Shown: piece after piece, positions 1 through 64,000 of the stretch | How positions within the stretch are numbered: the first letter of the stretch is position 1 | How the letters are laid out: the number at the start of each line of letters is the position of its first letter | Assembly: GCF_016744155.1 (NCBI RefSeq) | Contig: NZ_JADGEW010000018.1 | Location: 1-64,000, forward strand | Reading direction: 5' to 3' | Length of the DNA stretch: 64,000 nt | Source: Amphritea sp. | Lineage (GTDB): Bacteria > Pseudomonadota > Gammaproteobacteria > Pseudomonadales > Balneatricaceae | The notes under the pieces: generated by a model | What the model saw: only the letters and a program-made list of their open reading frames with translations | Database searches by the model: none | Told to the model about the DNA's origin: nothing | Translations under genes and position numbers: made by a program

Positions 1-30
1 CTTATGCGAGAGTAGGTCATCGCCAAGCTT
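1..30 (+). rRNA. rrf: 5S ribosomal RNA, 3' end only
   Basis: The first 30 bases match the conserved 3' part of gammaproteobacterial 5S rRNA (ATGCGAGAGTAGG followed by TCATCGCCAAGCTT) and are directly followed by a strong terminator, as at the end of an rrn operon. The rest of the gene lies outside the window. The exact 3' end is approximate. Confidence 0.85.
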
Positions 31-42
31 CAAATAAGAGAC

Positions 43-74
43 AGCCCCGATCATTAGTTTGGTCGGGGCTTTTT
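43..74 (+). terminator. rrn operon terminator
   Basis: GC-rich inverted repeat AGCCCCGA (43-50) / TCGGGGCT (63-70), extendable by two more pairs, followed by a T run at 70-74. It ends the rRNA operon whose 5S tail opens the window. Confidence 0.9.
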
Positions 75-130
75 CGTGTCTGGGATTTAGAAACAAAAAA
101 AAGGGGCTAGACCGCCGCTGCGCGGCTGGC

Positions 131-166
131 TCTGACGGTGCTGCGCACCTACCGTGGCGAGAACAA
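131..166 (+). repeat. Dispersed GGTGC-TTCG/TGC-GCACC hairpin repeat, degenerate copy
   Basis: The segment reads GACGGTGCTGCGCACC and then a GTGGCGAGAACAA tail. It aligns closely with 23075-23114 (GACGGTGCTTCGCACC, tail GTGGCTAGAACAA). It is one of about six copies of a small hairpin module in intergenic DNA of this window. Confidence 0.55.
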
Positions 167-499
167 GCGTAAGAGCCAAGTCGTTCATAATGGAGTTGGG
201 TGTGATAGTTGTAGAGTAGGTGCTTCGTAAGATAGCGCTTCGCCGTGAGGTACCCAGAGGGCACGCCAGCGCGGCTCCTACATAAAAAGTACATCGCAGA
301 GAATGGCGGCACTCGGCCTATAGTTTTCTATCCAAGTCGCCAGCGACGCCGTAGCGATCTAGCTACTATGCTTTAGTTTTGAGTTCTGGATCTTTACAGA
401 TACTCAAAATGGAGGAGGTGGTGACATAGACAAAGGGCGCTAGATGAACTAAAATGTCGCCGATTTGCATGCTCTGAATGCACACAAAGAATTCTATAC

Positions 500-539
500 A
501 AAAAAGCGAGGTGGACATTTTGTTCTACCTCGCTTTTTT
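500..539 (+). terminator. Symmetrical terminator-like hairpin upstream of carA
   Basis: A 13-bp perfect inverted repeat, AAAAAAGCGAGGT (500-512) and ACCTCGCTTTTTT (527-539), with a 14-base loop. It would terminate in either direction. It lies only 57 bases before the carA start codon, so it may be a leader attenuator of carAB or simply an insulator. Confidence 0.7.
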
Positions 540-596
540 GCAACTTACAGTTTATTAATTCTGTTTAGATTTTCGCACTAAGCGGGGAGGTTAATT

Positions 597-1730
597 TTGA
601 CAAGACCAGCCATTCTGGCCCTCGAGGACGGTAGTATCTTCCGGGGAGTAGCGATTGGCGCTGATGGCCAGTCCAACGGAGAAGTAGTATTTAATACTTC
701 CATGACAGGCTATCAGGAGATTCTGACGGATCCATCGTATTGTCGTCAGATTGTGACCCTGACCTATCCTCATATCGGTAACGTGGGAACGAATAAGGAG
801 GATGAAGAGTCCTCCGATACATGGGTTGCCGGTCTTGTAATCCGGGATCTTCCGTTAGTCGCCAGTAGCTGGCGTTGCGAGCAGAGCCTGGATGATTACC
901 TGAAAGAAAAGAATATTGTTGGTATCGCGGACATAGATACCCGCCGACTGACCCGCATTCTCCGTGAAAAGGGTTCGTTAAGTGGTTGTATCATGGCGGG
1001 CGATATCGATGAAGATAGCGCACTGGCTGCAGCAAAAGCATTCCCAGGTCTGAAAGGTATGGATCTGGCGAAAGAGGTAACTACTGACGAACCGTATCAG
1101 TGGACCTCAACCACCTGGGATCGTGTGGAGGGTCATGTGGAGCGCAGCGAAGATGAGCTTCCCCATCATGTCGTAGCTTATGACTTTGGCGTTAAACGCA
1201 ATATTCTGCGGATGCTGGTTGAACGCGGTTGCCGCCTGACAGTGGTACCTGCTAAAACTTCGGCTGCTGAAGTGTTGGCGTTAAAACCTGATGGCGTTTT
1301 CCTGTCTAATGGTCCGGGAGATCCGGAACCATGTGATTACGCTATTGAAGCTATTCAGGAAATCTGTGAATCAGATCTGCCGATCTTTGGTATCTGTCTG
1401 GGACATCAGCTGTTAGCGCTGGCTTCTGGTGCACAGAGCATGAAGATGAAGTTTGGTCATCATGGTGCTAACCACCCAGTTCAGGATCTAAGCACTAAGC
1501 AGGTTATGATTACCAGCCAGAATCATGGTTTTGCGGTCGATGAAACGTCGATGCCTGAGACTCTTAAGGCAACCCACAAGTCATTGTTTGATGGTTCCCT
1601 GCAAGGGATTGAGCGTACCGACCGAGCTGCATTCAGCTTTCAGGGGCACCCTGAAGCTAGCCCTGGTCCACGCGATGTTGCGCCACTGTTTGATCGCTTT
1701 ATCCGCGATATCGAAGCGCGCAAGGCCTGA
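597..1730 (+). CDS. carA: Carbamoyl-phosphate synthase small (glutaminase) subunit
   Basis: Glutamine amidotransferase subunit that supplies ammonia to CarB for cytosolic carbamoyl phosphate synthesis, the common precursor of arginine and pyrimidines. The 377 residues cover the N-terminal CarA domain and a C-terminal class I GATase domain. The nucleophile Cys267 sits in GICLGHQ, with His351 and Glu353 in GHPEASPGP completing the triad. Translation starts at a TTG preceded at 6-base spacing by GGGGAGG (584-590). carB follows after 89 bases, so the two are presumably one operon; the gap contains a small GC hairpin (1758-1781) without a T run. dapB, the usual upstream neighbour in many relatives, is replaced here by an rrn operon. 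Confidence 0.98.
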
Positions 1731-1819
1731 TAGACCTGAGTTAAGACTCATACGTGTTGCCCGGTGAGATGCTCCCGGGCAGTGTTTAAAGAATTATATT
1801 TTCGATCGGTTATTTACAC

Positions 1820-4800
1820 ATGCCAAAACGTACGGACATACAAAGTATTCTAATCCTCGGTGCGGGTCCTATCGTTATCGGTCAGGCCTGTGAGTTTGAC
1901 TACTCCGGTGCCCAGGCCTGTAAAGCTCTGCGAGAAGAGGGCTATCGCGTTATTCTGGTTAACTCTAATCCAGCGACCATAATGACCGATCCGTCGATGG
2001 CTGACGCCACTTACATAGAGCCTATCCTATGGAAAACTGTTGCTAAGATCATTGAGCAAGAGCGTCCGGATGCTCTGCTGCCAACCATGGGTGGTCAGAC
2101 TGCACTAAACTGCGCGCTGGATCTTGAGCGTGAAGGTGTTCTTGAGCAATTCGGTGTCGAGATGATCGGCGCCAATGCTGACACTATTGATAAAGCAGAA
2201 GATCGTGATCGTTTTGATAAAGCGATGAAATCTATCGGTCTGGAGTGTCCACGTGCGGCAATTGCTCACAGTCTTGAAGAAGCTTTGCAGGTTCAGTCGC
2301 AGTTGGGCTTCCCGTCAATTATCCGTCCATCATTCACTATGGGTGGTACCGGTGGCGGTATCGCGTATAACAAAGAAGAATTTATCGAGATCTGTGAACG
2401 TGGACTGGACTTGTCGCCAACCAGTGAGCTATTGATCGATGAGTCTCTGATCGGCTGGAAAGAGTACGAGATGGAAGTGGTTCGTGACAAAAACGACAAC
2501 TGCATCATCATCTGTTCTATTGAAAACTTTGACGCTATGGGCGTGCATACCGGCGATTCAATTACCGTTGCGCCTGCGCAGACTCTGACTGATAAAGAAT
2601 ATCAGTGGATGCGTGATGCATCTTTGGCAGTGCTGCGTGAGATCGGCGTTGAAACCGGCGGTTCGAATGTGCAGTTTGGGCAGTGTCCTGAAACTGGGCG
2701 TTTTGTCATCATTGAGATGAACCCTCGGGTATCTCGTTCATCGGCGTTAGCCTCTAAGGCGACCGGTTTTCCAATTGCTAAAGTAGCGGCAAAATTAGCG
2801 ATCGGCTATACCCTTGATGAACTGCAAAATGATATTACTGGTGGTGCGACTCCAGCATCTTTCGAGCCGGCTATCGATTATGTCGTAACTAAGATTCCTC
2901 GTTTTACGTTTGAAAAATTTCCACAGGCCAATGACCGTCTAACAACTCAGATGAAGTCTGTTGGTGAGGTGATGGCTATTGGTCGTACTCAGCAGGAGTC
3001 GCTGCAGAAAGCGTTGCGTGGCCTTGAAGTGGGTGCGACCGGCTTTGACCCGATTGTTGACCTTAAGAGTGAAGATGCTCGTGCCGAGATCGTCCGTGAG
3101 ATGAAGCAGCCAGGTGCTGAGCGGATCTGGTATGTTGGTGACGCTTTCCGTCTGGGTATGTCTGTTGAAGAGCTTTATGAACTGTCAGGTATCGATCGCT
3201 GGTACCTGGTTCAGATTGAAGATCTTATAAAGGACGAACAGCTGATTTCTGAAATGTCTTTGTCTGAACTGGATAAAGATAAGCTCTATCGTCTGAAGCG
3301 AAAAGGCTTTGCAGATGCTCGTTTGGCTACGTTGCTGGGTGTGTCTGAAAAGCAGGTTCGTAAGCGCCGTCATTCAATGGATATTCGTCCGGTATACAAG
3401 CGTGTTGATACTTGTGCTGCTGAGTTTTCTACTGATACTGCTTATATGTACTCCACCTATGAAGAAGAGTGTGAGTCGAACCCATCTGACCGTGACAAAA
3501 TCATGGTTATCGGTGGTGGTCCTAACCGTATTGGACAGGGTATCGAGTTTGACTATTGCTGCGTACATGCAGCATTGGCCGCTCGTGAAGATGGCTTTGA
3601 AACCATTATGGTTAACTGTAACCCTGAAACAGTATCAACCGATTACGACACTTCTGATCGTCTCTACTTCGAATCGATTACATTGGAAGATGTTCTAGAG
3701 ATCGTACATGTCGAGAAGCCTAAGGGTGTTATCGTACAGTACGGTGGTCAGACTCCTCTGAAATTGGCGCTCGCGCTGGAGCAGGCTGGCGTGCCAATTA
3801 TAGGTACTTCGCCTGAAGCAATTGACCGTGCGGAAGACCGAGAGCAGTTTCAGCAGATGCTTAAGCGTCTTGGTCTGAAGCAGCCTGAGAACGCTACCGT
3901 TCGTTCATTGGAAGAAGCGATTATTGAAGCTGAAAAGCTAGGATATCCGCTAGTTGTACGTCCATCCTATGTATTGGGTGGCCGGGCAATGGAAATTGTC
4001 TACAAAGAGTCCGAGTTACGTAAGTATATGACTACTGCGGTGCAGGTTTCACATGATGCGCCTGTGCTTTTGGATCACTTCCTGAATGCTGCTATCGAGG
4101 TTGATATCGATGCGGTTTCCGATGGTAAAACTGTCGTTATCGGTGCGATCATGCAGCATATCGAGCAGGCAGGTGTTCACTCCGGTGATTCTGCATGTTC
4201 TCTGCCACCTTACAGTCTTGCGGAAGACCTGCAGAATGAAATGCGTGATATGGTGCGTAAGATGGCACTGGAACTGGGTGTAGTGGGGCTGATGAATACT
4301 CAGTTGGCTTACCAGGATGGTGAGGTTTACGTTATTGAAGTAAATCCGCGCGCTTCCCGAACAGTACCTTTTGTTTCTAAGTGTATCGGTGTTTCCCTGG
4401 CTAAGATTGGTGCTCAGGTAATGACCGGTAAAACGCTACAAGAGATCGGTTTTACCGAAGAGATTGTACCAACGCTGTTTAACGTTAAAGAAGCGGTCTT
4501 CCCATTCAATAAATTCCAGGGCGTTGACCCTATCCTATCACCTGAGATGAAGTCTACCGGTGAAGTTATGGGTGTAGGTGTAACTTTTGGTGAAGCCTTT
4601 ATGAAGGCGCAAATGGGTGCTGGCGAGAAGATGCCTGCTACCGGTCAAGCCTTTATCTCTGTACGCGAAGTGGATAAGCAGAACGTACTGCCCGTTGCTC
4701 GTGATCTCGTAGGCCTGGGCTTTACGCTGGTTGCGACTCGCGGCACCGCAGCATTGCTTGCCGCTGAAGGTCTCGACGTTCAGGTGGTTAACAAGGTAAC

Positions 4801-5026
4801 GGAAGGTCGTCCTAATATCGTCGATATGCTTAAAAACGATGAAATTGTCTATGTTATCAATACCACTGAAGGTCGTAAGGCGATCGCTGACTCTGCAGAG
4901 ATTCGTCGCTCAGCTTTGCAGCATAAAGTGCCATATAGTACTACGCTGGCTGGCGCTGAAGCCATGATTATGGCGATGCAGTACGGTGAAGAGAAAGTTG
5001 TTCGCCGTCTGCAAGACCTGCACTGA
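1820..5026 (+). CDS. carB: Carbamoyl-phosphate synthase large subunit
   Basis: Uses the ammonia from CarA, bicarbonate and two ATP to make carbamoyl phosphate. The 1068 residues match the family length. They show the duplicated architecture of two ATP-grasp carboxyphosphate/carbamate halves (roughly 1-400 and 550-935), an oligomerisation region between them, and a C-terminal MGS-like allosteric domain that binds UMP and ornithine in known homologues. Hallmark repeats [17 protein letters not shown] near the start and [16 protein letters not shown] in the second half mark the two synthetase units. No strong Shine-Dalgarno sequence is visible before ATG 1820. greA follows 12 bases downstream. 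Confidence 0.98.
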
Positions 5027-5038
5027 GGAGCATAGAAA

Positions 5039-5515
5039 ATGCAAAAATTCCCAATGACCGTTCTGGGTGAGAAAACATTACGTGCGGAATTGGACGACCT
5101 TAAAACCGTTCAGCGTCCCGTCGTAATCGCATCCATTGCTGAAGCTCGTGAACATGGCGACTTGAAAGAAAATGCTGAGTATCATGCGGCTCGTGAGCAG
5201 CAGGGCTTTATTGAGGGTCGTATTCAAGAGCTTGAAGGTAAACTAGGCTCTGTTCAGGTGATCGATGTCACGCAGATCCCGCATACCGGAAAGGTTATTT
5301 TTGGTACCACTGTTGAAATTATCAACCTAGACACTGATGCGACGGTTCGATATCAGATCGTGGGTGATGATGAGGCGGATATCAAGAGTGGTAAGATTTC
5401 TATCAGCTCTCCGATTGCCAGGGCTTTGATTGGCAAGGAAGAGGGTGATGTTGCAGTAGTGCAGACGCCTAATGGCGGAGTTGAATACGAGGTTGATCAG
5501 GTATTTCATATCTGA
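5039..5515 (+). CDS. greA: Transcription elongation factor GreA
   Basis: Rescues backtracked RNA polymerase by stimulating transcript cleavage in the secondary channel. The 158 residues match the family length: an N-terminal antiparallel coiled coil with the acidic tip motif around [11 protein letters not shown], then a C-terminal FKBP-like domain. It starts 12 bases after carB behind a GAGGAG ribosome-binding site and is probably the last gene of carA-carB-greA, a common gammaproteobacterial arrangement. A strong terminator follows at 5529-5556. Confidence 0.97.
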
Positions 5516-5528
5516 TTGTGCCGGAATA

Positions 5529-5556
5529 AAAAAAACCGCCATTGGGCGGTTTTTTT
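5529..5556. terminator. Bidirectional terminator between greA and yhbY
   Basis: Stem of A-run plus CCGCC (5529-5540) and GGCGG plus T-run (5545-5556) with an ATTG loop. The poly-A/poly-T flanks let it serve both converging genes, greA (+) and yhbY (-). Confidence 0.92.
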
Positions 5557-5588
5557 GTTGGTGCATTTTGTTAGTGCATTGAGACGGA

Positions 5589-5891
5589 TTAGCGAAGCAG
5601 GTTAGATAGTTTAGGGTCAGGGCTTTTCGCGGCGCGATAGAACAGTGCTACGTTACCAATCTCCTGAACGATCAGGGCTTCAACGATCTTGGCCATTTCT
5701 GTGATCAGTTGCTTCTTGGCATCCCGGTCACCTACGGCGAATTTAACTTTGATCAGCTCGTGGTCTTCCAGTGCCCGGTCAGCTTCCAGTAGAATGTTTT
5801 CGCTGAGGCCGTTTCCGGCTACGGTGATGATAGGATTCAGCTTGTGGCCGATGGTCCGGAACTGCTTCTTTTGCGTAGAGGTTAAGCTCAT
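5589..5891 (-). CDS. yhbY: CRM-domain RNA-binding protein YhbY
   Basis: Small CRM-domain protein associated with pre-50S ribosome assembly in E. coli. The 100 residues beginning MSLTSTQKKQFRTIGHKLNP carry the characteristic GNGLSENILLEADRALEDHELIK segment (position about 25-47). I chose ATG 5891 because the family begins with this LT-x-QKK motif; the open frame runs 32 codons further upstream but that part has no family resemblance. It is transcribed divergently from rlmE, the conserved gammaproteobacterial arrangement. Confidence 0.95.
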   Translation of the reverse strand: MSLTSTQKKQFRTIGHKLNPIITVAGNGLSENILLEADRALEDHELIKVKFAVGDRDAKKQLITEMAKIVEALIVQEIGNVALFYRAAKSPDPKLSNLLR

Positions 5892-6002
5892 ACTAAAATA
5901 CTTGCCTTTGATAATATTGGAGCGGCAGATCCGCTCAGTTTCATAATAGATAGATTTTACCTGAGTTGTGGTGCAGAAAGTAGGCATTAACTCAAATTCC
6001 GA

Positions 6003-6635
6003 ATGGGGTCATGGGTGGCAAGATCAAAAAGCAGCGGTCGTTGGCTGCAGGAACACTTCGACGATCAGTATGTAAAAAAAGCTAAAGAACTGGGATACCG
6101 CTCCCGGGCCAGTTTTAAACTGCTGGAGCTGAACGAGAAAGATAAGCTGATTCGTCCTGGAATGACGTTAGTGGATCTTGGTGCAGCCCCGGGTGGCTGG
6201 TCTCAGGTAGCGGCTGAACTGGTCGGTGATGATGGCAGGGTGGTCGCATCGGATATACTGTCCATGGATCCTTTGCCCGGCGTTCAGTTTATTCAGGGGG
6301 ACTTTACAGAGGAATCTGTACTGAATCAGATACTGGAAACCTTAGGTAATGATCTGGCAGACCTTGTAATTTCTGATATGGCCCCCAATATGAGTGGTAT
6401 GAATGCTGTAGATCAACCGGTTGCTATGTATCTGGTTGAACTGGCGTTAGATATGGCTCGTCAGGTGTTGCGTCCCGGTGGTGACTTTGTTGCTAAGGTT
6501 TTCCAGGGCGAAGGTTTTGACGAATATATGAACGATATGCGCAGTAGCTTTACTAAGGTGTATAGCCGTAAACCCGATTCATCTCGGGCTCGTTCGCGAG
6601 AGGTTTATCTTATTGGACGAAATTTTCGTCCTTGA
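6003..6635 (+). CDS. rlmE: 23S rRNA (uridine2552-2'-O)-methyltransferase RlmE (FtsJ/RrmJ)
   Basis: SAM-dependent heat-shock methyltransferase that 2'-O-methylates U2552 in the A loop of the 50S subunit. The 210 residues include the SAM-binding motif [12 protein letters not shown] (57-68) and the complete K-D-K-E catalytic set at Lys39, Asp125, Lys165 and Glu200, each one position off the E. coli numbering. The start at 6003 gives a short unusual N-terminus (MGSWVARS); GTG 6015 is an alternative. ftsH follows 80 bases downstream, the standard pair. Confidence 0.97.
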
Positions 6636-6715
6636 TATAGTTATTACGGGTTAAGTAATGTACTTTTGTTTGTTTTCCGACGGACATTAATTTTGAGAGA
6701 ACAGAGGGTTTTCCT

Positions 6716-8695
6716 TTGAACGATATGGCTAAGAATCTAGTACTGTGGCTGGTCATCGCAGCAGTGCTGTTGACCGTTTTTAACAATTTTAATAGCGAAA
6801 GCTCCTCGCAAACCCTTACTTACTCTGAGTTTATCAGCGCAGTAAAAGAGGACCAGGTTCGCCGAGTTGTTATTGAAGGTTACACCATTGAGGGTGAGCG
6901 GATTAACGGCGAGCGCTTTGAAACTGTGCGTCCGGCGTTGCAGGATCCTAAGCTGGTTGATGATCTGTATAACCATAAAGTGCAGATAGAGGGTAAGCAG
7001 CCTGAGAAACAGAGTGTTTGGACTCAGTTGCTGGTTGCCAGTTTCCCAATTCTGATCATTCTTGCCATCTTTATGTTCTTCATGCGTCAGATGCAGGGCG
7101 GCGGCGGTGGTAAGGGCGGTCCGATGTCCTTTGGTAAGTCTAAAGCCCGAATGATGGGCGAGGATCAGATTAAGACGACCTTTGATGATGTTGCCGGTGT
7201 TGAAGAGGCGAAAGAGGAGGTTAAAGAGCTGGTTGATTACCTACGGGACCCCGGGAAGTTTCAGCGGCTGGGTGGTCATATCCCTCGCGGAGTGCTGATG
7301 TCAGGTAATCCGGGTACCGGTAAAACCTTGCTGGCCAAAGCGATTGCCGGTGAAGCGAAAGTACCGTTCTTTACTATTTCCGGTTCTGACTTTGTTGAGA
7401 TGTTTGTTGGTGTCGGCGCATCCCGTGTCCGGGATATGTTTGAACAGGCAAAGAAAAATTCACCTTGTATTATCTTTATCGATGAAATCGATGCGGTTGG
7501 TCGTCACCGTGGTGTTGGTATGGGCGGTGGTAATGATGAGCGTGAACAAACTCTGAACCAGTTACTGGTTGAGATGGATGGTTTTGAAGGTACTGAAGGG
7601 GTTATCGTTATTGCTGCGACTAACCGTCCTGATGTGCTGGATCCGGCATTGTTGCGTCCGGGACGTTTTGACCGGCAGGTACATGTAGGTCTGCCTGATA
7701 TTCGTGGTCGTGAAAAAATTCTTAAAGTGCATATGCGTAAAGTGCCATTGGGTGACGATGTCAAACCTGATCTTATTGCGCGTGGTACCCCTGGCTTCTC
7801 AGGTGCCGATTTGGCAAATCTGGTAAACGAAGCCGCGCTCTTCGCTGCGCGATCCAGCAAGCGTACTGTTGGTATGGAGCAGTTCGAGCGAGCTAAAGAT
7901 AAAATCATGATGGGTGCAGAGCGCAAATCGATGGTTATGTCTTATGAGGAGCGCCTGAATACGGCTTACCATGAATCAGGTCATGCCATTGTTGGTCGTC
8001 TGATGCCAGAGCATGATCCAGTCTATAAAGTCTCTATCATTCCACGTGGACGGGCATTGGGTGTGACTATGTTCTTGCCTGAAGAGGATAGATATAGCCA
8101 CAGTCGTAAGATGCTTATCTCTAATATTTGTAGTCTATACGGCGGTCGAATAGCTGAGGAGATGACGTTGGGTAAAGATGGCGTTACCACTGGTGCGTCT
8201 AATGATATTCAGCGGGCCACTAGTCTGGCGCGTAATATGGTAGCGCGGTGGGGTCTGTCTGAAGAGATGGGGCCGCTGTTATATGATGATGAAGAGCAGG
8301 ATCCGTTTAACCGTGGTTACGGTCAGGGTGTAAAGCCTATGTCTGAAGAGATTCAGCGTAAGATTGATACAGAGACCCGCAAGATTATCGATGAGTGCTA
8401 CGCCAATGCGGCTAAGATGCTTGAAGATAACCGAGATGTTCTTGAGACTATGACTCAGGCATTGATGAAATATGAAACGATCGATAGCGGTCAGATCGAT
8501 GAGTTGATGGATCGTAAGCCTGTTACTGCGCCGGAAGGCTGGCAGGAATCTGATTCCAGAGCGGCCCGGGATGAAGCTGCCAAAGCGAAGGATCAGGAAG
8601 ACTTTGAGTTGGATGAAAGTGATCTAAGCGACGATGATGCTGAGGGATCGGCATCTGACTCCGATTCCGATTCTCCAGATCAGAATTTGCACTAA
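6716..8695 (+). CDS. ftsH: ATP-dependent zinc metalloprotease FtsH
   Basis: Membrane-anchored hexameric AAA protease that degrades misfolded membrane proteins and regulators such as LpxC and the heat-shock sigma factor. The 659 residues comprise two N-terminal membrane segments (about 9-25 and 105-125) around a periplasmic domain, the AAA module and the M41 protease domain with zinc motif HESGH (419-423). The Walker A loop reads GNPGTGKT (197-204), where the family usually has GPPGTGKT. TTG 6716 is favoured as start because the CAGAGGG site (6702-6708) is 7 bases away; ATG 6725 (MAKN, as in E. coli) would be 16 bases away. The C-terminus is a long acidic Ser/Asp tail. Confidence 0.97.
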
Positions 8696-8715
8696 TCTGG
8701 TAAGCTCAATGCCAT

Positions 8716-8742
8716 AAGGCCGGTCCCTGACCGGCCTTTTTT
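8716..8742 (+). terminator. Terminator after ftsH
   Basis: Perfect stem AAGGCCGGT (8716-8724) / ACCGGCCTT (8730-8738), loop of five, T run to 8742. It separates ftsH from folP-glmM, although readthrough into folP 26 bases later is possible. Confidence 0.9.
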
Positions 8743-8768
8743 AATATTAGCTCTTTACAGGAATCGAA

Positions 8769-9647
8769 GTGACTGATTTTTCTGCCTATAAATTTGGTTC
8801 CCGTCGCCTTGATCTGAGTCGCCCTCAAGTGATGGGGATTGTTAATGTCACGCCAGACTCCTTCTCTGATGGTGGTTCTCTATATGACTCGCGGAAGCTT
8901 TGTGTTGATCAGGCGGTCTCAAGGGCGCGGCAAATGGTCAAGGATGGTGCCGTCTTTATCGATGTAGGTGGTGAATCAACCCGACCGGGCGCGACGCCTG
9001 TTTCGCTTCAGGAAGAGATGGATCGTGTGCTGCCGGTAATAGAGCGGATCAGCGCTGAGATTGATGTGGTTATTTCGGTTGATACTAGTGCGCCAGAGCT
9101 TATTGCTGAGGCTGGTAGGCTTGGGGTAGGGCTGATTAACGATGTCCGTGCACTGGGGCGTGAAGGTGCTTTAGAGGCTGCTGCAGCAACTGGGTTACCT
9201 GTTTGTGTTATGCATATGCAGGGGAGTCCGGCAACTATGCAAGATGCCCCCGATTATGATGACGTATTGGATGACGTTAGTTTCTTTCTGAATCAGCGGG
9301 TAAGTGCTTGTAACAATGCGGGCATTGGGAATGATCGTATTATCCTGGACCCTGGATTTGGTTTTGGTAAAACAGTAGAACATAACCTGAGGTTGCTGAA
9401 TAATCTTGGCCGATTGCGCAGTATGGGGTTGCCTCTCTTGGTGGGGACTTCCCGAAAAACGATGATCGATCATGTGCTGGGCCGTCCAGTGGATCAAAGA
9501 CTTGCCGGGGGATTGGCAACCGTTGCTCTGGGTGTTCAGCAAGGGGCACAGATTTTCAGAGTGCATGATGTAAGAGATACAGTGGATGTGGTTCGGATGA
9601 CAGAGGCAGTGCTGAACGAGTCTGTACAGGATGAGGATAAAAAATGA
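8769..9647 (+). CDS. folP: Dihydropteroate synthase
   Basis: Condenses p-aminobenzoate with 6-hydroxymethyl-dihydropterin diphosphate in folate synthesis; the target of sulfonamides. The 292 residues form a TIM barrel with the pterin-binding signatures [14 protein letters not shown] near residue 25 and [13 protein letters not shown] near 62. GTG 8769 is preceded by AGGAA at 5-base spacing. The last four bases overlap the glmM start (ATGA), so the two are translationally coupled, as in many gammaproteobacteria. Confidence 0.97.
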
Positions 9648-10978
9648 CTAAGCGATATTTTGGTACTGATGGTATTCGTGGAAAGGTAGGTACAGCGCCT
9701 ATTACTCCGGATTTTATGCTCAAGCTAGGTTGGGCTGCAGGTAAGGTATTTGCTCGGGAAGGTAGAAGTAAGATCATTATCGGCAAAGATACCCGGATAT
9801 CGGGCTATATGTTTGAGTCGGCGCTGGAAGCGGGGCTCTCTGCTGCGGGTGTTGATGTGTTGCTGCTGGGGCCTATGCCGACGCCGGCTATTGCTTATCT
9901 AACCAGGACGTTTCGCTGTAACGCTGGAATAGTTATTAGTGCTTCCCATAACCCATACTACGACAATGGAATTAAGTTTTTCTCTGAACAAGGGACTAAG
10001 CTGCCAGATGATATTGAGCATGCCATTGAAGCCCAGATGGATATGGCAATGACGACGGTGGAAGCTGCCGAGTTGGGTAAGGCTCGACGTGTAGAAGATG
10101 CCGCTGGGCGTTATATTGAATTTTGTAAGGGGACTGTGTCCGGTGATCTTCAGCTTAAGGGGTTGAAAATTGCTGTCGATTGCGCGAATGGAGCTACCTA
10201 TCATATTGCCCCGAAAGTGTTTCGGGAATTAGGTGCTGAGGTGATTGAAATTGCATCCTCACCTGATGGAATTAACATTAATGAAAATTGTGGTGCGACC
10301 TCTACCCGCTTACTTGAAAAGGTTGTAGTTGCAGAGAAAGCTGATCTGGGTATTGCGCTTGATGGCGATGGTGACCGGCTGATTATGGTCGACCATAAGG
10401 GAGCGCCGGTTGATGGCGATGAGCTGCTGTTTATTATTGCGATGGAAATGCAGCGTAAGAATCAGCTTAAAGGAGGCGTCGTTGGCACGCTGATGAGTAA
10501 CTTTGGTCTGGAACAAGGGCTTAAGCAGGCTGAGATTCCTTTTGTGCGGGCTCAAGTGGGTGACCGCTATGTAATGACTGAGTTGGCAGAGAGGGAGTGG
10601 TTTTTGGGTGGGGAGTCTTCCGGGCACCTTATCTGTCGCCATCTGATCTCTACTGGTGATGGTATTGTTGCAGCGTTGCAGGTTCTGCGAGCGATGGCCG
10701 ATACCGGAGCCTCGTTGCATGTACTGAAGTCTGCTATGGGAAAGATGCCGCAAACGATGATTAATGTTCGTCTTAGCGAGAAAGTTGATGTGATCTCATT
10801 GCCTGCAGTACAAGCAGCGGTGGCGGATATTGAATCTCGTCTAGGCGATCGTGGCCGGGTTTTACTAAGGCCTTCAGGCACCGAGCCATTGGTTCGTGTG
10901 ATGATTGAAGGTGATGATGCGGTATGGGTTGAAAGTTTGTGTAAAGAGCTTGCGGAAGTGGTTAAGCAAGCGCTGTGA
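9644..10978 (+). CDS. glmM: Phosphoglucosamine mutase
   Basis: Converts glucosamine-6-phosphate to glucosamine-1-phosphate for UDP-GlcNAc, peptidoglycan and LPS synthesis. The 444 residues match the family: FGTDGIRG at 6-13, the active phosphoserine loop ISASHNP with Ser101, the metal-binding DGDGDR loop in the middle, and the substrate phosphate-binding [12 protein letters not shown] near the C-terminus. It overlaps folP by 4 bases. tpiA follows after 85 bases. Confidence 0.98.
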
Positions 10979-11063
10979 TAATTTTTGCCTGCTGAGTTGT
11001 ATCAGCTTGTAAATAATCAGGAAACTGGGTACTATGTGCGCCGCTTTGCACAGAGGGAAGCTC

Positions 11064-11828
11064 ATGCGTAAGACGATTGTTGCAGGAAACTGGAAAATGA
11101 ACGGTACCAGTGAGTCTATTAAGACTTTGCTGGAAAATATCACCGGCGGTGCGATAAATATCGACGGCCTGGTGACGCTGGTTTGTCCGCCTGCAGTCTA
11201 CCTGTCTCAGGTTGTGGCTCAGACAGCTGATGCCCCTGTTTCGGTAGGTGCGCAGAATGTGTCAGCACAGCCAAAGGGTGCGTATACTGGTGAGTGGTCA
11301 CTGGAAATGCTGCAAGATCTGGGTTGTGAGTATGTGATTTTAGGGCATTCTGAGCGACGTAGTATCTTTGGTGAAAGCGATGCGATAGTGGCTGAAAAAG
11401 TCGCTGCGACACTTGAAGCTGAACTGGTTCCGGTGCTTTGTGTCGGTGAAACGCTTGAACAGCGTGAAGCCGGGAAGGCCTTGGCGGTAGTGAGTTCACA
11501 GATTGATGTGGTGCTGCAGCAGGTTGGTATTGAAGGCTTCGCTTCAACGGTTATTGCATATGAGCCTGTTTGGGCTATAGGTACCGGATTGACGGCAACG
11601 CCGGAGGACGCGCAGGCAATACATGCTGCGATTCGTTCACAGCTTGCAAAGCACAATGCAAATATTGCTGAAAACCTGTCGATTCTATATGGCGGTAGTA
11701 TGAATGCTGCAAACGCAGCAGAGCTTTTAGCTCAACAGGATATTGATGGCGGTCTGATTGGCGGCGCATCACTGAAAGCTGATGAATTCCTGACGATCTG
11801 CGCTGCGGCTGCAGAGAGTCGTAAGTAA
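11064..11828 (+). CDS. tpiA: Triosephosphate isomerase
   Basis: Glycolytic/gluconeogenic interconversion of dihydroxyacetone phosphate and glyceraldehyde-3-phosphate. The 254 residues begin MRKTIVAGNWKMNG, with Asn9 and Lys11 of the active site. The catalytic His lies in LGHSERR, the catalytic Glu in AYEPVWAIGTG, and loop 6 follows. I chose ATG 11064 rather than the in-frame ATG at 11034 because GAGGG (11053-11057) lies at proper spacing and the family starts here. It is followed by secG after 12 bases. Confidence 0.97.
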   Translation: MRKTIVAGNWKMNGTSESIKTLLENITGGAINIDGLVTLVCPPAVYLSQVVAQTADAPVSVGAQNVSAQPKGAYTGEWSLEMLQDLGCEYVILGHSERRSIFGESDAIVAEKVAATLEAELVPVLCVGETLEQREAGKALAVVSSQIDVVLQQVGIEGFASTVIAYEPVWAIGTGLTATPEDAQAIHAAIRSQLAKHNANIAENLSILYGGSMNAANAAELLAQQDIDGGLIGGASLKADEFLTICAAAAESRK

Positions 11829-11840
11829 GTGGAAAAATAG

Positions 11841-12206
11841 ATGGAAACTCTGGTTCTTGCTGTACATGTTCTGCTGGCTGCAGCCATTATTGCTCTGGTG
11901 CTATTGCAGCAGGGTAAAGGTGCTGAGGCAGGCGCGTCTTTTGGTGCGGGTGCTTCACAGACCGTTTTTGGTAGTAAGGGTTCAGGTTCTTTTCTGAGTC
12001 GAATGACTGCGGTTATGGCAACTGGTCTGTTTGTTACCAGTTTTGTCCTGGCTGTATATGCTAAAGATCAGGCGTCAACAGTAACTGAGGCTGGAGTACC
12101 AGCGGCAGAGCTTATTGAAAGTGCTGCGCAACAGGCTGAAACATTGCCTGTGCTCGAAGAGCAGAAGGCTCCAGTCGGTGATACAGATATACCGCCTGCT
12201 GAGTAA
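11841..12206 (+). CDS. secG: Protein translocase subunit SecG
   Basis: Small inner-membrane partner of SecYE that assists preprotein translocation. The 121 residues show two hydrophobic segments (about 2-20 and 52-72) around the conserved [23 protein letters not shown] loop, followed by a non-conserved acidic Ala/Glu-rich tail. It is encoded immediately upstream of tRNA-Leu, as in E. coli, and is probably co-transcribed with it. Confidence 0.96.
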
Positions 12207-12220
12207 TACCTAGTAACAAA

Positions 12221-12307
12221 GCCGAAGTGGTGGAATTGGTAGACACGCCATCTTGAGGGGGTGGTGGCCTTATGGTCGTGCGGGTTCAAGTCCCGCCTTC
12301 GGCACCA
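12221..12307 (+). tRNA. leuU: tRNA-Leu (anticodon GAG)
   Basis: 87-base class II tRNA. The acceptor arm is GCCGAAG pairing with CTTCGGC, and CCA is encoded. The D arm is GGTGGAATTGGTAGACAC, the anticodon loop TTGAGGG gives GAG, then comes a long variable arm and the GGTTCAAGTCC T arm. The secG-leuU-metY-rimP-nusA order is the E. coli order. A terminator follows at 12316-12343. Confidence 0.97.
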
Positions 12308-12315
12308 TATTTTAT

Positions 12316-12343
12316 AAAAAAGCGCCTATTGGCGCTTTTTTTT
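12316..12343 (+). terminator. Terminator after tRNA-Leu
   Basis: A-run plus GCGCC (12316-12326), TATT loop, GGCGC plus eight T (12331-12343). It ends the tpiA-secG-leuU transcript. Confidence 0.92.
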
Positions 12344-12443
12344 GTTTTTGGGTTTTTGAATCACAGTCATCTATATGAAATCTTGTTTTGTCGATGTGAA
12401 TTAAGATCCAGAGTGAATGATTGGTTAAACCTTAAAGCTGTCC

Positions 12444-12472
12444 TTGAACTACCTTGTCTGTGGGAGTATAAT
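12444..12472 (+). promoter_or_regulatory. Sigma-70 promoter of the initiator tRNA
   Basis: TTGAAC (12444-12449) and a perfect TATAAT (12467-12472) separated by 17 bases. Transcription would start at about 12479, roughly 10 bases before the mature tRNA 5' end. Confidence 0.85.
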
Positions 12473-12488
12473 TCTCGCCGATTTCTGA

Positions 12489-12565
<77 letters not shown>

Positions 12566-12756
12566 TTTTTTAAGATGTAATCAGAAAGAAGAGTTTCTTG
12601 AACGGACTCTTGAGGGTTAATCAGATGAATTTTTGTCTAACTGTTCATTCCTTTTTAGGGAGACGGTTGGGTAGAAGTTGATTCCCATTAGCAATTTCAG
12701 AATGCTGTTGTGTTAGATAAGCATCCGGAATTGTCGATCAAGCAGTACGTTGATTG

Positions 12757-12777
12757 GCCCCTTTTTAGGGGCTTTTT
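12757..12777 (+). terminator. First terminator between tRNA-fMet and rimP
   Basis: GCCCCT (12757-12762) / AGGGGC (12767-12772) followed by TTTTT. The outer AGTACG (12745-12750) and CGTACT (12778-12783) could extend the palindrome. Confidence 0.8.
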
Positions 12778-12808
12778 CGTACTTGCGACCTACTGGGTCG
12801 TGTGTTGA

Positions 12809-12830
12809 ATGGGTCTTAGACCCATTTTTT
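12809..12830 (+). terminator. Second terminator, directly before rimP
   Basis: ATGGGTC (12809-12815) / GACCCAT (12819-12825) with a 3-base loop and a TTTTTT tail. It ends only 35 bases before the rimP start, so rimP-nusA-infB expression depends on readthrough, antitermination or a promoter I do not see after it. Confidence 0.8.
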
Positions 12831-12864
12831 GTTTGCATTGAAAGTGCATTTAGAGGTTTTTTGC

Positions 12865-13320
12865 GTGTCTGCAAAGTTGAGTATGTTACAGGAACTGATT
12901 GAGCCATCCGTGGTGGCTCTCGGTTATCAGTTATGGGGTTTCGAAATGATATCCCAGGGGCGTCATAGCATGTTGCGAATCTATGTTGATGCCGAAGCGG
13001 GTATCGATGTAGAAGATTGTGCCAAGGTAAGCCGTCAGGTGAGCGGTATTCTGGATGTAGAAGATCCGATTAGCGGAGAATATACGTTGGAAGTCTCCTC
13101 TCCTGGCATGGATCGTCCACTGTTTACGCTGGAACAGTACAAAGCTTATGTCGGACACGTCCTGCAGTTGAAGCTGCGTATGCCATTTGATGGACGCCGC
13201 AATTTTAAGGGGCTCCTCAGTGGTATCGAAGATGAAGATATCGTGCTGATTGTCGACCAGGAAGAGTTCCTGTTGCCGATAGATCACATAGAGAAAGCAA
13301 ATATAGTTCCTCAGTTCTGA
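12865..13320 (+). CDS. rimP: Ribosome maturation factor RimP
   Basis: Needed for late 30S subunit maturation. The 151 residues cover the N-terminal DUF150 domain with [16 protein letters not shown] and [12 protein letters not shown], and the C-terminal SH3-like domain ending KANIVPQF. I chose GTG 12865 because TAGAGG (12851-12856) lies 8 bases upstream and the length then equals that of E. coli RimP; the open frame also contains an ATG at 12829. First gene of the conserved rimP-nusA-infB-rbfA-truB operon. Confidence 0.94.
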
Positions 13321-13361
13321 GATATTACAAAAGAATTGAATTTTGAGGTTGGGGCAGTTGT

Positions 13362-14852
13362 ATGAATAAAGAAATTCTACTGGTTGCAGAAGCAGTATCT
13401 AACGAAAAAGACGTTCCCCAAGAGGTTATCTTTGAGGCGATTGAATTGGCGTTGGCAACTGCGACCAAAAAACGTTATGACGAAGATGCGGATATCCGCG
13501 TAGTCATTGACCGTACTACGGGTGGTTACACTACTTTCCGTCACTGGGCAGTTGTCAGCAACGAAGGTGTGCCGCTGTTGGGCACTGAGTTGACTATGCA
13601 GGAGGCTGAAGAGATTGATAAAAACCTTCAGCCTGGCGATATCCACGAGGAAGAAGTGGAGTCTGTAAAGTTTGGCCGTATCGCGGCTCAGACGGCAAAG
13701 CAGGTTATCGTTCAGAAGGTTCGTGAAGCTGAGCGCGCTAAAGTTGTTGCGCTGTATAGCGGGCGCTTGGGTGAGTTACTCTCCGGTACCGTTAAGAAGG
13801 TGACCCGGGATAACGTCATTATGGATCTGGGTGCTAACGCAGAAGCTGTGTTGCCACGTGATCAACTGTTACCGCGTGAAACTTACCGGATGGGCGATCG
13901 GGTCCGTGCGGTACTGAATGAAATTCGTACGGAAGGTCGTGGACCGCAGCTGGCAATGAGCCGCAGCTGCCCTGAGATGCTGATTGAGTTGTTCCGCATT
14001 GAAGTGCCAGAAATCTCTGAAGAAGTTATTGATATCCGTGCTGCAGCTCGTGATCCGGGCTCTCGTGCCAAGATTGCAGTGAAAACCAATGATGGCCGGA
14101 TCGATCCGGTTGGTGCTTGTGTTGGTATGCGTGGTGCTCGGGTTCAAGCGGTTTCCAATGAGTTAAGTGGCGAGCGTGTCGATATCATTCTTTGGGATGA
14201 TAACCCGGCTCAGCTGGTGCTGAATGCGATGTCTCCGGCTGAAGTGGCTTCTATCGTAGTGGATGAAGATTCCCGCTCTATGGATGTTGCTGTTGCCCAG
14301 GAAAATCTGGCTATGGCCATTGGTCGTGGCGGTCAGAACGTGCGCCTGGCATCTGAATTGACCGGTTGGAAGCTCAATGTAATGACCGAAGATGAAGCTG
14401 CTGAGAAGCAGCAATCTGAGGCAGGTTCCATTCTGGAGATTTTCGTTAAACACCTTGATGTGGATGACGATATCGCAGAAGTGCTGGTAGATGAAGGCTT
14501 TACCTCTCTGGAAGAGGTGGCTTACGTTCCTGCTGAAGAGATGCTCGAAATTGATGGTTTCGATGAAGATATTGTTGATGAGCTGCGCACCCGCGCTAAG
14601 GATGCTCTACTGAACCTGGCGATCGCAAGTGAGGAGGTTCTTGAAAATGCTGAACCTGCTCAGGATCTGCTAGAGATGGAAGGTATGGAGCGTCACCTGG
14701 CTTTTGTTTTGGCCAGTAAAGGTATCGTAACTATGGAAGATCTGGCTGAGCAAGCGGTTGAAGACCTGCTTGAGATTCAAGAGCTGGATAAAGATAAGGC
14801 TGCAGCGCTGATTATGACTGCGCGCGCCCCATGGTTTGCGGACGAAGAATAA
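13362..14852 (+). CDS. nusA: Transcription termination/antitermination factor NusA
   Basis: RNA polymerase-binding factor that promotes pausing, termination and rRNA antitermination. The 496 residues show the N-terminal RNAP-binding domain, the S1 domain ([17 protein letters not shown], about 140-157), two KH domains (around [15 protein letters not shown] and [12 protein letters not shown]), and two C-terminal acidic repeats typical of gammaproteobacterial NusA. It ends 23 bases before infB. Confidence 0.98.
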
Positions 14853-14875
14853 GTCAACGGAGGAGATAAACCCAG

Positions 14876-17437
14876 ATGGCAGAAGTCACAGTAAAACAGC
14901 TTGCCGAAGTAGTTGGCGTTCCCGTTGATCGTTTGCTTACGCAGATGAAACAAGCAGGTATTGCAGGCAAAAATGAAGTCGCTTCCGTAACGGAAGATGA
15001 GCGTCAGAAACTGCTTAACCACCTGAAGCGTAGTCACGGTGAAAAATCCGATGGCGAGCCTAAGAAGATCACGTTAAAGCGCAAGACGACGAGTCAGCTT
15101 AAAGTATCGGGCGCAGCTGGTAAGAAAACTATCAATGTAGAAGTGCGGAAGAAACGCACCTATGTGAAACGTTCGGATGTTGAAGAGACGCCGGCTCAGG
15201 AAGCTAAAGGTTCTAGCCTTCAAACTGAGTTGCAAGATCAGGCACGTCGCGATACAGATCTGCAGGCAGCACAGGAAAAGCAGCGTGAAGATGCACGCTT
15301 GAAGGCTGAAGCTAAGGCGAAGCCTGAACAGGCCTCAGCGCCAGCGTCAAAGCCAGGCGCTGCACCAAGAAAGCCTTCGTCTACGCACAAGAAGGCCGCA
15401 GGTGCACCTAGGTCAGCTACTGCACCTAGATCAGCAGCTGCACCTAAGGCTGCTGGAGCACCGGCTGCGGCACCTGCTGCAACCCCGGCTGCGCCAAAGC
15501 AAGATCGTAAGAAAAACTTCCGTAGTCAGGATAAGCCTGCTGCCGGTCGTAAAGACAACAAGCGTTTGTCCCGTAAGCCGGGTGGCCGTGGTGATGGCCG
15601 CCGAGGTAAGCCGGTTCAGCGTGGTATGACCAGCTCTAACGTTCAGGCGTTTGAGAAACCTACAGCTCCAGTGATTCATGAAGTAGGTATCCCTGAGTCG
15701 ATTACTGTTGCAGAACTAGCTAAGAAAATGTCGGTTAAAGCTGCTGACCTGATCAAAGTGATGTTTAAGATGGGCGCTATGGCGACTATCAACTCCGTGA
15801 TCGATCAGGATACTGCAACTCTTGTGGTTGAAGAGATGGGTCATACGGCTGTTCCGATGGCAGGAAATACCGTTGAAGATCAGCTTATCCAGACATCTGG
15901 CGCAGCTGAAGAAATCGCTGGTGTTCAGGTAGAGCGAGCTCCGGTTGTTACCGTAATGGGTCATGTTGACCATGGTAAAACATCTTTACTGGATTATATT
16001 CGTGAAACCCGCGTTGCGGCAGGCGAATCCGGTGGTATTACCCAGCATATTGGTGCCTACCACGTAGAAACGGGTCATGGCATGGTGAGCTTCCTGGATA
16101 CACCGGGACACGCGGCGTTTACCGCCATGCGTGCCCGTGGTGCACAGCTGACCGATATCGTAATTCTGGTTGTTGCTGCAGATGATGGTGTTATGCCTCA
16201 AACCATTGAAGCGGTAGATCACGCCAAGGCGGCGGGTGTTCCTCTGGTTATCGCAGTCAACAAAATCGATAAAGAAGACGCTGACCCTGAACGTGTTAAG
16301 AACGAGCTGGCTCAGCGTGATGTTATCCCTGAGGAGTGGGGCGGTGAGGTCCAGTTTGTCAATGTTTCAGCCAAGACCGGTGAAGGTATTGATAAACTGC
16401 TGGACGCTGTTCTGCTGCAATCTGAACTACTTGAACTGACAGCGATTCCTGAAGCCTCGGGTCGTGGTGTTGTAGTTGAATCCCGTCTGGATAAAGGCCG
16501 GGGTCCTGTTGCGACTCTGTTGGTACAGAACGGTACGCTGAATCAGGGTGACATTGTCCTGGCAGGTCTGCAGTATGGACGTGTACGTGCGATGTTGGAT
16601 GAGAGAGGTAAGCCGGTTAAGTCGGCTGGACCTTCGATTCCTGTCGAGATTTTGGGACTGGATGGTACGCCTGGAGCCGGTGAAGAGTTCACTGTTGTTT
16701 CCAATGAGAAGAAGGCACGTGAAGTTGCTTTGTTCCGTCAGGGTAAGTACCGCGAGATTAAACTGCAGCGTCAGCAGCAGGCTAAGCTTGAGAATCTGTT
16801 TGAGAATATGAAGGCTGGTGATGTTAAGACTCTGAACATCATTCTGAAAGCGGACGTACGTGGTTCACTTGAAGCGCTGACAACCTCTCTGGTAGATCTG
16901 AGTACCGATGAAGTTAAGGTAAATATCGTTTCCGGCGGTGTCGGTGGTATTGCTGAAACCGATGCTAACCTTGCGCTGGCTTCCAGCGCGATCATGATCG
17001 GCTTTAACGTACGTGCAGATGCTCAGGCTCGTGCAATCGTTGAACGTGAAGAGATCGAGCTGCGCTACTACAGCGTTATCTATGACATCATCGATGACGT
17101 TAAGCTGGCTATGACTGGTCTGTTGTCACCTGAGTTCAAAGAAGAGATCGTGGGTATTGCCGAAGTACGTGATGTCTTCCGTGCACCTAAGATTGGCGCT
17201 GTTGCCGGCTGTATGGTGACCGAAGGTTCTGTCTTCCGTAACAAGCGTATCCGGGTACTGCGTGAAAACGTGGTTATCTATGAAGGTGAGCTAGAGTCTC
17301 TGCGTCGCTTTAAAGATAACGTAGCTGATGTTCGTCAGGGCATGGAGTGCGGAATCGGCGTTAAGAACTACAATGATGTTAAAGTCGGCGATCAGATCGA
17401 AGTCTTCGACACAGTTGAAGTTCAGCGTACTTTGTAA
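14876..17437 (+). CDS. infB: Translation initiation factor IF-2
   Basis: GTPase that positions initiator tRNA on the 30S subunit. The 853 residues comprise an N-terminal IF2_N segment (1-55), a long low-complexity Lys/Arg/Ala/Pro linker (about 90-250), a second IF2_N domain, the G domain and the C-terminal domains. The G domain has [13 protein letters not shown] and NKID signatures. GGAGG precedes the ATG at suitable spacing, and rbfA begins 18 bases after the stop. An internal start giving a shorter isoform, known in E. coli, was not identified. Confidence 0.98.
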
Positions 17438-17455
17438 AGGTGTATTGACACTACC

Positions 17456-17854
17456 ATGGCAAGAGAATTTAGTCGTACACAGCGGATATCTGACCAGGTC
17501 CAAAAGGACCTGGCTCAGTTGATTCAGCGAGAAATTAAAGACCCACGTCTGGGGATGGTGACCATCAGCTATGTAAAGATCGCTAAAGATCTTGGCTATG
17601 CTGATATCTACATCACCGTTATGGCGCTGGGTGGTAAAGATGAAGCTACTGCAGTGACAGAATCTTTAAAAATTCTGAACGGTGCATCAGGCTTCCTGCG
17701 TGGACAGTTGTCCAGCAAGATCAAACTGCGGGTGATGCCGCAACTGCGTTTCCATTTTGATGAGAGTGTTGACCGTGGTCGACGTCTGAATGATCTGATT
17801 ATTAAGGCGTCTCATGCTGACGGTCGTAATAACAACTCTGAAGACGGAGAGTAA
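17456..17854 (+). CDS. rbfA: 30S ribosome-binding factor RbfA
   Basis: KH-type cold-shock ribosome assembly factor that binds free 30S subunits during 16S 5'-end maturation. The 132 residues start MAREFSRTQRISDQVQKDLA and contain DPRLGMVTISYVKIAKDLGYADIYITV and LRVMPQLRFHFDES, the family signatures. It sits between infB and truB with three bases to the latter, inside the conserved operon. Confidence 0.97.
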   Translation: MAREFSRTQRISDQVQKDLAQLIQREIKDPRLGMVTISYVKIAKDLGYADIYITVMALGGKDEATAVTESLKILNGASGFLRGQLSSKIKLRVMPQLRFHFDESVDRGRRLNDLIIKASHADGRNNNSEDGE

Positions 17855-17857
17855 CCT

Positions 17858-18814
17858 TTGGCTAGACGGGCAAAAGGCCGGTCGGTCAATGGTATTTTTC
17901 TGCTCGATAAACCGGGTGGGATCTCATCAAACCGGGCGCTACAAATTGTAAAACGTATCTACGGTGCTGCTAAGGCAGGCCATACCGGTGCGCTGGATCC
18001 ATTGGCGACGGGGATGTTGCCGCTTTGCTTTGGTGAAGCGACTAAGTTTTCCCAGTTTCTACTGAATGCAGATAAGCGTTATATCACCACCGCTAAACTG
18101 GGTCAGCGAACTGATACCAGTGATGCCGATGGTGTCGTTGTTGAGGAACGGCCGCTGCCGGATGATCTCAACAGCGAACAGATTGATGAGTTATTGCAAC
18201 GGGATTTTACCGGTCTGATTACTCAGGTACCTTCGATGTTTTCAGCCCTGAAGCATAATGGGCAGCCGCTTTATAAACTGGCTCGTCAGGGTATTGAAGT
18301 TGAAGTGAAGAGTCGGCAGATCACGGTGCATAGCATCGAAGTGCTGGATTTTCGGGGCGATGAAGTCGATCTGGATATCCGCTGCAGTAAAGGCACCTAT
18401 ATCCGTTCAATAGTGCAGGATATGGGTGAAATACTCGGCTGTGGTGCTCATGTGAAGATGCTGCGCAGGCTCGATTCTGGCCCCTATAAGGCTGAGAGTA
18501 TGATGCCATTAGCTGATTTAGAACAGCTGGTCGCGGATATGGGTGCTGATGCTTCGGTAGAACAGATACAAACGCATCTGGATGGGTTATTATTGCCGTC
18601 CTGGAGTCCGGTGGAAGATGCCCCTGAGGTATTGTTGTCGGATATCCAAACCGATGCTCTTTGTAAAGGGCAGTGGGTGATGCTGGATGATGTTGCAGTG
18701 CTGCCTCTGGTACGTATTCGTGATGCTGCCAGTGATAAGTTTCTGGGTATTGGTGAAGTTGACACCGCCGGGCAGTTATTGCCGCGTCGGTTAATGAGTA
18801 CTCAGAATCTGTAA
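17858..18814 (+). CDS. truB: tRNA pseudouridine-55 synthase
   Basis: Forms pseudouridine 55 in the T loop of tRNAs. The 318 residues include the catalytic motif GHTGALDPLATGMLP with Asp47, and a C-terminal PUA-like region. The start is TTG 17858, supported by GGAGA (17846-17850) at 7-base spacing; no in-frame ATG exists nearby. A GC hairpin (18821-18850) follows the stop without a T run. Confidence 0.97.
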   Translation: MARRAKGRSVNGIFLLDKPGGISSNRALQIVKRIYGAAKAGHTGALDPLATGMLPLCFGEATKFSQFLLNADKRYITTAKLGQRTDTSDADGVVVEERPLPDDLNSEQIDELLQRDFTGLITQVPSMFSALKHNGQPLYKLARQGIEVEVKSRQITVHSIEVLDFRGDEVDLDIRCSKGTYIRSIVQDMGEILGCGAHVKMLRRLDSGPYKAESMMPLADLEQLVADMGADASVEQIQTHLDGLLLPSWSPVEDAPEVLLSDIQTDALCKGQWVMLDDVAVLPLVRIRDAASDKFLGIGEVDTAGQLLPRRLMSTQNL

Positions 18815-18820
18815 TTGAAT

Positions 18821-18850
18821 TTGCTGGTGTGGCTTAGGCGACACCGGCAA
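18821..18850 (+). other. Intercistronic hairpin truB-rpsO
   Basis: TTGCTGGTGT (18821-18830) pairs with ACACCGGCAA (18841-18850, one G-T pair), loop of ten. There is no following T run, so it is more likely an RNA processing or stability element than a terminator. Confidence 0.55.
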
Positions 18851-18939
18851 TCTGACGTTGAACTGACAATATGCTCGGTACAACGCGACTATTAATCCAC
18901 CACATATGTGGTGTGCATATTATTTTTGGAGTTTTAAAA

Positions 18940-19209
18940 ATGGCATTATCTGTAGAAAAGAAAGCTGAGATCGTAGCTGAGTATGCTCGTGGTGAAGGCG
19001 ACACTGGTTCTCCTGAAGTACAAGTTGCTTTGCTGACTAACAACATTGTTGGTTTGCAGTCTCACTTTAAAGGTCACATCCATGACCACCATTCTCGTCG
19101 CGGTCTTATCCGCATGGTAAACCAGCGTCGTAAGCTGCTGGACTACCTGAAGAAGAAAGATGTTACTCGTTACGCTGATCTGATCAAGCGTCTGGGTCTG
19201 CGTCGCTAA
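18940..19209 (+). CDS. rpsO: 30S ribosomal protein S15
   Basis: Primary binder of the central domain of 16S rRNA. The 89 residues from [18 protein letters not shown] to [13 protein letters not shown] match the family in full. ATG 18940 is preceded by GGAG (18928-18931) and is the conserved start; the frame is open further upstream. The leader holds a palindrome CCACCACATATGTGGTG (18898-18914), placed where S15 autoregulatory structures occur in other bacteria. Confidence 0.98.
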
Positions 19210-19218
19210 GATAATGTT

Positions 19219-19249
19219 CCGGGGTCATCTTTGATGACCCCGGTGCTTT
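19219..19249 (+). terminator. Terminator after rpsO
   Basis: CCGGGGTCAT (19219-19228) / ATGACCCCGG (19234-19243), loop CTTTG, followed by TGCTTTTT. As in E. coli, readthrough could still feed pnp. Confidence 0.88.
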
Positions 19250-19304
19250 TTAAGATCCGTAAAATTCGGATTTTTATCATGAGTCTGTACAGCGTATACA
19301 CCAA

Positions 19305-19360
19305 CCAGCCTGTACTCTGGTGAACTCTTGAAACGATAAGAGTCCAGCAGAGTACTGGCT
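19305..19360 (+). promoter_or_regulatory. Long stem-loop in the pnp leader
   Basis: The arm at 19305-19329 (CCAGCCTGTACTCTGG then TGAACTCTT) pairs with 19338-19360 (AAGAGTCCAGC then AGAGTACTGGCT) over more than 20 pairs with few mismatches. In E. coli a comparable pnp leader stem is cut by RNase III and then used by PNPase to repress its own mRNA; the same role is inferred here. Confidence 0.7.
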
Positions 19361-19425
19361 AAAAGAGGCCGGTGTTACGTCGCACAGACATTTTTTTATT
19401 TTGCATAAAGGTAAGGAATATAATC

Positions 19426-21528
19426 GTGCCACAAGCAATTACTAAAACGTTCCAGTACGGTAAGCATGAAGTTACCCTGGAAACAGGTCGTATTGCCCGT
19501 CAGGCAAGCGGTGCTGTATTGGTTACTATGGGCGGAGTACAGGTTCTGTGTACAGTCGTTGGAGCTAAATCTGCTCGCGAAGGTCAGGACTTCTTCCCAT
19601 TGGCTGTTCACTATCAGGAAAAGTACTACGCTGTAGGCCGTATCCCTGGTGGTTTCTTCAAGCGTGAAGCGCGTCCATCTGAGAAAGAGACACTGACTTC
19701 TCGTCTGATCGACCGTCCAATCCGTCCACTGTTTCCGAAAGGTTACATGAATGAAGTACAGGTTATCTGTACTGTTGTTTCTGCGGATAAGATTAACGAT
19801 CCTGATATCGCTGCACTGATCGGTACTTCTGCTGCACTAGCTGTCTCCGGTATTCCATTCCAGGGCCCTATCGGTGGCGCTCGGGTCGGTTACACTGAAG
19901 AAGCGGGTTACTCGCTTAACCCAACGTATGAAGAGCTGCAAACTTCCATGCTAGACATGGTTGTTGCCGGTACTTCTGAAGCGGTTCTGATGGTTGAGTC
20001 TCAAGCTCAGGAATTGTCTGAAGATGAAATGCTGGGTGCTGTAGTTTATGGCCATCAGCAGATGCAGGTTGCTATCAATGCGATCAACGAACTGGTTGCT
20101 GAAGCGGGTAAGCCGCGTTGGGAATATACGCCTGAAGCTAAGAACGAAGCACTGATCGAGCAGGTTCGTGCTTCTGTTGGTGAAGACATTAATGCTGCTT
20201 ACCAGACTGCTGACAAGATGCAGCGTCAGGGCTCACTGTCTGATGCCCGCGCTAAAGTTGTTGCAGCGCTGTGCGGTGAAGAAGGTCAGCCTTCTGCCGG
20301 TGAAGTAGGCGATATCTTTAAGTCTCTGGAGAAAGAGATTGTTCGTGGCCGTATCATTGATGGGCATCCACGTATCGATGGTCGCGACAGTAAGACTGTT
20401 CGTGGCATCGAAGTTGAGATCGATGTGCTTCGCGGTACTCACGGTTCTTCTCTGTTTACCCGTGGCGAAACTCAGTCAGTAGTGACTTGTACACTAGGTA
20501 CAGCACGTGATCAGCAGATCATTGATGCGATCGAAGGCGAACGCCGCGATCCGTTTATGCTGCACTACAACTTCCCTCCATACTCTGTAGGTGAAGCAGG
20601 ACGTGTTGGTTTCACTAGCCGTCGTGAAGTAGGTCATGGTCGTCTGGCGCGTCGTGGTGTTGCTGCGGTTCTGCCATCTCAGGAAGAGTTTCCATACACT
20701 ATCCGTATAGTATCTGAGATCACTGAATCTAACGGTTCAAGTTCTATGGCATCTGTTTGTGGTGCGTCTCTGTCTATGATGGATGCGGGTGTACCTCTGA
20801 AAGCGCCTGTTGCTGGTATTGCGATGGGTCTGGTTAAAGATGGCGAGCGTTTTGCTGTACTGACCGATATTCTGGGTGATGAAGATCACCTGGGCGATAT
20901 GGACTTTAAAGTAGCGGGTACCGATGCTGGTGTTACCGCACTGCAGATGGATATCAAGATCACCGGTATTACCGAAGAGATCATGGATATCGCTCTGGAG
21001 CAGGCTTATGAAGCTCGTGCTCACATCCTGAAAGAGATGGCTAAGGTTATCGGTTACGCTCGTCCGGAACTACCAGATAATGCGCCAGCGATGACTCTGC
21101 TTGAGATCAATCCTGAGAAGATTCGTGACGTTATTGGTAAGGGCGGAGCAACTATCCGTGCTTTGACTGAACAGACCGGCGCGACTATCGATATCGAAGA
21201 TAACGGTACTGTTCGTATCTATGCAGCTGATAAAGCTGCGGCTCAGGCAGCTGTTGATAAAGTTAAAGAGATCACTGCTGAAGCTGAAGTTGGTCAGGTA
21301 TACGAAGGTAAGGTTGTACGTCTGGAAGAGTTCGGCGCCTTTGTTAACATCCTGCCAGGTAAAGATGGTCTGGTTCACATCTCTCAAATCGCTAACAAGC
21401 GTATCGAGAAAGTAACCGATTATATCAAGATGGATGACGTGATTAAGGTTAAGGTACTGGACGTGGATCCACGCGGCCGTATCAAGCTGACTATGCGCGA
21501 CCTGGAAGCTGACGAGTCTGTAGAGTAA
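19426..21528 (+). CDS. pnp: Polyribonucleotide nucleotidyltransferase (PNPase)
   Basis: Phosphorolytic 3'-to-5' exoribonuclease of the degradosome that can also polymerise RNA tails. The 700 residues comprise two RNase PH domains joined by a helical domain, then a KH domain (around [15 protein letters not shown]) and an S1 domain ([21 protein letters not shown]). GTG 19426 ([16 protein letters not shown]) is preferred because AAGGAA (19413-19418) lies 7 bases upstream and the family begins here. rpsO lies upstream, as usual. Confidence 0.97.
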
Positions 21529-21546
21529 ATTCGTTTTAGCTTACTG

Positions 21547-21576
21547 AAAAAGCCCCGCTGATGCGGGGCTTTTTTG
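21547..21576 (+). terminator. Terminator after pnp
   Basis: AGCCCCGC (21551-21558) / GCGGGGCT (21563-21570) with TGAT loop, A run before and T run after. Confidence 0.92.
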
Positions 21577-21625
21577 TGACTGCAGATTGTGTAGAGTTGG
21601 AAAAGAAGAGAGGCGGTGATTGATT

Positions 21626-22081
21626 ATGAAAAAATTACTGGTAAGTGGTTTGGTATTGCTACTGGCGGGCTGCGGTGGGGATGAAGTTGGTGATGTATCG
21701 CTCGGTATATTGACGACAAAGGATATTAAGTTGAATGTACTGATAGACCCGACAATATCGGGTGTGACCTGTCATGTAGCCAGTGTCGAAGCTGATCTGG
21801 ATTTTTCTGATCCCAGTGATTCATCAATCGCCTGTCGCCAGACCGGCATTATTTCGCCGGATATGATCGCCGCAATCGATCGCTCCAAAAATGGCGAGAT
21901 TGTGTTCAGGAAGTCTAAAAGTGTGCTCTTTAAAACGATGAAAGTCAGACGTATTTTTGACGCTGAATCTCAGACGCTGATGTACCTTTCTTACTCGACC
22001 AAAGAGATCAATGGTAGTTATAAACATAGTCTCTCCACTGTGCCTTTATGGGGCACGCAGGCATATAACAGCAGTCGTTAG
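21626..22081 (+). CDS. CreA-family lipoprotein
   Basis: 151 residues with a lipoprotein signal (MKKLLVSGLVLLLAGC; acylated Cys at 16), then a domain resembling E. coli CreA. The alignable points are GVTCHVAS, SIACRQTG, GEIVFRKSKSVLFKTMKVRRIFDA and LSTVP near the end. CreA is a periplasmic protein of unknown function; E. coli CreA has a cleaved signal rather than a lipobox, so this is a lipid-anchored variant. ATG 21626 fits the GAGGCGG site (21610-21616) better than the upstream TTG 21620. It stands alone, and repeat-rich DNA follows. Confidence 0.8.
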   Translation: MKKLLVSGLVLLLAGCGGDEVGDVSLGILTTKDIKLNVLIDPTISGVTCHVASVEADLDFSDPSDSSIACRQTGIISPDMIAAIDRSKNGEIVFRKSKSVLFKTMKVRRIFDAESQTLMYLSYSTKEINGSYKHSLSTVPLWGTQAYNSSR

Positions 22082-22085
22082 ACGT

Positions 22086-22118
22086 TGCTAGAACGGTGCT
22101 TCGCACCTTGCTAGAAAA
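22086..22118 (+). repeat. Dispersed hairpin repeat copy
   Basis: Core ACGGTGCTTCGCACC, a near-palindrome with a TTCG apex, framed by GCTAGA before and TTGCTAGAAAA after. The same CTAG-framed module recurs in the window. Confidence 0.7.
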
Positions 22119-22160
22119 GGCATTTTTAAGAGCGGTAGTAAGCTTTTCTCACGCGCGGTG

Positions 22161-22258
22161 CATTTATTGTTCGTTGCCTTGAAACGTAGCACTGATGAGG
22201 CTTACGCGAGTTGTCCCAGTGTTATGCACAGCCTTGTGCGATGAAAAGTGGGGATAAC
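22161..22258 (+). repeat. 98-base intergenic repeat, copy 1
   Basis: Aligns without gaps to 22969-23066. Shared blocks include CATTTATTG, TAGCACTGAT, AGTTGTCCCA, TGTTATGCACA and GGGGATAA. The TTATGCACA and (inverted) TTATCCCCA words each differ by one base from the DnaA-box consensus TTATCCACA. Both copies are preceded by a CTAG-framed TTCG hairpin and followed by another. Confidence 0.75.
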
Positions 22259-22270
22259 TAATGGCGTTAG

Positions 22271-22300
22271 CTACAACGTTGCTCCGCAACTCGCTAGATG
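22271..22300 (+). repeat. Dispersed hairpin repeat copy, diverged
   Basis: ACAACGTTGCTCCGCAAC followed by TCGCTAGATGG. The same layout as the other copies is kept by compensatory changes (GTTGC/GCAAC instead of GGTGC/GCACC), which suggests that the structure rather than the sequence is maintained. Confidence 0.6.
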
Positions 22301-22406
22301 GAAAGTTTCCCTTGCCTTACTAGAAAAACAAAGTTCAAAGAGCTTTCGGTGTTAACGTCAGCTGGGTACAGCAGAGATAGGTGACGTTTTACTCCGCCTC
22401 TTCAGA

Positions 22407-22757
22407 TTAGCTTGCAGATCGATATAGCTCTAGGCCCGCAATGGAAGGTTGATTTGCAGTGCCGTCACTCTGTGCCAACGCCCGTAACATACGCCCGGTT
22501 ATACAGTTAAAGCACTGCGGGCCGTTTCGACTACAGAGTGAGTTCGCACAGGCGTTGAGCAGTAGTTCATGGGCGGCCTGTTGCTGTATTCGCCAGTTGT
22601 CTGAAAAAAGCTCTTCACAAGTAATAATTCCCTGTTCAAGTAACTCTGATACGGCGCTTCCGCGCCACTCTGCTATCAGGCTGTCAGACAAACCGCTGTG
22701 CAACTTAATAACCGGCTCCTTGCGTTCCAGCCAGGCATCAATTCTGAGTGCATTCAT
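22407..22757 (-). CDS. Small Cys-rich protein under a Fur box, function unknown
   Basis: I do not recognise this 116-residue protein. It has five cysteines, four of them clustered as C-x4-C-x6-C-x2-C (Cys70, 75, 82, 85), a pattern compatible with an Fe-S cluster or zinc site; FhuF- and FeoC-type proteins also use short Cys clusters, but I see no clear homology. It lacks a signal peptide or membrane segment. ATG 22757 has a GGAG site 8 bases upstream, and a near-perfect Fur box lies 25 bases upstream, so iron-starvation expression is inferred. It is flanked on both sides by copies of the same intergenic repeat. A real gene is likely from start context plus operator. Confidence 0.7.
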   Translation of the reverse strand: MNALRIDAWLERKEPVIKLHSGLSDSLIAEWRGSAVSELLEQGIITCEELFSDNWRIQQQAAHELLLNACANSLCSRNGPQCFNCITGRMLRALAQSDGTANQPSIAGLELYRSAS

Positions 22758-22781
22758 CGTTTGATCTCCACTGCTCTAAAT

Positions 22782-22800
22782 GATAATGATTCTCATTATG
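22782..22800 (-). promoter_or_regulatory. Fur box
   Basis: GATAATGATTCTCATTATG matches the 19-bp Fur consensus GATAATGATAATCATTATC at all but three positions. The palindrome extends outward on both sides. It sits between the presumed promoter and the start of the Cys-rich gene at 22757. Confidence 0.88.
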
Positions 22801-22851
22801 ATTGTTTTAGGCGCGAATGCAACTATTTTATGAAGAGCAGTAGCTAGACGT

Positions 22852-22900
22852 GTTTCCGTCACTTGCTAGAGCGGCGCTTCGCACCTGCTAGTGGTTAGAA
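22852..22900 (+). repeat. Dispersed hairpin repeat copy, double
   Basis: Begins GCTAGACG, then CTTGCTAGAGCGGCGCTTCG and GCACCTGCTAG, then a GTGGTTAGAAAAAG tail. It is the module preceding the second 98-base repeat and corresponds to 22086-22118. Confidence 0.65.
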
Positions 22901-22968
22901 AAAGTATTTATAAGCACATAGGAAAGTGGTTCTCTGAGATGGGTTTTCAATCCCGCATATTAGCTGCA

Positions 22969-23066
22969 CATTTATTGCTCGCTATCCCGAATCCTAGCAC
23001 TGATAAGGCTTACGCTAGTTGTCCCACTGTTATGCACAAGTTTGTGCGGGCTGATCTGGGGATAAA
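22969..23066 (+). repeat. 98-base intergenic repeat, copy 2
   Basis: Direct repeat of 22161-22258 (same orientation, no gaps) about 800 bases downstream. Together the copies bracket the Fur-regulated Cys-rich gene. Confidence 0.75.
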
Positions 23067-23074
23067 TATTAGTA

Positions 23075-23114
23075 GCTTGACGGTGCTTCGCACCTTGCTC
23101 GTGGCTAGAACAAT
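23075..23114 (+). repeat. Dispersed hairpin repeat copy
   Basis: CTTGACGGTGCTTCGCACC followed by TTGCTCGTGGCTAGAACAA. It is the best match to the inverted copy at 24575-24642 and to the copy at 131-166. Confidence 0.7.
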
Positions 23115-23292
23115 CCTTTTTAACTAATATGAGAAAACGTGCGTGGTAAGTTTGGTTAGGTATACTTAAAAACTGCTTTGGGAGGTAGGTTGGGATGAGA
23201 CACGAATCCCAACAATGGTTAGGAGCTGCGCTTATAGGGACAATATGAACCCGAGGTGATGGCGAGTGTCTTACTAAACAGAGGAGACGTAT

Positions 23293-23835
23293 ATGAACTG
23301 GATTATCCGAACCTTTGTAATGTTGCTTCTGAGTCTTGGCCTGAGCTTTAGTGTAAACGCCGGGAAGCTGGGAGCCCCGCTGTCCGCTCCTGAATTCACT
23401 CAGTCCGATGCTGGCAGCTGGTTGAATAGTCCACCGTTATCCTTAAAGGAGCTAAAGGGGAAAGTGGTGATGCTGGACTTCTGGACCTTTGATTGCTGGA
23501 ACTGTTATCGCTCTTTTCCATGGATGCTTGAGCTTGAGCGAGAGCTTGCTGACGAAGCGTTTACGGTGATTGGTATACATACTCCGGAATTCTCTCATGA
23601 GCGCATCAGGGCTAATGTAAAAGCCAAAATTGATGAATTTGAGCTGCATCACCCGGTTATGATGGATAATAACTTTACCTACTGGCAGGTGATGGGCAAT
23701 AAATACTGGCCAACCTTTTATTTAATCGATAAGCAGGGTCAGGTCCGGTCTATTTATATAGGTGAAACTCATGCGGGGACGGAGCAGGCGGAGACTATCG
23801 AAAAGGATATTCGGGAGCTTTTGGCGGAGCAATAG
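23293..23835 (+). CDS. TlpA-like periplasmic thioredoxin
   Basis: 180 residues with a cleavable signal peptide (hydrophobic 5-20, cleavage after SVNA), then a thioredoxin fold. The active site reads WTFDCWNC, so the redox pair is C-W-N-C; the W-T-x-x-C-x-N-C form is typical of TlpA/DipZ-type disulfide exchange proteins. The cis-Pro region appears as YWPTFYLID. It likely acts in periplasmic thiol-disulfide exchange; the substrate is unknown. A GAGGAG ribosome-binding site precedes the ATG. It stands alone in the accessory pocket. Confidence 0.85.
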   Translation: MNWIIRTFVMLLLSLGLSFSVNAGKLGAPLSAPEFTQSDAGSWLNSPPLSLKELKGKVVMLDFWTFDCWNCYRSFPWMLELERELADEAFTVIGIHTPEFSHERIRANVKAKIDEFELHHPVMMDNNFTYWQVMGNKYWPTFYLIDKQGQVRSIYIGETHAGTEQAETIEKDIRELLAEQ

Positions 23836-24118
23836 TTGAGGATAAGTGGCTAGGAAAGCCTACTTAACAATTAGAGGTGCAAGTAATAACGGCGTTGATT
23901 TTATAGGATGTGGGGATTATGCCCAGCGTGTAATTCAGGCAAGGACACGGCCTCTGTAGTTCACTATTATTTTTAACACTGCTCTATGCTCCAGCTATCC
24001 TTTTGATGAATATAGGCAATACTTATATGCCCTGTTTCAGATTCTGGGAATTAGAAGTGAAAAGTTTTTAAAATTAGCCGATATGTGGCTTTCGTCGTTT
24101 GATCATGGAGAGGATGTT

Positions 24119-24520
24119 ATGCCAAGAAGATTAACCCAAACAAAGCCCCACACACATCAAACTCTTAAAAATATGAGTTATGAAAGTATGGTAATTAGCT
24201 GGCTTATGTACGATGGCTGGCAGGTATTCACCCCTATCTTGGATAATGGCCATCAAACCGACATCCTTATTTCTGATGGTCCTAATTACTATAGAATCCA
24301 AATAAAAACAGTTGAAGCCTCAGGCGAAGATCATATTGTCGATAATAAGTGGGAAGATAGTAATGTAAATTATGTGATTTATTTTGCTAGAAACTCCACA
24401 TGGGGCTTTATTGCTCCAGCATTCACAGAAAAAAAACGAGCTTTAAATCACGATGAGCATCTTCGCTTTGAGGCGAATAGCCGGACCCAGTTCTTAAAAG
24501 TTCTTCATACAATAGATTGA
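24119..24520 (+). CDS. Putative PD-(D/E)XK endonuclease-like protein
   Basis: 133 residues. The region MSYESMVISWLMYDGWQVF ... GHQTDILI ... YRIQIKTVEASG fits a PD-(D/E)XK nuclease fold: helix with Glu, Asp on a strand, then Q-x-K on the next strand. It resembles stand-alone proteins related to group I intron-associated PD-(D/E)XK endonucleases. I chose ATG 24119 because GGAGAGG (24107-24113) lies 5 bases upstream; the open frame also has an ATG at 24083. Codon use is more AT-rich than in neighbouring genes, and the gene lies in a repeat-rich pocket, suggesting transfer. No methyltransferase or restriction partner is adjacent. Confidence 0.62.
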   Translation: MPRRLTQTKPHTHQTLKNMSYESMVISWLMYDGWQVFTPILDNGHQTDILISDGPNYYRIQIKTVEASGEDHIVDNKWEDSNVNYVIYFARNSTWGFIAPAFTEKKRALNHDEHLRFEANSRTQFLKVLHTID

Positions 24521-24531
24521 GTGGTCATAAA

Positions 24532-24563
24532 AAAGCCGTAGGTAATAACTCTACGGCTTTTAT
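24532..24563 (+). terminator. Terminator after the PD-(D/E)XK gene
   Basis: AAAGCCGTAG (24532-24541) / CTACGGCTTT (24551-24560), loop of nine, T-rich tail. Confidence 0.85.
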
Positions 24564-24574
24564 CTTTTGCTCTT

Positions 24575-24642
24575 TCTAGCAGGAAAACGCAGTTTTCCGT
24601 TCTAGCCACTCGCAAGGCGCGAAGCGCCGTCTAGCTAGCCAC
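24575..24642 (-). repeat. Dispersed hairpin repeat copy, inverted
   Basis: Read on the minus strand it gives CTAGACGGCGCTTCGCGCC, then TTGCGAGTGGCTAGAACGG, matching 23075-23114. Next to it is a second hairpin GGAAAAC-GCA-GTTTTCC framed by CTAG. It abuts the 3' end of the YciC-like gene. Confidence 0.7.
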
Positions 24643-25312
24643 TTTGTTTCTCTCGCATTACACAATAAAGCCGGAAGCCGTAAACGGTGTAGAGGCAGTT
24701 CAAAAAGCCGAATACGATATCTAGCAGGCTGCGGAGTAATACCGAATCTATGCCCATGACCTGCAATAGCGCTTCAAGTAGCAGATTACCACCCAGCAGT
24801 ATGACAAAGAGTACCGCCAGACCGTTGACCAGTGGCCAGAAGAATTCAGAGGTGTCGTCCCAGCTATTTTTCAGTGCCTCTGTTGGGCCTGCTTTTTCGA
24901 TCACACTGTGATATTCGGAAAAGGCTAAACGAACCAATACATAGATGCCGGGGATAAAAAACAGAAACAGGCCGATTACAATGCCAAACGCGCCGAGCAT
25001 TTTGGTAATCAGTAGTGGCCACCAACGGGTGAGGCCAATTTTCAGGGCCTCAGTGGTGCTGATGGGTTGTTCGTTGACCACCGATTCAAGATAGGCGATG
25101 GTTGCACCGACATAGATTGGCAGAAAGATCAGGCTGGTCAGATAGAACATCATCAATGAGTTGTTCATCTGCGGATTTTCCGGATCAACCGACTGGATCG
25201 CACTCATGCTGATGAGGGTTATCAGGATGATGAAAGGCAGTTGAATCCGCATAATCGGAACTAGATTGGCGCGGAAAAAGAACCATGTTTGTTTCAAGTA
25301 TAAAGGGACCAT
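24635..25312 (-). CDS. YciC-like (UPF0259) inner-membrane protein
   Basis: 225 residues with six or so hydrophobic segments (about 20-36, 53-72, 99-125, 160-180, 190-210) and the FIPGIYVLVRLAFSEY motif typical of the YciC/UPF0259 and related DUF families. Function is unknown. ATG 25312 has GGAG 5 bases upstream. The next gene upstream on the same strand ends 22 bases away, so it may be the last gene of an rsuA-methyltransferase-yciC operon. Confidence 0.75.
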   Translation of the reverse strand: MVPLYLKQTWFFFRANLVPIMRIQLPFIILITLISMSAIQSVDPENPQMNNSLMMFYLTSLIFLPIYVGATIAYLESVVNEQPISTTEALKIGLTRWWPLLITKMLGAFGIVIGLFLFFIPGIYVLVRLAFSEYHSVIEKAGPTEALKNSWDDTSEFFWPLVNGLAVLFVILLGGNLLLEALLQVMGIDSVLLRSLLDIVFGFLNCLYTVYGFRLYCVMREKQSG

Positions 25313-25334
25313 AAAGGCTCCGTATCAAATAATG

Positions 25335-26378
25335 TTAATGCGGCTGGGCTAGCAGTACTAATTTAAAACTACCGTTGGCGGCGATAGTTTCAATGCTACC
25401 GAATAGGTTCAGGGCTTTGCGTTCCAGAGGAATGTGCAGGTTAACCACAAAGCAGGCGATTCCATTGGCTTGTAATCTACGCCGGGCTGCATTCAGGAAT
25501 CTATCAGTCATATCTCCATCGACACTGAAACCTTGGTGAAACGGGGGGTTGCAGACAATCAGTGGGAACTGTTTATGGATCCCTTCTGCGCAGTCCGCCG
25601 CGATGACGTCTGCTTCTACTCCCTGTTGCTCTAGATTTTCCTTGCACAGTCGCAATGCCGCTGCGTTGTTATCAGTCGCAGTGATTTTAGCGCCGAGGGT
25701 CGAACAGTTCAGTGATAGATAACCGTAACCGCAACCAAGATCCAGTATTGATTCAGGGGGCGTGGGTAAGCGATCAAGGAAGCGTTTTAATTCTTCAATA
25801 AGGTAAGCGCTGCCCTTATCAATTTTGTTCCAGCCATAGATGCCGGGCTTACTAATGTAGCTGAAGTTGCCATCGGTTTCGATCTCGCGCAGTTCGGTGT
25901 AGCTCTGATCTTCGAGTAGATCGGTATCCGCTTGCCCTGGAGAACTGAGAATACCCATCCAGGTATTCTTATCGGCTTTTACCATCTCAATGTTTCCGGC
26001 AAACAGTTTCTTCGCCTTATCCAGATAGGTTTTTATACCCTCGTTCTTCAGGCCTGATATACAGAGGTGGCCACCGGGTTTGAGAATACGGATAGCCTGA
26101 TTGATAACGTGATGAACCACCGGTTTCTCTTTCGATATCCGGTAGAGCATCTTATCGACACTGTGCTCGCTATAGCCACTAAAATCAAAATCAGAGAAGG
26201 TCGCTTGCCAGTCGGCGTCATTGAGCTGTTGGCACAGATCAAAACGGTTAGTGATCACGGTAACCTCGGGATTCGCCAGGCTTATCTGATTAAGCAGATT
26301 TTCATCAGCAATCCAGAGAGCGGTTCCTGAGGCGTTTTCCAGCTCAGGTTTCAATAGTGTAAATGCAGCATCATTCAT
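25335..26378 (-). CDS. RsmC/RlmG-family rRNA guanine-N2 methyltransferase
   Basis: 347 residues in two related methyltransferase-like halves, as in RsmC and RlmG, which methylate G1207 of 16S and G1835 of 23S rRNA. The N-terminal half has lost the SAM motif. The C-terminal half has ILDLGCGYGYLS for SAM binding and the catalytic NPPF tetrapeptide (CNPPFHQGF). I cannot separate RsmC from RlmG by eye. The start overlaps the rsuA stop by 4 bases, pairing two small-subunit modification genes. Confidence 0.82.
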   Translation of the reverse strand: MNDAAFTLLKPELENASGTALWIADENLLNQISLANPEVTVITNRFDLCQQLNDADWQATFSDFDFSGYSEHSVDKMLYRISKEKPVVHHVINQAIRILKPGGHLCISGLKNEGIKTYLDKAKKLFAGNIEMVKADKNTWMGILSSPGQADTDLLEDQSYTELREIETDGNFSYISKPGIYGWNKIDKGSAYLIEELKRFLDRLPTPPESILDLGCGYGYLSLNCSTLGAKITATDNNAAALRLCKENLEQQGVEADVIAADCAEGIHKQFPLIVCNPPFHQGFSVDGDMTDRFLNAARRRLQANGIACFVVNLHIPLERKALNLFGSIETIAANGSFKLVLLAQPH

Positions 26379-27067
26379 TTGACTGAAGCGACCTCCTGCT
26401 CGGTTAGAAAACGAAACTCGCCAGGTGCCAGTGCTTCATCAAGGGCTATTTCACCCACCTGATCTCTGTGCAGTCCGATAACTTTATTACCCAGTGCAGC
26501 AAACATCCGTTTAACCTGATGATAGCGGCCTTCTTGCAGGGTTACCCGGGCACTGGTTTCTGACAAAATTTCCAATACAGCAGGCAGTGTTGGCTTATCT
26601 TCGTTGTGCAGTTCGATGCCATTGGCAAACTGCTCAGGGTAATTCTCTGTGATAGGCTCTGCGGTGGTAACCAGATAGACTTTGTCACAACGATGTTTCG
26701 GTGAAGTAACCCGATGTGACCACTGACCATCATTGGTGATCAGTACCAGTCCTGTGGTGTCGATATCCAACCGGCCAGCTGGGTGCAGGTCCCGAATGGT
26801 TTCAAGTTCAAGTAGATCGATAACTGTCGGGTGCTCGCTGTCTTCCGTGGCGCAGACAGTGCCTTGTGGCTTATTCAGCATCAGATATTTAGGGCCGGGA
26901 GCTAGAATTTCACGCCCTTCTAGTAGCACCTGGTCATCGGCAAGTACTTTGTGGCCATGATCTTGAATGAACTGCCCGTTTACCTCGACATTTCTGCTTT
27001 TAATCTGTCGTTTAACAATACTGCGTGGTAAGCCGGTGGCCTGACTCAGATATTTATCCAGTCGCAT
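26375..27067 (-). CDS. rsuA: 16S rRNA pseudouridine-516 synthase
   Basis: Makes pseudouridine 516 in 16S rRNA. The 230 residues have an N-terminal S4 domain (MRLDKYLSQATGLPRSIVKR) and the RsuA catalytic domain, with Asp101 in GRLDIDTTGLVL and the RsuA-type EGRYHQVKRMFAALGN segment. Close resemblance to E. coli RsuA runs through the whole length. It overlaps the downstream methyltransferase by 4 bases, and a divergent gene starts 129 bases away. Confidence 0.95.
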   Translation of the reverse strand: MRLDKYLSQATGLPRSIVKRQIKSRNVEVNGQFIQDHGHKVLADDQVLLEGREILAPGPKYLMLNKPQGTVCATEDSEHPTVIDLLELETIRDLHPAGRLDIDTTGLVLITNDGQWSHRVTSPKHRCDKVYLVTTAEPITENYPEQFANGIELHNEDKPTLPAVLEILSETSARVTLQEGRYHQVKRMFAALGNKVIGLHRDQVGEIALDEALAPGEFRFLTEQEVASVK

Positions 27068-27196
27068 TGAAATTCATCTGCCTGTTATGAAAAAGAGCTA
27101 GTATACCGGTACCGGCTGGAATGCAATAGAGTCGGTAATCAGCTAATATAGCGCCGATTAGATATCCACTCCCTGTAATTAACTGTGTGACCGCCT

Positions 27197-28033
27197 GTGA
27201 AGCTTTTTGTAGATAACCTGACTAATGTTGATTTCTCTTACTTGCATCCCCATCGTGGCCTGCTGGGTGAGTCCTGGCTGGTTCAGCTGGTGCTGGATGG
27301 TAGCTTGAATGATCAAGGGATGATCTGTGATTTCGGAATTGTAAAAAAAGCCGTGAAGCAGTGGTTTGATGACTGTATTGATCATGCGCTGGTGGTACCA
27401 ACAGGCATGGCTAATCTGCAGACGAGTCATAAGAGTGGTGAGACCACTGTTAACTGGCAATACCCGGAGGGTGGTGAGTTTTTCTGTCGTTCACCTGAGC
27501 AGGCGATTGTGCTGGTGGATCTGGAGCAGGTTACCGAAACTAGTTTGGCGGCATGGTGTAAAGACCGTTTGTTGGAGCTGTTTCCCGATGAAGTGAAAGG
27601 GTTAGAGATTAGCTTCGTGCCTGAGGCCATTAGTGGTGCTTTTTATCACTATAGCCACGGCTTGCATCAGCATGACGGTAACTGTCAGCGGATCGCTCAT
27701 GGTCACCGTTCACGGGTTGAGATCTTTCTCGACGGAGCGCGTGATACCGGGGTAGAGCAGCAGTGGGCAGAAACCTTCCATGATATCTATATTGGCACTC
27801 GCAACCACTTGCTAGCCGAGCCATCCGCAGAGCATCATTATCAGTATGATGCGCCACAGGGGCAATTTGAAATCAGACTGCCGGCAGAACATTGCTATCT
27901 AATTGAAACTGAAACCACGGTAGAGCAGATAGCTTGTCATCTGGCGGCGCAGGTTAAAGCGGAATATCCCGATCGTGAAGTGACGGTGAGGGCTTTTGAA
28001 GGGGTGGGTAAAGGCGCCATTGCTACCGCCTGA
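27197..28033 (+). CDS. Double-length 6-carboxytetrahydropterin synthase (QueD)-like protein
   Basis: 278 residues, about twice the usual QueD size, apparently two PTPS/QueD-type domains in tandem. The N-terminal half has FSYLHPHRGLLGESWLVQLVLDG and FDDCIDHALVVPT; the C-terminal half has FYHYSHGLHQ, GHRSRVEIFLDG and HDIYIGTRNH. The zinc-binding HGHR-type motif is kept only in the second half. QueD homologues act in queuosine precursor synthesis; whether this protein does so is inference. It starts with GTG 27197, with no other start nearby. A bidirectional terminator follows. Confidence 0.8.
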   Translation: MKLFVDNLTNVDFSYLHPHRGLLGESWLVQLVLDGSLNDQGMICDFGIVKKAVKQWFDDCIDHALVVPTGMANLQTSHKSGETTVNWQYPEGGEFFCRSPEQAIVLVDLEQVTETSLAAWCKDRLLELFPDEVKGLEISFVPEAISGAFYHYSHGLHQHDGNCQRIAHGHRSRVEIFLDGARDTGVEQQWAETFHDIYIGTRNHLLAEPSAEHHYQYDAPQGQFEIRLPAEHCYLIETETTVEQIACHLAAQVKAEYPDREVTVRAFEGVGKGAIATA

Positions 28034-28054
28034 GTTCACTGCTTTTTAAAACAT

Positions 28055-28086
28055 AAAAAAACCGCGGTAAATACCGCGGTTTTTTT
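28055..28086. terminator. Bidirectional terminator
   Basis: A-run plus ACCGCGGTA (28055-28069) / TACCGCGGT plus T-run (28072-28086). It serves the converging QueD-like and thiolase genes. Confidence 0.92.
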
Positions 28087-28102
28087 GTTTCAGGTATGTA
28101 GC

Positions 28103-29284
28103 TTAGCTGCGTTCGATTGCCAGCGCAGTACCCATACCGCCACCGATACACAGCGTTGCCAGACCTTTCTTAGCGTCGCGGCGAGCCATCTCGTGCAGTA
28201 GGGAAACGAAGATACGGCAGCCTGAAGCACCGATTGGGTGGCCCATAGCGATAGCGCCACCGTTAACGTTAACGATGTTAGTATCCCAGCCTAGATCTTT
28301 GTTTACAGACATCGCCTGAGCAGCAAATGCTTCGTTGGCTTCAACCAGATCCAGGTCATCAACAGCCCAGCCAGCTTTTTCCAGTGCTTTCTGAGTGGCA
28401 CAGATCGGGCCAGTACCCATGATAGATGGTTCAACACCTGCAGATGCGTAAGCTTTGATAGTCGCTAGTACAGGCAGACCCAGTTCAGCCGCTTTTTCAG
28501 CAGAGCAGACGATCACAGCAGCCGCGCCATCATTGATGGTAGAAGAGTTACCTGCAGTAACAGTACCGTCTTTCTTGAATGCTGGGCGCAGTTTGCCCAG
28601 TGCTTCAGCGGTAGCGCCAAAACGAGGCTGCTCATCGGTATCGAATACGATATCGTCGCCGCGACGCTTAGGGATAACAACCGGGATAATCTCATCTTTG
28701 AACTTGCCAGCAGTAACAGCCGCTTCAGCTTTGTTTTGAGAAGCTGCTGCGAAAGCATCCTGCTCTTCACGGGTGAAGCCGTATTTAGCAGCGATGTTCT
28801 CGGTGGTGATGCCCATGTGATAGTCGTTGAATGCATCCCATAGACCATCTTTGATCATGGTGTCGACCATCTTCCAGTCGCCCATGCGAGCGCCGTTACG
28901 AGAATTTGGTAGAACGTGAGCGGACATGCTCATGTTTTCCTGACCACCAGCAATAATTATGTCAGCATCGCCGCAGCGGATTGCCTGAGTTGCCAGTTGG
29001 ATCGCTTTCAGACCTGAACCGCAGACCTTGTTGATAGTCATAGCGGATACTTCAACTGGAAGACCAGCATTAATCGTTGCCTGGCGAGCTGGATTTTGAC
29101 CACAGCCTGCAGTTAGTACCTGGCCAAGAATGACTTCGTCAACCTGATCGCCCTGAATCCCGGATTTTTCCAGCAGACCTTTGATAACCGTAGCGCCAAG
29201 ATCGCTGGCCGCAACAGATGCCAGTGAACCATTAAAATTACCTACAGCCGTACGTCCGGCAGCTACAATAACAACATCACGCAT
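28103..29284 (-). CDS. Acetyl-CoA C-acetyltransferase (thiolase)
   Basis: Biosynthetic or degradative thiolase that interconverts two acetyl-CoA and acetoacetyl-CoA (AtoB/PhaA type). The 393 residues carry the nucleophilic Cys in [10 protein letters not shown] (near 89), [13 protein letters not shown] and the second active Cys in LCIGGGMG near the end. AGAGGA precedes ATG 29284 at 6 bases. With no phaB or phaC beside it, I cannot tell PHB synthesis from fatty-acid or ketone-body metabolism. Confidence 0.93.
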
Positions 29285-29614
29285 GATATTTCCTCTTGCT
29301 TGTGAGAATTCCGCAGTAGTGTAGTCACGACCTGTGACGGATTGATGGCAGGCCTGTCAGTAGCCTACATAGCACACTCTGCAGCTGTTTTTTTAATAAT
29401 ATATTTTTTTGTGCAATGCAGTACAGCATAGTCAAAAGGCAACTGCAATGGGATATAGCACTGTCAGGTTACATTGTGTGAGAAAATTGCACCTGAGATG
29501 GGAATTTAGCAGCTGAGTTGCAGAAAACCAAGCCGACCAAGGGCGAATGCGCGGGTCTGTTCAGGGGCGGTGTTTGAAAGGCTGCGATACCCCATAGGGG
29601 TATCGCGACTTGAA
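29285..29614. other. Gap between thiolase and panC
   Basis: 330 bases without a gene. It should hold the thiolase promoter on the minus strand. An A/T-rich block at about 29390-29410 and a hairpin GCGATACCCC/GGGGTATCGC (29584-29606) just after panC are the only structures seen; the hairpin lacks a strong T run. Confidence 0.5.
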
Positions 29615-30463
29615 TCAGAGATCGACAACCATGTTATCGATCAGGCGGGCTTTACCAAGATAGGCTGCGGCCACCAAGACCAATTCAGAGTGTTGCGGTT
29701 GGGCTGGTTGAAGATCGAAGCGATTGCAGATGTTGTAGTAGTCGCGTTTGAATCCCGCTTCTTCTAAAGCGATCAGGGCTTCTTCCTGCAGGTTTAGATA
29801 ATCCCGTCGACCCGCGCTGATTGCAGCGATAGTCATGCGTATCACCTGATTCAGGGCAGGGGCGGTTGCCAGCTCTTCCGGGGTTAGATAACCGTTGCGA
29901 GAGCTGAGTGCCAAGCCGTTTTGAGCCCGGGCGATAGGCGAGCCCTGAATTTCAACGGGTAGAAACAGGTCTTCTGCCATGCGCCGTATAACCATTAGCT
30001 GCTGAAAGTCTTTCTCGCCGAAAATTGCGACATCCGGCTGGACCATGCCAAATAGCTTACACACTACAGTGGCGACACCACGGAAGTGTCCCGGACGAGA
30101 GGCGCCACAGTGGATCTCAGAGATGCCCGGTACTTCAATCAGTGTCTGTATAACCTGACCGTTGGGGTAGACCTCTTTGCTGTTAGGCGCAAACAGGTAA
30201 TCGCAGCCAGCGGCTGCCAGTTTTTCCTGGTCGGCACTTAGTGTGCGGGGGTAGGCATCCAGATCCTCGTTTTCACCAAACTGCAGAGGGTTAACAAAGA
30301 TGCTGGCAACGGTGATGTCAGCATTGTTGTTAGACTGGTGGATCAGTTGAATGTGGCCGGTATGAAGGTTACCCATCGTTGGTACGAAACCAATTCTTTT
30401 GCCCGCACGCCGCTCTGCGCCGAGTACTTCACGTAGCTCGGCGATAGAAAAGATAGTTTGCAT
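29615..30463 (-). CDS. panC: Pantothenate synthetase
   Basis: ATP-dependent ligation of pantoate and beta-alanine, the last step to vitamin B5. The 282 residues show the nucleotide-binding FVPTMGNLHTGH (27-38), FVNPLQFG, GEKDFQQL and the SSRNGYL loop. It is two bases downstream of panB in the same transcript. panD is not in the window. Confidence 0.97.
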   Translation of the reverse strand: MQTIFSIAELREVLGAERRAGKRIGFVPTMGNLHTGHIQLIHQSNNNADITVASIFVNPLQFGENEDLDAYPRTLSADQEKLAAAGCDYLFAPNSKEVYPNGQVIQTLIEVPGISEIHCGASRPGHFRGVATVVCKLFGMVQPDVAIFGEKDFQQLMVIRRMAEDLFLPVEIQGSPIARAQNGLALSSRNGYLTPEELATAPALNQVIRMTIAAISAGRRDYLNLQEEALIALEEAGFKRDYYNICNRFDLQPAQPQHSELVLVAAAYLGKARLIDNMVVDL

Positions 30464-30465
30464 GG

Positions 30466-31260
30466 TTATTCGAATCCGTGTTCCGTTCCGGGGAAGGTGC
30501 CAGCTTTTACTTCATCAGCATAAGCTTTAAAGGCACCGGGGATATCATCGCTGTCAGCCATAAAGTTTTTAACAAACTTTGGACTGCGGCCCGGAGTAAT
30601 TCCCAGCATATCGTGCATCACGAGTACCTGAGCATCCGTTTCAGCGCCAGCGCCAATTCCGATAACCGGAATATCGACCGCTTTGGTGATCTCTCCTGCC
30701 AGTATCGAGGGTACACATTCCAGAAGCAGCATTGCTGCACCAGCCTGTTCCAGTCGAACGGAATCTTCGATCATCTTTTTGGCGACGTTGTTATCACGCC
30801 CCTGTACTTTGTAACCACCTAGTACGTTTACAGCCTGCGGCGTAAGACCCAGATGGGCGCAAACCGGGACGCCCCGTTCTGCCAGCAGAGTGATGGTTTC
30901 GTCCAGCCAAGCGGCGCCTTCCAATTTGACGATATGTGCGCCTGCAGACATAAGTGTTGCAGCGCTGTCCATCGCCTGTTCTGGCGTACCGTAGCTCATG
31001 AATGGCAAGTCAGCCATGATCATTGAGCCCTGATTTCCCGCTTTCACTCCTGCAGTGTGGTAGGCCATCTCTTCGACGGTTACTGGCAGAGTGCTGTCAT
31101 TGCCCTGTAGGACCATGCCCAGGGAATCGCCTACTAGCATCACCTCAACACCAGCGGTGCTGATAAGGTGGGAAAAACAGGCGTCGTAGGCAGTCAGTAC
31201 TGCAAACTTTTTTCCGGCCTGTTTAAGGGCCGTTAGGGTATGAAGGGTAATGTTGCCCAT
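30466..31260 (-). CDS. panB: Ketopantoate hydroxymethyltransferase
   Basis: Transfers a hydroxymethyl group from 5,10-methylene-THF to 2-ketoisovalerate, the first committed step to pantothenate. The 264 residues form a TIM barrel with [28 protein letters not shown] and VKLEGA signatures and the active-site Glu in LLLECVPS. folK lies 130 bases upstream and panC 2 bases downstream, as in Pseudomonas. Confidence 0.97.
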
Positions 31261-31390
31261 AAGAGAACCTGTCTATTTATTACTCACACGGGTGGGGATT
31301 ATACCTATGCCTTTTAGGTTTAACTATTATCTATTGTATATACTGGGTAAAAAGCATTTAAGTGTTTGTTAAATAGAATGAATTTAAGAA

Positions 31391-31879
31391 TTAAATTTGC
31401 TCAAGAGTGCCAGTATTACAGCTTTTAAGGTATTCAGGGAGTGTCTTTCCGGCAGGAATACTCAAATTAGGAGCGATTTCAGCCAGAGGGAAGAGTACGA
31501 AATTGCGTTCTTGTAGATAGGGGTGGGGAACGGTCAGTCGATCATTATTGATCAGTTGGTCACCAAAGAGTAGCAGGTCCAGGTCTAGAGTTCGGGGTCC
31601 CCAATGCTGGATTCTGATCCGTTGATGTTGCTGCTCGATCGCCTGCATGGCGTCAAGTAGTTCCAGGGGTTGTAGGGAGGTTTCCAGACTGGCAACTGCA
31701 TTGATGTAATCAGGCTGGCCAGGAGGGCCAACCGGATCGCTGCGATAGAGGCTGGAGTGGATCAGGTTACGACACTGGTCTAAGCGCTCCAGCTCCAGTA
31801 ATGCTGTCGCGACCTGAGTCACCGGGTTTTCCAGATTGCTGCCCAGGCCGATAAAGCATTTGATCCAATGATCAGCCAT
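31391..31879 (-). CDS. folK: 2-amino-4-hydroxy-6-hydroxymethyldihydropteridine pyrophosphokinase
   Basis: Pyrophosphorylates the pterin that FolP (encoded at 8769-9647) then joins to p-aminobenzoate. The 162 residues start MADHWIKCFIGLGSNLENP and contain GPRTLDLDLLLFGD and VPHPYLQERNFVLFPLAEI, the HPPK signature. I chose ATG 31879; the frame continues 25 codons upstream but lies inside pcnB. The start overlaps the pcnB stop by 8 bases, indicating coupling. Confidence 0.95.
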   Translation of the reverse strand: MADHWIKCFIGLGSNLENPVTQVATALLELERLDQCRNLIHSSLYRSDPVGPPGQPDYINAVASLETSLQPLELLDAMQAIEQQHQRIRIQHWGPRTLDLDLLLFGDQLINNDRLTVPHPYLQERNFVLFPLAEIAPNLSIPAGKTLPEYLKSCNTGTLEQI

Positions 31880-33284
31880 TGTTTGATTCTTGCTTTTTAG
31901 GTGGGCCACGGCGTCTGCGGCGGCGCTTAGTTGGCTCGTCTCTGTTGGCTTCACGGGACATGTGGCTACGAATCTGAGGATTCTGTACCTGATAGTCGGT
32001 CCACCACTTGCCTAGCCCGTCCAGCTCTTCACCGCTGCTCTCCCGGAGAATCAGAAGATCGTATGCGGCGCGGAAACGGGGGTGTTCTATCAGTCGATCG
32101 GCGCGCTTGCCTTGTCGGCGAGGTAGGCGGAACTGTAATTCCCAGATCTCTCTGATCGGAGTAGAGAAGCGACGAGGAATGGCGGTTTGACGAATCTGGT
32201 TGCCAATTACATGGTTGGCAGCCTCATGCATCGCCGGAACGGTATGCATACCATCTTCTTCCATCAACTGCTTCATGCGGCGCTGCATCGGATACCAGAG
32301 CAAAGCTGCAAATAGGAATGCCGGAGTAACGCTTTTATCTTGCTGTATCCGGCGGTCAGTATTTTGTAGAGCATTCAATACTAGTTTTTCTACCGGATAG
32401 CCCTCAGGGTTTTTGAGGCTGTCTGCGGTCTGCGCGAGCAGTGGTGCCAAAAGATCATGTTTGCGTAGCTGGTGAAAGGATTCAACGCCATGGCCTGACT
32501 GGAAGATTTTTAGCGCTTCATCAAAGAGCCGGGCAGGGGCGATATCTTTTAATAGATAGCCCAGCTCTTTTAAGGGGGCTTCCGATGCCGGTTCAATAGT
32601 AAAGCCTAACTTTGCTGCAAACCGTGCTGCCCGGAGCATGCGTACAGGATCTTCACGGTAACGGGCGTCCGGGTCGCCTATCATCCGCAGAATGCCATGT
32701 TTCAGATCACTGAAGCCGTTCGTGAAGTCGTAGATGCAATGATCATTAGGGCAATAATAGAGAGCGTTAACAGTGAAGTCGCGACGTAGTGCGTCTTCTT
32801 CTATGGTGCCGTATACGTTGTCCCGGACGATCATGCCGCTGTCATTCTGGCGACCGTGTTCACCGTCGTTGTTCTTCGGTTGACTATCGTGGCTGGCGCG
32901 GAAGGTTGCTACTTCGATCAGATCACGGCCAAAGCGAACATGCAGCAGCTTGAAGCGACGACCAATCAGGCGTGAGCGACGGAACAGAGCATGGGCTTGT
33001 TCGGGGGTTGCGCTAGTGGCAACATCAAAATCTTTTGGATGCTTATTCATCAGCAGATCACGGATACAGCCGCCGACTAGATAGCCTTCGAAGCCTTCAT
33101 CCTGTAGATGATATGCCGTTTTCATCGCTGCGTCGTTTAGGCGTCGACGGGGGATTTGGTGTGTCTCTTCGGGAATGAGCTGGCGTCCTTGTGCCTGCTG
33201 ATTTTCAGCACTCTCAGAACTTTTGCTACTACTACCAAATAGCCGGCGGATAAACGAACCTATAGGTGACGAGTTATTGTCCAT
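31872..33284 (-). CDS. pcnB: Poly(A) polymerase I
   Basis: Adds poly(A) tails that speed up RNA decay. The 470 residues have a variable N-terminal extension (1-50), the nucleotidyltransferase head with GGCIRDLLMNKHPKDFDVATSATPEQ, the RNA-binding DPDARYREDPVRMLRAARFAAKL segment, and a basic C-terminal tail (RRRRRRGPPKK). Only a weak ribosome-binding site is visible before ATG 33284. It lies downstream of the candidate CrcZ-like RNA on the same strand. Confidence 0.96.
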   Translation of the reverse strand: MDNNSSPIGSFIRRLFGSSSKSSESAENQQAQGRQLIPEETHQIPRRRLNDAAMKTAYHLQDEGFEGYLVGGCIRDLLMNKHPKDFDVATSATPEQAHALFRRSRLIGRRFKLLHVRFGRDLIEVATFRASHDSQPKNNDGEHGRQNDSGMIVRDNVYGTIEEDALRRDFTVNALYYCPNDHCIYDFTNGFSDLKHGILRMIGDPDARYREDPVRMLRAARFAAKLGFTIEPASEAPLKELGYLLKDIAPARLFDEALKIFQSGHGVESFHQLRKHDLLAPLLAQTADSLKNPEGYPVEKLVLNALQNTDRRIQQDKSVTPAFLFAALLWYPMQRRMKQLMEEDGMHTVPAMHEAANHVIGNQIRQTAIPRRFSTPIREIWELQFRLPRRQGKRADRLIEHPRFRAAYDLLILRESSGEELDGLGKWWTDYQVQNPQIRSHMSREANRDEPTKRRRRRRGPPKKQESNNG

Positions 33285-33334
33285 ATCTCAGTAAGAATCT
33301 TGCGCAGATTAAGAGCGCGAATAATAGCATGAAA

Positions 33335-33632
33335 TTTTACGGAATAACGAAGTAAACGCCGTAAAAGCAGTGATCAATGAGGTAAATGAGGGAATTAGAT
33401 AACAGGTAAAAGGGAATGGATAAGCTGATCGCCTTAGACAACAACGCTAGCCTTAGCTTGTTGTTTTTATTTCTAAGAGCACTATCTCGGGACCGTCGTA
33501 TTTAGGTGTCAATTACGGCGACCAGCTTAAAGCCTCATTATTATTTTTATTCGAGGCAGGTTGCTTATAAGCGAGTAATCTGGGTTTTATTTTTATTATG
33601 ATTACATGCTTTAAGCATTGTTTTTCTTCTTA
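33335..33632 (-). ncRNA. crcZ: Candidate CrcZ-like Hfq/Crc-sequestering small RNA
   Basis: Located between cbrB and pcnB, exactly where Pseudomonas encodes CrcZ. A sigma-54 promoter (33643-33659) predicts a start near 33632. The RNA begins with an A-rich segment, then forms three short-stem hairpins whose 16-19-base loops are A-rich. These are GUAAUC/GAUUAC (33605-33600 with 33580-33575), GCCUC/GAGGC (33557-33553 with 33536-33532; loop GAAUAAAAAUAAUAAU) and CUUAG/CUAAG (33477-33473 with 33456-33452; loop AAAUAAAAACAACAAG). These ARN-type loops are what the Hfq distal face binds. The third can alternatively be masked by AACAAC/GUUGUU pairing. The 3' end is set at hairpin UUUUACGG/CCGUAAAA (33366-33335) and is uncertain. 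Confidence 0.68.
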
Positions 33633-33642
33633 CTTACAATAA

Positions 33643-33659
33643 AGCATAGCTTGTGCCAA
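33643..33659 (-). promoter_or_regulatory. Sigma-54 promoter of the CrcZ-like RNA
   Basis: On the minus strand: TTGGCACAAGCTATGCT, with the invariant GG (33657-33656) and GC (33645-33644) exactly 10 bases apart, as the -24/-12 consensus requires. It is transcribed by RpoN with an enhancer-binding protein, presumably the adjacent CbrB. Confidence 0.82.
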
Positions 33660-33708
33660 CTTTTGTAACTGTTTGATTTAAATTGATTATTTTTGTATTT
33701 ATCTGATT

Positions 33709-33792
33709 TGTTACCTGGGCTTACAATTGAGGGTAACAAAAAGTGTTACCTTTCAACTCATGCTGCATCTGCGTAAAGGTGGATAAGTAACA
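33709..33792 (-). promoter_or_regulatory. Candidate CbrB upstream activating sites
   Basis: Four exact half-sites within 84 bases: TGTTAC at 33709-33714, GTAACA at 33733-33738, TGTTAC at 33744-33749 and GTAACA at 33787-33792. They lie about 50-135 bases upstream of the -24 element, where enhancer-binding proteins bind. TGTTAC/GTAACA palindromes are, as I recall, the proposed CbrB recognition sequence in Pseudomonas. Confidence 0.68.
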
Positions 33793-33827
33793 CTTTTGGT
33801 AGGGGCTTATCATCCTAAAGTCGTAAC

Positions 33828-35255
33828 TTATTCGCTAGCCAGTGTTGAGTCTTGCTTCGGCTTTCTTGGGATGCCTAGCTTCTGGCGTCTTTCCCATAAG
33901 CACTTTCGGCTGACGCCCAGTTTTTTTGCCAGAGCTGTCTCGCTCATACTGTCCTGATTTTCCAGTACGAACCGCTGGAAGTAATCATCCAGTGATAGGT
34001 TTTGTTCAGGGCGGCGCTCAGTTCTGTCTCCGGTTGTTTCCGCAACGAGTGAGTTACCATTGGCAAAACTGCTTTCCAGTTCAGCCAATGAGCCAGGTTC
34101 AATATCAAGGCCTAGCAGGTCGGTGGTGATTATGTGGTCTTCGGACAGAATAACAGCACGCTCTATAGCGTTTTGTAGCTCTCTAACGTTACCAGGCCAG
34201 TTGTAGCGGGTCATAGTTTGGCAGGCATCGTTGCTGAATTTCAGTAATTTAGACCCGAGTTTATCGCAACTTTTCTGCAGGAACTGCTGGGCAATTGTGA
34301 TGATATCATCGCCACGTTCGCGTAGCGGAGGCATCTGCAGCTCCATTACATAGAGTCGATAATAGAGATCTTCACGGAACTCACCGGTCTTGGCTAGCGC
34401 TTTAAGGTTGCGGTGGGTTGCGGCGATGAGACGGACATCTACATTGATCGATTTAACGGCGCCGACGCGACGTATTTCGCTCTCTTGCAGAAAGCGTAAC
34501 AGGCGGGCCTGAGCCTCCAGTGGGAGTTCGCCTATCTCATCCAGAAACAGGGTGCCGCCGTGAGCTGCTTCGATTAGTCCGTTACGTGCACTGTCCGCAC
34601 CGGTGAAAGCGCCTTTCTCATGACCAAAGAGCTCCGATTCAATCAGTGATTCCGGAATCGAAGCACAGTTAACCGATACCATGGGTGCATCGGCTCGCGA
34701 GCTTTGTTGGTGAATTGCCCGGGCCGCTAACTCTTTACCGGTGCCAGATTCTCCCTGAATCAAAACAGTGGCATCGGTGCGAGCGACTTTGTGGATGCGG
34801 CTAAACAGGTCTTGCATCGGCTTACAGGTGCCAACCATCTGATTCGCTGAGGCCGCCTTTGATTTGTCAGGACTTGCTTTTGTCTGTTTGCTTTTATCTT
34901 CAGCGCCACGAAGCTTGATAATATTGGCGATGGTTTCCAGCACTTCGTCATGATCAAAGGGCTTGGCTATGTAGTCTACCGCGCCCATTTTCATAGCGTC
35001 GACAGCAGAGCGCATGCTGGCATAGCTGGTCATTATGACAACAGGAACAGCTTTTGCCAGGTTGATCAGGTCCGTGCCTGGTGCACCAGGCAAGCGTAGG
35101 TCGCTGATGATCAGGTTGTAATCATTGAGGTTGAATTGGCTGGTTGCTTCGTCGACAGACCCAGCGTCGTCAACGGAATAGCTATTACGCTCCAGCAAAC
35201 GCCGGAGGGCAGTACGTATAATAGATTCATCTTCTACGATCAGAATGCGGCTCAT
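33828..35255 (-). CDS. cbrB: Sigma-54-dependent response regulator CbrB
   Basis: NtrC-type enhancer-binding protein, 475 residues. It has a receiver domain with phosphoacceptor Asp52 and Lys98 (YIAKPFDHDE), an AAA+ domain with Walker A GESGTGKE and the sigma-54-contacting GAFTGA loop, and a C-terminal Fis-type helix-turn-helix (ETALAKKLGVSRKCLWERRQ). The N-terminus and C-terminus resemble Pseudomonas CbrB, and the gene follows cbrA in the same order. In Pseudomonas CbrB turns on crcZ and carbon/nitrogen utilisation genes; the promoter and half-sites just downstream fit that role. Confidence 0.92.
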   Translation of the reverse strand: MSRILIVEDESIIRTALRRLLERNSYSVDDAGSVDEATSQFNLNDYNLIISDLRLPGAPGTDLINLAKAVPVVIMTSYASMRSAVDAMKMGAVDYIAKPFDHDEVLETIANIIKLRGAEDKSKQTKASPDKSKAASANQMVGTCKPMQDLFSRIHKVARTDATVLIQGESGTGKELAARAIHQQSSRADAPMVSVNCASIPESLIESELFGHEKGAFTGADSARNGLIEAAHGGTLFLDEIGELPLEAQARLLRFLQESEIRRVGAVKSINVDVRLIAATHRNLKALAKTGEFREDLYYRLYVMELQMPPLRERGDDIITIAQQFLQKSCDKLGSKLLKFSNDACQTMTRYNWPGNVRELQNAIERAVILSEDHIITTDLLGLDIEPGSLAELESSFANGNSLVAETTGDRTERRPEQNLSLDDYFQRFVLENQDSMSETALAKKLGVSRKCLWERRQKLGIPRKPKQDSTLASE

Positions 35256-35322
35256 TCGGTATACCTTTGCTTTCTTAGCCTTCGCCCACAGGTTTTAGTT
35301 TTTAAAAACTTATCCTGCAAGC

Positions 35323-38217
35323 TTATTCTTGTAAGCTTTTGGGGAGGGTGATAACCACTTGAGTGCCATTATTCTGATTTTTATTGGCGGGACTCACTAT
35401 GCTTATACTACCATAATGCTCTTCAATGATGTTATATACCAAAGGCAGTCCTAATCCGGTACCTTTCCCGGGGTCTTTAGTGGTGAAAAAAGGTTCAAAC
35501 AGTTTATCCTGATGTTCTTTTACAATACCGCTACCCTCATCGGTGACGGTCACCTCTATCGAACTATTCCTCTCGTGCGCATCCAGCCAGACTGAACTGC
35601 TATCCGGTGACGCGTCACAAGCATTATTGATCAGGTTTACAAATACCTGCAGGAGTCGTTGCGGGTCGCCGCCAACGTTCACTGTGTTATCCATATTGTT
35701 TATTAACTGTATCTGTCGGCCTCTGCTATCCATGGAAACCAGATGGATCGCCTCATCTGTTAGCTCTTTCAGGCTGACATTTTCCTCAAACCGTTGGCCA
35801 TCACTTTGTCCGGTATGGGCAAAGCGGATCAGTGATTGCACGATTCGGGTAATTCGGGCGGTCTGAGCCACGATCTGTTCGCCGCTTTCGAGAATAATTG
35901 GGTCTTCCGTTTCGTACTTTAGGTTCTGAGCTAGACAAGCGATACCGGTGACAGGGTTGCCTATTTCGTGGGCAACACCCGCCGCAAAACGGCCGATGGA
36001 TGCTAGCCGTTCATTGTGAGAAAGCCGGTTTACCAAAATCTGGTTCTCGGTTTCGTTCTCAAGCAGTATCACCATCGCGTCTGTATCATCAGCCAGGCTG
36101 GCTTTATGCAAGCTAAGCCAGCAATTTTCGCCATTAATCAGCATGTGGTGAGAGAGCAGGTGGTTCTGATTCAGGGCGGAAAAATTGAACAGAAGCTCTC
36201 CCCAGGGATCGGCAATGTTAACCAGTTTCTTGGTTAGTACTGATGAGGTACTTAATCCAGTGAAATGCTCCATTTCTGCGTTCCAGAAGATAATCTGCCC
36301 TTTTTCGTCTAGTGAGCAGGCGCCGATGGGGAGTCGTTGCAGAGTCATGCGGTGGTGGCGGCGCAAATTATCCAGTTCAGCTGCTAATCCGCTGAGCTGA
36401 GTCTGATAGTTTTCCAGTTGACCTTCCAGCAGGTGGATATCCTGAGTGCGGTATTGGTCGAGCGTATTTTTTTCTGTTTTCTGGTAAAGCAGGCTGCTGG
36501 CGCCAACCGGCCCGAACAGGGCGCTGAGACGACTTTCGATCAGTGTGTTGAGGCGCATTAGATCGATTGCGTCCAGCTCCTTGTTAGTGAGCTTAAGCTC
36601 TTTTAGGGCGTTATCTATTTCCCGTTGAGCGGTCTCTTTGCCTAATTGATTGCTGAGCAGTTCAACTAATTCATCGCTATTGCTGATATCTAACTGAGGG
36701 CTAATCGGACGCTGAATACTGTTATGCAAGCAGGCACTGGCGCTGGCTGTTTCTTCCTTGGAACTCTTGGTGATGAGTGAGGCTAACAGGAAAATAGTGA
36801 TGTTTGCGGCCAACGCGTAGATCGCAATCTGGTGCCAGTCCTGTTGAATCAGCAGTGCTGTGTCTGTACCGGTGAGTAAGCCCAGTAACATGGTAATAAT
36901 CCAGGTGCCCATGCCAGCAATTAGTCCCAGGCAGAAGCCTGTGCGGTTGGCTCCGGGCCAGAAGAGAGTTGCCAGTATACCGGGTAGGAATTGCATAAAG
37001 GCGATGAATGCCAGTGTGCCCAGCCATTGCAGATTAAAATTCAGGCCAATTTTGCTATAGAACAGATAGCTGAATAGCATCATCACGATGATCAGTGATC
37101 GCCTTAGCCATAGTAGTCGCGAATATAATTCATGGGTCGCAATTGGTGGGATCAAGGGTAAAACGATATGGTTCTGCAGCATTGAAGTGATTGAAATAGT
37201 CGCAACGATAATGATACCGCTAGCCGCGGCCAGGCCTCCGATAAAGGCCAGAATCGTCAGAAAATTAGAGTCCAGCGCTATGCCCATATTGAGAATAAGA
37301 AAGGCGGGATGATCGCCAACGCCGAGTTTTATGCCTGCCCAGAGGATGGGGGGGACGGCCAGCGCCAACAGTAGCAAGTAGAGTGGGATACCCCAGCTGG
37401 CTTTATGCAAACTGTTGGATGAGGTGTTTTCAGTAAACATCATGTGAAAAGTATGGGGCATCACGATAATTGCAGAGAAAAATCCCAGTAACATGGTTCG
37501 CCACATGTCGCTGTCCAGCGGGGTGTTGAAGACTTCGACCTCCTCTGGGTGTTGCTGCAGCCAAAGGTCGAGCCCGCCGGGTCCGCCCATAACACCGTAT
37601 AACGCATAGAGAGCTATTGTGCCAATAGCGATCAGTTTGATCAGTGATCCGGTCGCCATCGCAACAATTAAGCCGGTGCGGTTATAGCGCAGTGAGGGGT
37701 TGCGGGCGCCGAACAGGATCGAAAAGAGAGCGATCAGCGTACAAAAGCCGATGGCGACCTGATCGGAAGAGAAGTCCTGGTTAAGAATATGTAGTGAATC
37801 AGTTACAGCGTGAATCTGTATGGAGATCAGGGGCAGTATTGCCAGTAATGAGAAGATTGCTGTCAGGGTTCCTGCGGTCGCGGAGCGAAAACGGAACGCA
37901 AACAGATCTGCAAGGGAGCTGAGCTGATAGGTTCGGGTTATTCTGAGAATCGGTACTAATATCACAGGCGCCAGGAAAAAAGCCGCTGATCCGCCCAAAT
38001 AGGAAGCTAGAAAACTATAACCAGACGCTTTGGCCAGTTCAAAAGTGCCATAAAAAGTCCAGACACTGGTGAACACTCCCAGTGACAGAATATAGGTGAT
38101 CGGGTGGTAGATAACGCGGGCGGGAATCCAGCCCCGTTCAGTAATGTATGCGGTTCCAAACAGAAAAGTCAGGTAAGTAATCGCGATGAACAGTAGTTCG
38201 GTCAGATTAAAACTCAT
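35323..38217 (-). CDS. cbrA: Sensor histidine kinase CbrA with SLC5-like transporter domain
   Basis: 964 residues. The N-terminal ~480 form a multi-spanning sodium/solute-symporter-like domain (about 13 hydrophobic segments). It is followed by a linker region, a PAS domain (around LQRLPIGACSLDEKGQIIFWN) and a kinase core with phospho-accepting His750 in AHEIGNPV. The N box is near 860, and the G boxes are DEGSG and GTGLGLPL. The PutP-like transporter fused to a kinase is the CbrA hallmark; in Pseudomonas it has been linked to histidine uptake. The stop lies 67 bases before cbrB. The start overlaps the cbrX-like ORF by 11 bases. Confidence 0.92.
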   Translation of the reverse strand: MSFNLTELLFIAITYLTFLFGTAYITERGWIPARVIYHPITYILSLGVFTSVWTFYGTFELAKASGYSFLASYLGGSAAFFLAPVILVPILRITRTYQLSSLADLFAFRFRSATAGTLTAIFSLLAILPLISIQIHAVTDSLHILNQDFSSDQVAIGFCTLIALFSILFGARNPSLRYNRTGLIVAMATGSLIKLIAIGTIALYALYGVMGGPGGLDLWLQQHPEEVEVFNTPLDSDMWRTMLLGFFSAIIVMPHTFHMMFTENTSSNSLHKASWGIPLYLLLLALAVPPILWAGIKLGVGDHPAFLILNMGIALDSNFLTILAFIGGLAAASGIIIVATISITSMLQNHIVLPLIPPIATHELYSRLLWLRRSLIIVMMLFSYLFYSKIGLNFNLQWLGTLAFIAFMQFLPGILATLFWPGANRTGFCLGLIAGMGTWIITMLLGLLTGTDTALLIQQDWHQIAIYALAANITIFLLASLITKSSKEETASASACLHNSIQRPISPQLDISNSDELVELLSNQLGKETAQREIDNALKELKLTNKELDAIDLMRLNTLIESRLSALFGPVGASSLLYQKTEKNTLDQYRTQDIHLLEGQLENYQTQLSGLAAELDNLRRHHRMTLQRLPIGACSLDEKGQIIFWNAEMEHFTGLSTSSVLTKKLVNIADPWGELLFNFSALNQNHLLSHHMLINGENCWLSLHKASLADDTDAMVILLENETENQILVNRLSHNERLASIGRFAAGVAHEIGNPVTGIACLAQNLKYETEDPIILESGEQIVAQTARITRIVQSLIRFAHTGQSDGQRFEENVSLKELTDEAIHLVSMDSRGRQIQLINNMDNTVNVGGDPQRLLQVFVNLINNACDASPDSSSVWLDAHERNSSIEVTVTDEGSGIVKEHQDKLFEPFFTTKDPGKGTGLGLPLVYNIIEEHYGSISIVSPANKNQNNGTQVVITLPKSLQE

Positions 38218-38383
38218 CTTGACGCCGTCTCCGTTCTAGAATTGCTACCATCAGGATGAGTGCAGCCCAGATAATGAAAGGCCGATACCAGGGGGTTGCT
38301 GCGTCGGGCCACCATTGATCCAGAATCGGGGATAGCAGGTACCCACCGATTACCAGAACGATTAAAAGGCGGTAGAAATGCAT
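38207..38383 (-). CDS. cbrX: CbrX-like small membrane protein
   Basis: 58 residues with two hydrophobic segments (about 4-22 and 34-49) and a basic RRRRQDEF end. ATG 38383 has an excellent GGAGGA site 6 bases upstream. The gluQ stop and this start share one base (TAATG), and this ORF's end overlaps the cbrA start by 11 bases, so all three are probably translationally coupled. Pseudomonas has a comparable small ORF, cbrX, translationally coupled to cbrA. Function unknown. Confidence 0.8.
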   Translation of the reverse strand: MHFYRLLIVLVIGGYLLSPILDQWWPDAATPWYRPFIIWAALILMVAILERRRRQDEF

Positions 38384-39258
38384 TAGCTTTCCTCCAGTGA
38401 AATACTCAGACAGGAAGGAACAGCGTTTAGATCCCAGTGCTCTACGGCCCAGCTGAGGCACTCGTCGATAGTACTGTCTGCCAATTCTGCTATAGGTTGC
38501 TGCCCGAGGAAATTTAATGCCTTTATCACAAGCTGTACTCTTTCATTCTGATTCAGAGCAGGGGCAAAGGTTTGTTTACTGAGTTTTTGCCTCTGCGCAT
38601 TTGTTGCCACCGGAATATGTGCGTAGACAGGCTGATGATAGCCCAACTGACGCTGCAGATGAATCTGTTTGGGCGTTGAATCTAACAGATCTGATCCGCG
38701 TACAACATGAGTGATCTGTTGTTCGGCATCATCAATCGTTACGGCTAATTGATAGGCAAAGAATCCATCTCGGCGAAAGATGACAAAGTCTTCCTTCTGA
38801 AAAGAGAAGTCCTGGTGTCCGAGAATTCGGTCATCAAAGCCGTAGTTTGTGTCGCAACGGCTACGTATGGCACAGAGTTGATCGGCTTCAGGCCTGTGGT
38901 CACGGCAAAAGCCATCATAGAGAGAGTTGCCACTACGAAGCTGAACCTGTTGTCGGGAGCATTTGCAGGGGTAGGCCAGACCGTTATTCGTCAGATCTGT
39001 GAGGATGTCGTTATAGAGGCTGAGGCGGTGGCTTTGTCGAACAATCTTGTGATCCCAGTGAAGGCCAAGTTGCTCAAGGGTGCGAAGAATACTGTCAGTA
39101 GCACCTTTGATTTCCCGGGGTGGATCCAGATCTTCGATGCGAACCAGCCAATATCCCTGATGGGAACGGGCGTCAAGATAGCTGGCAAGAGCCGCCAGAA
39201 GGGAGCCGAAATGAAGCGGCCCTGTGGGTGAGGGGGCGAAACGTCCTGTATAGACCAT
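38383..39258 (-). CDS. gluQ: Glutamyl-Q tRNA(Asp) synthetase
   Basis: Truncated GluRS paralogue that charges the queuosine base of tRNA-Asp with glutamate. The 291 residues begin MVYTGRFAPSPTGPLHFGSL (class I HIGH-type motif) and contain the zinc-binding CxC-x-Y-x3-C pattern (CKCSRQQ, LYDGFC) and KLSKQ as the KMSKS equivalent. There is no anticodon-binding domain, as expected. I chose ATG 39258 as the conserved start; the frame extends 44 codons upstream into dksA. The dksA-gluQ order is standard, with a GC hairpin (39266-39288) between them. Confidence 0.94.
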   Translation of the reverse strand: MVYTGRFAPSPTGPLHFGSLLAALASYLDARSHQGYWLVRIEDLDPPREIKGATDSILRTLEQLGLHWDHKIVRQSHRLSLYNDILTDLTNNGLAYPCKCSRQQVQLRSGNSLYDGFCRDHRPEADQLCAIRSRCDTNYGFDDRILGHQDFSFQKEDFVIFRRDGFFAYQLAVTIDDAEQQITHVVRGSDLLDSTPKQIHLQRQLGYHQPVYAHIPVATNAQRQKLSKQTFAPALNQNERVQLVIKALNFLGQQPIAELADSTIDECLSWAVEHWDLNAVPSCLSISLEES

Positions 39259-39265
39259 TGTAACA

Positions 39266-39288
39266 GCGGCTGACCAGGGGTCAGCCGC
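39266..39288 (-). other. Intercistronic hairpin dksA-gluQ
   Basis: Perfect 10-bp stem GCGGCTGACC (39266-39275) / GGTCAGCCGC (39279-39288) with a 3-base loop and no T run. It may partly separate dksA from gluQ expression or stabilise the dksA mRNA 3' end. Confidence 0.7.
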
Positions 39289-39295
39289 AGACAGA

Positions 39296-39724
39296 TCAGA
39301 TACCGAGCTGTTTCTCTTTGATCTCAGCCAGCGTCTTGCAATCGATACATAAGGTTGCAGTCGGACGGGCTTCCAGGCGACGAACGCCAATTTCTACACC
39401 GCAAGCGTTACAGTAGCCGTAATCGTCCTCATCAATGCTTTCCATCGCTTTGGAAATCTTATTGATAAGTTTGCGCTCACGGTCACGGGTACGAAGCTCC
39501 AGGCTGAACTCTTCTTCCTGGCTTGCACGATCACTAGGATCTGCAAAGTTGGTCGCTTCTTCCTGCAGATGGTTTACGGTACGATCGACCTCTTCCATCA
39601 GCTCCTGTTTCCAGGCATTCAGTATATTGCGGAAATGATCTTTCTGAGGTTCGTCCATGTACTCATCGCCTTCCTTGATAGGGTAAGGTTCAAAGTGTGT
39701 GAACTGTGTTTCTTGATGCGGCAT
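39296..39724 (-). CDS. dksA: RNA polymerase-binding transcription factor DksA
   Basis: Cofactor of ppGpp that binds the RNAP secondary channel and controls rRNA and amino-acid promoters. The 142 residues show the coiled-coil with tip residues in NFADPSDRASQEEEF, and the four-Cys zinc finger CNAC-x17-CIDC. GAGG lies 8 bases before ATG 39724. It is divergent to the aminotransferase gene. Confidence 0.97.
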   Translation of the reverse strand: MPHQETQFTHFEPYPIKEGDEYMDEPQKDHFRNILNAWKQELMEEVDRTVNHLQEEATNFADPSDRASQEEEFSLELRTRDRERKLINKISKAMESIDEDDYGYCNACGVEIGVRRLEARPTATLCIDCKTLAEIKEKQLGI

Positions 39725-40114
39725 AGTTCTGCCTCGCTTCTCTTTCTACAAAGTCGGGCAACCGTGCCCGAACGCTTCTACCAACGGCCTTGATGCTGGC
39801 AATATTAAACCAACAATCAGAAGGGAGCTGAAGGTACCAGAACCGTTCAGGTTTCACCAGCCCCCAGATCAAAAAACTAGTTCAAAAGATAAGCTCACCT
39901 TTTCCTTAAGTTAATCAATCTTTTGTATGGTCATCAGAAATGACAGTAGCATAACGTCTAAATATAGCAGTGATTATCCGGTTTCTAGTAAGAATTCAGT
40001 CAGTATTAGCTGATTACTGTCAATGGAGAGGCTCTTTGCTGGGGTTGGTACTAATGTATAATCTGCGCATCTGTTATCTACCCTTTATGTTAACCACCAA
40101 GGAAACCTCCTTTA
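39725..40114. other. Divergent promoter region dksA / aminotransferase
   Basis: 390 bases without a gene; the short frames here look spurious. A perfect TATAAT (40057-40062) precedes the aminotransferase with a poor -35. I see no clear dksA promoter or known operator. Confidence 0.5.
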
Positions 40115-41275
40115 ATGAGTAACTGGTCGGACCGGGTCGCTGAGATCGACTCCTTTAAAGTTATGGATCTGTTAAAGCGGGCAAAAGAGCTGGATGCGCT
40201 TGGACATGATGTTGTGCATATGTGCGCCGGCGAACCTGATTTTGCTACGCCTGAACCGGTTTCTGAAGCTGGTATTGCCGCCATTCGGGCCGGGCATACC
40301 CAATACACTCCAGCGGCAGGAATTCCACCGCTGCGTGAGGCGATTGCAGGTTTCTATAAAGAGCGTTATGGGCTGGATATTCCCGCTGAACGGGTGATTG
40401 TTACTGCGGGTGCTTCAGGGGCTCTATTGATGGTGTTTGCTACTCTGGCTAATCCGGGGCAGCGTTTTATGATGGCGGATCCTGGTTACCCTTGTAATCC
40501 CCGTTTCTTGCGTTTATTGGAGGCTAGAGGTCAGCTTATACCGGTAGATGCCGGCGATAACTATCAACTGACGCCTGAACTGATTGAGCAGAATTGGGAT
40601 GCGCAGACTGCTGGGGTACTACTTGCGTCACCTGCGAATCCAACGGGTAGCGTGGTTCATCGAGAGCAGTTAGAGCTTATCTCCCAGACAGTCCGGGCAA
40701 AAGGCGGACATCTGGTTGTCGATGAACTTTATCATGGTCTGACCTATGGTTTTGATGCTACTTCAGTGTTGGAAGTGGATCAGGATGCTTTTGTGTTGAA
40801 TAGTTTTTCTAAGTACTTCGGTATGACTGGTTGGCGATTGGGTTGGGCAATCGTGCCTGAATCAGCGGTCGGCGAGATTGAACGCCTGGCGCAGAATCTG
40901 TTTATATCACCACCAACAATCTCTCAGTACGCCGCGTTAGAAGCGTTTAATCCGGAAACAACAGCTATTCTTGAGCAGCGTCGAGAGGCGTTCAGGGAGC
41001 GTCGCGATCTTTTAGTTAATGGATTGCGGGAACTGGGTTTTGATATCCCTTTGATGCCGGAAGGTGCATTTTATGTTTATGCTGACGCATCCCACCTGAC
41101 TGATAACACCTTTGATTTTTGCTGGGAGTTGCTAGAGCAGGATAAGGTGGCGGTGACCCCCGGTATCGATTTTGGTGATCATCGGGCCAATCAGTTTATC
41201 CGCTTCTCCTATACCACCGGTATCGGTCAGATCGAGAAAGCGCTGTCACGTCTGCGTCACAGGTTGAATCGATGA
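40115..41275 (+). CDS. PLP-dependent class I aminotransferase
   Basis: 386 residues of fold-type I aminotransferase, with the pyridoxal-phosphate lysine Lys233 in [24 protein letters not shown] and VDELYHGL signatures, and Arg near the C-terminus (FIRFSYT). The substrate is not predictable; the aspartate/alanine aminotransferase group is likely. In Pseudomonas an aminotransferase also sits beside dksA. GGAAAC-type site before the ATG. The stop overlaps sfsA by 4 bases. Confidence 0.9.
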
Positions 41276-41976
41276 AGCTGGAGAATATGCAGCAGGGGCG
41301 ACTGATTAAGCGCTATAAGCGATTTCTGGCGGACATTGAGTTGGATGATGGAAGTCAACTGACAGTTCACTGCCCAAATACGGGTTCGATGAAAAACTGT
41401 GCTGATCCGGGTAGCGAAGTCTGGATAAAGGACTCAGGAAATCTAAAGCGGAAATACCTGTTTGGTTGGGAGCTGGTTCGAGTTGAAGGTCAGTTTTGGG
41501 CCTGTATTAATACCGGTCGGGCGAATGCGCTGATCAAAGAGGCGATAGAAACCGGTGTGATTGAAGAGCTTCAGGGCTATGAATCGATTCGTCAGGAGGT
41601 GAAGTATGGTGATGAAAATAGCCGTATCGACCTGTTTCTGGAGGATGCTCAGCGGCCATCTTGTTATGTAGAAATCAAGAATGTCACATTGTTAGAGCAG
41701 CAAGGTCTTGGTGCTTTTCCCGATGCAGTCACAACTCGGGGAGCCAAGCATCTGCGAGAATTGATGCTGATGGTAGAGCAGGGGTATCGGTCGGTATTGA
41801 TATTCTGTGTTCCCCATACCGGTATTGAACAGGTGCGTCCAGCAGACCATATTGATCCTAAATATGGCCAGCTGTTGCGGGAAGCGGTCTCGGCTGGGGT
41901 GGAGGTTTATGCGTACGGTGCAAAAATTACCCCAAAGGAGGTGACTATTAGTCACCCATTGCCGGTTCTTCTCTAA
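41272..41976 (+). CDS. sfsA: SfsA family protein (sugar fermentation stimulation protein)
   Basis: 234 residues matching the SfsA family along the whole length: [37 protein letters not shown] and [10 protein letters not shown] resemble a PD-(D/E)XK nuclease-like core with an N-terminal OB-like domain. Biochemical role unsettled; E. coli SfsA is described as a DNA-binding activator of maltose genes. The start overlaps the aminotransferase stop (ATGA). Confidence 0.93.
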
Positions 41977-41999
41977 GTTTGGCTGGTTCTGGGGCTTCA

Positions 42000-42326
42000 T
42001 TAGGTCTGAATGCAGAGGGCCCCATCAATGATCTCGAAGGCTATCGTTTGCAACTTAGCGCCAATGCAGGGGCCGGCAATACATTGCCCCTGATCGATAG
42101 TGAACAGTGCCCCGTGGGTTGAGCACTGGATAAAGTGCTTTTCAGCATCAAGAAAGACATCCGGCATCCACTCCAGCGGAATTCCTTGATGAGGACAGCG
42201 GTTCTCGTAAAGAAAAACCTCTCCCTGACGCTTTACGGCAAAAAGCTTACGCTGCTCAAGGTCAAATCCTTTGGCTCCGTGCTCTGGCAATTCGCTTAGC
42301 TGACATAACAGAGTGGTAGTGGTCAT
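42000..42326 (-). CDS. Rieske [2Fe-2S] protein
   Basis: 108 residues forming a single Rieske domain: CPHQGIPLEW and CSTHGALF supply the Cys-His/Cys-His ligands. Small stand-alone Rieske ferredoxins shuttle electrons to oxygenases or reductases, but no partner is near, so its role is unknown. ATG 42326 is preferred as the family usually starts just before the first strand; ATG 42350 adds eight residues and has no ribosome-binding site. It converges with sfsA. Confidence 0.85.
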   Translation of the reverse strand: MTTTTLLCQLSELPEHGAKGFDLEQRKLFAVKRQGEVFLYENRCPHQGIPLEWMPDVFLDAEKHFIQCSTHGALFTIDQGQCIAGPCIGAKLQTIAFEIIDGALCIQT

Positions 42327-42454
42327 AGTGAATCCGCTTAATAGTTCCATGAGAAAATATCAGACAGTCTGGCTGATGCTGCTATTATAATCGCCATCTT
42401 TTGATACTACTTATACCTTACACATACTTTTACAGATAATAGTGATTTGAACTT

Positions 42455-43309
42455 GTGAACAGCCTGCTAGCGACTCTTTTGGAGCTGCGCATATTTATAA
42501 TAGCCATCTTTCTGTCAGGGGCAGTGCATCTGACGCTGATCGGTGGTGGCTGGCTGGATGAAGAAGCATCGCCAAAATTAAGCGGGCAAAGCCTGGCGAT
42601 CAGAGTAACGGCGAGTCGTTCTGATGTCGGTACAGTCATTGAACAAATGTCGGACAATGTGGAATCAGCCCCTACGATGCAAGAGCCCGAAAACTCAGAA
42701 TCATCAGTAATAAAGCCTTTACAATCACAGCGCCCTCAGTCGAGTGCTGCTGCATCAGAGCCTTCCGAATACCAGCCTGTTGCTCCGATTCTTTCGAAAA
42801 CGGTAGGGGCCTCGCAAGCGCTCAAACAAACTCAAAGCATTAATGAGACTAAGATTAACAAGGAGAGCGCAGAGGTTTCCCCTTCGCCGGAGTCAGAGGT
42901 TCGTTTGGGTCAAAGGGAGCTAACAGAAGTGCTGACAGAAGAACCTGCAGAGGAGCTTAGAGAAGAGCTTATCGTTACAGCGCAACAGGCAACTCCCGCG
43001 CCTGAGGCTATTCGGGCAGCCCCTTTGTATCAGTCGAATCCAGCTTTTAGTATTCCACCACAGCCGCCTAAATATCCCCGCTTAGCCCGTAAACGAGGCA
43101 TTGAGGGGCAGGTGGTGTTGCGGGCAGATATTGGCCCGGCCGGTGATGTCCTTGATTTGCTTATAGAACAGAGTTCGGGCTCGAAATTGCTGGATCAGGC
43201 GGCTCACAAGGCCGTGCAGCAGTGGCAGTTTGTACCTGCTCAGACTAATGGCGTCGCGGTCGCTTCCTATGTTCGTATCCCGGTTGTTTTTGTTCTGGAA
43301 CCGCACTGA
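42455..43309 (+). CDS. tonB: TonB-family energy transducer
   Basis: 284 residues. An N-terminal membrane anchor (about 7-28) is followed by a long Glu/Pro/Ser-rich periplasmic spacer (50-190) and a C-terminal TonB domain (PPKYPRLARKRGIEGQVVL ... AVQQWQFVP ... RIPVVFVL). It transmits proton-motive force to outer-membrane receptors. The start is GTG 42455 with no obvious ribosome-binding site. Its stop overlaps the permease start (TGATG), making tonB-permease-ATPase one operon. No exbB/exbD or receptor is in the window. Confidence 0.9.
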   Translation: MNSLLATLLELRIFIIAIFLSGAVHLTLIGGGWLDEEASPKLSGQSLAIRVTASRSDVGTVIEQMSDNVESAPTMQEPENSESSVIKPLQSQRPQSSAAASEPSEYQPVAPILSKTVGASQALKQTQSINETKINKESAEVSPSPESEVRLGQRELTEVLTEEPAEELREELIVTAQQATPAPEAIRAAPLYQSNPAFSIPPQPPKYPRLARKRGIEGQVVLRADIGPAGDVLDLLIEQSSGSKLLDQAAHKAVQQWQFVPAQTNGVAVASYVRIPVVFVLEPH

Positions 43310-44298
43310 TGAATAAAACAAAAACATCGTTATTATTATGGCTTTCGCTGCCGGTGGTGATGATCTTATCGCTCATCACTGGCCCGGTGTCTCTTGATCT
43401 GATGTCGATTTTTGGTGATTCGGTTGCCAGTCAGGTGTTCTGGCAGCTACGGATGCCTCGTTTACTGCTAACGTTGTTAGCCGGAGCCGTGCTGGCAATG
43501 ACCGGCGCGGCAGCGCAATCGCTCTTTAGAAACCCACTGGCAGACCCCGGCCTGATCGGTATCTCTGCAGGTGCGGCCCTGAGTGCGGGCATTGTTATGG
43601 TGTTGTTGGGTAGTTCAGTGGCTTTGTTGGGTGGCCTGTTATTACCACTAGCCGCTTTTGCAGGCGGGGTGGCAACGACTTTGCTGGTGGCCCGGCTGGC
43701 CGTCACGTTACAGGGTGTTTCAGTTACTAATATGTTGCTCTGTGGTATTGCGATCAATGCGATAGCGCTCGCCGGGCTTGGTGGATTGAAGTACTTTGCC
43801 GCAGATAATGAGTTGCGCCAGCTGAGTTTCTGGTTGTTAGGTAGTTTGAATCACAGTCGCTGGCAGGACTTGCTGGTGTTGCTGGTGGCTGCGCTGCCGG
43901 TTTTATGGCTATTGCCTCGCTACGGTCAAAAGTTGAATCTGTTACTGCTGGGAGAGCAGCAGGCGAGCCTGTTAGGGCTAGATGTGGTGCGTTGTAAACG
44001 GGTAATGATTCTGTTGATCGCGCTGGGTGTTGGTGCCGTAGTAGCGCTGACGGGCATTATCGGTTTTGTCGGACTGGTGGTGCCGCATCTGGTACGCCTG
44101 ATGACCGGCCCAGATAATCGGCGACTGTTGCCATTATCCGGCTTATTGGGGGCGGTGTTGCTGACGGTAGCCGATATTCTTTCGCGTCTGCTAGTCTCGC
44201 CGGCTGAACTGCCGGTGGGGATAGTCACAGCGCTGGTGGGCGGTCCATTTTTTCTATTACTGCTGACCCGGCGTAAACAGGAGTCAGGCATATGCTAA
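43309..44298 (+). CDS. FecCD/BtuC-type ABC transporter permease (heme/siderophore/B12 class)
   Basis: 329 residues with about nine hydrophobic segments. FecCD signatures: LRMPRLLLTLLAGAVLAMTGAAAQ, NPLADPGLIGISAGAA, and GFVGLVVPHLVRL, which contacts the ATPase. It probably imports heme (HmuU-like), but siderophore or cobalamin cannot be excluded. It starts on the tonB stop and overlaps the ATPase gene by 7 bases. Confidence 0.88.
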   Translation: MNKTKTSLLLWLSLPVVMILSLITGPVSLDLMSIFGDSVASQVFWQLRMPRLLLTLLAGAVLAMTGAAAQSLFRNPLADPGLIGISAGAALSAGIVMVLLGSSVALLGGLLLPLAAFAGGVATTLLVARLAVTLQGVSVTNMLLCGIAINAIALAGLGGLKYFAADNELRQLSFWLLGSLNHSRWQDLLVLLVAALPVLWLLPRYGQKLNLLLLGEQQASLLGLDVVRCKRVMILLIALGVGAVVALTGIIGFVGLVVPHLVRLMTGPDNRRLLPLSGLLGAVLLTVADILSRLLVSPAELPVGIVTALVGGPFFLLLLTRRKQESGIC

Positions 44299-45056
44299 TT
44301 GCTAACCATCTGAGCCTGAGCCGAAACGGTAAGTCGTTACTGCAGGATATTAACCTTCAGCTAAATCCGGGGGAGGTGACCGTGCTGCTGGGCCCTAATG
44401 GGGCGGGTAAGTCCAGTTTATTAGGCTTGCTGTCTGGATTACACCCGCCAGATAGTGGCTCTGTATTCTTAGAAAAACAGTCTGTTTCAGGGCTAGACCC
44501 ACATTTACGAGCGCTTTATCTGGCGATGTATACCCAACAGCAGCCGTTGAATTTCCCGTTTCGGGTTGATGAAGTCGTCGCCCTGGGGTGCTATCCGTTA
44601 CAGCTGGATTCTATCGCTACGGCTGAACGGGTGAGTAACTATCTAGCGCAGTATGAGCTGGGTTCACTGGCTCAGCGTCAGTACACCTCGTTGTCTGGTG
44701 GCGAACAGCAGCGGGTTCAGGTTGCCCGGGTGATGGCGCAGGTGGGTGATCAGTGTCAGATATTACTGCTGGATGAGCCGGTCAGTGAGATGGACCTGAG
44801 ATACCAACAGCTGTTGTTACAGCGTATCCGGGAAGTTGCGATTAATGGAGTAGCGGTTTGTTGTGTGCTGCACGATCTGAATCTGGCGGCGCAGCTGGCG
44901 GACCAAATTGTTTTGCTGCAGAACGGACAGATGTTGGCTTCAGGGCCGGTAGATGAGGTGATGATTGAAAAAACTCTCAGCGACCTGTATCAGGTATCGG
45001 TACGAAAAGTGGAAGCTGAGTCAGGCCCTTTTTTTATAAGTGAAGGTTATAAGTAA
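44292..45056 (+). CDS. ABC transporter ATP-binding protein (HmuV/BtuD-like)
   Basis: 254 residues with Walker A GPNGAGKSS (about 35-43), Q loop, signature LSGGEQQRVQVARVM, Walker B ILLLDEP and the H-loop His in VLHDLNLA. It resembles heme importer ATPases (HmuV). It pairs with the preceding permease. No periplasmic substrate-binding protein or heme-degrading gene adjoins the operon, which is unusual for this family. Confidence 0.88.
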   Translation: MLIANHLSLSRNGKSLLQDINLQLNPGEVTVLLGPNGAGKSSLLGLLSGLHPPDSGSVFLEKQSVSGLDPHLRALYLAMYTQQQPLNFPFRVDEVVALGCYPLQLDSIATAERVSNYLAQYELGSLAQRQYTSLSGGEQQRVQVARVMAQVGDQCQILLLDEPVSEMDLRYQQLLLQRIREVAINGVAVCCVLHDLNLAAQLADQIVLLQNGQMLASGPVDEVMIEKTLSDLYQVSVRKVEAESGPFFISEGYK

Positions 45057-45086
45057 AGGGACTAAGTAGGGGGTTAAGTCTTGGTC

Positions 45087-46688
45087 TTAGTCGCTTAGGG
45101 GTAGGGTAATCAGCGGATCCTGTCTGATTAGCTCACAGAGATGTTCTATCGGTTCTGCTGCGTTGGTATCCACTTTGTAGCAGAAAGGTTGTTCTGCTTT
45201 GGTTAAAGGCTGTTTGCTGCCCTGTTGCTGTCGCATAATCTCAACATTCGCATCTGAAGGGTCTGTGCCTTCCTGCTGACGCCGTACAAGGCGGCGCTCC
45301 ATTAACGTCTGATTACAGCTGCAGGAGATAATGCGAATGCCGATGCCGAGCTTTTCCGCCATCTGGATATAGCTGGTGCGGGTGCGTTCCCGGATAAAAG
45401 TGGCATCGACGATAACGGATTCGCCCACTTTGAGCAGCTTTAGCGTCAGGGCTTTGAGATGATTATAGGTATGCACATTCATCTCATGACCATAGAGCTC
45501 CAGGTTTTCCCCTTTCAGGCTGGATTCCCGATGGAGGCGTTTACGTTCAATGTCTGAGCGGATGCGGATGGCACCACTGCGTTCCAACAATTTCTGGCTG
45601 ATATAGCTTTTGCCGCTGCCGGAGACACCATGCATTAGGAATAGTACCGGAGAGGGCTTGTTGGCGTAACTCAGGGCTAGCTTGATATAGCGGTGATACT
45701 CCAGTAAGTCCCGTTCGGCACCGATCATCGCTACTTTGGCTCGTACCATCGCCCGGTAGCCTTTATAAAAATTCAGTAGCTGGGTGCCGTCATAGTCTCC
45801 GGTCAGTTCCAGGTAACGATTCAGGGCGCGATGAGATAACAGTTGTTGCTGATTGGCTTCCAGGTCCATCAATAGGAATGCCAGGTCGCAGATGGTATCA
45901 ATCCAGCGGAACTCAAGATTAAATTCGATACAGTCAAACAGCCTTACCTGATTCTCCAGCAGGGTCGTATTAGCCAGATGTAGATCGCCATGGCACTCAC
46001 GAATTTTACCTTCCCGCTTACGCTGTTCAATTTTTGGTGTCAGGCTGCGAAACTGCTGGCTGATCTGGTATGCCAACTGCTGAAGCTCCATCCAGTCATC
46101 CAATGTGTCCAGATGCTCGCCTGTGTGGAGGAAGTTGTCACTCACTACTCCCCAAATAGTTTCAGGCTCTCCCCAGGGCCCATCGGTGCTGGCATGGGGC
46201 ACCTGAAGGTGGAAATTAGCGATCTGTTGACTGAGTTCGTCAATATGTTCCGGTGTTAGGGCACTTTTCTGTAACAGGCGGTCTAACCGCAGGGAATCAT
46301 CAAACTGCCGCATCTGTACGGCATATTCGAAGGGGTCTTCGGGGTTGTTTAAGTCGGTATTAGTATTGTCGCTCTCAGCTAGTTCAGATTTGGTTAATTC
46401 ACCACCGGTTAAGGTGGGATTTGCCGCTGAGCCAGATATAGATACAACCTGCTGATAAATATCGGGTGCTAATCGCTGATTAAGACGTAGTTCTTCATTA
46501 CAGTAGTGTTTGCGACTCTCCAGACTGGTAAAATCTAGAAATCCAAAGTTTACGGGCTTTTTGATTTTGTAAGCGATCTTGCCAGTCAGAATCACCCAGG
46601 AGATATGCGTCTCTATCACCCGGATATCAGTGACCGGATGAGGATAATTGTTTGGGTTTGACAGGGCTGTGATCAGTTCTTGAGTCAT
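45087..46688 (-). CDS. APH-like / P-loop kinase fusion protein
   Basis: 533 residues in two parts. The N-terminal ~330 residues resemble aminoglycoside phosphotransferase-type kinases, with the CHGDLHLANTTLL catalytic loop and DFAF-like CDLAFLLMDLE. The C-terminal part is a P-loop kinase with Walker A GVSGSGKSYISQKL and a gluconokinase/polynucleotide-kinase-like fold. Such fusions are widespread in proteobacteria without an assigned substrate. It is divergent from mrcB (47 bases between starts). Confidence 0.85.
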   Translation of the reverse strand: MTQELITALSNPNNYPHPVTDIRVIETHISWVILTGKIAYKIKKPVNFGFLDFTSLESRKHYCNEELRLNQRLAPDIYQQVVSISGSAANPTLTGGELTKSELAESDNTNTDLNNPEDPFEYAVQMRQFDDSLRLDRLLQKSALTPEHIDELSQQIANFHLQVPHASTDGPWGEPETIWGVVSDNFLHTGEHLDTLDDWMELQQLAYQISQQFRSLTPKIEQRKREGKIRECHGDLHLANTTLLENQVRLFDCIEFNLEFRWIDTICDLAFLLMDLEANQQQLLSHRALNRYLELTGDYDGTQLLNFYKGYRAMVRAKVAMIGAERDLLEYHRYIKLALSYANKPSPVLFLMHGVSGSGKSYISQKLLERSGAIRIRSDIERKRLHRESSLKGENLELYGHEMNVHTYNHLKALTLKLLKVGESVIVDATFIRERTRTSYIQMAEKLGIGIRIISCSCNQTLMERRLVRRQQEGTDPSDANVEIMRQQQGSKQPLTKAEQPFCYKVDTNAAEPIEHLCELIRQDPLITLPLSD

Positions 46689-46735
46689 GAATTTTGTAAG
46701 TAGTTGCCTATTTCACAGAGGATTATACGTAGCCA

Positions 46736-49081
46736 ATGGCAAAAAAGAGAGGGGCAGCTTCATCCCGTTCCCAAAAGAGTCGAAAAACGCAGCCGAAAAA
46801 GCCGTCATGGAAGCTGCGTTTATTTAAATTACTGCTTAAGTTAACACTCGTTGTCCTGGTAGTTGCCGGGGCTGGATTGGTCTATCTTGATGCTCAGGTG
46901 AAAGCAAAATTTGAGGGTAAGCGCTGGGCGTTACCCGCCAAAGTCTATGCCCGTCCGCTTGAACTCTTTCCGGGGCAGAACCTCAGTCGTGAAGATCTGA
47001 AAATTGAGCTGAAAGGGCTGGGTTATCAATTCACCGCCCGGGCCACGCAACCCGGTAGTGCTGAATGGGCCAGCACCCGAGCGCGGGTCTACACCCGCGG
47101 CTTTGATTTTCCCGATGGCCCTGAAGATGCGCGTAAACTGTTGATAGAGTTCAGCGGTGAGCATCTGAGTGCTATTCGTGATGGATCTGGCAGATCACTG
47201 TCGCTGGCACGGCTAGAGCCGGCACTGATTGGAGGAATATATCCTAGAGACAATGAAGACCGGGATCTGATTCAGTTATCTGAGGCGCCACCGTATCTGG
47301 TTGATGCGCTTATAGCGATTGAAGACCGCAGCTATTACAGCCACTACGGCGTCTCTCCCCGGGGAATCGCCCGGGCGATGGTTGCCAATGTTAAGGCGAA
47401 ACGATTTGTTCAGGGGGGGAGTACCCTGACCCAGCAGCTGATTAAGAATTTCTATCTTAGTTCTGAGCGCTCGCTGAGCCGAAAGCTGGCAGAGATTCCG
47501 ATGGCGATGCTGCTAGACCTGCACTACAGCAAAGACGAAATTCTTGAGGCCTACCTGAATGAGGTTTATCTGGGGCAGGAGGGTGCCCGGGCGATCCATG
47601 GTTTTGGTCTGGCCAGTCAGTATTTCTTTGCCCAGCCGATCCGGGAACTAAAGCTACATCAGGTCGCCTTATTGGCCGCGATGGTCAAAGGGCCCTCTTA
47701 TTATGATCCGCGGCGGCATCCGCAGCGCGCGACCAAACGTCGTAATCTGGTGCTTAAGGTGCTGGAGGAACAAGGCAACATCACCATGGCAGAGCGGCTG
47801 AAAGCTGAGAAGCAGTCTCTGAGTGTGGTGAAGCAACAAAGTCTGCTGAAAGGCGCGTATCCTGCCTATATGGACCTGGTAAAGCGTCAGTTGCGGGAAG
47901 AATATCCGGAAGAAGCTCTTAACAGTGAAGGGTTGCGGGTGTTTACCACACTGGACCCTATCGCGCAGATTCGCGCTGAGCGTAGTCTGGTAGAGGTGGT
48001 TGGCAAACTGCAGAAGCGCCATGGCCAACCGGTCAAAGAGTTAGAAGGCAGTATCGTGGTAAGTAACCCGCTGAGTGGTGAGGTGCTGGCTATTGTCGGT
48101 GGGCGGAATACCCGTTATCAGGGCTTTAACCGTGCTCTGGATGCCAGGCGCCCGGTGGGCTCGTTGATTAAACCCGCCGTTTACCTGGCCGCGTTAGAGG
48201 AGGGGTATACGCTCTCCTCGATTATCGAAGATGAGCCTATCAAGGTGAAACTGGCTAATGGTGATGTCTGGCAACCTAAAAACTATGGTCGCAGCAGTCA
48301 TGGTCTGGTGCCGTTGCATAGTGCGCTAGCGCACTCATACAATCAGTCAACTGCCCGTTTGGGGCTTGAGATTGGTACGGATAAAGTGGTCGATATGCTT
48401 AAGCGATTGGGGCTGCAGCGCGATGTTAAGGAGTATCCGTCGATGCTGCTTGGGTCAACTGCTCTGTCACCACTGGAAGTTGCACAGTTGTATCAGACCA
48501 TCGCCGGAAATGGCTTTCAGGTACCGATGCGGGCGATACGCATGGTCACCGATAGTCACAATGAGGAGCTGTCCCGTTATCCGTTTAGTATTATGCAGAC
48601 AGTAGCAGATGGCCCGGTGCATCTGATTCAATATGCCCTGCAGGAGGTTGTGACTGAAGGGACAGCCCGTTCCGTATATAGTCGTTTACCACGGGATCTG
48701 ACAGTGGCGGGTAAGACCGGCACCACAAATGATCAGCGCGATAGCTGGTTTGCAGGCTTTGCCGGTGACCGGCTGGCGGTGGTCTGGCTGGGGCTGGATA
48801 ATAACAAGCCTCTACCTCTGACTGGAAGTAGTGGTGCTTTACGGGTGTGGACTGAGTTTATGAAGCAATCACGCCCACAGCCATTTATGGCGGAAAGACC
48901 TGCAGATATCGAGTATCATTGGGTTGAAGATGCCACCGGACTTTTGTCTGGAGAGGGCTGTGAAGGTGCCCGACAATTACCCTTTATCAAGGGTTCAGAG
49001 CCCCAGGAGTCATCCGGTTGTGGTGATACTATCGTTAGCAATCCGCTTGATTTGTTCAAGCGCTGGTTCAGATCGGAATAA
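46736..49081 (+). CDS. mrcB: Penicillin-binding protein 1B (bifunctional transglycosylase/transpeptidase)
   Basis: Polymerises and cross-links peptidoglycan. The 781 residues have a basic cytoplasmic tail and one membrane anchor (about 32-52). They continue with a UB2H-like regulatory domain (70-150), the GT51 domain with EDRSYYSHYGVS and QGGSTLTQQL, and a transpeptidase domain with catalytic Ser476 in SLIK, SYN, and KTGTT from Lys660. The UB2H-like region is where Lpo activators dock in E. coli. A TPR lipoprotein gene follows after 5 bases. Confidence 0.95.
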   Translation: MAKKRGAASSRSQKSRKTQPKKPSWKLRLFKLLLKLTLVVLVVAGAGLVYLDAQVKAKFEGKRWALPAKVYARPLELFPGQNLSREDLKIELKGLGYQFTARATQPGSAEWASTRARVYTRGFDFPDGPEDARKLLIEFSGEHLSAIRDGSGRSLSLARLEPALIGGIYPRDNEDRDLIQLSEAPPYLVDALIAIEDRSYYSHYGVSPRGIARAMVANVKAKRFVQGGSTLTQQLIKNFYLSSERSLSRKLAEIPMAMLLDLHYSKDEILEAYLNEVYLGQEGARAIHGFGLASQYFFAQPIRELKLHQVALLAAMVKGPSYYDPRRHPQRATKRRNLVLKVLEEQGNITMAERLKAEKQSLSVVKQQSLLKGAYPAYMDLVKRQLREEYPEEALNSEGLRVFTTLDPIAQIRAERSLVEVVGKLQKRHGQPVKELEGSIVVSNPLSGEVLAIVGGRNTRYQGFNRALDARRPVGSLIKPAVYLAALEEGYTLSSIIEDEPIKVKLANGDVWQPKNYGRSSHGLVPLHSALAHSYNQSTARLGLEIGTDKVVDMLKRLGLQRDVKEYPSMLLGSTALSPLEVAQLYQTIAGNGFQVPMRAIRMVTDSHNEELSRYPFSIMQTVADGPVHLIQYALQEVVTEGTARSVYSRLPRDLTVAGKTGTTNDQRDSWFAGFAGDRLAVVWLGLDNNKPLPLTGSSGALRVWTEFMKQSRPQPFMAERPADIEYHWVEDATGLLSGEGCEGARQLPFIKGSEPQESSGCGDTIVSNPLDLFKRWFRSE

Positions 49082-49086
49082 TACAG

Positions 49087-49641
49087 ATGAATAAAGTTAT
49101 CAGTACAGGCCTGGGGTTAGTGTTTACCTCATTGCTGAGTGGTTGTATCGGCGGTAATGCCAACCTGAGCCCAACGGTGGAAGATCGTTCTGTTTCCGGG
49201 GGCGAGGTGGTGATTGATCGCAATGCCAATTCTGGAACCGCAATTGCTACCCCGGTAGAGACCGGTCAGGGATTTACCGTGGTAACCACTGAAGTGGCTG
49301 CGCCAAAGCCGGTAACTCAACGAAATCCTGCGGTGATTGCGTTGTTAGACGGTGCTCGTCAGCAGCAGAAACAGGGCGAGTACCGCTCTGCGCAAAGCAG
49401 TCTTGAACGCGCCCAGCGAATTGCCCCCCGTGACCCACAGGTTTATCTGCAATTGGCGGATCTGCGTCGTCAGCAGGGCCAGTATTTACAGGCCGAACAA
49501 CTGGCACTTAAAGGTCTGACGTTAGCCAGAGGACGTTCTGCAATGGAACGTAAACTGTGGTTCCTGATCGCCGATATTCGTAGCGATGGTGGTGATCACC
49601 AAGGCGCGGCGGATGCTCGGTCCAAAGCCAACTTAATCTAA
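49087..49641 (+). CDS. TPR lipoprotein, LpoP-like PBP1b activator candidate
   Basis: 184 residues with a lipoprotein signal (SLLSGC, acylated Cys near 19), a low-complexity linker, then TPR-type helices (PAVIALLDGARQQQKQGEYRSAQSSLERAQRIAPRDPQVYLQLADLRRQQGQYLQAEQL). In Pseudomonas the TPR lipoprotein LpoP activates PBP1b and replaces the unrelated enterobacterial LpoB. Its position directly behind mrcB supports the same role; this is inference. Confidence 0.78.
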   Translation: MNKVISTGLGLVFTSLLSGCIGGNANLSPTVEDRSVSGGEVVIDRNANSGTAIATPVETGQGFTVVTTEVAAPKPVTQRNPAVIALLDGARQQQKQGEYRSAQSSLERAQRIAPRDPQVYLQLADLRRQQGQYLQAEQLALKGLTLARGRSAMERKLWFLIADIRSDGGDHQGAADARSKANLI

Positions 49642-49691
49642 ACCTTAAGGGGTTTAGATCGGCTGCGTATGCCTGTCGGGTGCGCAGCTAG

Positions 49692-50081
49692 CTACGGGTA
49701 AGGGCACCGCTTACTACAGGGATGAAAATGTTGGCCGCTGATGGCTTTGGCTAACCCGATTATTCCCAGCAGTACAAAGCCGGTATGGATTACTATTATA
49801 TAGAGCAGAGCCATAGTGATACCTGCGGGACTATCATGGAGTAACAGCCAAAGCGGCAGCCCACCCCCGACCAGTAGTGCCAATCCCCACCCACTCAGTA
49901 AAACCGCCTGATACAGATGGCAATTCCCCAGCAGATCGGGTGTTTTTTGTCGTCTTAAAAAAAGCCCGATCAGAATTAAAAACGCGAGCCCAGGCAGGAA
50001 CAGCAGGTTCAATAGATAAAGACCCTGGGCAGCGATGGCCAGATTAGATTGCTTCTTTTTGAGGTTCTTGATGTTTTTCAT
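49692..50081 (-). CDS. Small membrane protein next to the nor locus
   Basis: 129 residues with three or four hydrophobic segments (about 15-42, 57-80, 88-113) and a Cys/His-rich end (HFHPCSKRCPYP). I do not recognise a family. It is divergent from norC and shares the intergenic region with the FNR/DNR box, so it may be anaerobically or NO-regulated. Confidence 0.6.
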   Translation of the reverse strand: MKNIKNLKKKQSNLAIAAQGLYLLNLLFLPGLAFLILIGLFLRRQKTPDLLGNCHLYQAVLLSGWGLALLVGGGLPLWLLLHDSPAGITMALLYIIVIHTGFVLLGIIGLAKAISGQHFHPCSKRCPYP

Positions 50082-50130
50082 CCTTATACCGGAACAAAAC
50101 CAACAGTTTTAATCAAGTATTTTTCGATTA

Positions 50131-50144
50131 TTGATTATGGTCAA
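50131..50144 (+). promoter_or_regulatory. FNR/DNR box upstream of norC
   Basis: TTGATTATGGTCAA matches the TTGAT-N4-ATCAA consensus of FNR/DNR-type regulators except for G at one position. It is centred about 105 bases before the norC start. A class II arrangement at -41.5 would place transcription at about 50179, with CAATAC at 50168-50173 as a plausible -10. Confidence 0.78.
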
Positions 50145-50242
50145 GGCTGGGAACGGGTGACCTGAGACAATACCGGCAACCTAGTACTATTGTCGCATGG
50201 TCAAAGAGTTTTAGCTCTTTGAAAAAGGTTCGGAGATACCTA

Positions 50243-50677
50243 ATGAATCAAACATTTACCAAGTCGATGGCCAGAAATATCTTCTACGGCGGGAGTCTTT
50301 TTTTCCTGCTGATGTTGATTGGTTTGACCACGCATACCGTGACGGTGCTCCCAGATCGGGATAACCGTCAGAATATTACACCAGAGGTCGCTCTGGGTAA
50401 GAAAGTCTGGGAAGACAACAACTGTATCGGTTGCCATACGCTGCTGGGCGAGGGTGCATACTTTGCTCCTGAGCTGGGTAATGTATACGAGCGTTTTGGT
50501 CGCAGTAAAGAGGCGATTAAAGGGTTCATTAAGAGTCGACCTGTTGATGGCATTCCTGGACGTCGTAGCATGCCTCAGTTCAACTTGAGTGAGGAAGAGC
50601 TGGACGCTATTGCAGAATTCCTGAAGTACTCTTCAGAAATTGATACTAACAACTGGCCGCCAAATATTCAGGGCTAA
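50243..50677 (+). CDS. norC: Nitric oxide reductase cytochrome c subunit
   Basis: Membrane-anchored cytochrome c that delivers electrons to NorB. The 144 residues begin MNQTFTKSMARNIFYGG, have one membrane anchor (about 12-32), heme c motif CIGCH, and axial Met in RRSMPQFNLS. I chose ATG 50243, with GGAG 7-8 bases upstream, over the in-frame TTG 50219. norB follows after 9 bases. Confidence 0.96.
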   Translation: MNQTFTKSMARNIFYGGSLFFLLMLIGLTTHTVTVLPDRDNRQNITPEVALGKKVWEDNNCIGCHTLLGEGAYFAPELGNVYERFGRSKEAIKGFIKSRPVDGIPGRRSMPQFNLSEEELDAIAEFLKYSSEIDTNNWPPNIQG

Positions 50678-52090
<1,413 letters not shown>

Positions 52091-52141
52091 TCCGACACAG
52101 CAGCCCCCGCCGTCAGGTGGGGGCTATATCGGGTCTTTGTA

Positions 52142-53080
52142 ATGCTTCAACCTCAACAGTTCTATCGTAATTTAAGCCGTACCGCTTTTTTCCTTCTGTT
52201 TCTGATTGCTCCGGTAACTAACCTGTTTCGCTATGACCTGACTGAAGGGCACTTTATTCTGTTTGGACAGTCATTGGGATTAGGTATTGATCAGGCTATC
52301 GCGGGAGTTGCGGGTACGGATGCCGCTTTTCAGATCCTGATACGGGTGTTGCTGCCGATCGTCATACTGGTTGCTGCCGGAATCTGGATAGCTGCTAAGT
52401 ATGGTCGTCTTTATTGTGGCTGGTTATGCCCACATTTCTCAGTGGTAGAATTGATCAACGGGCAGATGCAGAAGCTTATTGGTCGGCCAACTATCTGGGA
52501 AAAGGGGAGTAAACCCCATAGTGCGGCAGCCTGGCTGATGCTGATCTGTAGCAGTACGTTGATGGCGCTGGTTTGGTCGGTGGGTTTACTCGGTTATCTG
52601 GTACCACCATTGGAACTGTATCAGGACTTGCTTCATTGGCAGCTAGGCGGTGGCAGAGCCTTGTTTGTCAGCGTTGCGACATTGGTGTTTTTGAGCGATT
52701 TCCTGTTTGCTCGTCACCTGTTCTGCAAGTTTGGTTGTGCCCTGGGGGTGATGCAGAGCCTGCTCTGGATGGCTAATCCTAAGGCGCTGATGGTGAGTTT
52801 TGACAGTAAGCGGGCAGATCTGTGTAAAGATTGTAACAGCGCCTGCGATGCAGCCTGTCCAATGCGCTTGCCGGCGCGTGGAATCAAGCGTCGAAAGTTT
52901 ACCTGTACACAATGCAGCGAATGTATTCATGCCTGCAATGAGGTTCAGAAAGATAACCCCGACGGTGGATTATTACACTGGACTCCTGGAGATCAGTATC
53001 GGGACCCGGACAAGGATCGGATGATTCCAGCAATCAATATTCAAAGCCACAAAAAAGAGGACGATGATGAACGCCGTTGA
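52142..53080 (+). CDS. FixG/NosR-like polyferredoxin membrane protein in the nor cluster
   Basis: 312 residues with several membrane segments (about 14-30, 60-85, 125-150, 165-190). It has the motifs CGWLCPHFSVVEL and CKFGCALG, typical of FixG/CcoG/NosR-type membrane ferredoxins, then Cys clusters CKDCNSACDAACPM and CTQCSECIHAC for two [4Fe-4S] sites. It may feed electrons to, or help assemble, the NO reductase; this is inference. Its end overlaps norE by 17 bases. Confidence 0.82.
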   Translation: MLQPQQFYRNLSRTAFFLLFLIAPVTNLFRYDLTEGHFILFGQSLGLGIDQAIAGVAGTDAAFQILIRVLLPIVILVAAGIWIAAKYGRLYCGWLCPHFSVVELINGQMQKLIGRPTIWEKGSKPHSAAAWLMLICSSTLMALVWSVGLLGYLVPPLELYQDLLHWQLGGGRALFVSVATLVFLSDFLFARHLFCKFGCALGVMQSLLWMANPKALMVSFDSKRADLCKDCNSACDAACPMRLPARGIKRRKFTCTQCSECIHACNEVQKDNPDGGLLHWTPGDQYRDPDKDRMIPAINIQSHKKEDDDERR

Positions 53081-53660
53081 AATACCGCCGTCCGTAACGC
53101 TGGAAAAAGAGATGCCGGGCGATTTTGCAGTCTGGTTGTTTATTATGGCGGAACTCAGTGTGTTTGCGCTGCTGTTTATCCTCTATGCCATCACCCGGGC
53201 GCGCTTCCCTGATATGTTTTCCGAGGGCCAAGCGAATATCAATATCAATGCTGGGCTGGGTAATACTCTGGCGTTGCTGACCAGTAGTTATTTTGTGGTG
53301 GCGGCACAGCAGGCCCTGCTCAGGAATCTACCGAAAAGAACGGTATTGAATATTGTTCTGGCGCTGCTGAGTGGTTGTGTTTACTTGACGATAAAAGGCT
53401 ATGAGTATCTGCATGTTGCCGAGCTTGGCTTTGGCCTGAGCAGTAATGATTTCTACTTTTTTTACTTCGGTCTTACTGCGTTTCATATGTTCCATGTGAT
53501 TCTGGGGATGCTGGTGCTGATAGTCCTGGCGGTTAAAGTTGCCAAGGGTAGTTATCATGCTGAGCGCATGAATGAGTTTGAAAGTGGTGCTTGCTATTGG
53601 CATATGGTGGATCTTCTATGGTTGATCCTGTTTCCATTGATTTATGTGCTGCACGGCTGA
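53064..53660 (+). CDS. norE: NorE, cytochrome oxidase subunit III-like protein
   Basis: 198 residues with five to six hydrophobic segments and COX3-type signatures (DFAVWLFIMAELSVFALLF; FYFFYFGLTAFHMFHVILGM; YWHMVDLLWLILFPLIY). NorE is an accessory protein of NO reductase clusters; it improves activity but is not catalytic. A GAGG site lies just before ATG 53064/53067. It overlaps the end of the FixG-like gene. Confidence 0.92.
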   Translation: MMNAVEIPPSVTLEKEMPGDFAVWLFIMAELSVFALLFILYAITRARFPDMFSEGQANININAGLGNTLALLTSSYFVVAAQQALLRNLPKRTVLNIVLALLSGCVYLTIKGYEYLHVAELGFGLSSNDFYFFYFGLTAFHMFHVILGMLVLIVLAVKVAKGSYHAERMNEFESGACYWHMVDLLWLILFPLIYVLHG

Positions 53661-53666
53661 GGTTAG

Positions 53667-53945
53667 ATGATGAGTAGGGTTTTCAAATCAAAATTTGCCG
53701 GGCTGAAATTAATCCTGTTGTGGTTGCTATTGTTAATATTAACCATGGCTACCGCCCTGATGGCTGAGCCCTATACTGTGACTATTGGGCTGGTGGCGAT
53801 TGTGCTATTGGTTACGGTGGTTAAAGCAAAAATACTAGTGGATTCATTTATGGGGCTGAGAAATGCTCCACTTTTTTGGCGAGTCATGTTACTGGCGTAC
53901 GCACCTGTGCTGGGGGTGATCATCACCCTGACCTACGCCTTTTGA
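53667..53945 (+). CDS. norF: NorF-like small membrane protein (COX4-type)
   Basis: 92 residues with three hydrophobic segments (about 13-32, 36-54, 70-90) and the KAKILVDSFMGLRNAP motif of prokaryotic COX subunit IV/NorF proteins. It lies between norE and norQ, its usual place. Accessory function in NO respiration. Confidence 0.85.
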   Translation: MMSRVFKSKFAGLKLILLWLLLLILTMATALMAEPYTVTIGLVAIVLLVTVVKAKILVDSFMGLRNAPLFWRVMLLAYAPVLGVIITLTYAF

Positions 53946-53965
53946 AGAATGATAGGAGTTAGAGT

Positions 53966-54784
53966 ATGAGTGCTGTTACTCAGCTGGATAAGAAAGAGGA
54001 ATTACCGTTCTACGAACCTCAGGGTGATGAGATCGAACTCTTTATGCATGCCTATGAGCATAAATTGCCGGTATTGATCAAAGGGCCGACCGGCTGCGGT
54101 AAAACCCGCTTTATTAGCCATATGGCGGAGAAACTGAATCTGCCGCTCTACACCGTGGCCTGTCATGATGATCTGAGTGCTTCTGACCTGGTCGGACGTC
54201 ATTTGATTGGTGATGGCGCGACCGTATGGAGTGATGGTCCCTTAACCCGGGCCGTGCGAGAAGGCGGTATCTGTTATCTGGATGAAGTGGTCGAAGCGCG
54301 CAAAGATACGACGGTGGTGATTCACCCGCTTACCGATGACCGGCGAATCCTGCCGATCGACCGGACCGGTGAAATCCTGCATGCCCCAGACAACTTCATG
54401 CTGGTGGTCTCATATAACCCGGGCTATCAGAATTTGCTGAAAGGGATGAAGCCTAGTACCCGCCAGCGTTTTCTGTCGATGAGCTTTGATTACCTGCCGG
54501 CCCCGGCCGAAGTTGAAGTGCTAATCAACGAGACCAACGTGGATAAAGCGATGGCCCAGCGTCTGGTAGTGTTGGCAAATACCCTTAGAGAACTGAAAGA
54601 TCAGGATCTCGAAGAGGGCGCCAGTACTCGTCTGCTGGTATACACAGCTACTTTGATTAATACCGGCTTCGATCCGGTTAAGGCTTGTCGGGCAGGCATG
54701 ATCGAGCCGCTGACGGATGATCCGGATATCGTTGCCGGGCTGATGGAGCTGGTACAAGCTGCCTTTGGCAGCGCGGAAGCCTAA
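53966..54784 (+). CDS. norQ: NorQ, MoxR/CbbQ-type AAA+ ATPase
   Basis: 272 residues: Walker A GPTGCGKTRF (about 35-44), Walker B CYLDEVVEA, sensor VVSYNPGYQ. CbbQ/NorQ ATPases work with the VWA protein NorD to insert the non-heme iron of NorB, as shown for homologues. GGAG precedes the ATG. norD starts 81 bases downstream across a hairpin. Confidence 0.95.
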   Translation: MSAVTQLDKKEELPFYEPQGDEIELFMHAYEHKLPVLIKGPTGCGKTRFISHMAEKLNLPLYTVACHDDLSASDLVGRHLIGDGATVWSDGPLTRAVREGGICYLDEVVEARKDTTVVIHPLTDDRRILPIDRTGEILHAPDNFMLVVSYNPGYQNLLKGMKPSTRQRFLSMSFDYLPAPAEVEVLINETNVDKAMAQRLVVLANTLRELKDQDLEEGASTRLLVYTATLINTGFDPVKACRAGMIEPLTDDPDIVAGLMELVQAAFGSAEA

Positions 54785-54796
54785 GTCTCTAAGCGA

Positions 54797-54821
54797 TAGG
54801 GCCCTTTAAGATTAAAGGCCC
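54797..54821 (+). other. Intercistronic hairpin norQ-norD
   Basis: AGGGCCCTTTAA pairs with TTAAAGGCCCT with minimal loop and no T run. Probably an mRNA-stability element that uncouples norQ and norD levels. Confidence 0.5.
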
Positions 54822-54865
54822 TGTCACCGGAGAGGTTAATGAATCAGTTGTTGGAGTAGCCCCCG

Positions 54866-56731
54866 ATGGAAGAGCAGGTAGGTCAGATATGGGACCGCTT
54901 AATTACCCGTGTCGCAAAGCAAGGCTACGCGAAAGCAGCGGTGACCCTGGATCAGGTTAAGGGCCCACTGGGTGTGTTTTTCCGAGCGCTGGGGGGCGAT
55001 AGTGCGCTGCGTGTCACTGCGACAACAGCGACCCTGCATAAAGCGCGTAGAAACTGGCTGCAGCGGGTTGCGGGTAGTGGGCGTAAGGTGGAGCTGGCCT
55101 GGCAAGATGAAACTTGCCTCTACTTGCCGGCTCAGCTCGACGTGTTTCCTGATCGGCAGCTTAACCGCGATCTGTATTTCTGGCTGGCAGCAATGGCCGG
55201 GGCCCGGGTTCCGGCGGAGGTCCATCAGAGTCGAAACTGGATTGTCGATAATCAGCAGCGAACCTTGCACACCCTGAGACAATTTCAGGGGCTACACCCT
55301 CGCTACCTATCACTGGTGCAGGCATATATTGCCCTGCGACCCGAGCCTGAAAGACTTAAACCTGAAGCGGCAGCGATGGAGCAAGCGATACAGCAAGCGC
55401 TGATTCAGCCAGGCTCAGTAACAGCATTGCCGGAAGCCCGCTTCGCACCTGATCCTGTAGCTTTATGGCTGCACCCTGATCCGCCGCGCAGTGCTGGACT
55501 ACTCAATTCCGATGATGCTCAGGATCGCAATGCATCTAAAGGTCAGACTCGGCAAACACAGCAGCGCCGCCGCCAGGCTGAGCGAGTTGAAAAGCCAGAA
55601 GAGCAAGGTTTTACGATGGGGGTGCGCCATGAAGCCGATCTGTTTTCGTTTGCTGAGTTTAGCAAGATGGATCGGGCAACAGATGAGGAAGATAATCTGG
55701 ATCAGGCTGAAAATATCGCCAATGATATCGATAAAATGTCGGTAGCCCAGGATAACACTACGGTTGCCAGTCGTATAAAATTTGATCTGGATCTGCCTTC
55801 AGAGCAGGAAGACGATATCCCTCTGAGTGAGGGGGTGTTGTATCCCGAATGGGATTTCAAAAAGGATCAGTTGTTACCCAACCAGTGCCGGATCATCCCG
55901 ATGATGAGTCGTAATGCGGTCGATTGTGAACTCCCTGATCATCTGCAAAAGCCCGCCCGCCGGTTACGTCGGCAATTTGAAAGCTTATCGGCCCGCCCGC
56001 AATGGATTCGCGGACAGTATGAAGGAGATAAACTCGATCTGGATGCATACCTCGACTATCGGGGAGCAATTGCCAGCAGTGGTTCAGCCCATGCGGGAGA
56101 TCCCCGGCTGTACTATCAAAAGCGTCCATTGATCCGGGATATGGCGTGCCTGTTACTAGCTGATCTGTCGCTTTCGACGGATGCCTGGGTAAACGATACC
56201 AGCCAGGTAATTGATGTAATACGGGACTCTGTACACCTGTTTGCCGAGAGTCTGCACGCCAGTGGTGACCAGTTCGCCATCCATGGTTTTTCTTCCCGCC
56301 GGCGTGAACATGTCCGGTTTAATTGTATTAAGGATTTTAACGAAAATTACGATGCCAGAGTGCGTGGCCGGATTGCGGATATCAGCCCCGGGTTTTATAC
56401 CCGGATGGGTGCTGCAATCCGCCATGCGACTGACTTGCTAGGTAAGCAGCCAGCCCAGAAAAAGTTATTGCTATTGTTGACCGATGGCAAACCCAATGAC
56501 CTGGATCGTTATGAAGGACGCTACGGTGTGGAAGATACCCGTAAAGCGATTCTCGAAGCCCGTAACCAAGGATTAATACCTTTCTGTATCACTATCGACG
56601 AAGAGGCAAATCAGTACCTGCCGTATCTTTTCGGACATCAAGGCTATACTTTTATTCGTCAGGCGGAGCAGTTGCCTAAGCGTTTGCCACAATTGTATAT
56701 GACGCTGACGGGAAAACTGCTAGGCGGGTAA
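54866..56731 (+). CDS. norD: NorD, VWA-domain NO reductase activation protein
   Basis: 621 residues. A helical N-terminal region and a charged linker (230-300) lead to a C-terminal von Willebrand factor A domain with MIDAS motif DLSLST and LLLLTDGKPND. With NorQ it forms the chaperone pair that activates NorB. It is the last structural gene of the cluster; the regulator follows 78 bases downstream on the same strand. Confidence 0.94.
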   Translation: MEEQVGQIWDRLITRVAKQGYAKAAVTLDQVKGPLGVFFRALGGDSALRVTATTATLHKARRNWLQRVAGSGRKVELAWQDETCLYLPAQLDVFPDRQLNRDLYFWLAAMAGARVPAEVHQSRNWIVDNQQRTLHTLRQFQGLHPRYLSLVQAYIALRPEPERLKPEAAAMEQAIQQALIQPGSVTALPEARFAPDPVALWLHPDPPRSAGLLNSDDAQDRNASKGQTRQTQQRRRQAERVEKPEEQGFTMGVRHEADLFSFAEFSKMDRATDEEDNLDQAENIANDIDKMSVAQDNTTVASRIKFDLDLPSEQEDDIPLSEGVLYPEWDFKKDQLLPNQCRIIPMMSRNAVDCELPDHLQKPARRLRRQFESLSARPQWIRGQYEGDKLDLDAYLDYRGAIASSGSAHAGDPRLYYQKRPLIRDMACLLLADLSLSTDAWVNDTSQVIDVIRDSVHLFAESLHASGDQFAIHGFSSRRREHVRFNCIKDFNENYDARVRGRIADISPGFYTRMGAAIRHATDLLGKQPAQKKLLLLLTDGKPNDLDRYEGRYGVEDTRKAILEARNQGLIPFCITIDEEANQYLPYLFGHQGYTFIRQAEQLPKRLPQLYMTLTGKLLGG

Positions 56732-56809
56732 AAAAACGCGATTAGTCTGGCTGTTTAGAAAACTCAGGTTATGATGGGTCTTTTTTTAATCGGCACGGGT
56801 GAATTTGTA

Positions 56810-57493
56810 ATGCAAGAAACCAGACTGCAGACAATTGTAGGTGATAACTTTCTGTTTTCTTCACTGACAGATAAGGCGAAGGAAAGCCTGTGTCAACATT
56901 GCCGCATTATCAAACTGAAAAATGATGAGACCCTGTTTCATCAGGGGGGCGAAGCAAATAGCTTTTATATTGTGCTGGAAGGCAATATCAAGTTATTCAG
57001 GATATCCCCCGGCGGTCAGACCAAGGTGATCGAAGTGATCAAAAAAGGCGGGGTCTTTGCCGAAGCGCTGATGTTTATGGATCTGACTCAATATCCATTG
57101 AATTCGGCTGCAATGGGGGTTTGTGAAGTACTCTCGATCCCGAATCAACTGTATAAAGACACCTTGTTAGGCGACCCTCAGTCTGCACTGAAAGTGATGG
57201 GGAATATGGCCGTTAAACTGCATCGCCGGATTAACGAAATTGAGATTCTGACGCTGCAGAATACCCGTCACCGATTGGGTAATTACCTGTTTGGTCTGGC
57301 GCCAGACCCCGCTGCAAAGCAGTGTGTAGTACAGTTGCCGATGGCAAAACAGTTGATTGCTTCCCAGTTAGGCATGCAGCCAGAAACCTTCTCCCGAATG
57401 ATGAAAGAGATGAAAAATCAGGGGCTGATCGAAGTGAATGGCGCTGAAATTAAAGTGGATGATCTGCAGGGATTGAGGCAGTTTGGGCACTGA
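56810..57493 (+). CDS. dnr: DNR-type Crp/Fnr-family regulator
   Basis: 227 residues, the length of Pseudomonas DNR. It has a cyclic-nucleotide-binding-like N-terminal domain (EANSFYIVLEGNIKLFRISPGGQ), a dimerisation helix, and a C-terminal winged helix-turn-helix with recognition helix QPETFSRMMKEM (E-x-x-S-R), which reads TTGAT half-sites. The N-terminal [4Fe-4S] cysteines of Fnr are absent, consistent with a heme-based NO sensor like DNR. I chose ATG 56810; ATG 56771 adds 13 residues. It is expected to act on the box at 50131-50144. Confidence 0.9.
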   Translation: MQETRLQTIVGDNFLFSSLTDKAKESLCQHCRIIKLKNDETLFHQGGEANSFYIVLEGNIKLFRISPGGQTKVIEVIKKGGVFAEALMFMDLTQYPLNSAAMGVCEVLSIPNQLYKDTLLGDPQSALKVMGNMAVKLHRRINEIEILTLQNTRHRLGNYLFGLAPDPAAKQCVVQLPMAKQLIASQLGMQPETFSRMMKEMKNQGLIEVNGAEIKVDDLQGLRQFGH

Positions 57494-57499
57494 GGATAG

Positions 57500-57545
57500 A
57501 ATAGGCTCAGAGTAATTATAAACGTTACTCTGAGCCTATTTATTC
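57500..57545 (+). terminator. Terminator after dnr
   Basis: Perfect 16-bp stem AATAGGCTCAGAGTAA (57500-57515) / TTACTCTGAGCCTATT (57525-57540), loop of nine, then TATT. The T run is short but the stem is very strong and symmetrical. Confidence 0.85.
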
Positions 57546-57600
57546 AACTAAACGGCTACTGATAAGGCAGTTCGGCTTGAGCTACTTGTTATAACTGCGA

Positions 57601-58074
57601 CTAGGTTTTCCCTGATTTAATATATGTGGCAATTTTATCTGCATGCTGTTCTATTAGACCTCTGGCAGACCCTGTTGCTGTGGGGTTTTTTGAAATAACT
57701 TGTAACTTACCAATGATTTCATCGCTTTCAGCATCTTTTATTATTACAGTGCTTGTAATATTGTCTGATCCGGCCATAACGCCCGCAAGTGCCCTGGCAG
57801 CACCGTGGCGCATATAATAATTTGTAAATGTAATTTCAATTTTTCTACTACCTTTATCAGAAAGATTAAGCCCTAGCTGATTGAGCTTTGAATCTAACCT
57901 GGCTTCAAAAATAGCCATACCATTGGTTGTTACATTTGCCTTATCAATTATTTCATGGTCAAAGGAGTCAGAAGTTTCATATGTATAGCTTTGATCAACG
58001 GTTAGTTCTGTTCCTGCGCAACCGACCAAAAAGATAATACCTATTGCAACCACAGCATGTTTAATGTTCTTCAT
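57601..58074 (-). CDS. DUF4410-type lipoprotein
   Basis: 157 residues with a lipoprotein signal (IIFLVGC, acylated Cys at 19) and a domain resembling DUF4410: KIEITFTNYYMRHGAARALAGVMAGSDNITSTVIIKDAESDEIIGKLQV. Function unknown; probably outer-membrane or periplasmic. AAGGAA lies 5 bases before ATG 58074. The base composition is AT-richer than neighbours. A GTGC tetranucleotide repeat sits 52-77 bases upstream. Confidence 0.72.
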   Translation of the reverse strand: MKNIKHAVVAIGIIFLVGCAGTELTVDQSYTYETSDSFDHEIIDKANVTTNGMAIFEARLDSKLNQLGLNLSDKGSRKIEITFTNYYMRHGAARALAGVMAGSDNITSTVIIKDAESDEIIGKLQVISKNPTATGSARGLIEQHADKIATYIKSGKT

Positions 58075-58125
58075 TATATTTCCTTAATAATTTAGAGGAT
58101 AAATTTGTAGTTATAATAATTTTAA

Positions 58126-58151
58126 GTGCGTGCGTGCGTGCGTGCGTGCGT
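58126..58151 (+). repeat. Tetranucleotide microsatellite (GTGC)6.5
   Basis: Six and a half uninterrupted GTGC units. It lies upstream of the minus-strand lipoprotein gene (start 58074), 52-77 bases from its start codon, where a change in copy number could alter promoter spacing. Confidence 0.95.
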
Positions 58152-58152
58152 T

Positions 58153-58182
58153 TTGACACTGCAGAGACGAGGCTGGTATATC
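58153..58182 (+). promoter_or_regulatory. Orphan sigma-70-like promoter
   Basis: Perfect TTGACA (58153-58158) and TATATC (58177-58182) with 18-base spacing, directly abutting the GTGC repeat. It points away from the lipoprotein gene into DNA with no + strand ORF. Confidence 0.45.
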
Positions 58183-58398
58183 ATTTGAACAGAAAGAGTC
58201 TTTCTGAAATACATCGTTTTTCATTCCCTGAAAACACGCAAGCACGGTTTGCTGTGTTGTGATGGCACGCTTTGTCGCTGGCCATATTTCCTGTCTGACA
58301 GATAATGCATCAGAGCAGGGCGATATTCCAGTAGCAAACCCTGGAAAAATTACTTTTGGTAGCGAAGGCCTGACTGACTTTTCTGATGAGAACGTCTG

Positions 58399-59022
58399 TC
58401 AGGCTTCCTTGTGATTAAACAGAACCGCTTGTTTAATCGCGATAGCGAAAAGCGGCAGGGTAGCAGCTAATAATAGCGGGTATAGATAGCTGTTTTCCGG
58501 CAGGCTGTTCGGCATCAGCGCACCGGGGCCAGCAATTAGCAGGGTGATAGCCATATTGATGCCGGCGAGTAGATTGGCCTTCTGTAAAGCTTTCTCTTTG
58601 GTCATCAGGGCTGCGAGTAGCATAGTGGCCGAAACGGCGACAGCGATGATCTGAGTGTAGAGTTCGCCATGTTCCATTCGGCGCAGTAACTCAAACAGGG
58701 CAAACAGGCCGATTAGCCAGCGCCCCCAGGCAGCACGCTCCCAGTGGTTGTTGCGAGTACTTACTAACATTACGGTGGCCAGCAGCGGCAAGGCTGCATA
58801 ATAAGCCAGGTTAGCGAATATCCGCTGTAGGGTTTCAATATCGTTACCGGTTTGATTGAGCAGTAGCTCAGCTAACGCGGAAAGCGCGATAAAGAGGGCA
58901 GATAAAGCGCCCGCTTGCAGGGTTGCCCGGGGCGCATCCGGTAGTCGTTGCGCACTCTTTTGTAGCTGTAAAGCTGTAAAGAGTGCGCCGATTATCAGTG
59001 CGCCTAACGCGAGACTGAGCAA
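58399..59022 (-). CDS. Multi-spanning membrane protein, function unknown
   Basis: 207 residues with about six hydrophobic segments, no catalytic motif or family I recognise. The start is 5 bases after the hemL stop, so it is likely the last gene of a clcA-thiE-hemL-orf transcript. Base and codon use look like its neighbours. Confidence 0.65.
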   Translation of the reverse strand: MLSLALGALIIGALFTALQLQKSAQRLPDAPRATLQAGALSALFIALSALAELLLNQTGNDIETLQRIFANLAYYAALPLLATVMLVSTRNNHWERAAWGRWLIGLFALFELLRRMEHGELYTQIIAVAVSATMLLAALMTKEKALQKANLLAGINMAITLLIAGPGALMPNSLPENSYLYPLLLAATLPLFAIAIKQAVLFNHKEA

Positions 59023-59027
59023 TCGAC

Positions 59028-60317
59028 TTACTCCGCTGCTAGCTTGGCAAATACCCGGCCAGCTGCTTCGATGGTGGCGTTGATATCGTCTTCTGTATGG
59101 GCTTGAGACATAAAGCCTGCTTCAAAGGCAGAAGGCGCCAGATAGATACCCTCTTCCAGCATGCCGTGGAAGAAACGGCCGAACTTATCCGCATCGCACT
59201 TCATCACCTGATCAAAACAAGTAACCTCTTTTTGATCAGTAAAGAACAGACCGAACATGCCGCCCACCTGATTGGTGGTGAAGGGGACGCCGTGCCGCAG
59301 CGCCATCGCTTCGAAACCCTGAGCCAGTAGCTCAGTTTTCGCGCTGAGCTGTTCGTGAAAACCTTCTTCTTCAAGGGCGTTGAGCATGGCTAAGCCTGCT
59401 GCCATGGCCAGAGGGTTACCTGACAAAGTACCTGCCTGATAGACCGGGCCTAGTGGTGCAATATACTCCATGATCTCCCGTTTACCACCGAACGCGCCTA
59501 CTGGCAGTCCTCCGCCGATAACTTTGCCCAGGGTAGTCAGATCCGGGATTACGCCGTAATGCCCCTGTGCGCCGGTCAGAGAGACCCGGAAGCCGGTCAT
59601 GACTTCGTCCAGAATCAGTACGGTGCCATACTCATCACAGATCTCGCGTAGCCCTTGCAAAAAGCCTGGTACCGGTGGAATGCAGTTCATGTTGCCAGCG
59701 ACCGGCTCAACGATGATGCAGGCGATCTCTGAACCCGCCTCAGCAAACGCCTGACGGACATTGTCCAGATCGTTGTAGGTCAGGGTAATTGTATGTTCTG
59801 CCAGACTGGCGGGTACACCCGGGGAGCTTGGCTCACCCAACGTCAGCATGCCAGAACCGGCTTTTACCAACAGCGAGTCAGAGTGGCCGTGGTAGCAGCC
59901 TTCAAATTTAACGATTTTGTCCCGGTTGGTGTAACCGCGCGCCAGACGAATAGCGCTCATGGTCGCTTCCGTACCGGAATTAACCATCCGTACCAGATCC
60001 ATACCCGGCATCATATTACAGACCTTATCGGCCATATCTATCTCAATGGCGGTGGGTGCACCGAAGCCAAGACCTGAATCCATGACGCCACGCACCGCAT
60101 CCATCACAGCTGGATGCGCATGGCCCAGAATCATCGGGCCCCATGAGCCGATATAGTCGATATAGCGCTTATCATCTTCGTCAAACAGGTAGGCCGCTTC
60201 ACCCCGTTTAAAGAAGATAGGCGTGCCGCCTACCCCTTTAAAGGCACGTACCGGTGAGTTAACACCACCTGGGATATGGACCTGTGCGGCCTGGAATAAC
60301 GATTCTGAACGGGACAT
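59028..60317 (-). CDS. hemL: Glutamate-1-semialdehyde 2,1-aminomutase
   Basis: Makes 5-aminolevulinate in the C5 heme pathway. The 429 residues show fold-type I aminotransferase features: [14 protein letters not shown]-binding Lys265 in [18 protein letters not shown], and [10 protein letters not shown]. It lies 33 bases downstream of thiE, an arrangement also seen in Pseudomonas. Confidence 0.97.
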
Positions 60318-60350
60318 GTTGGGCTCTCTTAAATTCGTGTCGTAAACGGA

Positions 60351-60980
60351 TCAGTTGAATAGGTTGTCAAACTGTCCGGCCTGGGCGCAAATATCATCAC
60401 TGGCAAATAGACTGTGTATCGCAGCGATCATATCGGCTCCGGCGGTAATTACCTGATCAGCATTATCCATATTAATGCCTCCAATCGCTACTACCGGGAT
60501 GGGTAGCGTTGATCTGGCTTCGCTGAGCAGGCTTATTGGCGCGGGGGTAGCGTCGGGCTTAGTGCTAGATGGAAAGAAAGCACCAAAGGCGACATAGTCA
60601 GCAGTTTGCTGACAGGCGTTAACAGCCAGTTCCAATGAACTATGGCAGGTGTTGCCAATAATCGCTGCAGCGCCGAGATACTTCCGGGCCTGGCTAACAT
60701 TACCGTCACTCTGGCCCAAGTGAACACCATGGGCGTTACTGGCTTTGGCTAATTCAATATCATCATTGATCAGCAGTGGACGTTGAAACTGATCGCAGAG
60801 GTCTACCAGCGCGAGAGCTTGTGCCAGTCTTTGCGTTTGATTATCTGATTTATCACGGTATTGAACGATTTTGGCCCCGCCCCGCAAGGCTTGTTCGACC
60901 TGATATAGCATTGACTCTGTGGTGCGCATCAAGGCGCTATCGGTAATGGCGTAGAGGCCCTGTAGTTGAAATTCTTTCAT
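60351..60980 (-). CDS. thiE: Thiamine-phosphate synthase
   Basis: Couples HMP-diphosphate and thiazole phosphate to thiamine phosphate. The 209 residues form a TIM barrel with QYRDKSDNQTQRL, LLINDDIELAKASNAHGVHLGQSD, GNTCHSSLE and FGAFFPSSTKPDA signatures. It is 44 bases downstream of the ClC gene and 33 upstream of hemL, all on the same strand. Confidence 0.95.
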   Translation of the reverse strand: MKEFQLQGLYAITDSALMRTTESMLYQVEQALRGGAKIVQYRDKSDNQTQRLAQALALVDLCDQFQRPLLINDDIELAKASNAHGVHLGQSDGNVSQARKYLGAAAIIGNTCHSSLELAVNACQQTADYVAFGAFFPSSTKPDATPAPISLLSEARSTLPIPVVAIGGINMDNADQVITAGADMIAAIHSLFASDDICAQAGQFDNLFN

Positions 60981-61024
60981 AGGATTTCTTTTTTAGCTGC
61001 TGTTGTACTGTCTTCAGACGGCGA

Positions 61025-62770
61025 TTACGGATTGTTTTTTTGGGTGTAAAAATGTTCCACCATATCCCGGGTAATAATACCGGCGATCTCCTTGTTGTGA
61101 TGCACAATATAAAGGGCATCCAAGCGATCATGGTTCATCAGATCCAGGGCTTCTTTGAGTGTCGCCTGTATCGGCAATGGGGCGATATCTTTGCGCACCG
61201 CAGGCACCTCTGCCAGATCTATTTCAAGTGTTGGATTAAAACCATCCCGCTCACTGATTCTGTCAATAAAGAACTCAAGATCGGGGGGGAATAAAATAAA
61301 CCGGGGAACCGCCTTCTTATCTTCCAGAATCATCCACTCGGGCCGCTGCTCGAGTATTTTAATAGCAGATTCGCAGTTGATTGTGGTGTTACAGCGAACA
61401 TGGCTGGAGCACATTACGCTGGCAACCCCCAGTCGGGAAAGCGCCTGAGTGATAGGTTCCTGACGATAATCCAGCCCCTGGGCTTTGAGTGAAGTAAGGA
61501 AAATCGAGGGTTGTTTGAAAAAGTACCGGACCGTGGTGCTGGCGACTACGATGGCGATCATCCCCGGAAAAATGATATTGGGATTGCCGGTCAGCTCTAG
61601 TAATGCGATTAGTGCGGCCAGGGGCGCGTTTAGTACCGCTCCCATCATCGCACCCATGCCGAGCATGGCGTAAAAGCCGACGCCGGAGTTACTCTCGCCG
61701 GTGAAGTGAGCAACCAGCACGGCAAAGGCTGCTCCGGCGATGGCGCCGATATAGATGGTTGGTCCGATCAGGCCGCCGGGAAGGCCTAAACCAAGTACGA
61801 TAGGTGTTAACAGCCACTTGGTGAGTAGTAGACCAAGCAGTAATGTTAGTCCGGCATTTCCCTGTAAAACTTCAGAAAGAGTGTCGTAACCCAGGCCCAT
61901 CACCTGGGGGTACCAGAGTGCGACGGTACCGGTGAGTACCCCGGCGATTAGCAATTTAACGCCTAAGGATAAACCGGTTATTTTCTGGGTTAGGATCATG
62001 ATGCGTATGAAACCAGCTGCCAGCAGGGCGCAGATAATCCCCAGTAAAACCACAAAGGGGATCTCTGCTAATGACTGAATCTGCAGGGCTGGAATCGTGA
62101 AAATGGATTCATCACCGTAGGTGACTCGTATTAACAGTGATGCGGTGACTGAGGCGACCAGTACCGGCGTAAAGCCGATAACGGTGTATTCCATCAGGAT
62201 CACTTCCATCGCAAAAATCACCCCGGCCAATGGGGTGTTGAAGGCGGCGGAGATGGCAGCAGCGACACCACAACCGACTAATAATCGCAGGGAGTTATTG
62301 GGTAGTTTTAGCGTTTGACCTACCAGGCTGCCGCAGGCGGCCCCTAAGTGAATTGCCGGGCCTTCACGGCCAACCGACTGACCACTGATGATGGCAATAA
62401 CCGCACCGAAGAACTGAACCAGCATGTTTTTGGCAGGAAGGTTACCTTGATGGTAACTGAGCCGCTCCAGTACATGTACGACACCGACTTTGCGGGTGGA
62501 GGGCAATAACTTCCAGAGTAATAAAAATATGACGATGCTTCCGGCTACCGGTAGCGCAAAACGTAACCAGAGTGGCAAGCCTTCAAAGTTTTCGCTGTTA
62601 TTGTCGGGTAACCAGGTTTCCAGTGGCAGTTCGATCATCAGGCGGAACGCCAGAATCACTAACCCGGTAGCCAGTCCAGAGATTATCCCCAGTAGTACTA
62701 ACTGCGGCAGAGCCTCCTGATGGGCAAGGCGGTTGCGAAAATGGGTAAATGATAGGGAGTCTTTGAACAT
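61025..62770 (-). CDS. ClC-family chloride channel/antiporter with CBS domains
   Basis: 581 residues. The ClC membrane domain (about 20-425) has GREGP with the gating Glu136. The first selectivity loop reads KVGVVHVLERL instead of GSGIP, and the later one GGLIGP rather than GIFAP. The C-terminal ~150 residues hold a CBS pair (from SHVRCNTTINCESAIKIL to DALYIVHHNKEIAGIITRDMVEHFY). It likely moves chloride or another anion; coupling mode is not predictable. The GREGP glutamate argues against the fluoride-specific branch. Confidence 0.88.
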   Translation of the reverse strand: MFKDSLSFTHFRNRLAHQEALPQLVLLGIISGLATGLVILAFRLMIELPLETWLPDNNSENFEGLPLWLRFALPVAGSIVIFLLLWKLLPSTRKVGVVHVLERLSYHQGNLPAKNMLVQFFGAVIAIISGQSVGREGPAIHLGAACGSLVGQTLKLPNNSLRLLVGCGVAAAISAAFNTPLAGVIFAMEVILMEYTVIGFTPVLVASVTASLLIRVTYGDESIFTIPALQIQSLAEIPFVVLLGIICALLAAGFIRIMILTQKITGLSLGVKLLIAGVLTGTVALWYPQVMGLGYDTLSEVLQGNAGLTLLLGLLLTKWLLTPIVLGLGLPGGLIGPTIYIGAIAGAAFAVLVAHFTGESNSGVGFYAMLGMGAMMGAVLNAPLAALIALLELTGNPNIIFPGMIAIVVASTTVRYFFKQPSIFLTSLKAQGLDYRQEPITQALSRLGVASVMCSSHVRCNTTINCESAIKILEQRPEWMILEDKKAVPRFILFPPDLEFFIDRISERDGFNPTLEIDLAEVPAVRKDIAPLPIQATLKEALDLMNHDRLDALYIVHHNKEIAGIITRDMVEHFYTQKNNP

Positions 62771-62890
62771 TTATACTCTGATTCGCCTGTTTTAACGTCA
62801 CTTTTATAGTGCCGCAATAGTAATGCCCTTCAAGGGTTTGTATCATACGCAGGCTGAATAGAAAACTGTAGAAACAATTGTGAGGTCAAA

Positions 62891-63922
62891 GTGATCAAAG
62901 TAGGTATCGTAGGCGGCACCGGTTATACCGGCGTAGAGCTGCTCAGGCTGTTGGCAAACCATTCTGGCGTATCGGTTGAGGTGATTACCTCCCGTTCTGA
63001 AGAAGGCGTGCGAATTGATGATATGTACCCGAACCTTCGAGGTCACTACGATCTGCAGTTTACCGTGCCTGATGTCGACGCGTTGTCTGAGTGTGATGCT
63101 GTATTCTTTGCGACACCTCACGGTGTGGCGATGAAGATGGCACCGGCACTGGTGGAACGGGGCGTGAAAGTGATTGATCTGGGGGCGGACTTCCGGATTA
63201 AAGATCTGGAACTCTGGTCTCAGTGGTACGGCATGGAACACACCAGCCCTGAGCTAGCGGCTTCAGCGGTATATGGTTTGCCGGAAGTGAATCGTGAGGC
63301 AATCAAAGGCGCGCAGATGATCGCTTGTCCGGGTTGCTATCCAACGGCTACACAGCTGGGCTTTCTGCCGCTGGTAGAAAATAGCCTGATCGATCACCGT
63401 CGCCTGATCGCTGATGTTAAGTCCGGCGTTAGTGGTGCCGGCCGTGGCGCGAATGTAGGTTCTCTACTATGCGAAAGCAGTGAAAGCATGAAAGCCTACG
63501 CGGTAGCAGGTCACCGTCATCTGCCAGAGATCAAGCAGGGGTTGAGTGAAGCCGCGGGCCGTCCGGTCGGGTTGACCTTTGTGCCGCATCTGACGCCGAT
63601 GATTCGGGGTATTCACGCGACTCTTTATGGCAAACTGAAAGATCCAGTTGATGGTCTGCAGGAACTGTTCGAGGCCCGTTATGCCAACGAGCCGTTTGTT
63701 GATGTGATGCCTGCCGGCAGCCTGCCGGAAACCCGCAGTGTGAAAGGCGCCAATATGTGCCGAATCAGCGTGTTTCGTCCACAAAATGACGATACGGTAG
63801 TAGTTCTATCCGTTATTGATAATCTGGTGAAAGGCGCAGCAGGACAAGCGATTCAGAATCTGAATATTATGTTTGGGCTGGATGAGGCCGAAGGGCTGCG
63901 TCATGTCGGAATGATGCCATAA
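62891..63922 (+). CDS. argC: N-acetyl-gamma-glutamyl-phosphate reductase
   Basis: NADPH-dependent third step of arginine synthesis. The 343 residues (long type) have the nucleotide-binding [17 protein letters not shown] (6-22), catalytic Cys149 in [12 protein letters not shown], and [12 protein letters not shown] 62891 is preceded by GAGG (62882-62885) at 5 bases. The divergent ClC gene starts 120 bases away. Confidence 0.97.
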
Positions 63923-63935
63923 GAGAGTGTTATCA

Positions 63936-63969
63936 ATACTTGACTAAATTGCTTGGTTAAATAGATAAT
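63936..63969 (+). promoter_or_regulatory. Promoter with IscR type-1-like box at the right edge
   Basis: TTGACT (63940-63945) and GATAAT (63964-63969) with 18-base spacing. The 25 bases from 63936 (ATACTTGACTAAATT onwards) fit the IscR type-1 consensus at about 20 positions by eye. In several gammaproteobacteria argC is followed by erpA, an IscR-regulated gene; the downstream gene here is cut off. Confidence 0.45.
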
Positions 63970-64000
63970 ACGCTATTGGTATGTATGAGAGATGTAGGTG

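Follow-up and report, generated by a model that had tools for sequence, protein, structure and literature searches.

The 543 nt that separate cbrB from pcnB in Amphritea sp., a genus placed in Oceanospirillaceae by NCBI taxonomy, raise the question of whether this gap encodes an RNA of the kind found at the same site in Pseudomonas. The CrcZ RNA of P. aeruginosa is described as titrating Hfq via its distal face (PMC4063720), and the CbrAB system is called exclusive to Pseudomonadaceae in the texts consulted (PMC8871633; PMC6296734). We noticed no report of CrcZ or CbrAB outside that family among the titles and abstract openings on which this judgement is based. The locus was analysed within a window of 64,000 nt, which is the whole stretch of DNA under study. 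An earlier note had placed a CrcZ-like RNA between cbrB and pcnB, extending over 33335..33632, preceded by a sigma-54 promoter and carrying an A-rich 5′ end and three A-rich loops. All of these elements are present in the gap. The predicted start near 33632 is retained, whereas conserved structure reaches only to about 33422, not to 33335.

The genes on the minus strand occur in the order gluQ-like ORF, cbrX-like ORF, cbrA, cbrB, the 543-nt gap and pcnB (Table 1), where gluQ and cbrX were named by eye. P. putida CbrX is described as overlapping cbrA (PMC6591292), as the cbrX-like ORF does here. The product of cbrA matches PDB 10ed with 571 bits (E 3.8e-170), an entry described as the SLC5-STAC structure of Pseudomonas CbrXA (PMC13022988), and its kinase end shares 51% identity over 272 residues with the cbrA product of a Pseudomonas locus (L019). 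CbrB is 63% identical to the cbrB product of the same locus. Because no NCBIfam model exceeded its cut-off for either protein, the names CbrA and CbrB rest on the PDB match, the identity to the Pseudomonas locus and the gene order. The pcnB gene of the window is 79-100% identical (best segment) to those of the 12 Amphritea-labelled loci found.

As is characteristic of the CrcZ-type class, the candidate RNA gene lies directly downstream of cbrB and is preceded by a putative sigma-54 promoter and CbrB subsites, both recognized by sequence only. The half-sites TGTTAC and GTAACA, which correspond to the CbrB subsite sequences as given in PMC6296734, are located at -160, -117, -106 and -82. A strict IHF consensus was matched in one of the 17 rows listed, that of the window alone, and so conservation of the site is not supported. 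The RNA start predicted from the promoter, at about 33632, falls one base ahead of the first A-rich block.

Table 1. Features of the cbrB-pcnB locus, in window positions
Feature	Positions	Strand	Basis
cbrX-like membrane peptide ORF, overlaps cbrA start	38207..38383	-	ORF list; peptide not aligned to CbrX
cbrA, SLC5-STAC-PAS-histidine kinase	35323..38217	-	PDB 10ed match; PAS, HisKA, HATPase_c domains
cbrB, sigma-54-activating response regulator	33828..35255	-	Response_reg and Sigma54_activat domains
Four CbrB-type subsites: TGTTAC 33792-33787, GTAACA 33749-33744, TGTTAC 33738-33733, GTAACA 33714-33709	33709..33792	-	sequence match
IHF-consensus-like site AATCAAACAGTTA, between subsites and promoter	33666..33678	-	strict pattern
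Putative sigma-54 promoter TGGCACAAGCTATGC, GG-N10-GC	33644..33658	-	sequence match
Conserved structured RNA (CrcZ-type), predicted start at 33632	33422..33632	-	covariance models R1, R2; MFE z -4.69
A-rich block 1, unpaired 5′ end	33618..33631	-	mean unpaired 0.95
Hairpin 1, loop is A-rich block 2 (33597-33587)	33562..33617	-	fold; helices 1-3 83.5-87.2% of cells paired
Hairpin 2, GCCTC/GAGGC, loop is A-rich block 3 (33551-33538)	33532..33557	-	helix 4 100% of cells paired, 30 sequences
3′ domain with closing helix AAGCUGGUCGCC/GGCGAUCAGCUU; block 4 (33471-33458) can form the loop of its inner hairpin CUUAG/CUAAG	33422..33530	-	helix 5 94.7%, helix 8 89.1% of cells paired
GUUGUUGU, can pair with block 4 (mask) or upstream ACGAC (33499-33495)	33438..33445	-	predicted folds
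pcnB, poly(A) polymerase	31872..33284	-	TIGR01942 521 bits (cut-off 306); Pfam PolyA_pol domains

From this predicted start, four A-rich blocks follow on the minus strand in AAN phase, each of which is an (ARN)n run with n of 4 or more. The motif AANAANAA is matched 11 times in the region against a shuffle mean of 1.3, and 0 of 2000 dinucleotide shuffles reached 11 (the highest reached 10). Similarly, AANAAYAA is matched six times where 0.42 is expected, a count attained by 0 of 2000 shuffles. No denser site for AANAANAA exists in the 64-kb window, and the next unrelated place holds three matches. Near the 54 ORF starts of the window we found two motifs against 0.68 expected, and no target was identified. 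The suggestion that the motifs are of an AAU/AAA rather than a CA type holds in part. The free base of AAN runs in the Amphritea group is T in 33%, A in 29%, C in 23% and G in 14% of cases (12 of 14 loci, two being missed by the finder), whereas in the Pseudomonas-like group C accounts for 50% (11 of 12 loci, one missed). Against the suggestion, block 4 contains a classic AACAACAA, and the region retains six AANAAYAA matches.

The segment 33406-33632 is predicted to fold more stably than its shuffled counterparts (z -4.69, 0 of 200), and inclusion of the remainder of the gap reduces z to -2.56 (1 of 100 shuffles). The closing helix of the 3′ domain reads AAGCUGRUCGC/GCGRUCAGCUU. In an alignment of 30 sequences, 91.3% of cells pair, two-sided changes occur in 45 of 47 pairs, and sliding the partner by 1-3 columns lowers pairing to 24.5-40.1%; as the structure guided this alignment, these values are biased in its favour. 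MAFFT alignments that were not fitted to the structure hold compensatory changes in 10 of 45 pairs for the Amphritea group (13 sequences) and in 14 of 34 pairs for the Nitrincola group (seven sequences). Blocks 1 to 3 are predicted by partition-function folds to be 0.73-1.00 unpaired in 30 of 30 sequences, for which whole-RNA means are 0.44-0.59, and the unpaired fraction of block 4 ranges from 0.30 to 0.99. Several accessible (ARN)n runs with n ≥ 4, another characteristic of the CrcZ-type class, are thus predicted for the window, where blocks 1 to 3 are 0.93-1.0 unpaired (1.0 for block 2 and 0.93 for block 3) and block 4 only 0.52.

Block 4 is also where the earlier note had proposed that one motif can be masked by pairing with GUUGUU, a pairing that could tune activity. 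In the window, GUUGUUGU is indeed predicted to pair with this block, and masking by UUGUUGU is predicted to dominate in eight of 30 sequences, including that of the window. In 14 of the 30 the segment is predicted to pair mainly upstream, and no UUGU follows the block in the remaining eight, so that masking may or may not tune activity. With regard to covariation of the UUGUU segment, fully paired rows number 13 of 27 for the masked form and 16 of 23 for the open form. Because both pairings are supported by rows and block 4 itself hardly varies, covariation does not choose between them.

One alternative is that the gap holds merely chance A-rich, AT-biased DNA with an accidental match to a sigma-54 promoter. 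Among the 27 pcnB loci taken from named genomes, a cbrB match is present in 23, and TGG[CT]-N8-TGC occurs within 800 bases before the pcnB match in 22 of these 23; the 23rd, from Reinekea (L018), has a GG-N10-GC that ends in CGC, together with A-rich blocks. The promoter and all four blocks recur at matching offsets in the window and in 20 of the 20 loci of the Amphritea, Aliamphritea and Nitrincola group printed, with blocks starting 27-28, 57-62, 98-108 and 161-189 from the promoter. One additional short A-rich block is present in one locus (L017). A covariance model built from 10 Amphritea-group sequences (R1) finds seven Nitrincola-group loci absent from its training, at E 1e-20 to 1e-11. 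In the order as a whole it matches 18 of the 390 genomes sampled, including 16 of the 18 from the family of the window. A refined model of 30 sequences (R2) matches 32 of the 390 genomes and 17 of the 18 from the family, where the seventeenth (G103) is a weak match of 33 bits with a longer RNA and only G131 is without a match. A second copy was not found in the genome of the window at E 10. The region is indeed A-rich, as the chance reading would have it, but the 0 of 2000 shuffles, the covariation and the matches in 17 of 18 family genomes all count against that reading, which is already refuted by the conservation results and retains virtually no probability. The earlier note had named, as one result that would refute it, a lack of conservation of the promoter and A-rich loops in relatives with the same gene order; in such relatives these features proved to be conserved. 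We conclude from these comparisons that the gap between cbrB and pcnB encodes a conserved small RNA with four predicted A-rich arms.

A different reading of the same arrangement is that the RNA forms a long, regulated 5′ leader of pcnB, in which transcription from the sigma-54 promoter continues into pcnB, whose translation or stability would be under the control of the A-rich arms. Consistent with this, pcnB lies downstream in 19 of the 19 R1-matched loci examined (cbrB is in view in 17 of the 19), no terminator of the kind scanned for was found on the RNA strand at the locus, and a cbrB-crcZ co-transcript is described in A. vinelandii (PMC6292655), so that read-through occurs in a relative. 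Yet the spacing between the conserved RNA and pcnB is variable in both length and sequence, and an extended -10-like element, TGCTATTAT, a candidate promoter element, stands just before pcnB in nine of 14 Amphritea-group sequences. Moreover, two to four sigma-54/A-rich units, which a leader would not need, are stacked before pcnB by pattern in certain genomes: four in G314 (L070), three in G259 (L069) and two in G037 (L041/L058). We therefore consider the leader unlikely. Past the last helix, window positions 33335-33421 are pyrimidine-rich, G-poor and variable, and would suit Rho-dependent termination.

Within the 3′ domain, CGGTCCCGA (window 33495-33487) shows no variation among the 13 Amphritea-group sequences of alignment A1. 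As it is superfluous to a decoy, it would fit an RNA that acts mainly by base pairing, or as a sponge for a protein of the RsmA/CsrA type, with the A-rich blocks merely recruiting Hfq; RsmA and RsmN are stated to bind P. aeruginosa CrcZ in a review (PMC8871633). In contrast, the feature common to the window and the 20 loci is the set of A-rich blocks in AAN register, and CGGTCCCGA is missing in the seven Nitrincola-group sequences among those loci. This makes a pairing RNA or other sponge very unlikely.

An RNA that acts on Hfq and Crc requires these partners in the same genome. Over 77 residues the Hfq of this genome (L039 1483-1716) and that of P. aeruginosa are near-identical (141 bits), with F25 here in place of Y25, a tyrosine described as lining the purine site (PMC6422490), which belongs to the distal face. 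A Crc homologue is encoded between RNase PH-like (rph) and PyrE-like (pyrE) ORFs, both named by eye. It has 118 identical residues over 254 and 262 bits to P. aeruginosa Crc, compared with 201 bits to the best non-Crc entry, an exonuclease; in NCBIfam it exceeds the cut-off for exodeoxyribonuclease III (TIGR00633, 208 bits). Six basic residues of the Crc RNA-binding patch, at 77, 135 and 138-141, are kept (6/6 identical). These residues are described as contacting ARN RNA, with position 138 printed once as K where the sequence has R (PMC9890229), and ARN-bound Hfq is described as recruiting Crc (PMC9890229; PMC6422490). The genome thus encodes Hfq and Crc with the RNA-contacting residues of the CrcZ-type class, with the single change of Hfq Y25 to F. 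The RpoN DNA-binding domain was found in all four genomes searched. Crc is present in 18 of 18 family genomes, and since these include G131, which is without the RNA, Crc alone does not track the RNA.

Because the locus shares its gene order, type of promoter, motifs and partner proteins with P. aeruginosa, the same mechanism is most likely. It is very probable that this is the CrcZ-type RNA of the Amphritea/Nitrincola family, a decoy for Hfq/Crc driven by CbrB and sigma-54. The sequence itself establishes the order of the genes, the motifs of a promoter with activator sites, a conserved structure and the occurrence of CbrA, CbrB, Hfq, Crc and RpoN, from which we infer transcription, Hfq/Crc binding and relief of repression. 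When carbon supply is poor, CbrA would activate CbrB, which would bind the upstream TGTTAC/GTAACA sites and promote sigma-54 transcription from about 33632. The RNA would then expose up to four single-stranded (ARN)n blocks, one at the 5′ end and three in loops, each of which could bind one Hfq hexamer at its distal face, capped by Crc. In this way the RNA would draw Hfq/Crc away from catabolic mRNAs, and repression would be lifted. Points against the decoy are the failure of the Rfam CrcZ model, the NCBIfam label of Crc and the lack of an NCBIfam model over cut-off for CbrA and CbrB, the lack of a clear terminator, F25 of Hfq, the near-chance motif count at the 54 ORF starts, an RNA in a genome without CbrAB (G382, below), and the presence of Crc in G131.

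To see how far this arrangement extends, we considered 390 sampled genomes of the order. CbrB was found at E 1e-115 or better in 315 of them, representing 118 of 143 genera. Among the best-scoring 29 CbrB loci other than that of the window, 28 have a sigma-54 motif followed by at least three AANAANAA ahead of pcnB or, in the two where pcnB is out of view, ahead of the end of the sequence in view. In the remaining locus (L108) the promoter motif is a GG-N10-GT variant, and A-rich stretches are present. Twenty further regions were all chosen by an RNA-model match there, and in 11 of them cbrB, the sigma-54/A-rich unit and pcnB stand in this order. Of the other nine, three have the unit ahead of pcnB with cbrB out of view, one has it after cbrB with no match to pcnB, two have it with neither gene, and three (G382 among them) show no unit by pattern. 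Loci with all three elements come from at least 10 family codes (f1, f2, f21 and f24 from the best-scoring CbrB loci, and f20, f31, f35, f38, f40 and f44 from the model-matched regions). In a third set, 28 genomes were searched for pcnB and four were dropped (one with no pcnB match and three with too little upstream DNA). A dense A-rich cluster, defined as nine or more in 230 nt, was present in six of eight genomes with CbrB (not G008 or G042), in two of 12 with no cbrB and 1200 nt in view (G382 and G036), and in none of four with a cbrB-like gene below the cut-off. In G036 (L126), where no CbrB reaches the cut-off and no cbrB is near pcnB, pcnB is still preceded by a sigma-54 site together with a dense A-rich cluster. 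Taken together, these patterns suggest that a switch of the CbrAB-CrcZ type, although described as confined to the Pseudomonas family, is widespread across the order to which that family belongs. Carbon control through Hfq/Crc would then be general among many marine bacteria. Transcripts of cbrA and cbrB are recorded in a metatranscriptome of mesopelagic water, with hosts unnamed in the text consulted (PMC5073097).

Two genomes of the family lack the sensor system by the tests applied. In G131 no CbrB reaches the cut-off, CbrA has no full-length match and the RNA is without a match, and a gluQ-like gene abuts pcnB. By the same tests G382 has no CbrAB, yet it keeps the RNA (94.9 bits), flanked by a gluQ-like gene and pcnB. 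Upstream of this RNA (L073 4608-4995) no GG-N10-GC was found; instead there is a sigma-70-like TTGAAT-N17-TATAGT, a type of match of which chance alone would give 0.8 over the same stretch. Should this interpretation of G382 be true, a decoy can outlive its sensor.

With a confidence slightly below even, we propose that CbrAB-CrcZ is ancestral to the whole order rather than having arisen in Pseudomonas, and that the RNA was rebuilt on different scaffolds in separate families, around spaced, open (ARN)n docking posts for Hfq/Crc. In the Amphritea group GUUGUU would close one post, giving a three- versus four-site decoy, and in G382 the RNA would have been rewired from CbrB/sigma-54 to a sigma-70-type promoter, uncoupling decoy from sensor. 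The tandem units, the promoter swap and the loss of the whole block would serve as natural experiments on the number of Hfq docking sites that a decoy RNA needs.

The RNA is not recognized by the standard RNA library, and we rejected the candidate assignment to the Rfam CrcZ family by sequence. The covariance search with Rfam CrcZ that the earlier note had proposed did not bear out a match: the score of RF01675 on the 543-nt gap is 14.3 bits (E 0.12), where 95 bits are required, and searches at both gathering and permissive thresholds gave no CrcZ match over this cut-off. Across the order, the Rfam model matches 71 of 390 genomes at E 0.001 and exceeds its cut-off in 19; all 18 family genomes are absent from both sets. 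The ribosomal S15 leader (Rfam RF00114) was found elsewhere in the window, at 18892-18996, with 62 bits. The models given here supply what annotation lacks. By position and design the Amphritea RNA is the predicted counterpart of CrcZ, with a compact fold of its own, and our comparisons support its interpretation as a diverged CrcZ. The RNA shares with Pseudomonas CrcZ (RF01675) a site after cbrB and before pcnB, a GG-N10-GC promoter, TGTTAC/GTAACA sites, an A-rich 5′ end, several (ARN)n blocks, and Crc and Hfq in the genome. It differs in having about 220 nt and four blocks, whereas CrcZ of P. aeruginosa is described as having 407 nt and six (ARN)n repeats with n ≥ 4 (PMC4063720). Its blocks are also placed by a covarying hairpin scheme, and their free position is richer in U/A and poorer in C. 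The CrcY and CrcX RNAs of Pseudomonadaceae are extra CbrB-driven decoy copies, whereas only one copy was found in the genome of the window; unlike CrcY and CrcX, the extra units that we observed (in G037, and in G259 and G314 of another family) lie in tandem within the same gap. The sponge RNAs CsrB and RsmZ carry many protein-binding motifs in exposed loops and titrate a global repressor. Their logic is the same as that proposed for the Amphritea RNA, but protein and motif differ, with CsrA and GGA in the one case and Hfq/Crc and ARN in the other.
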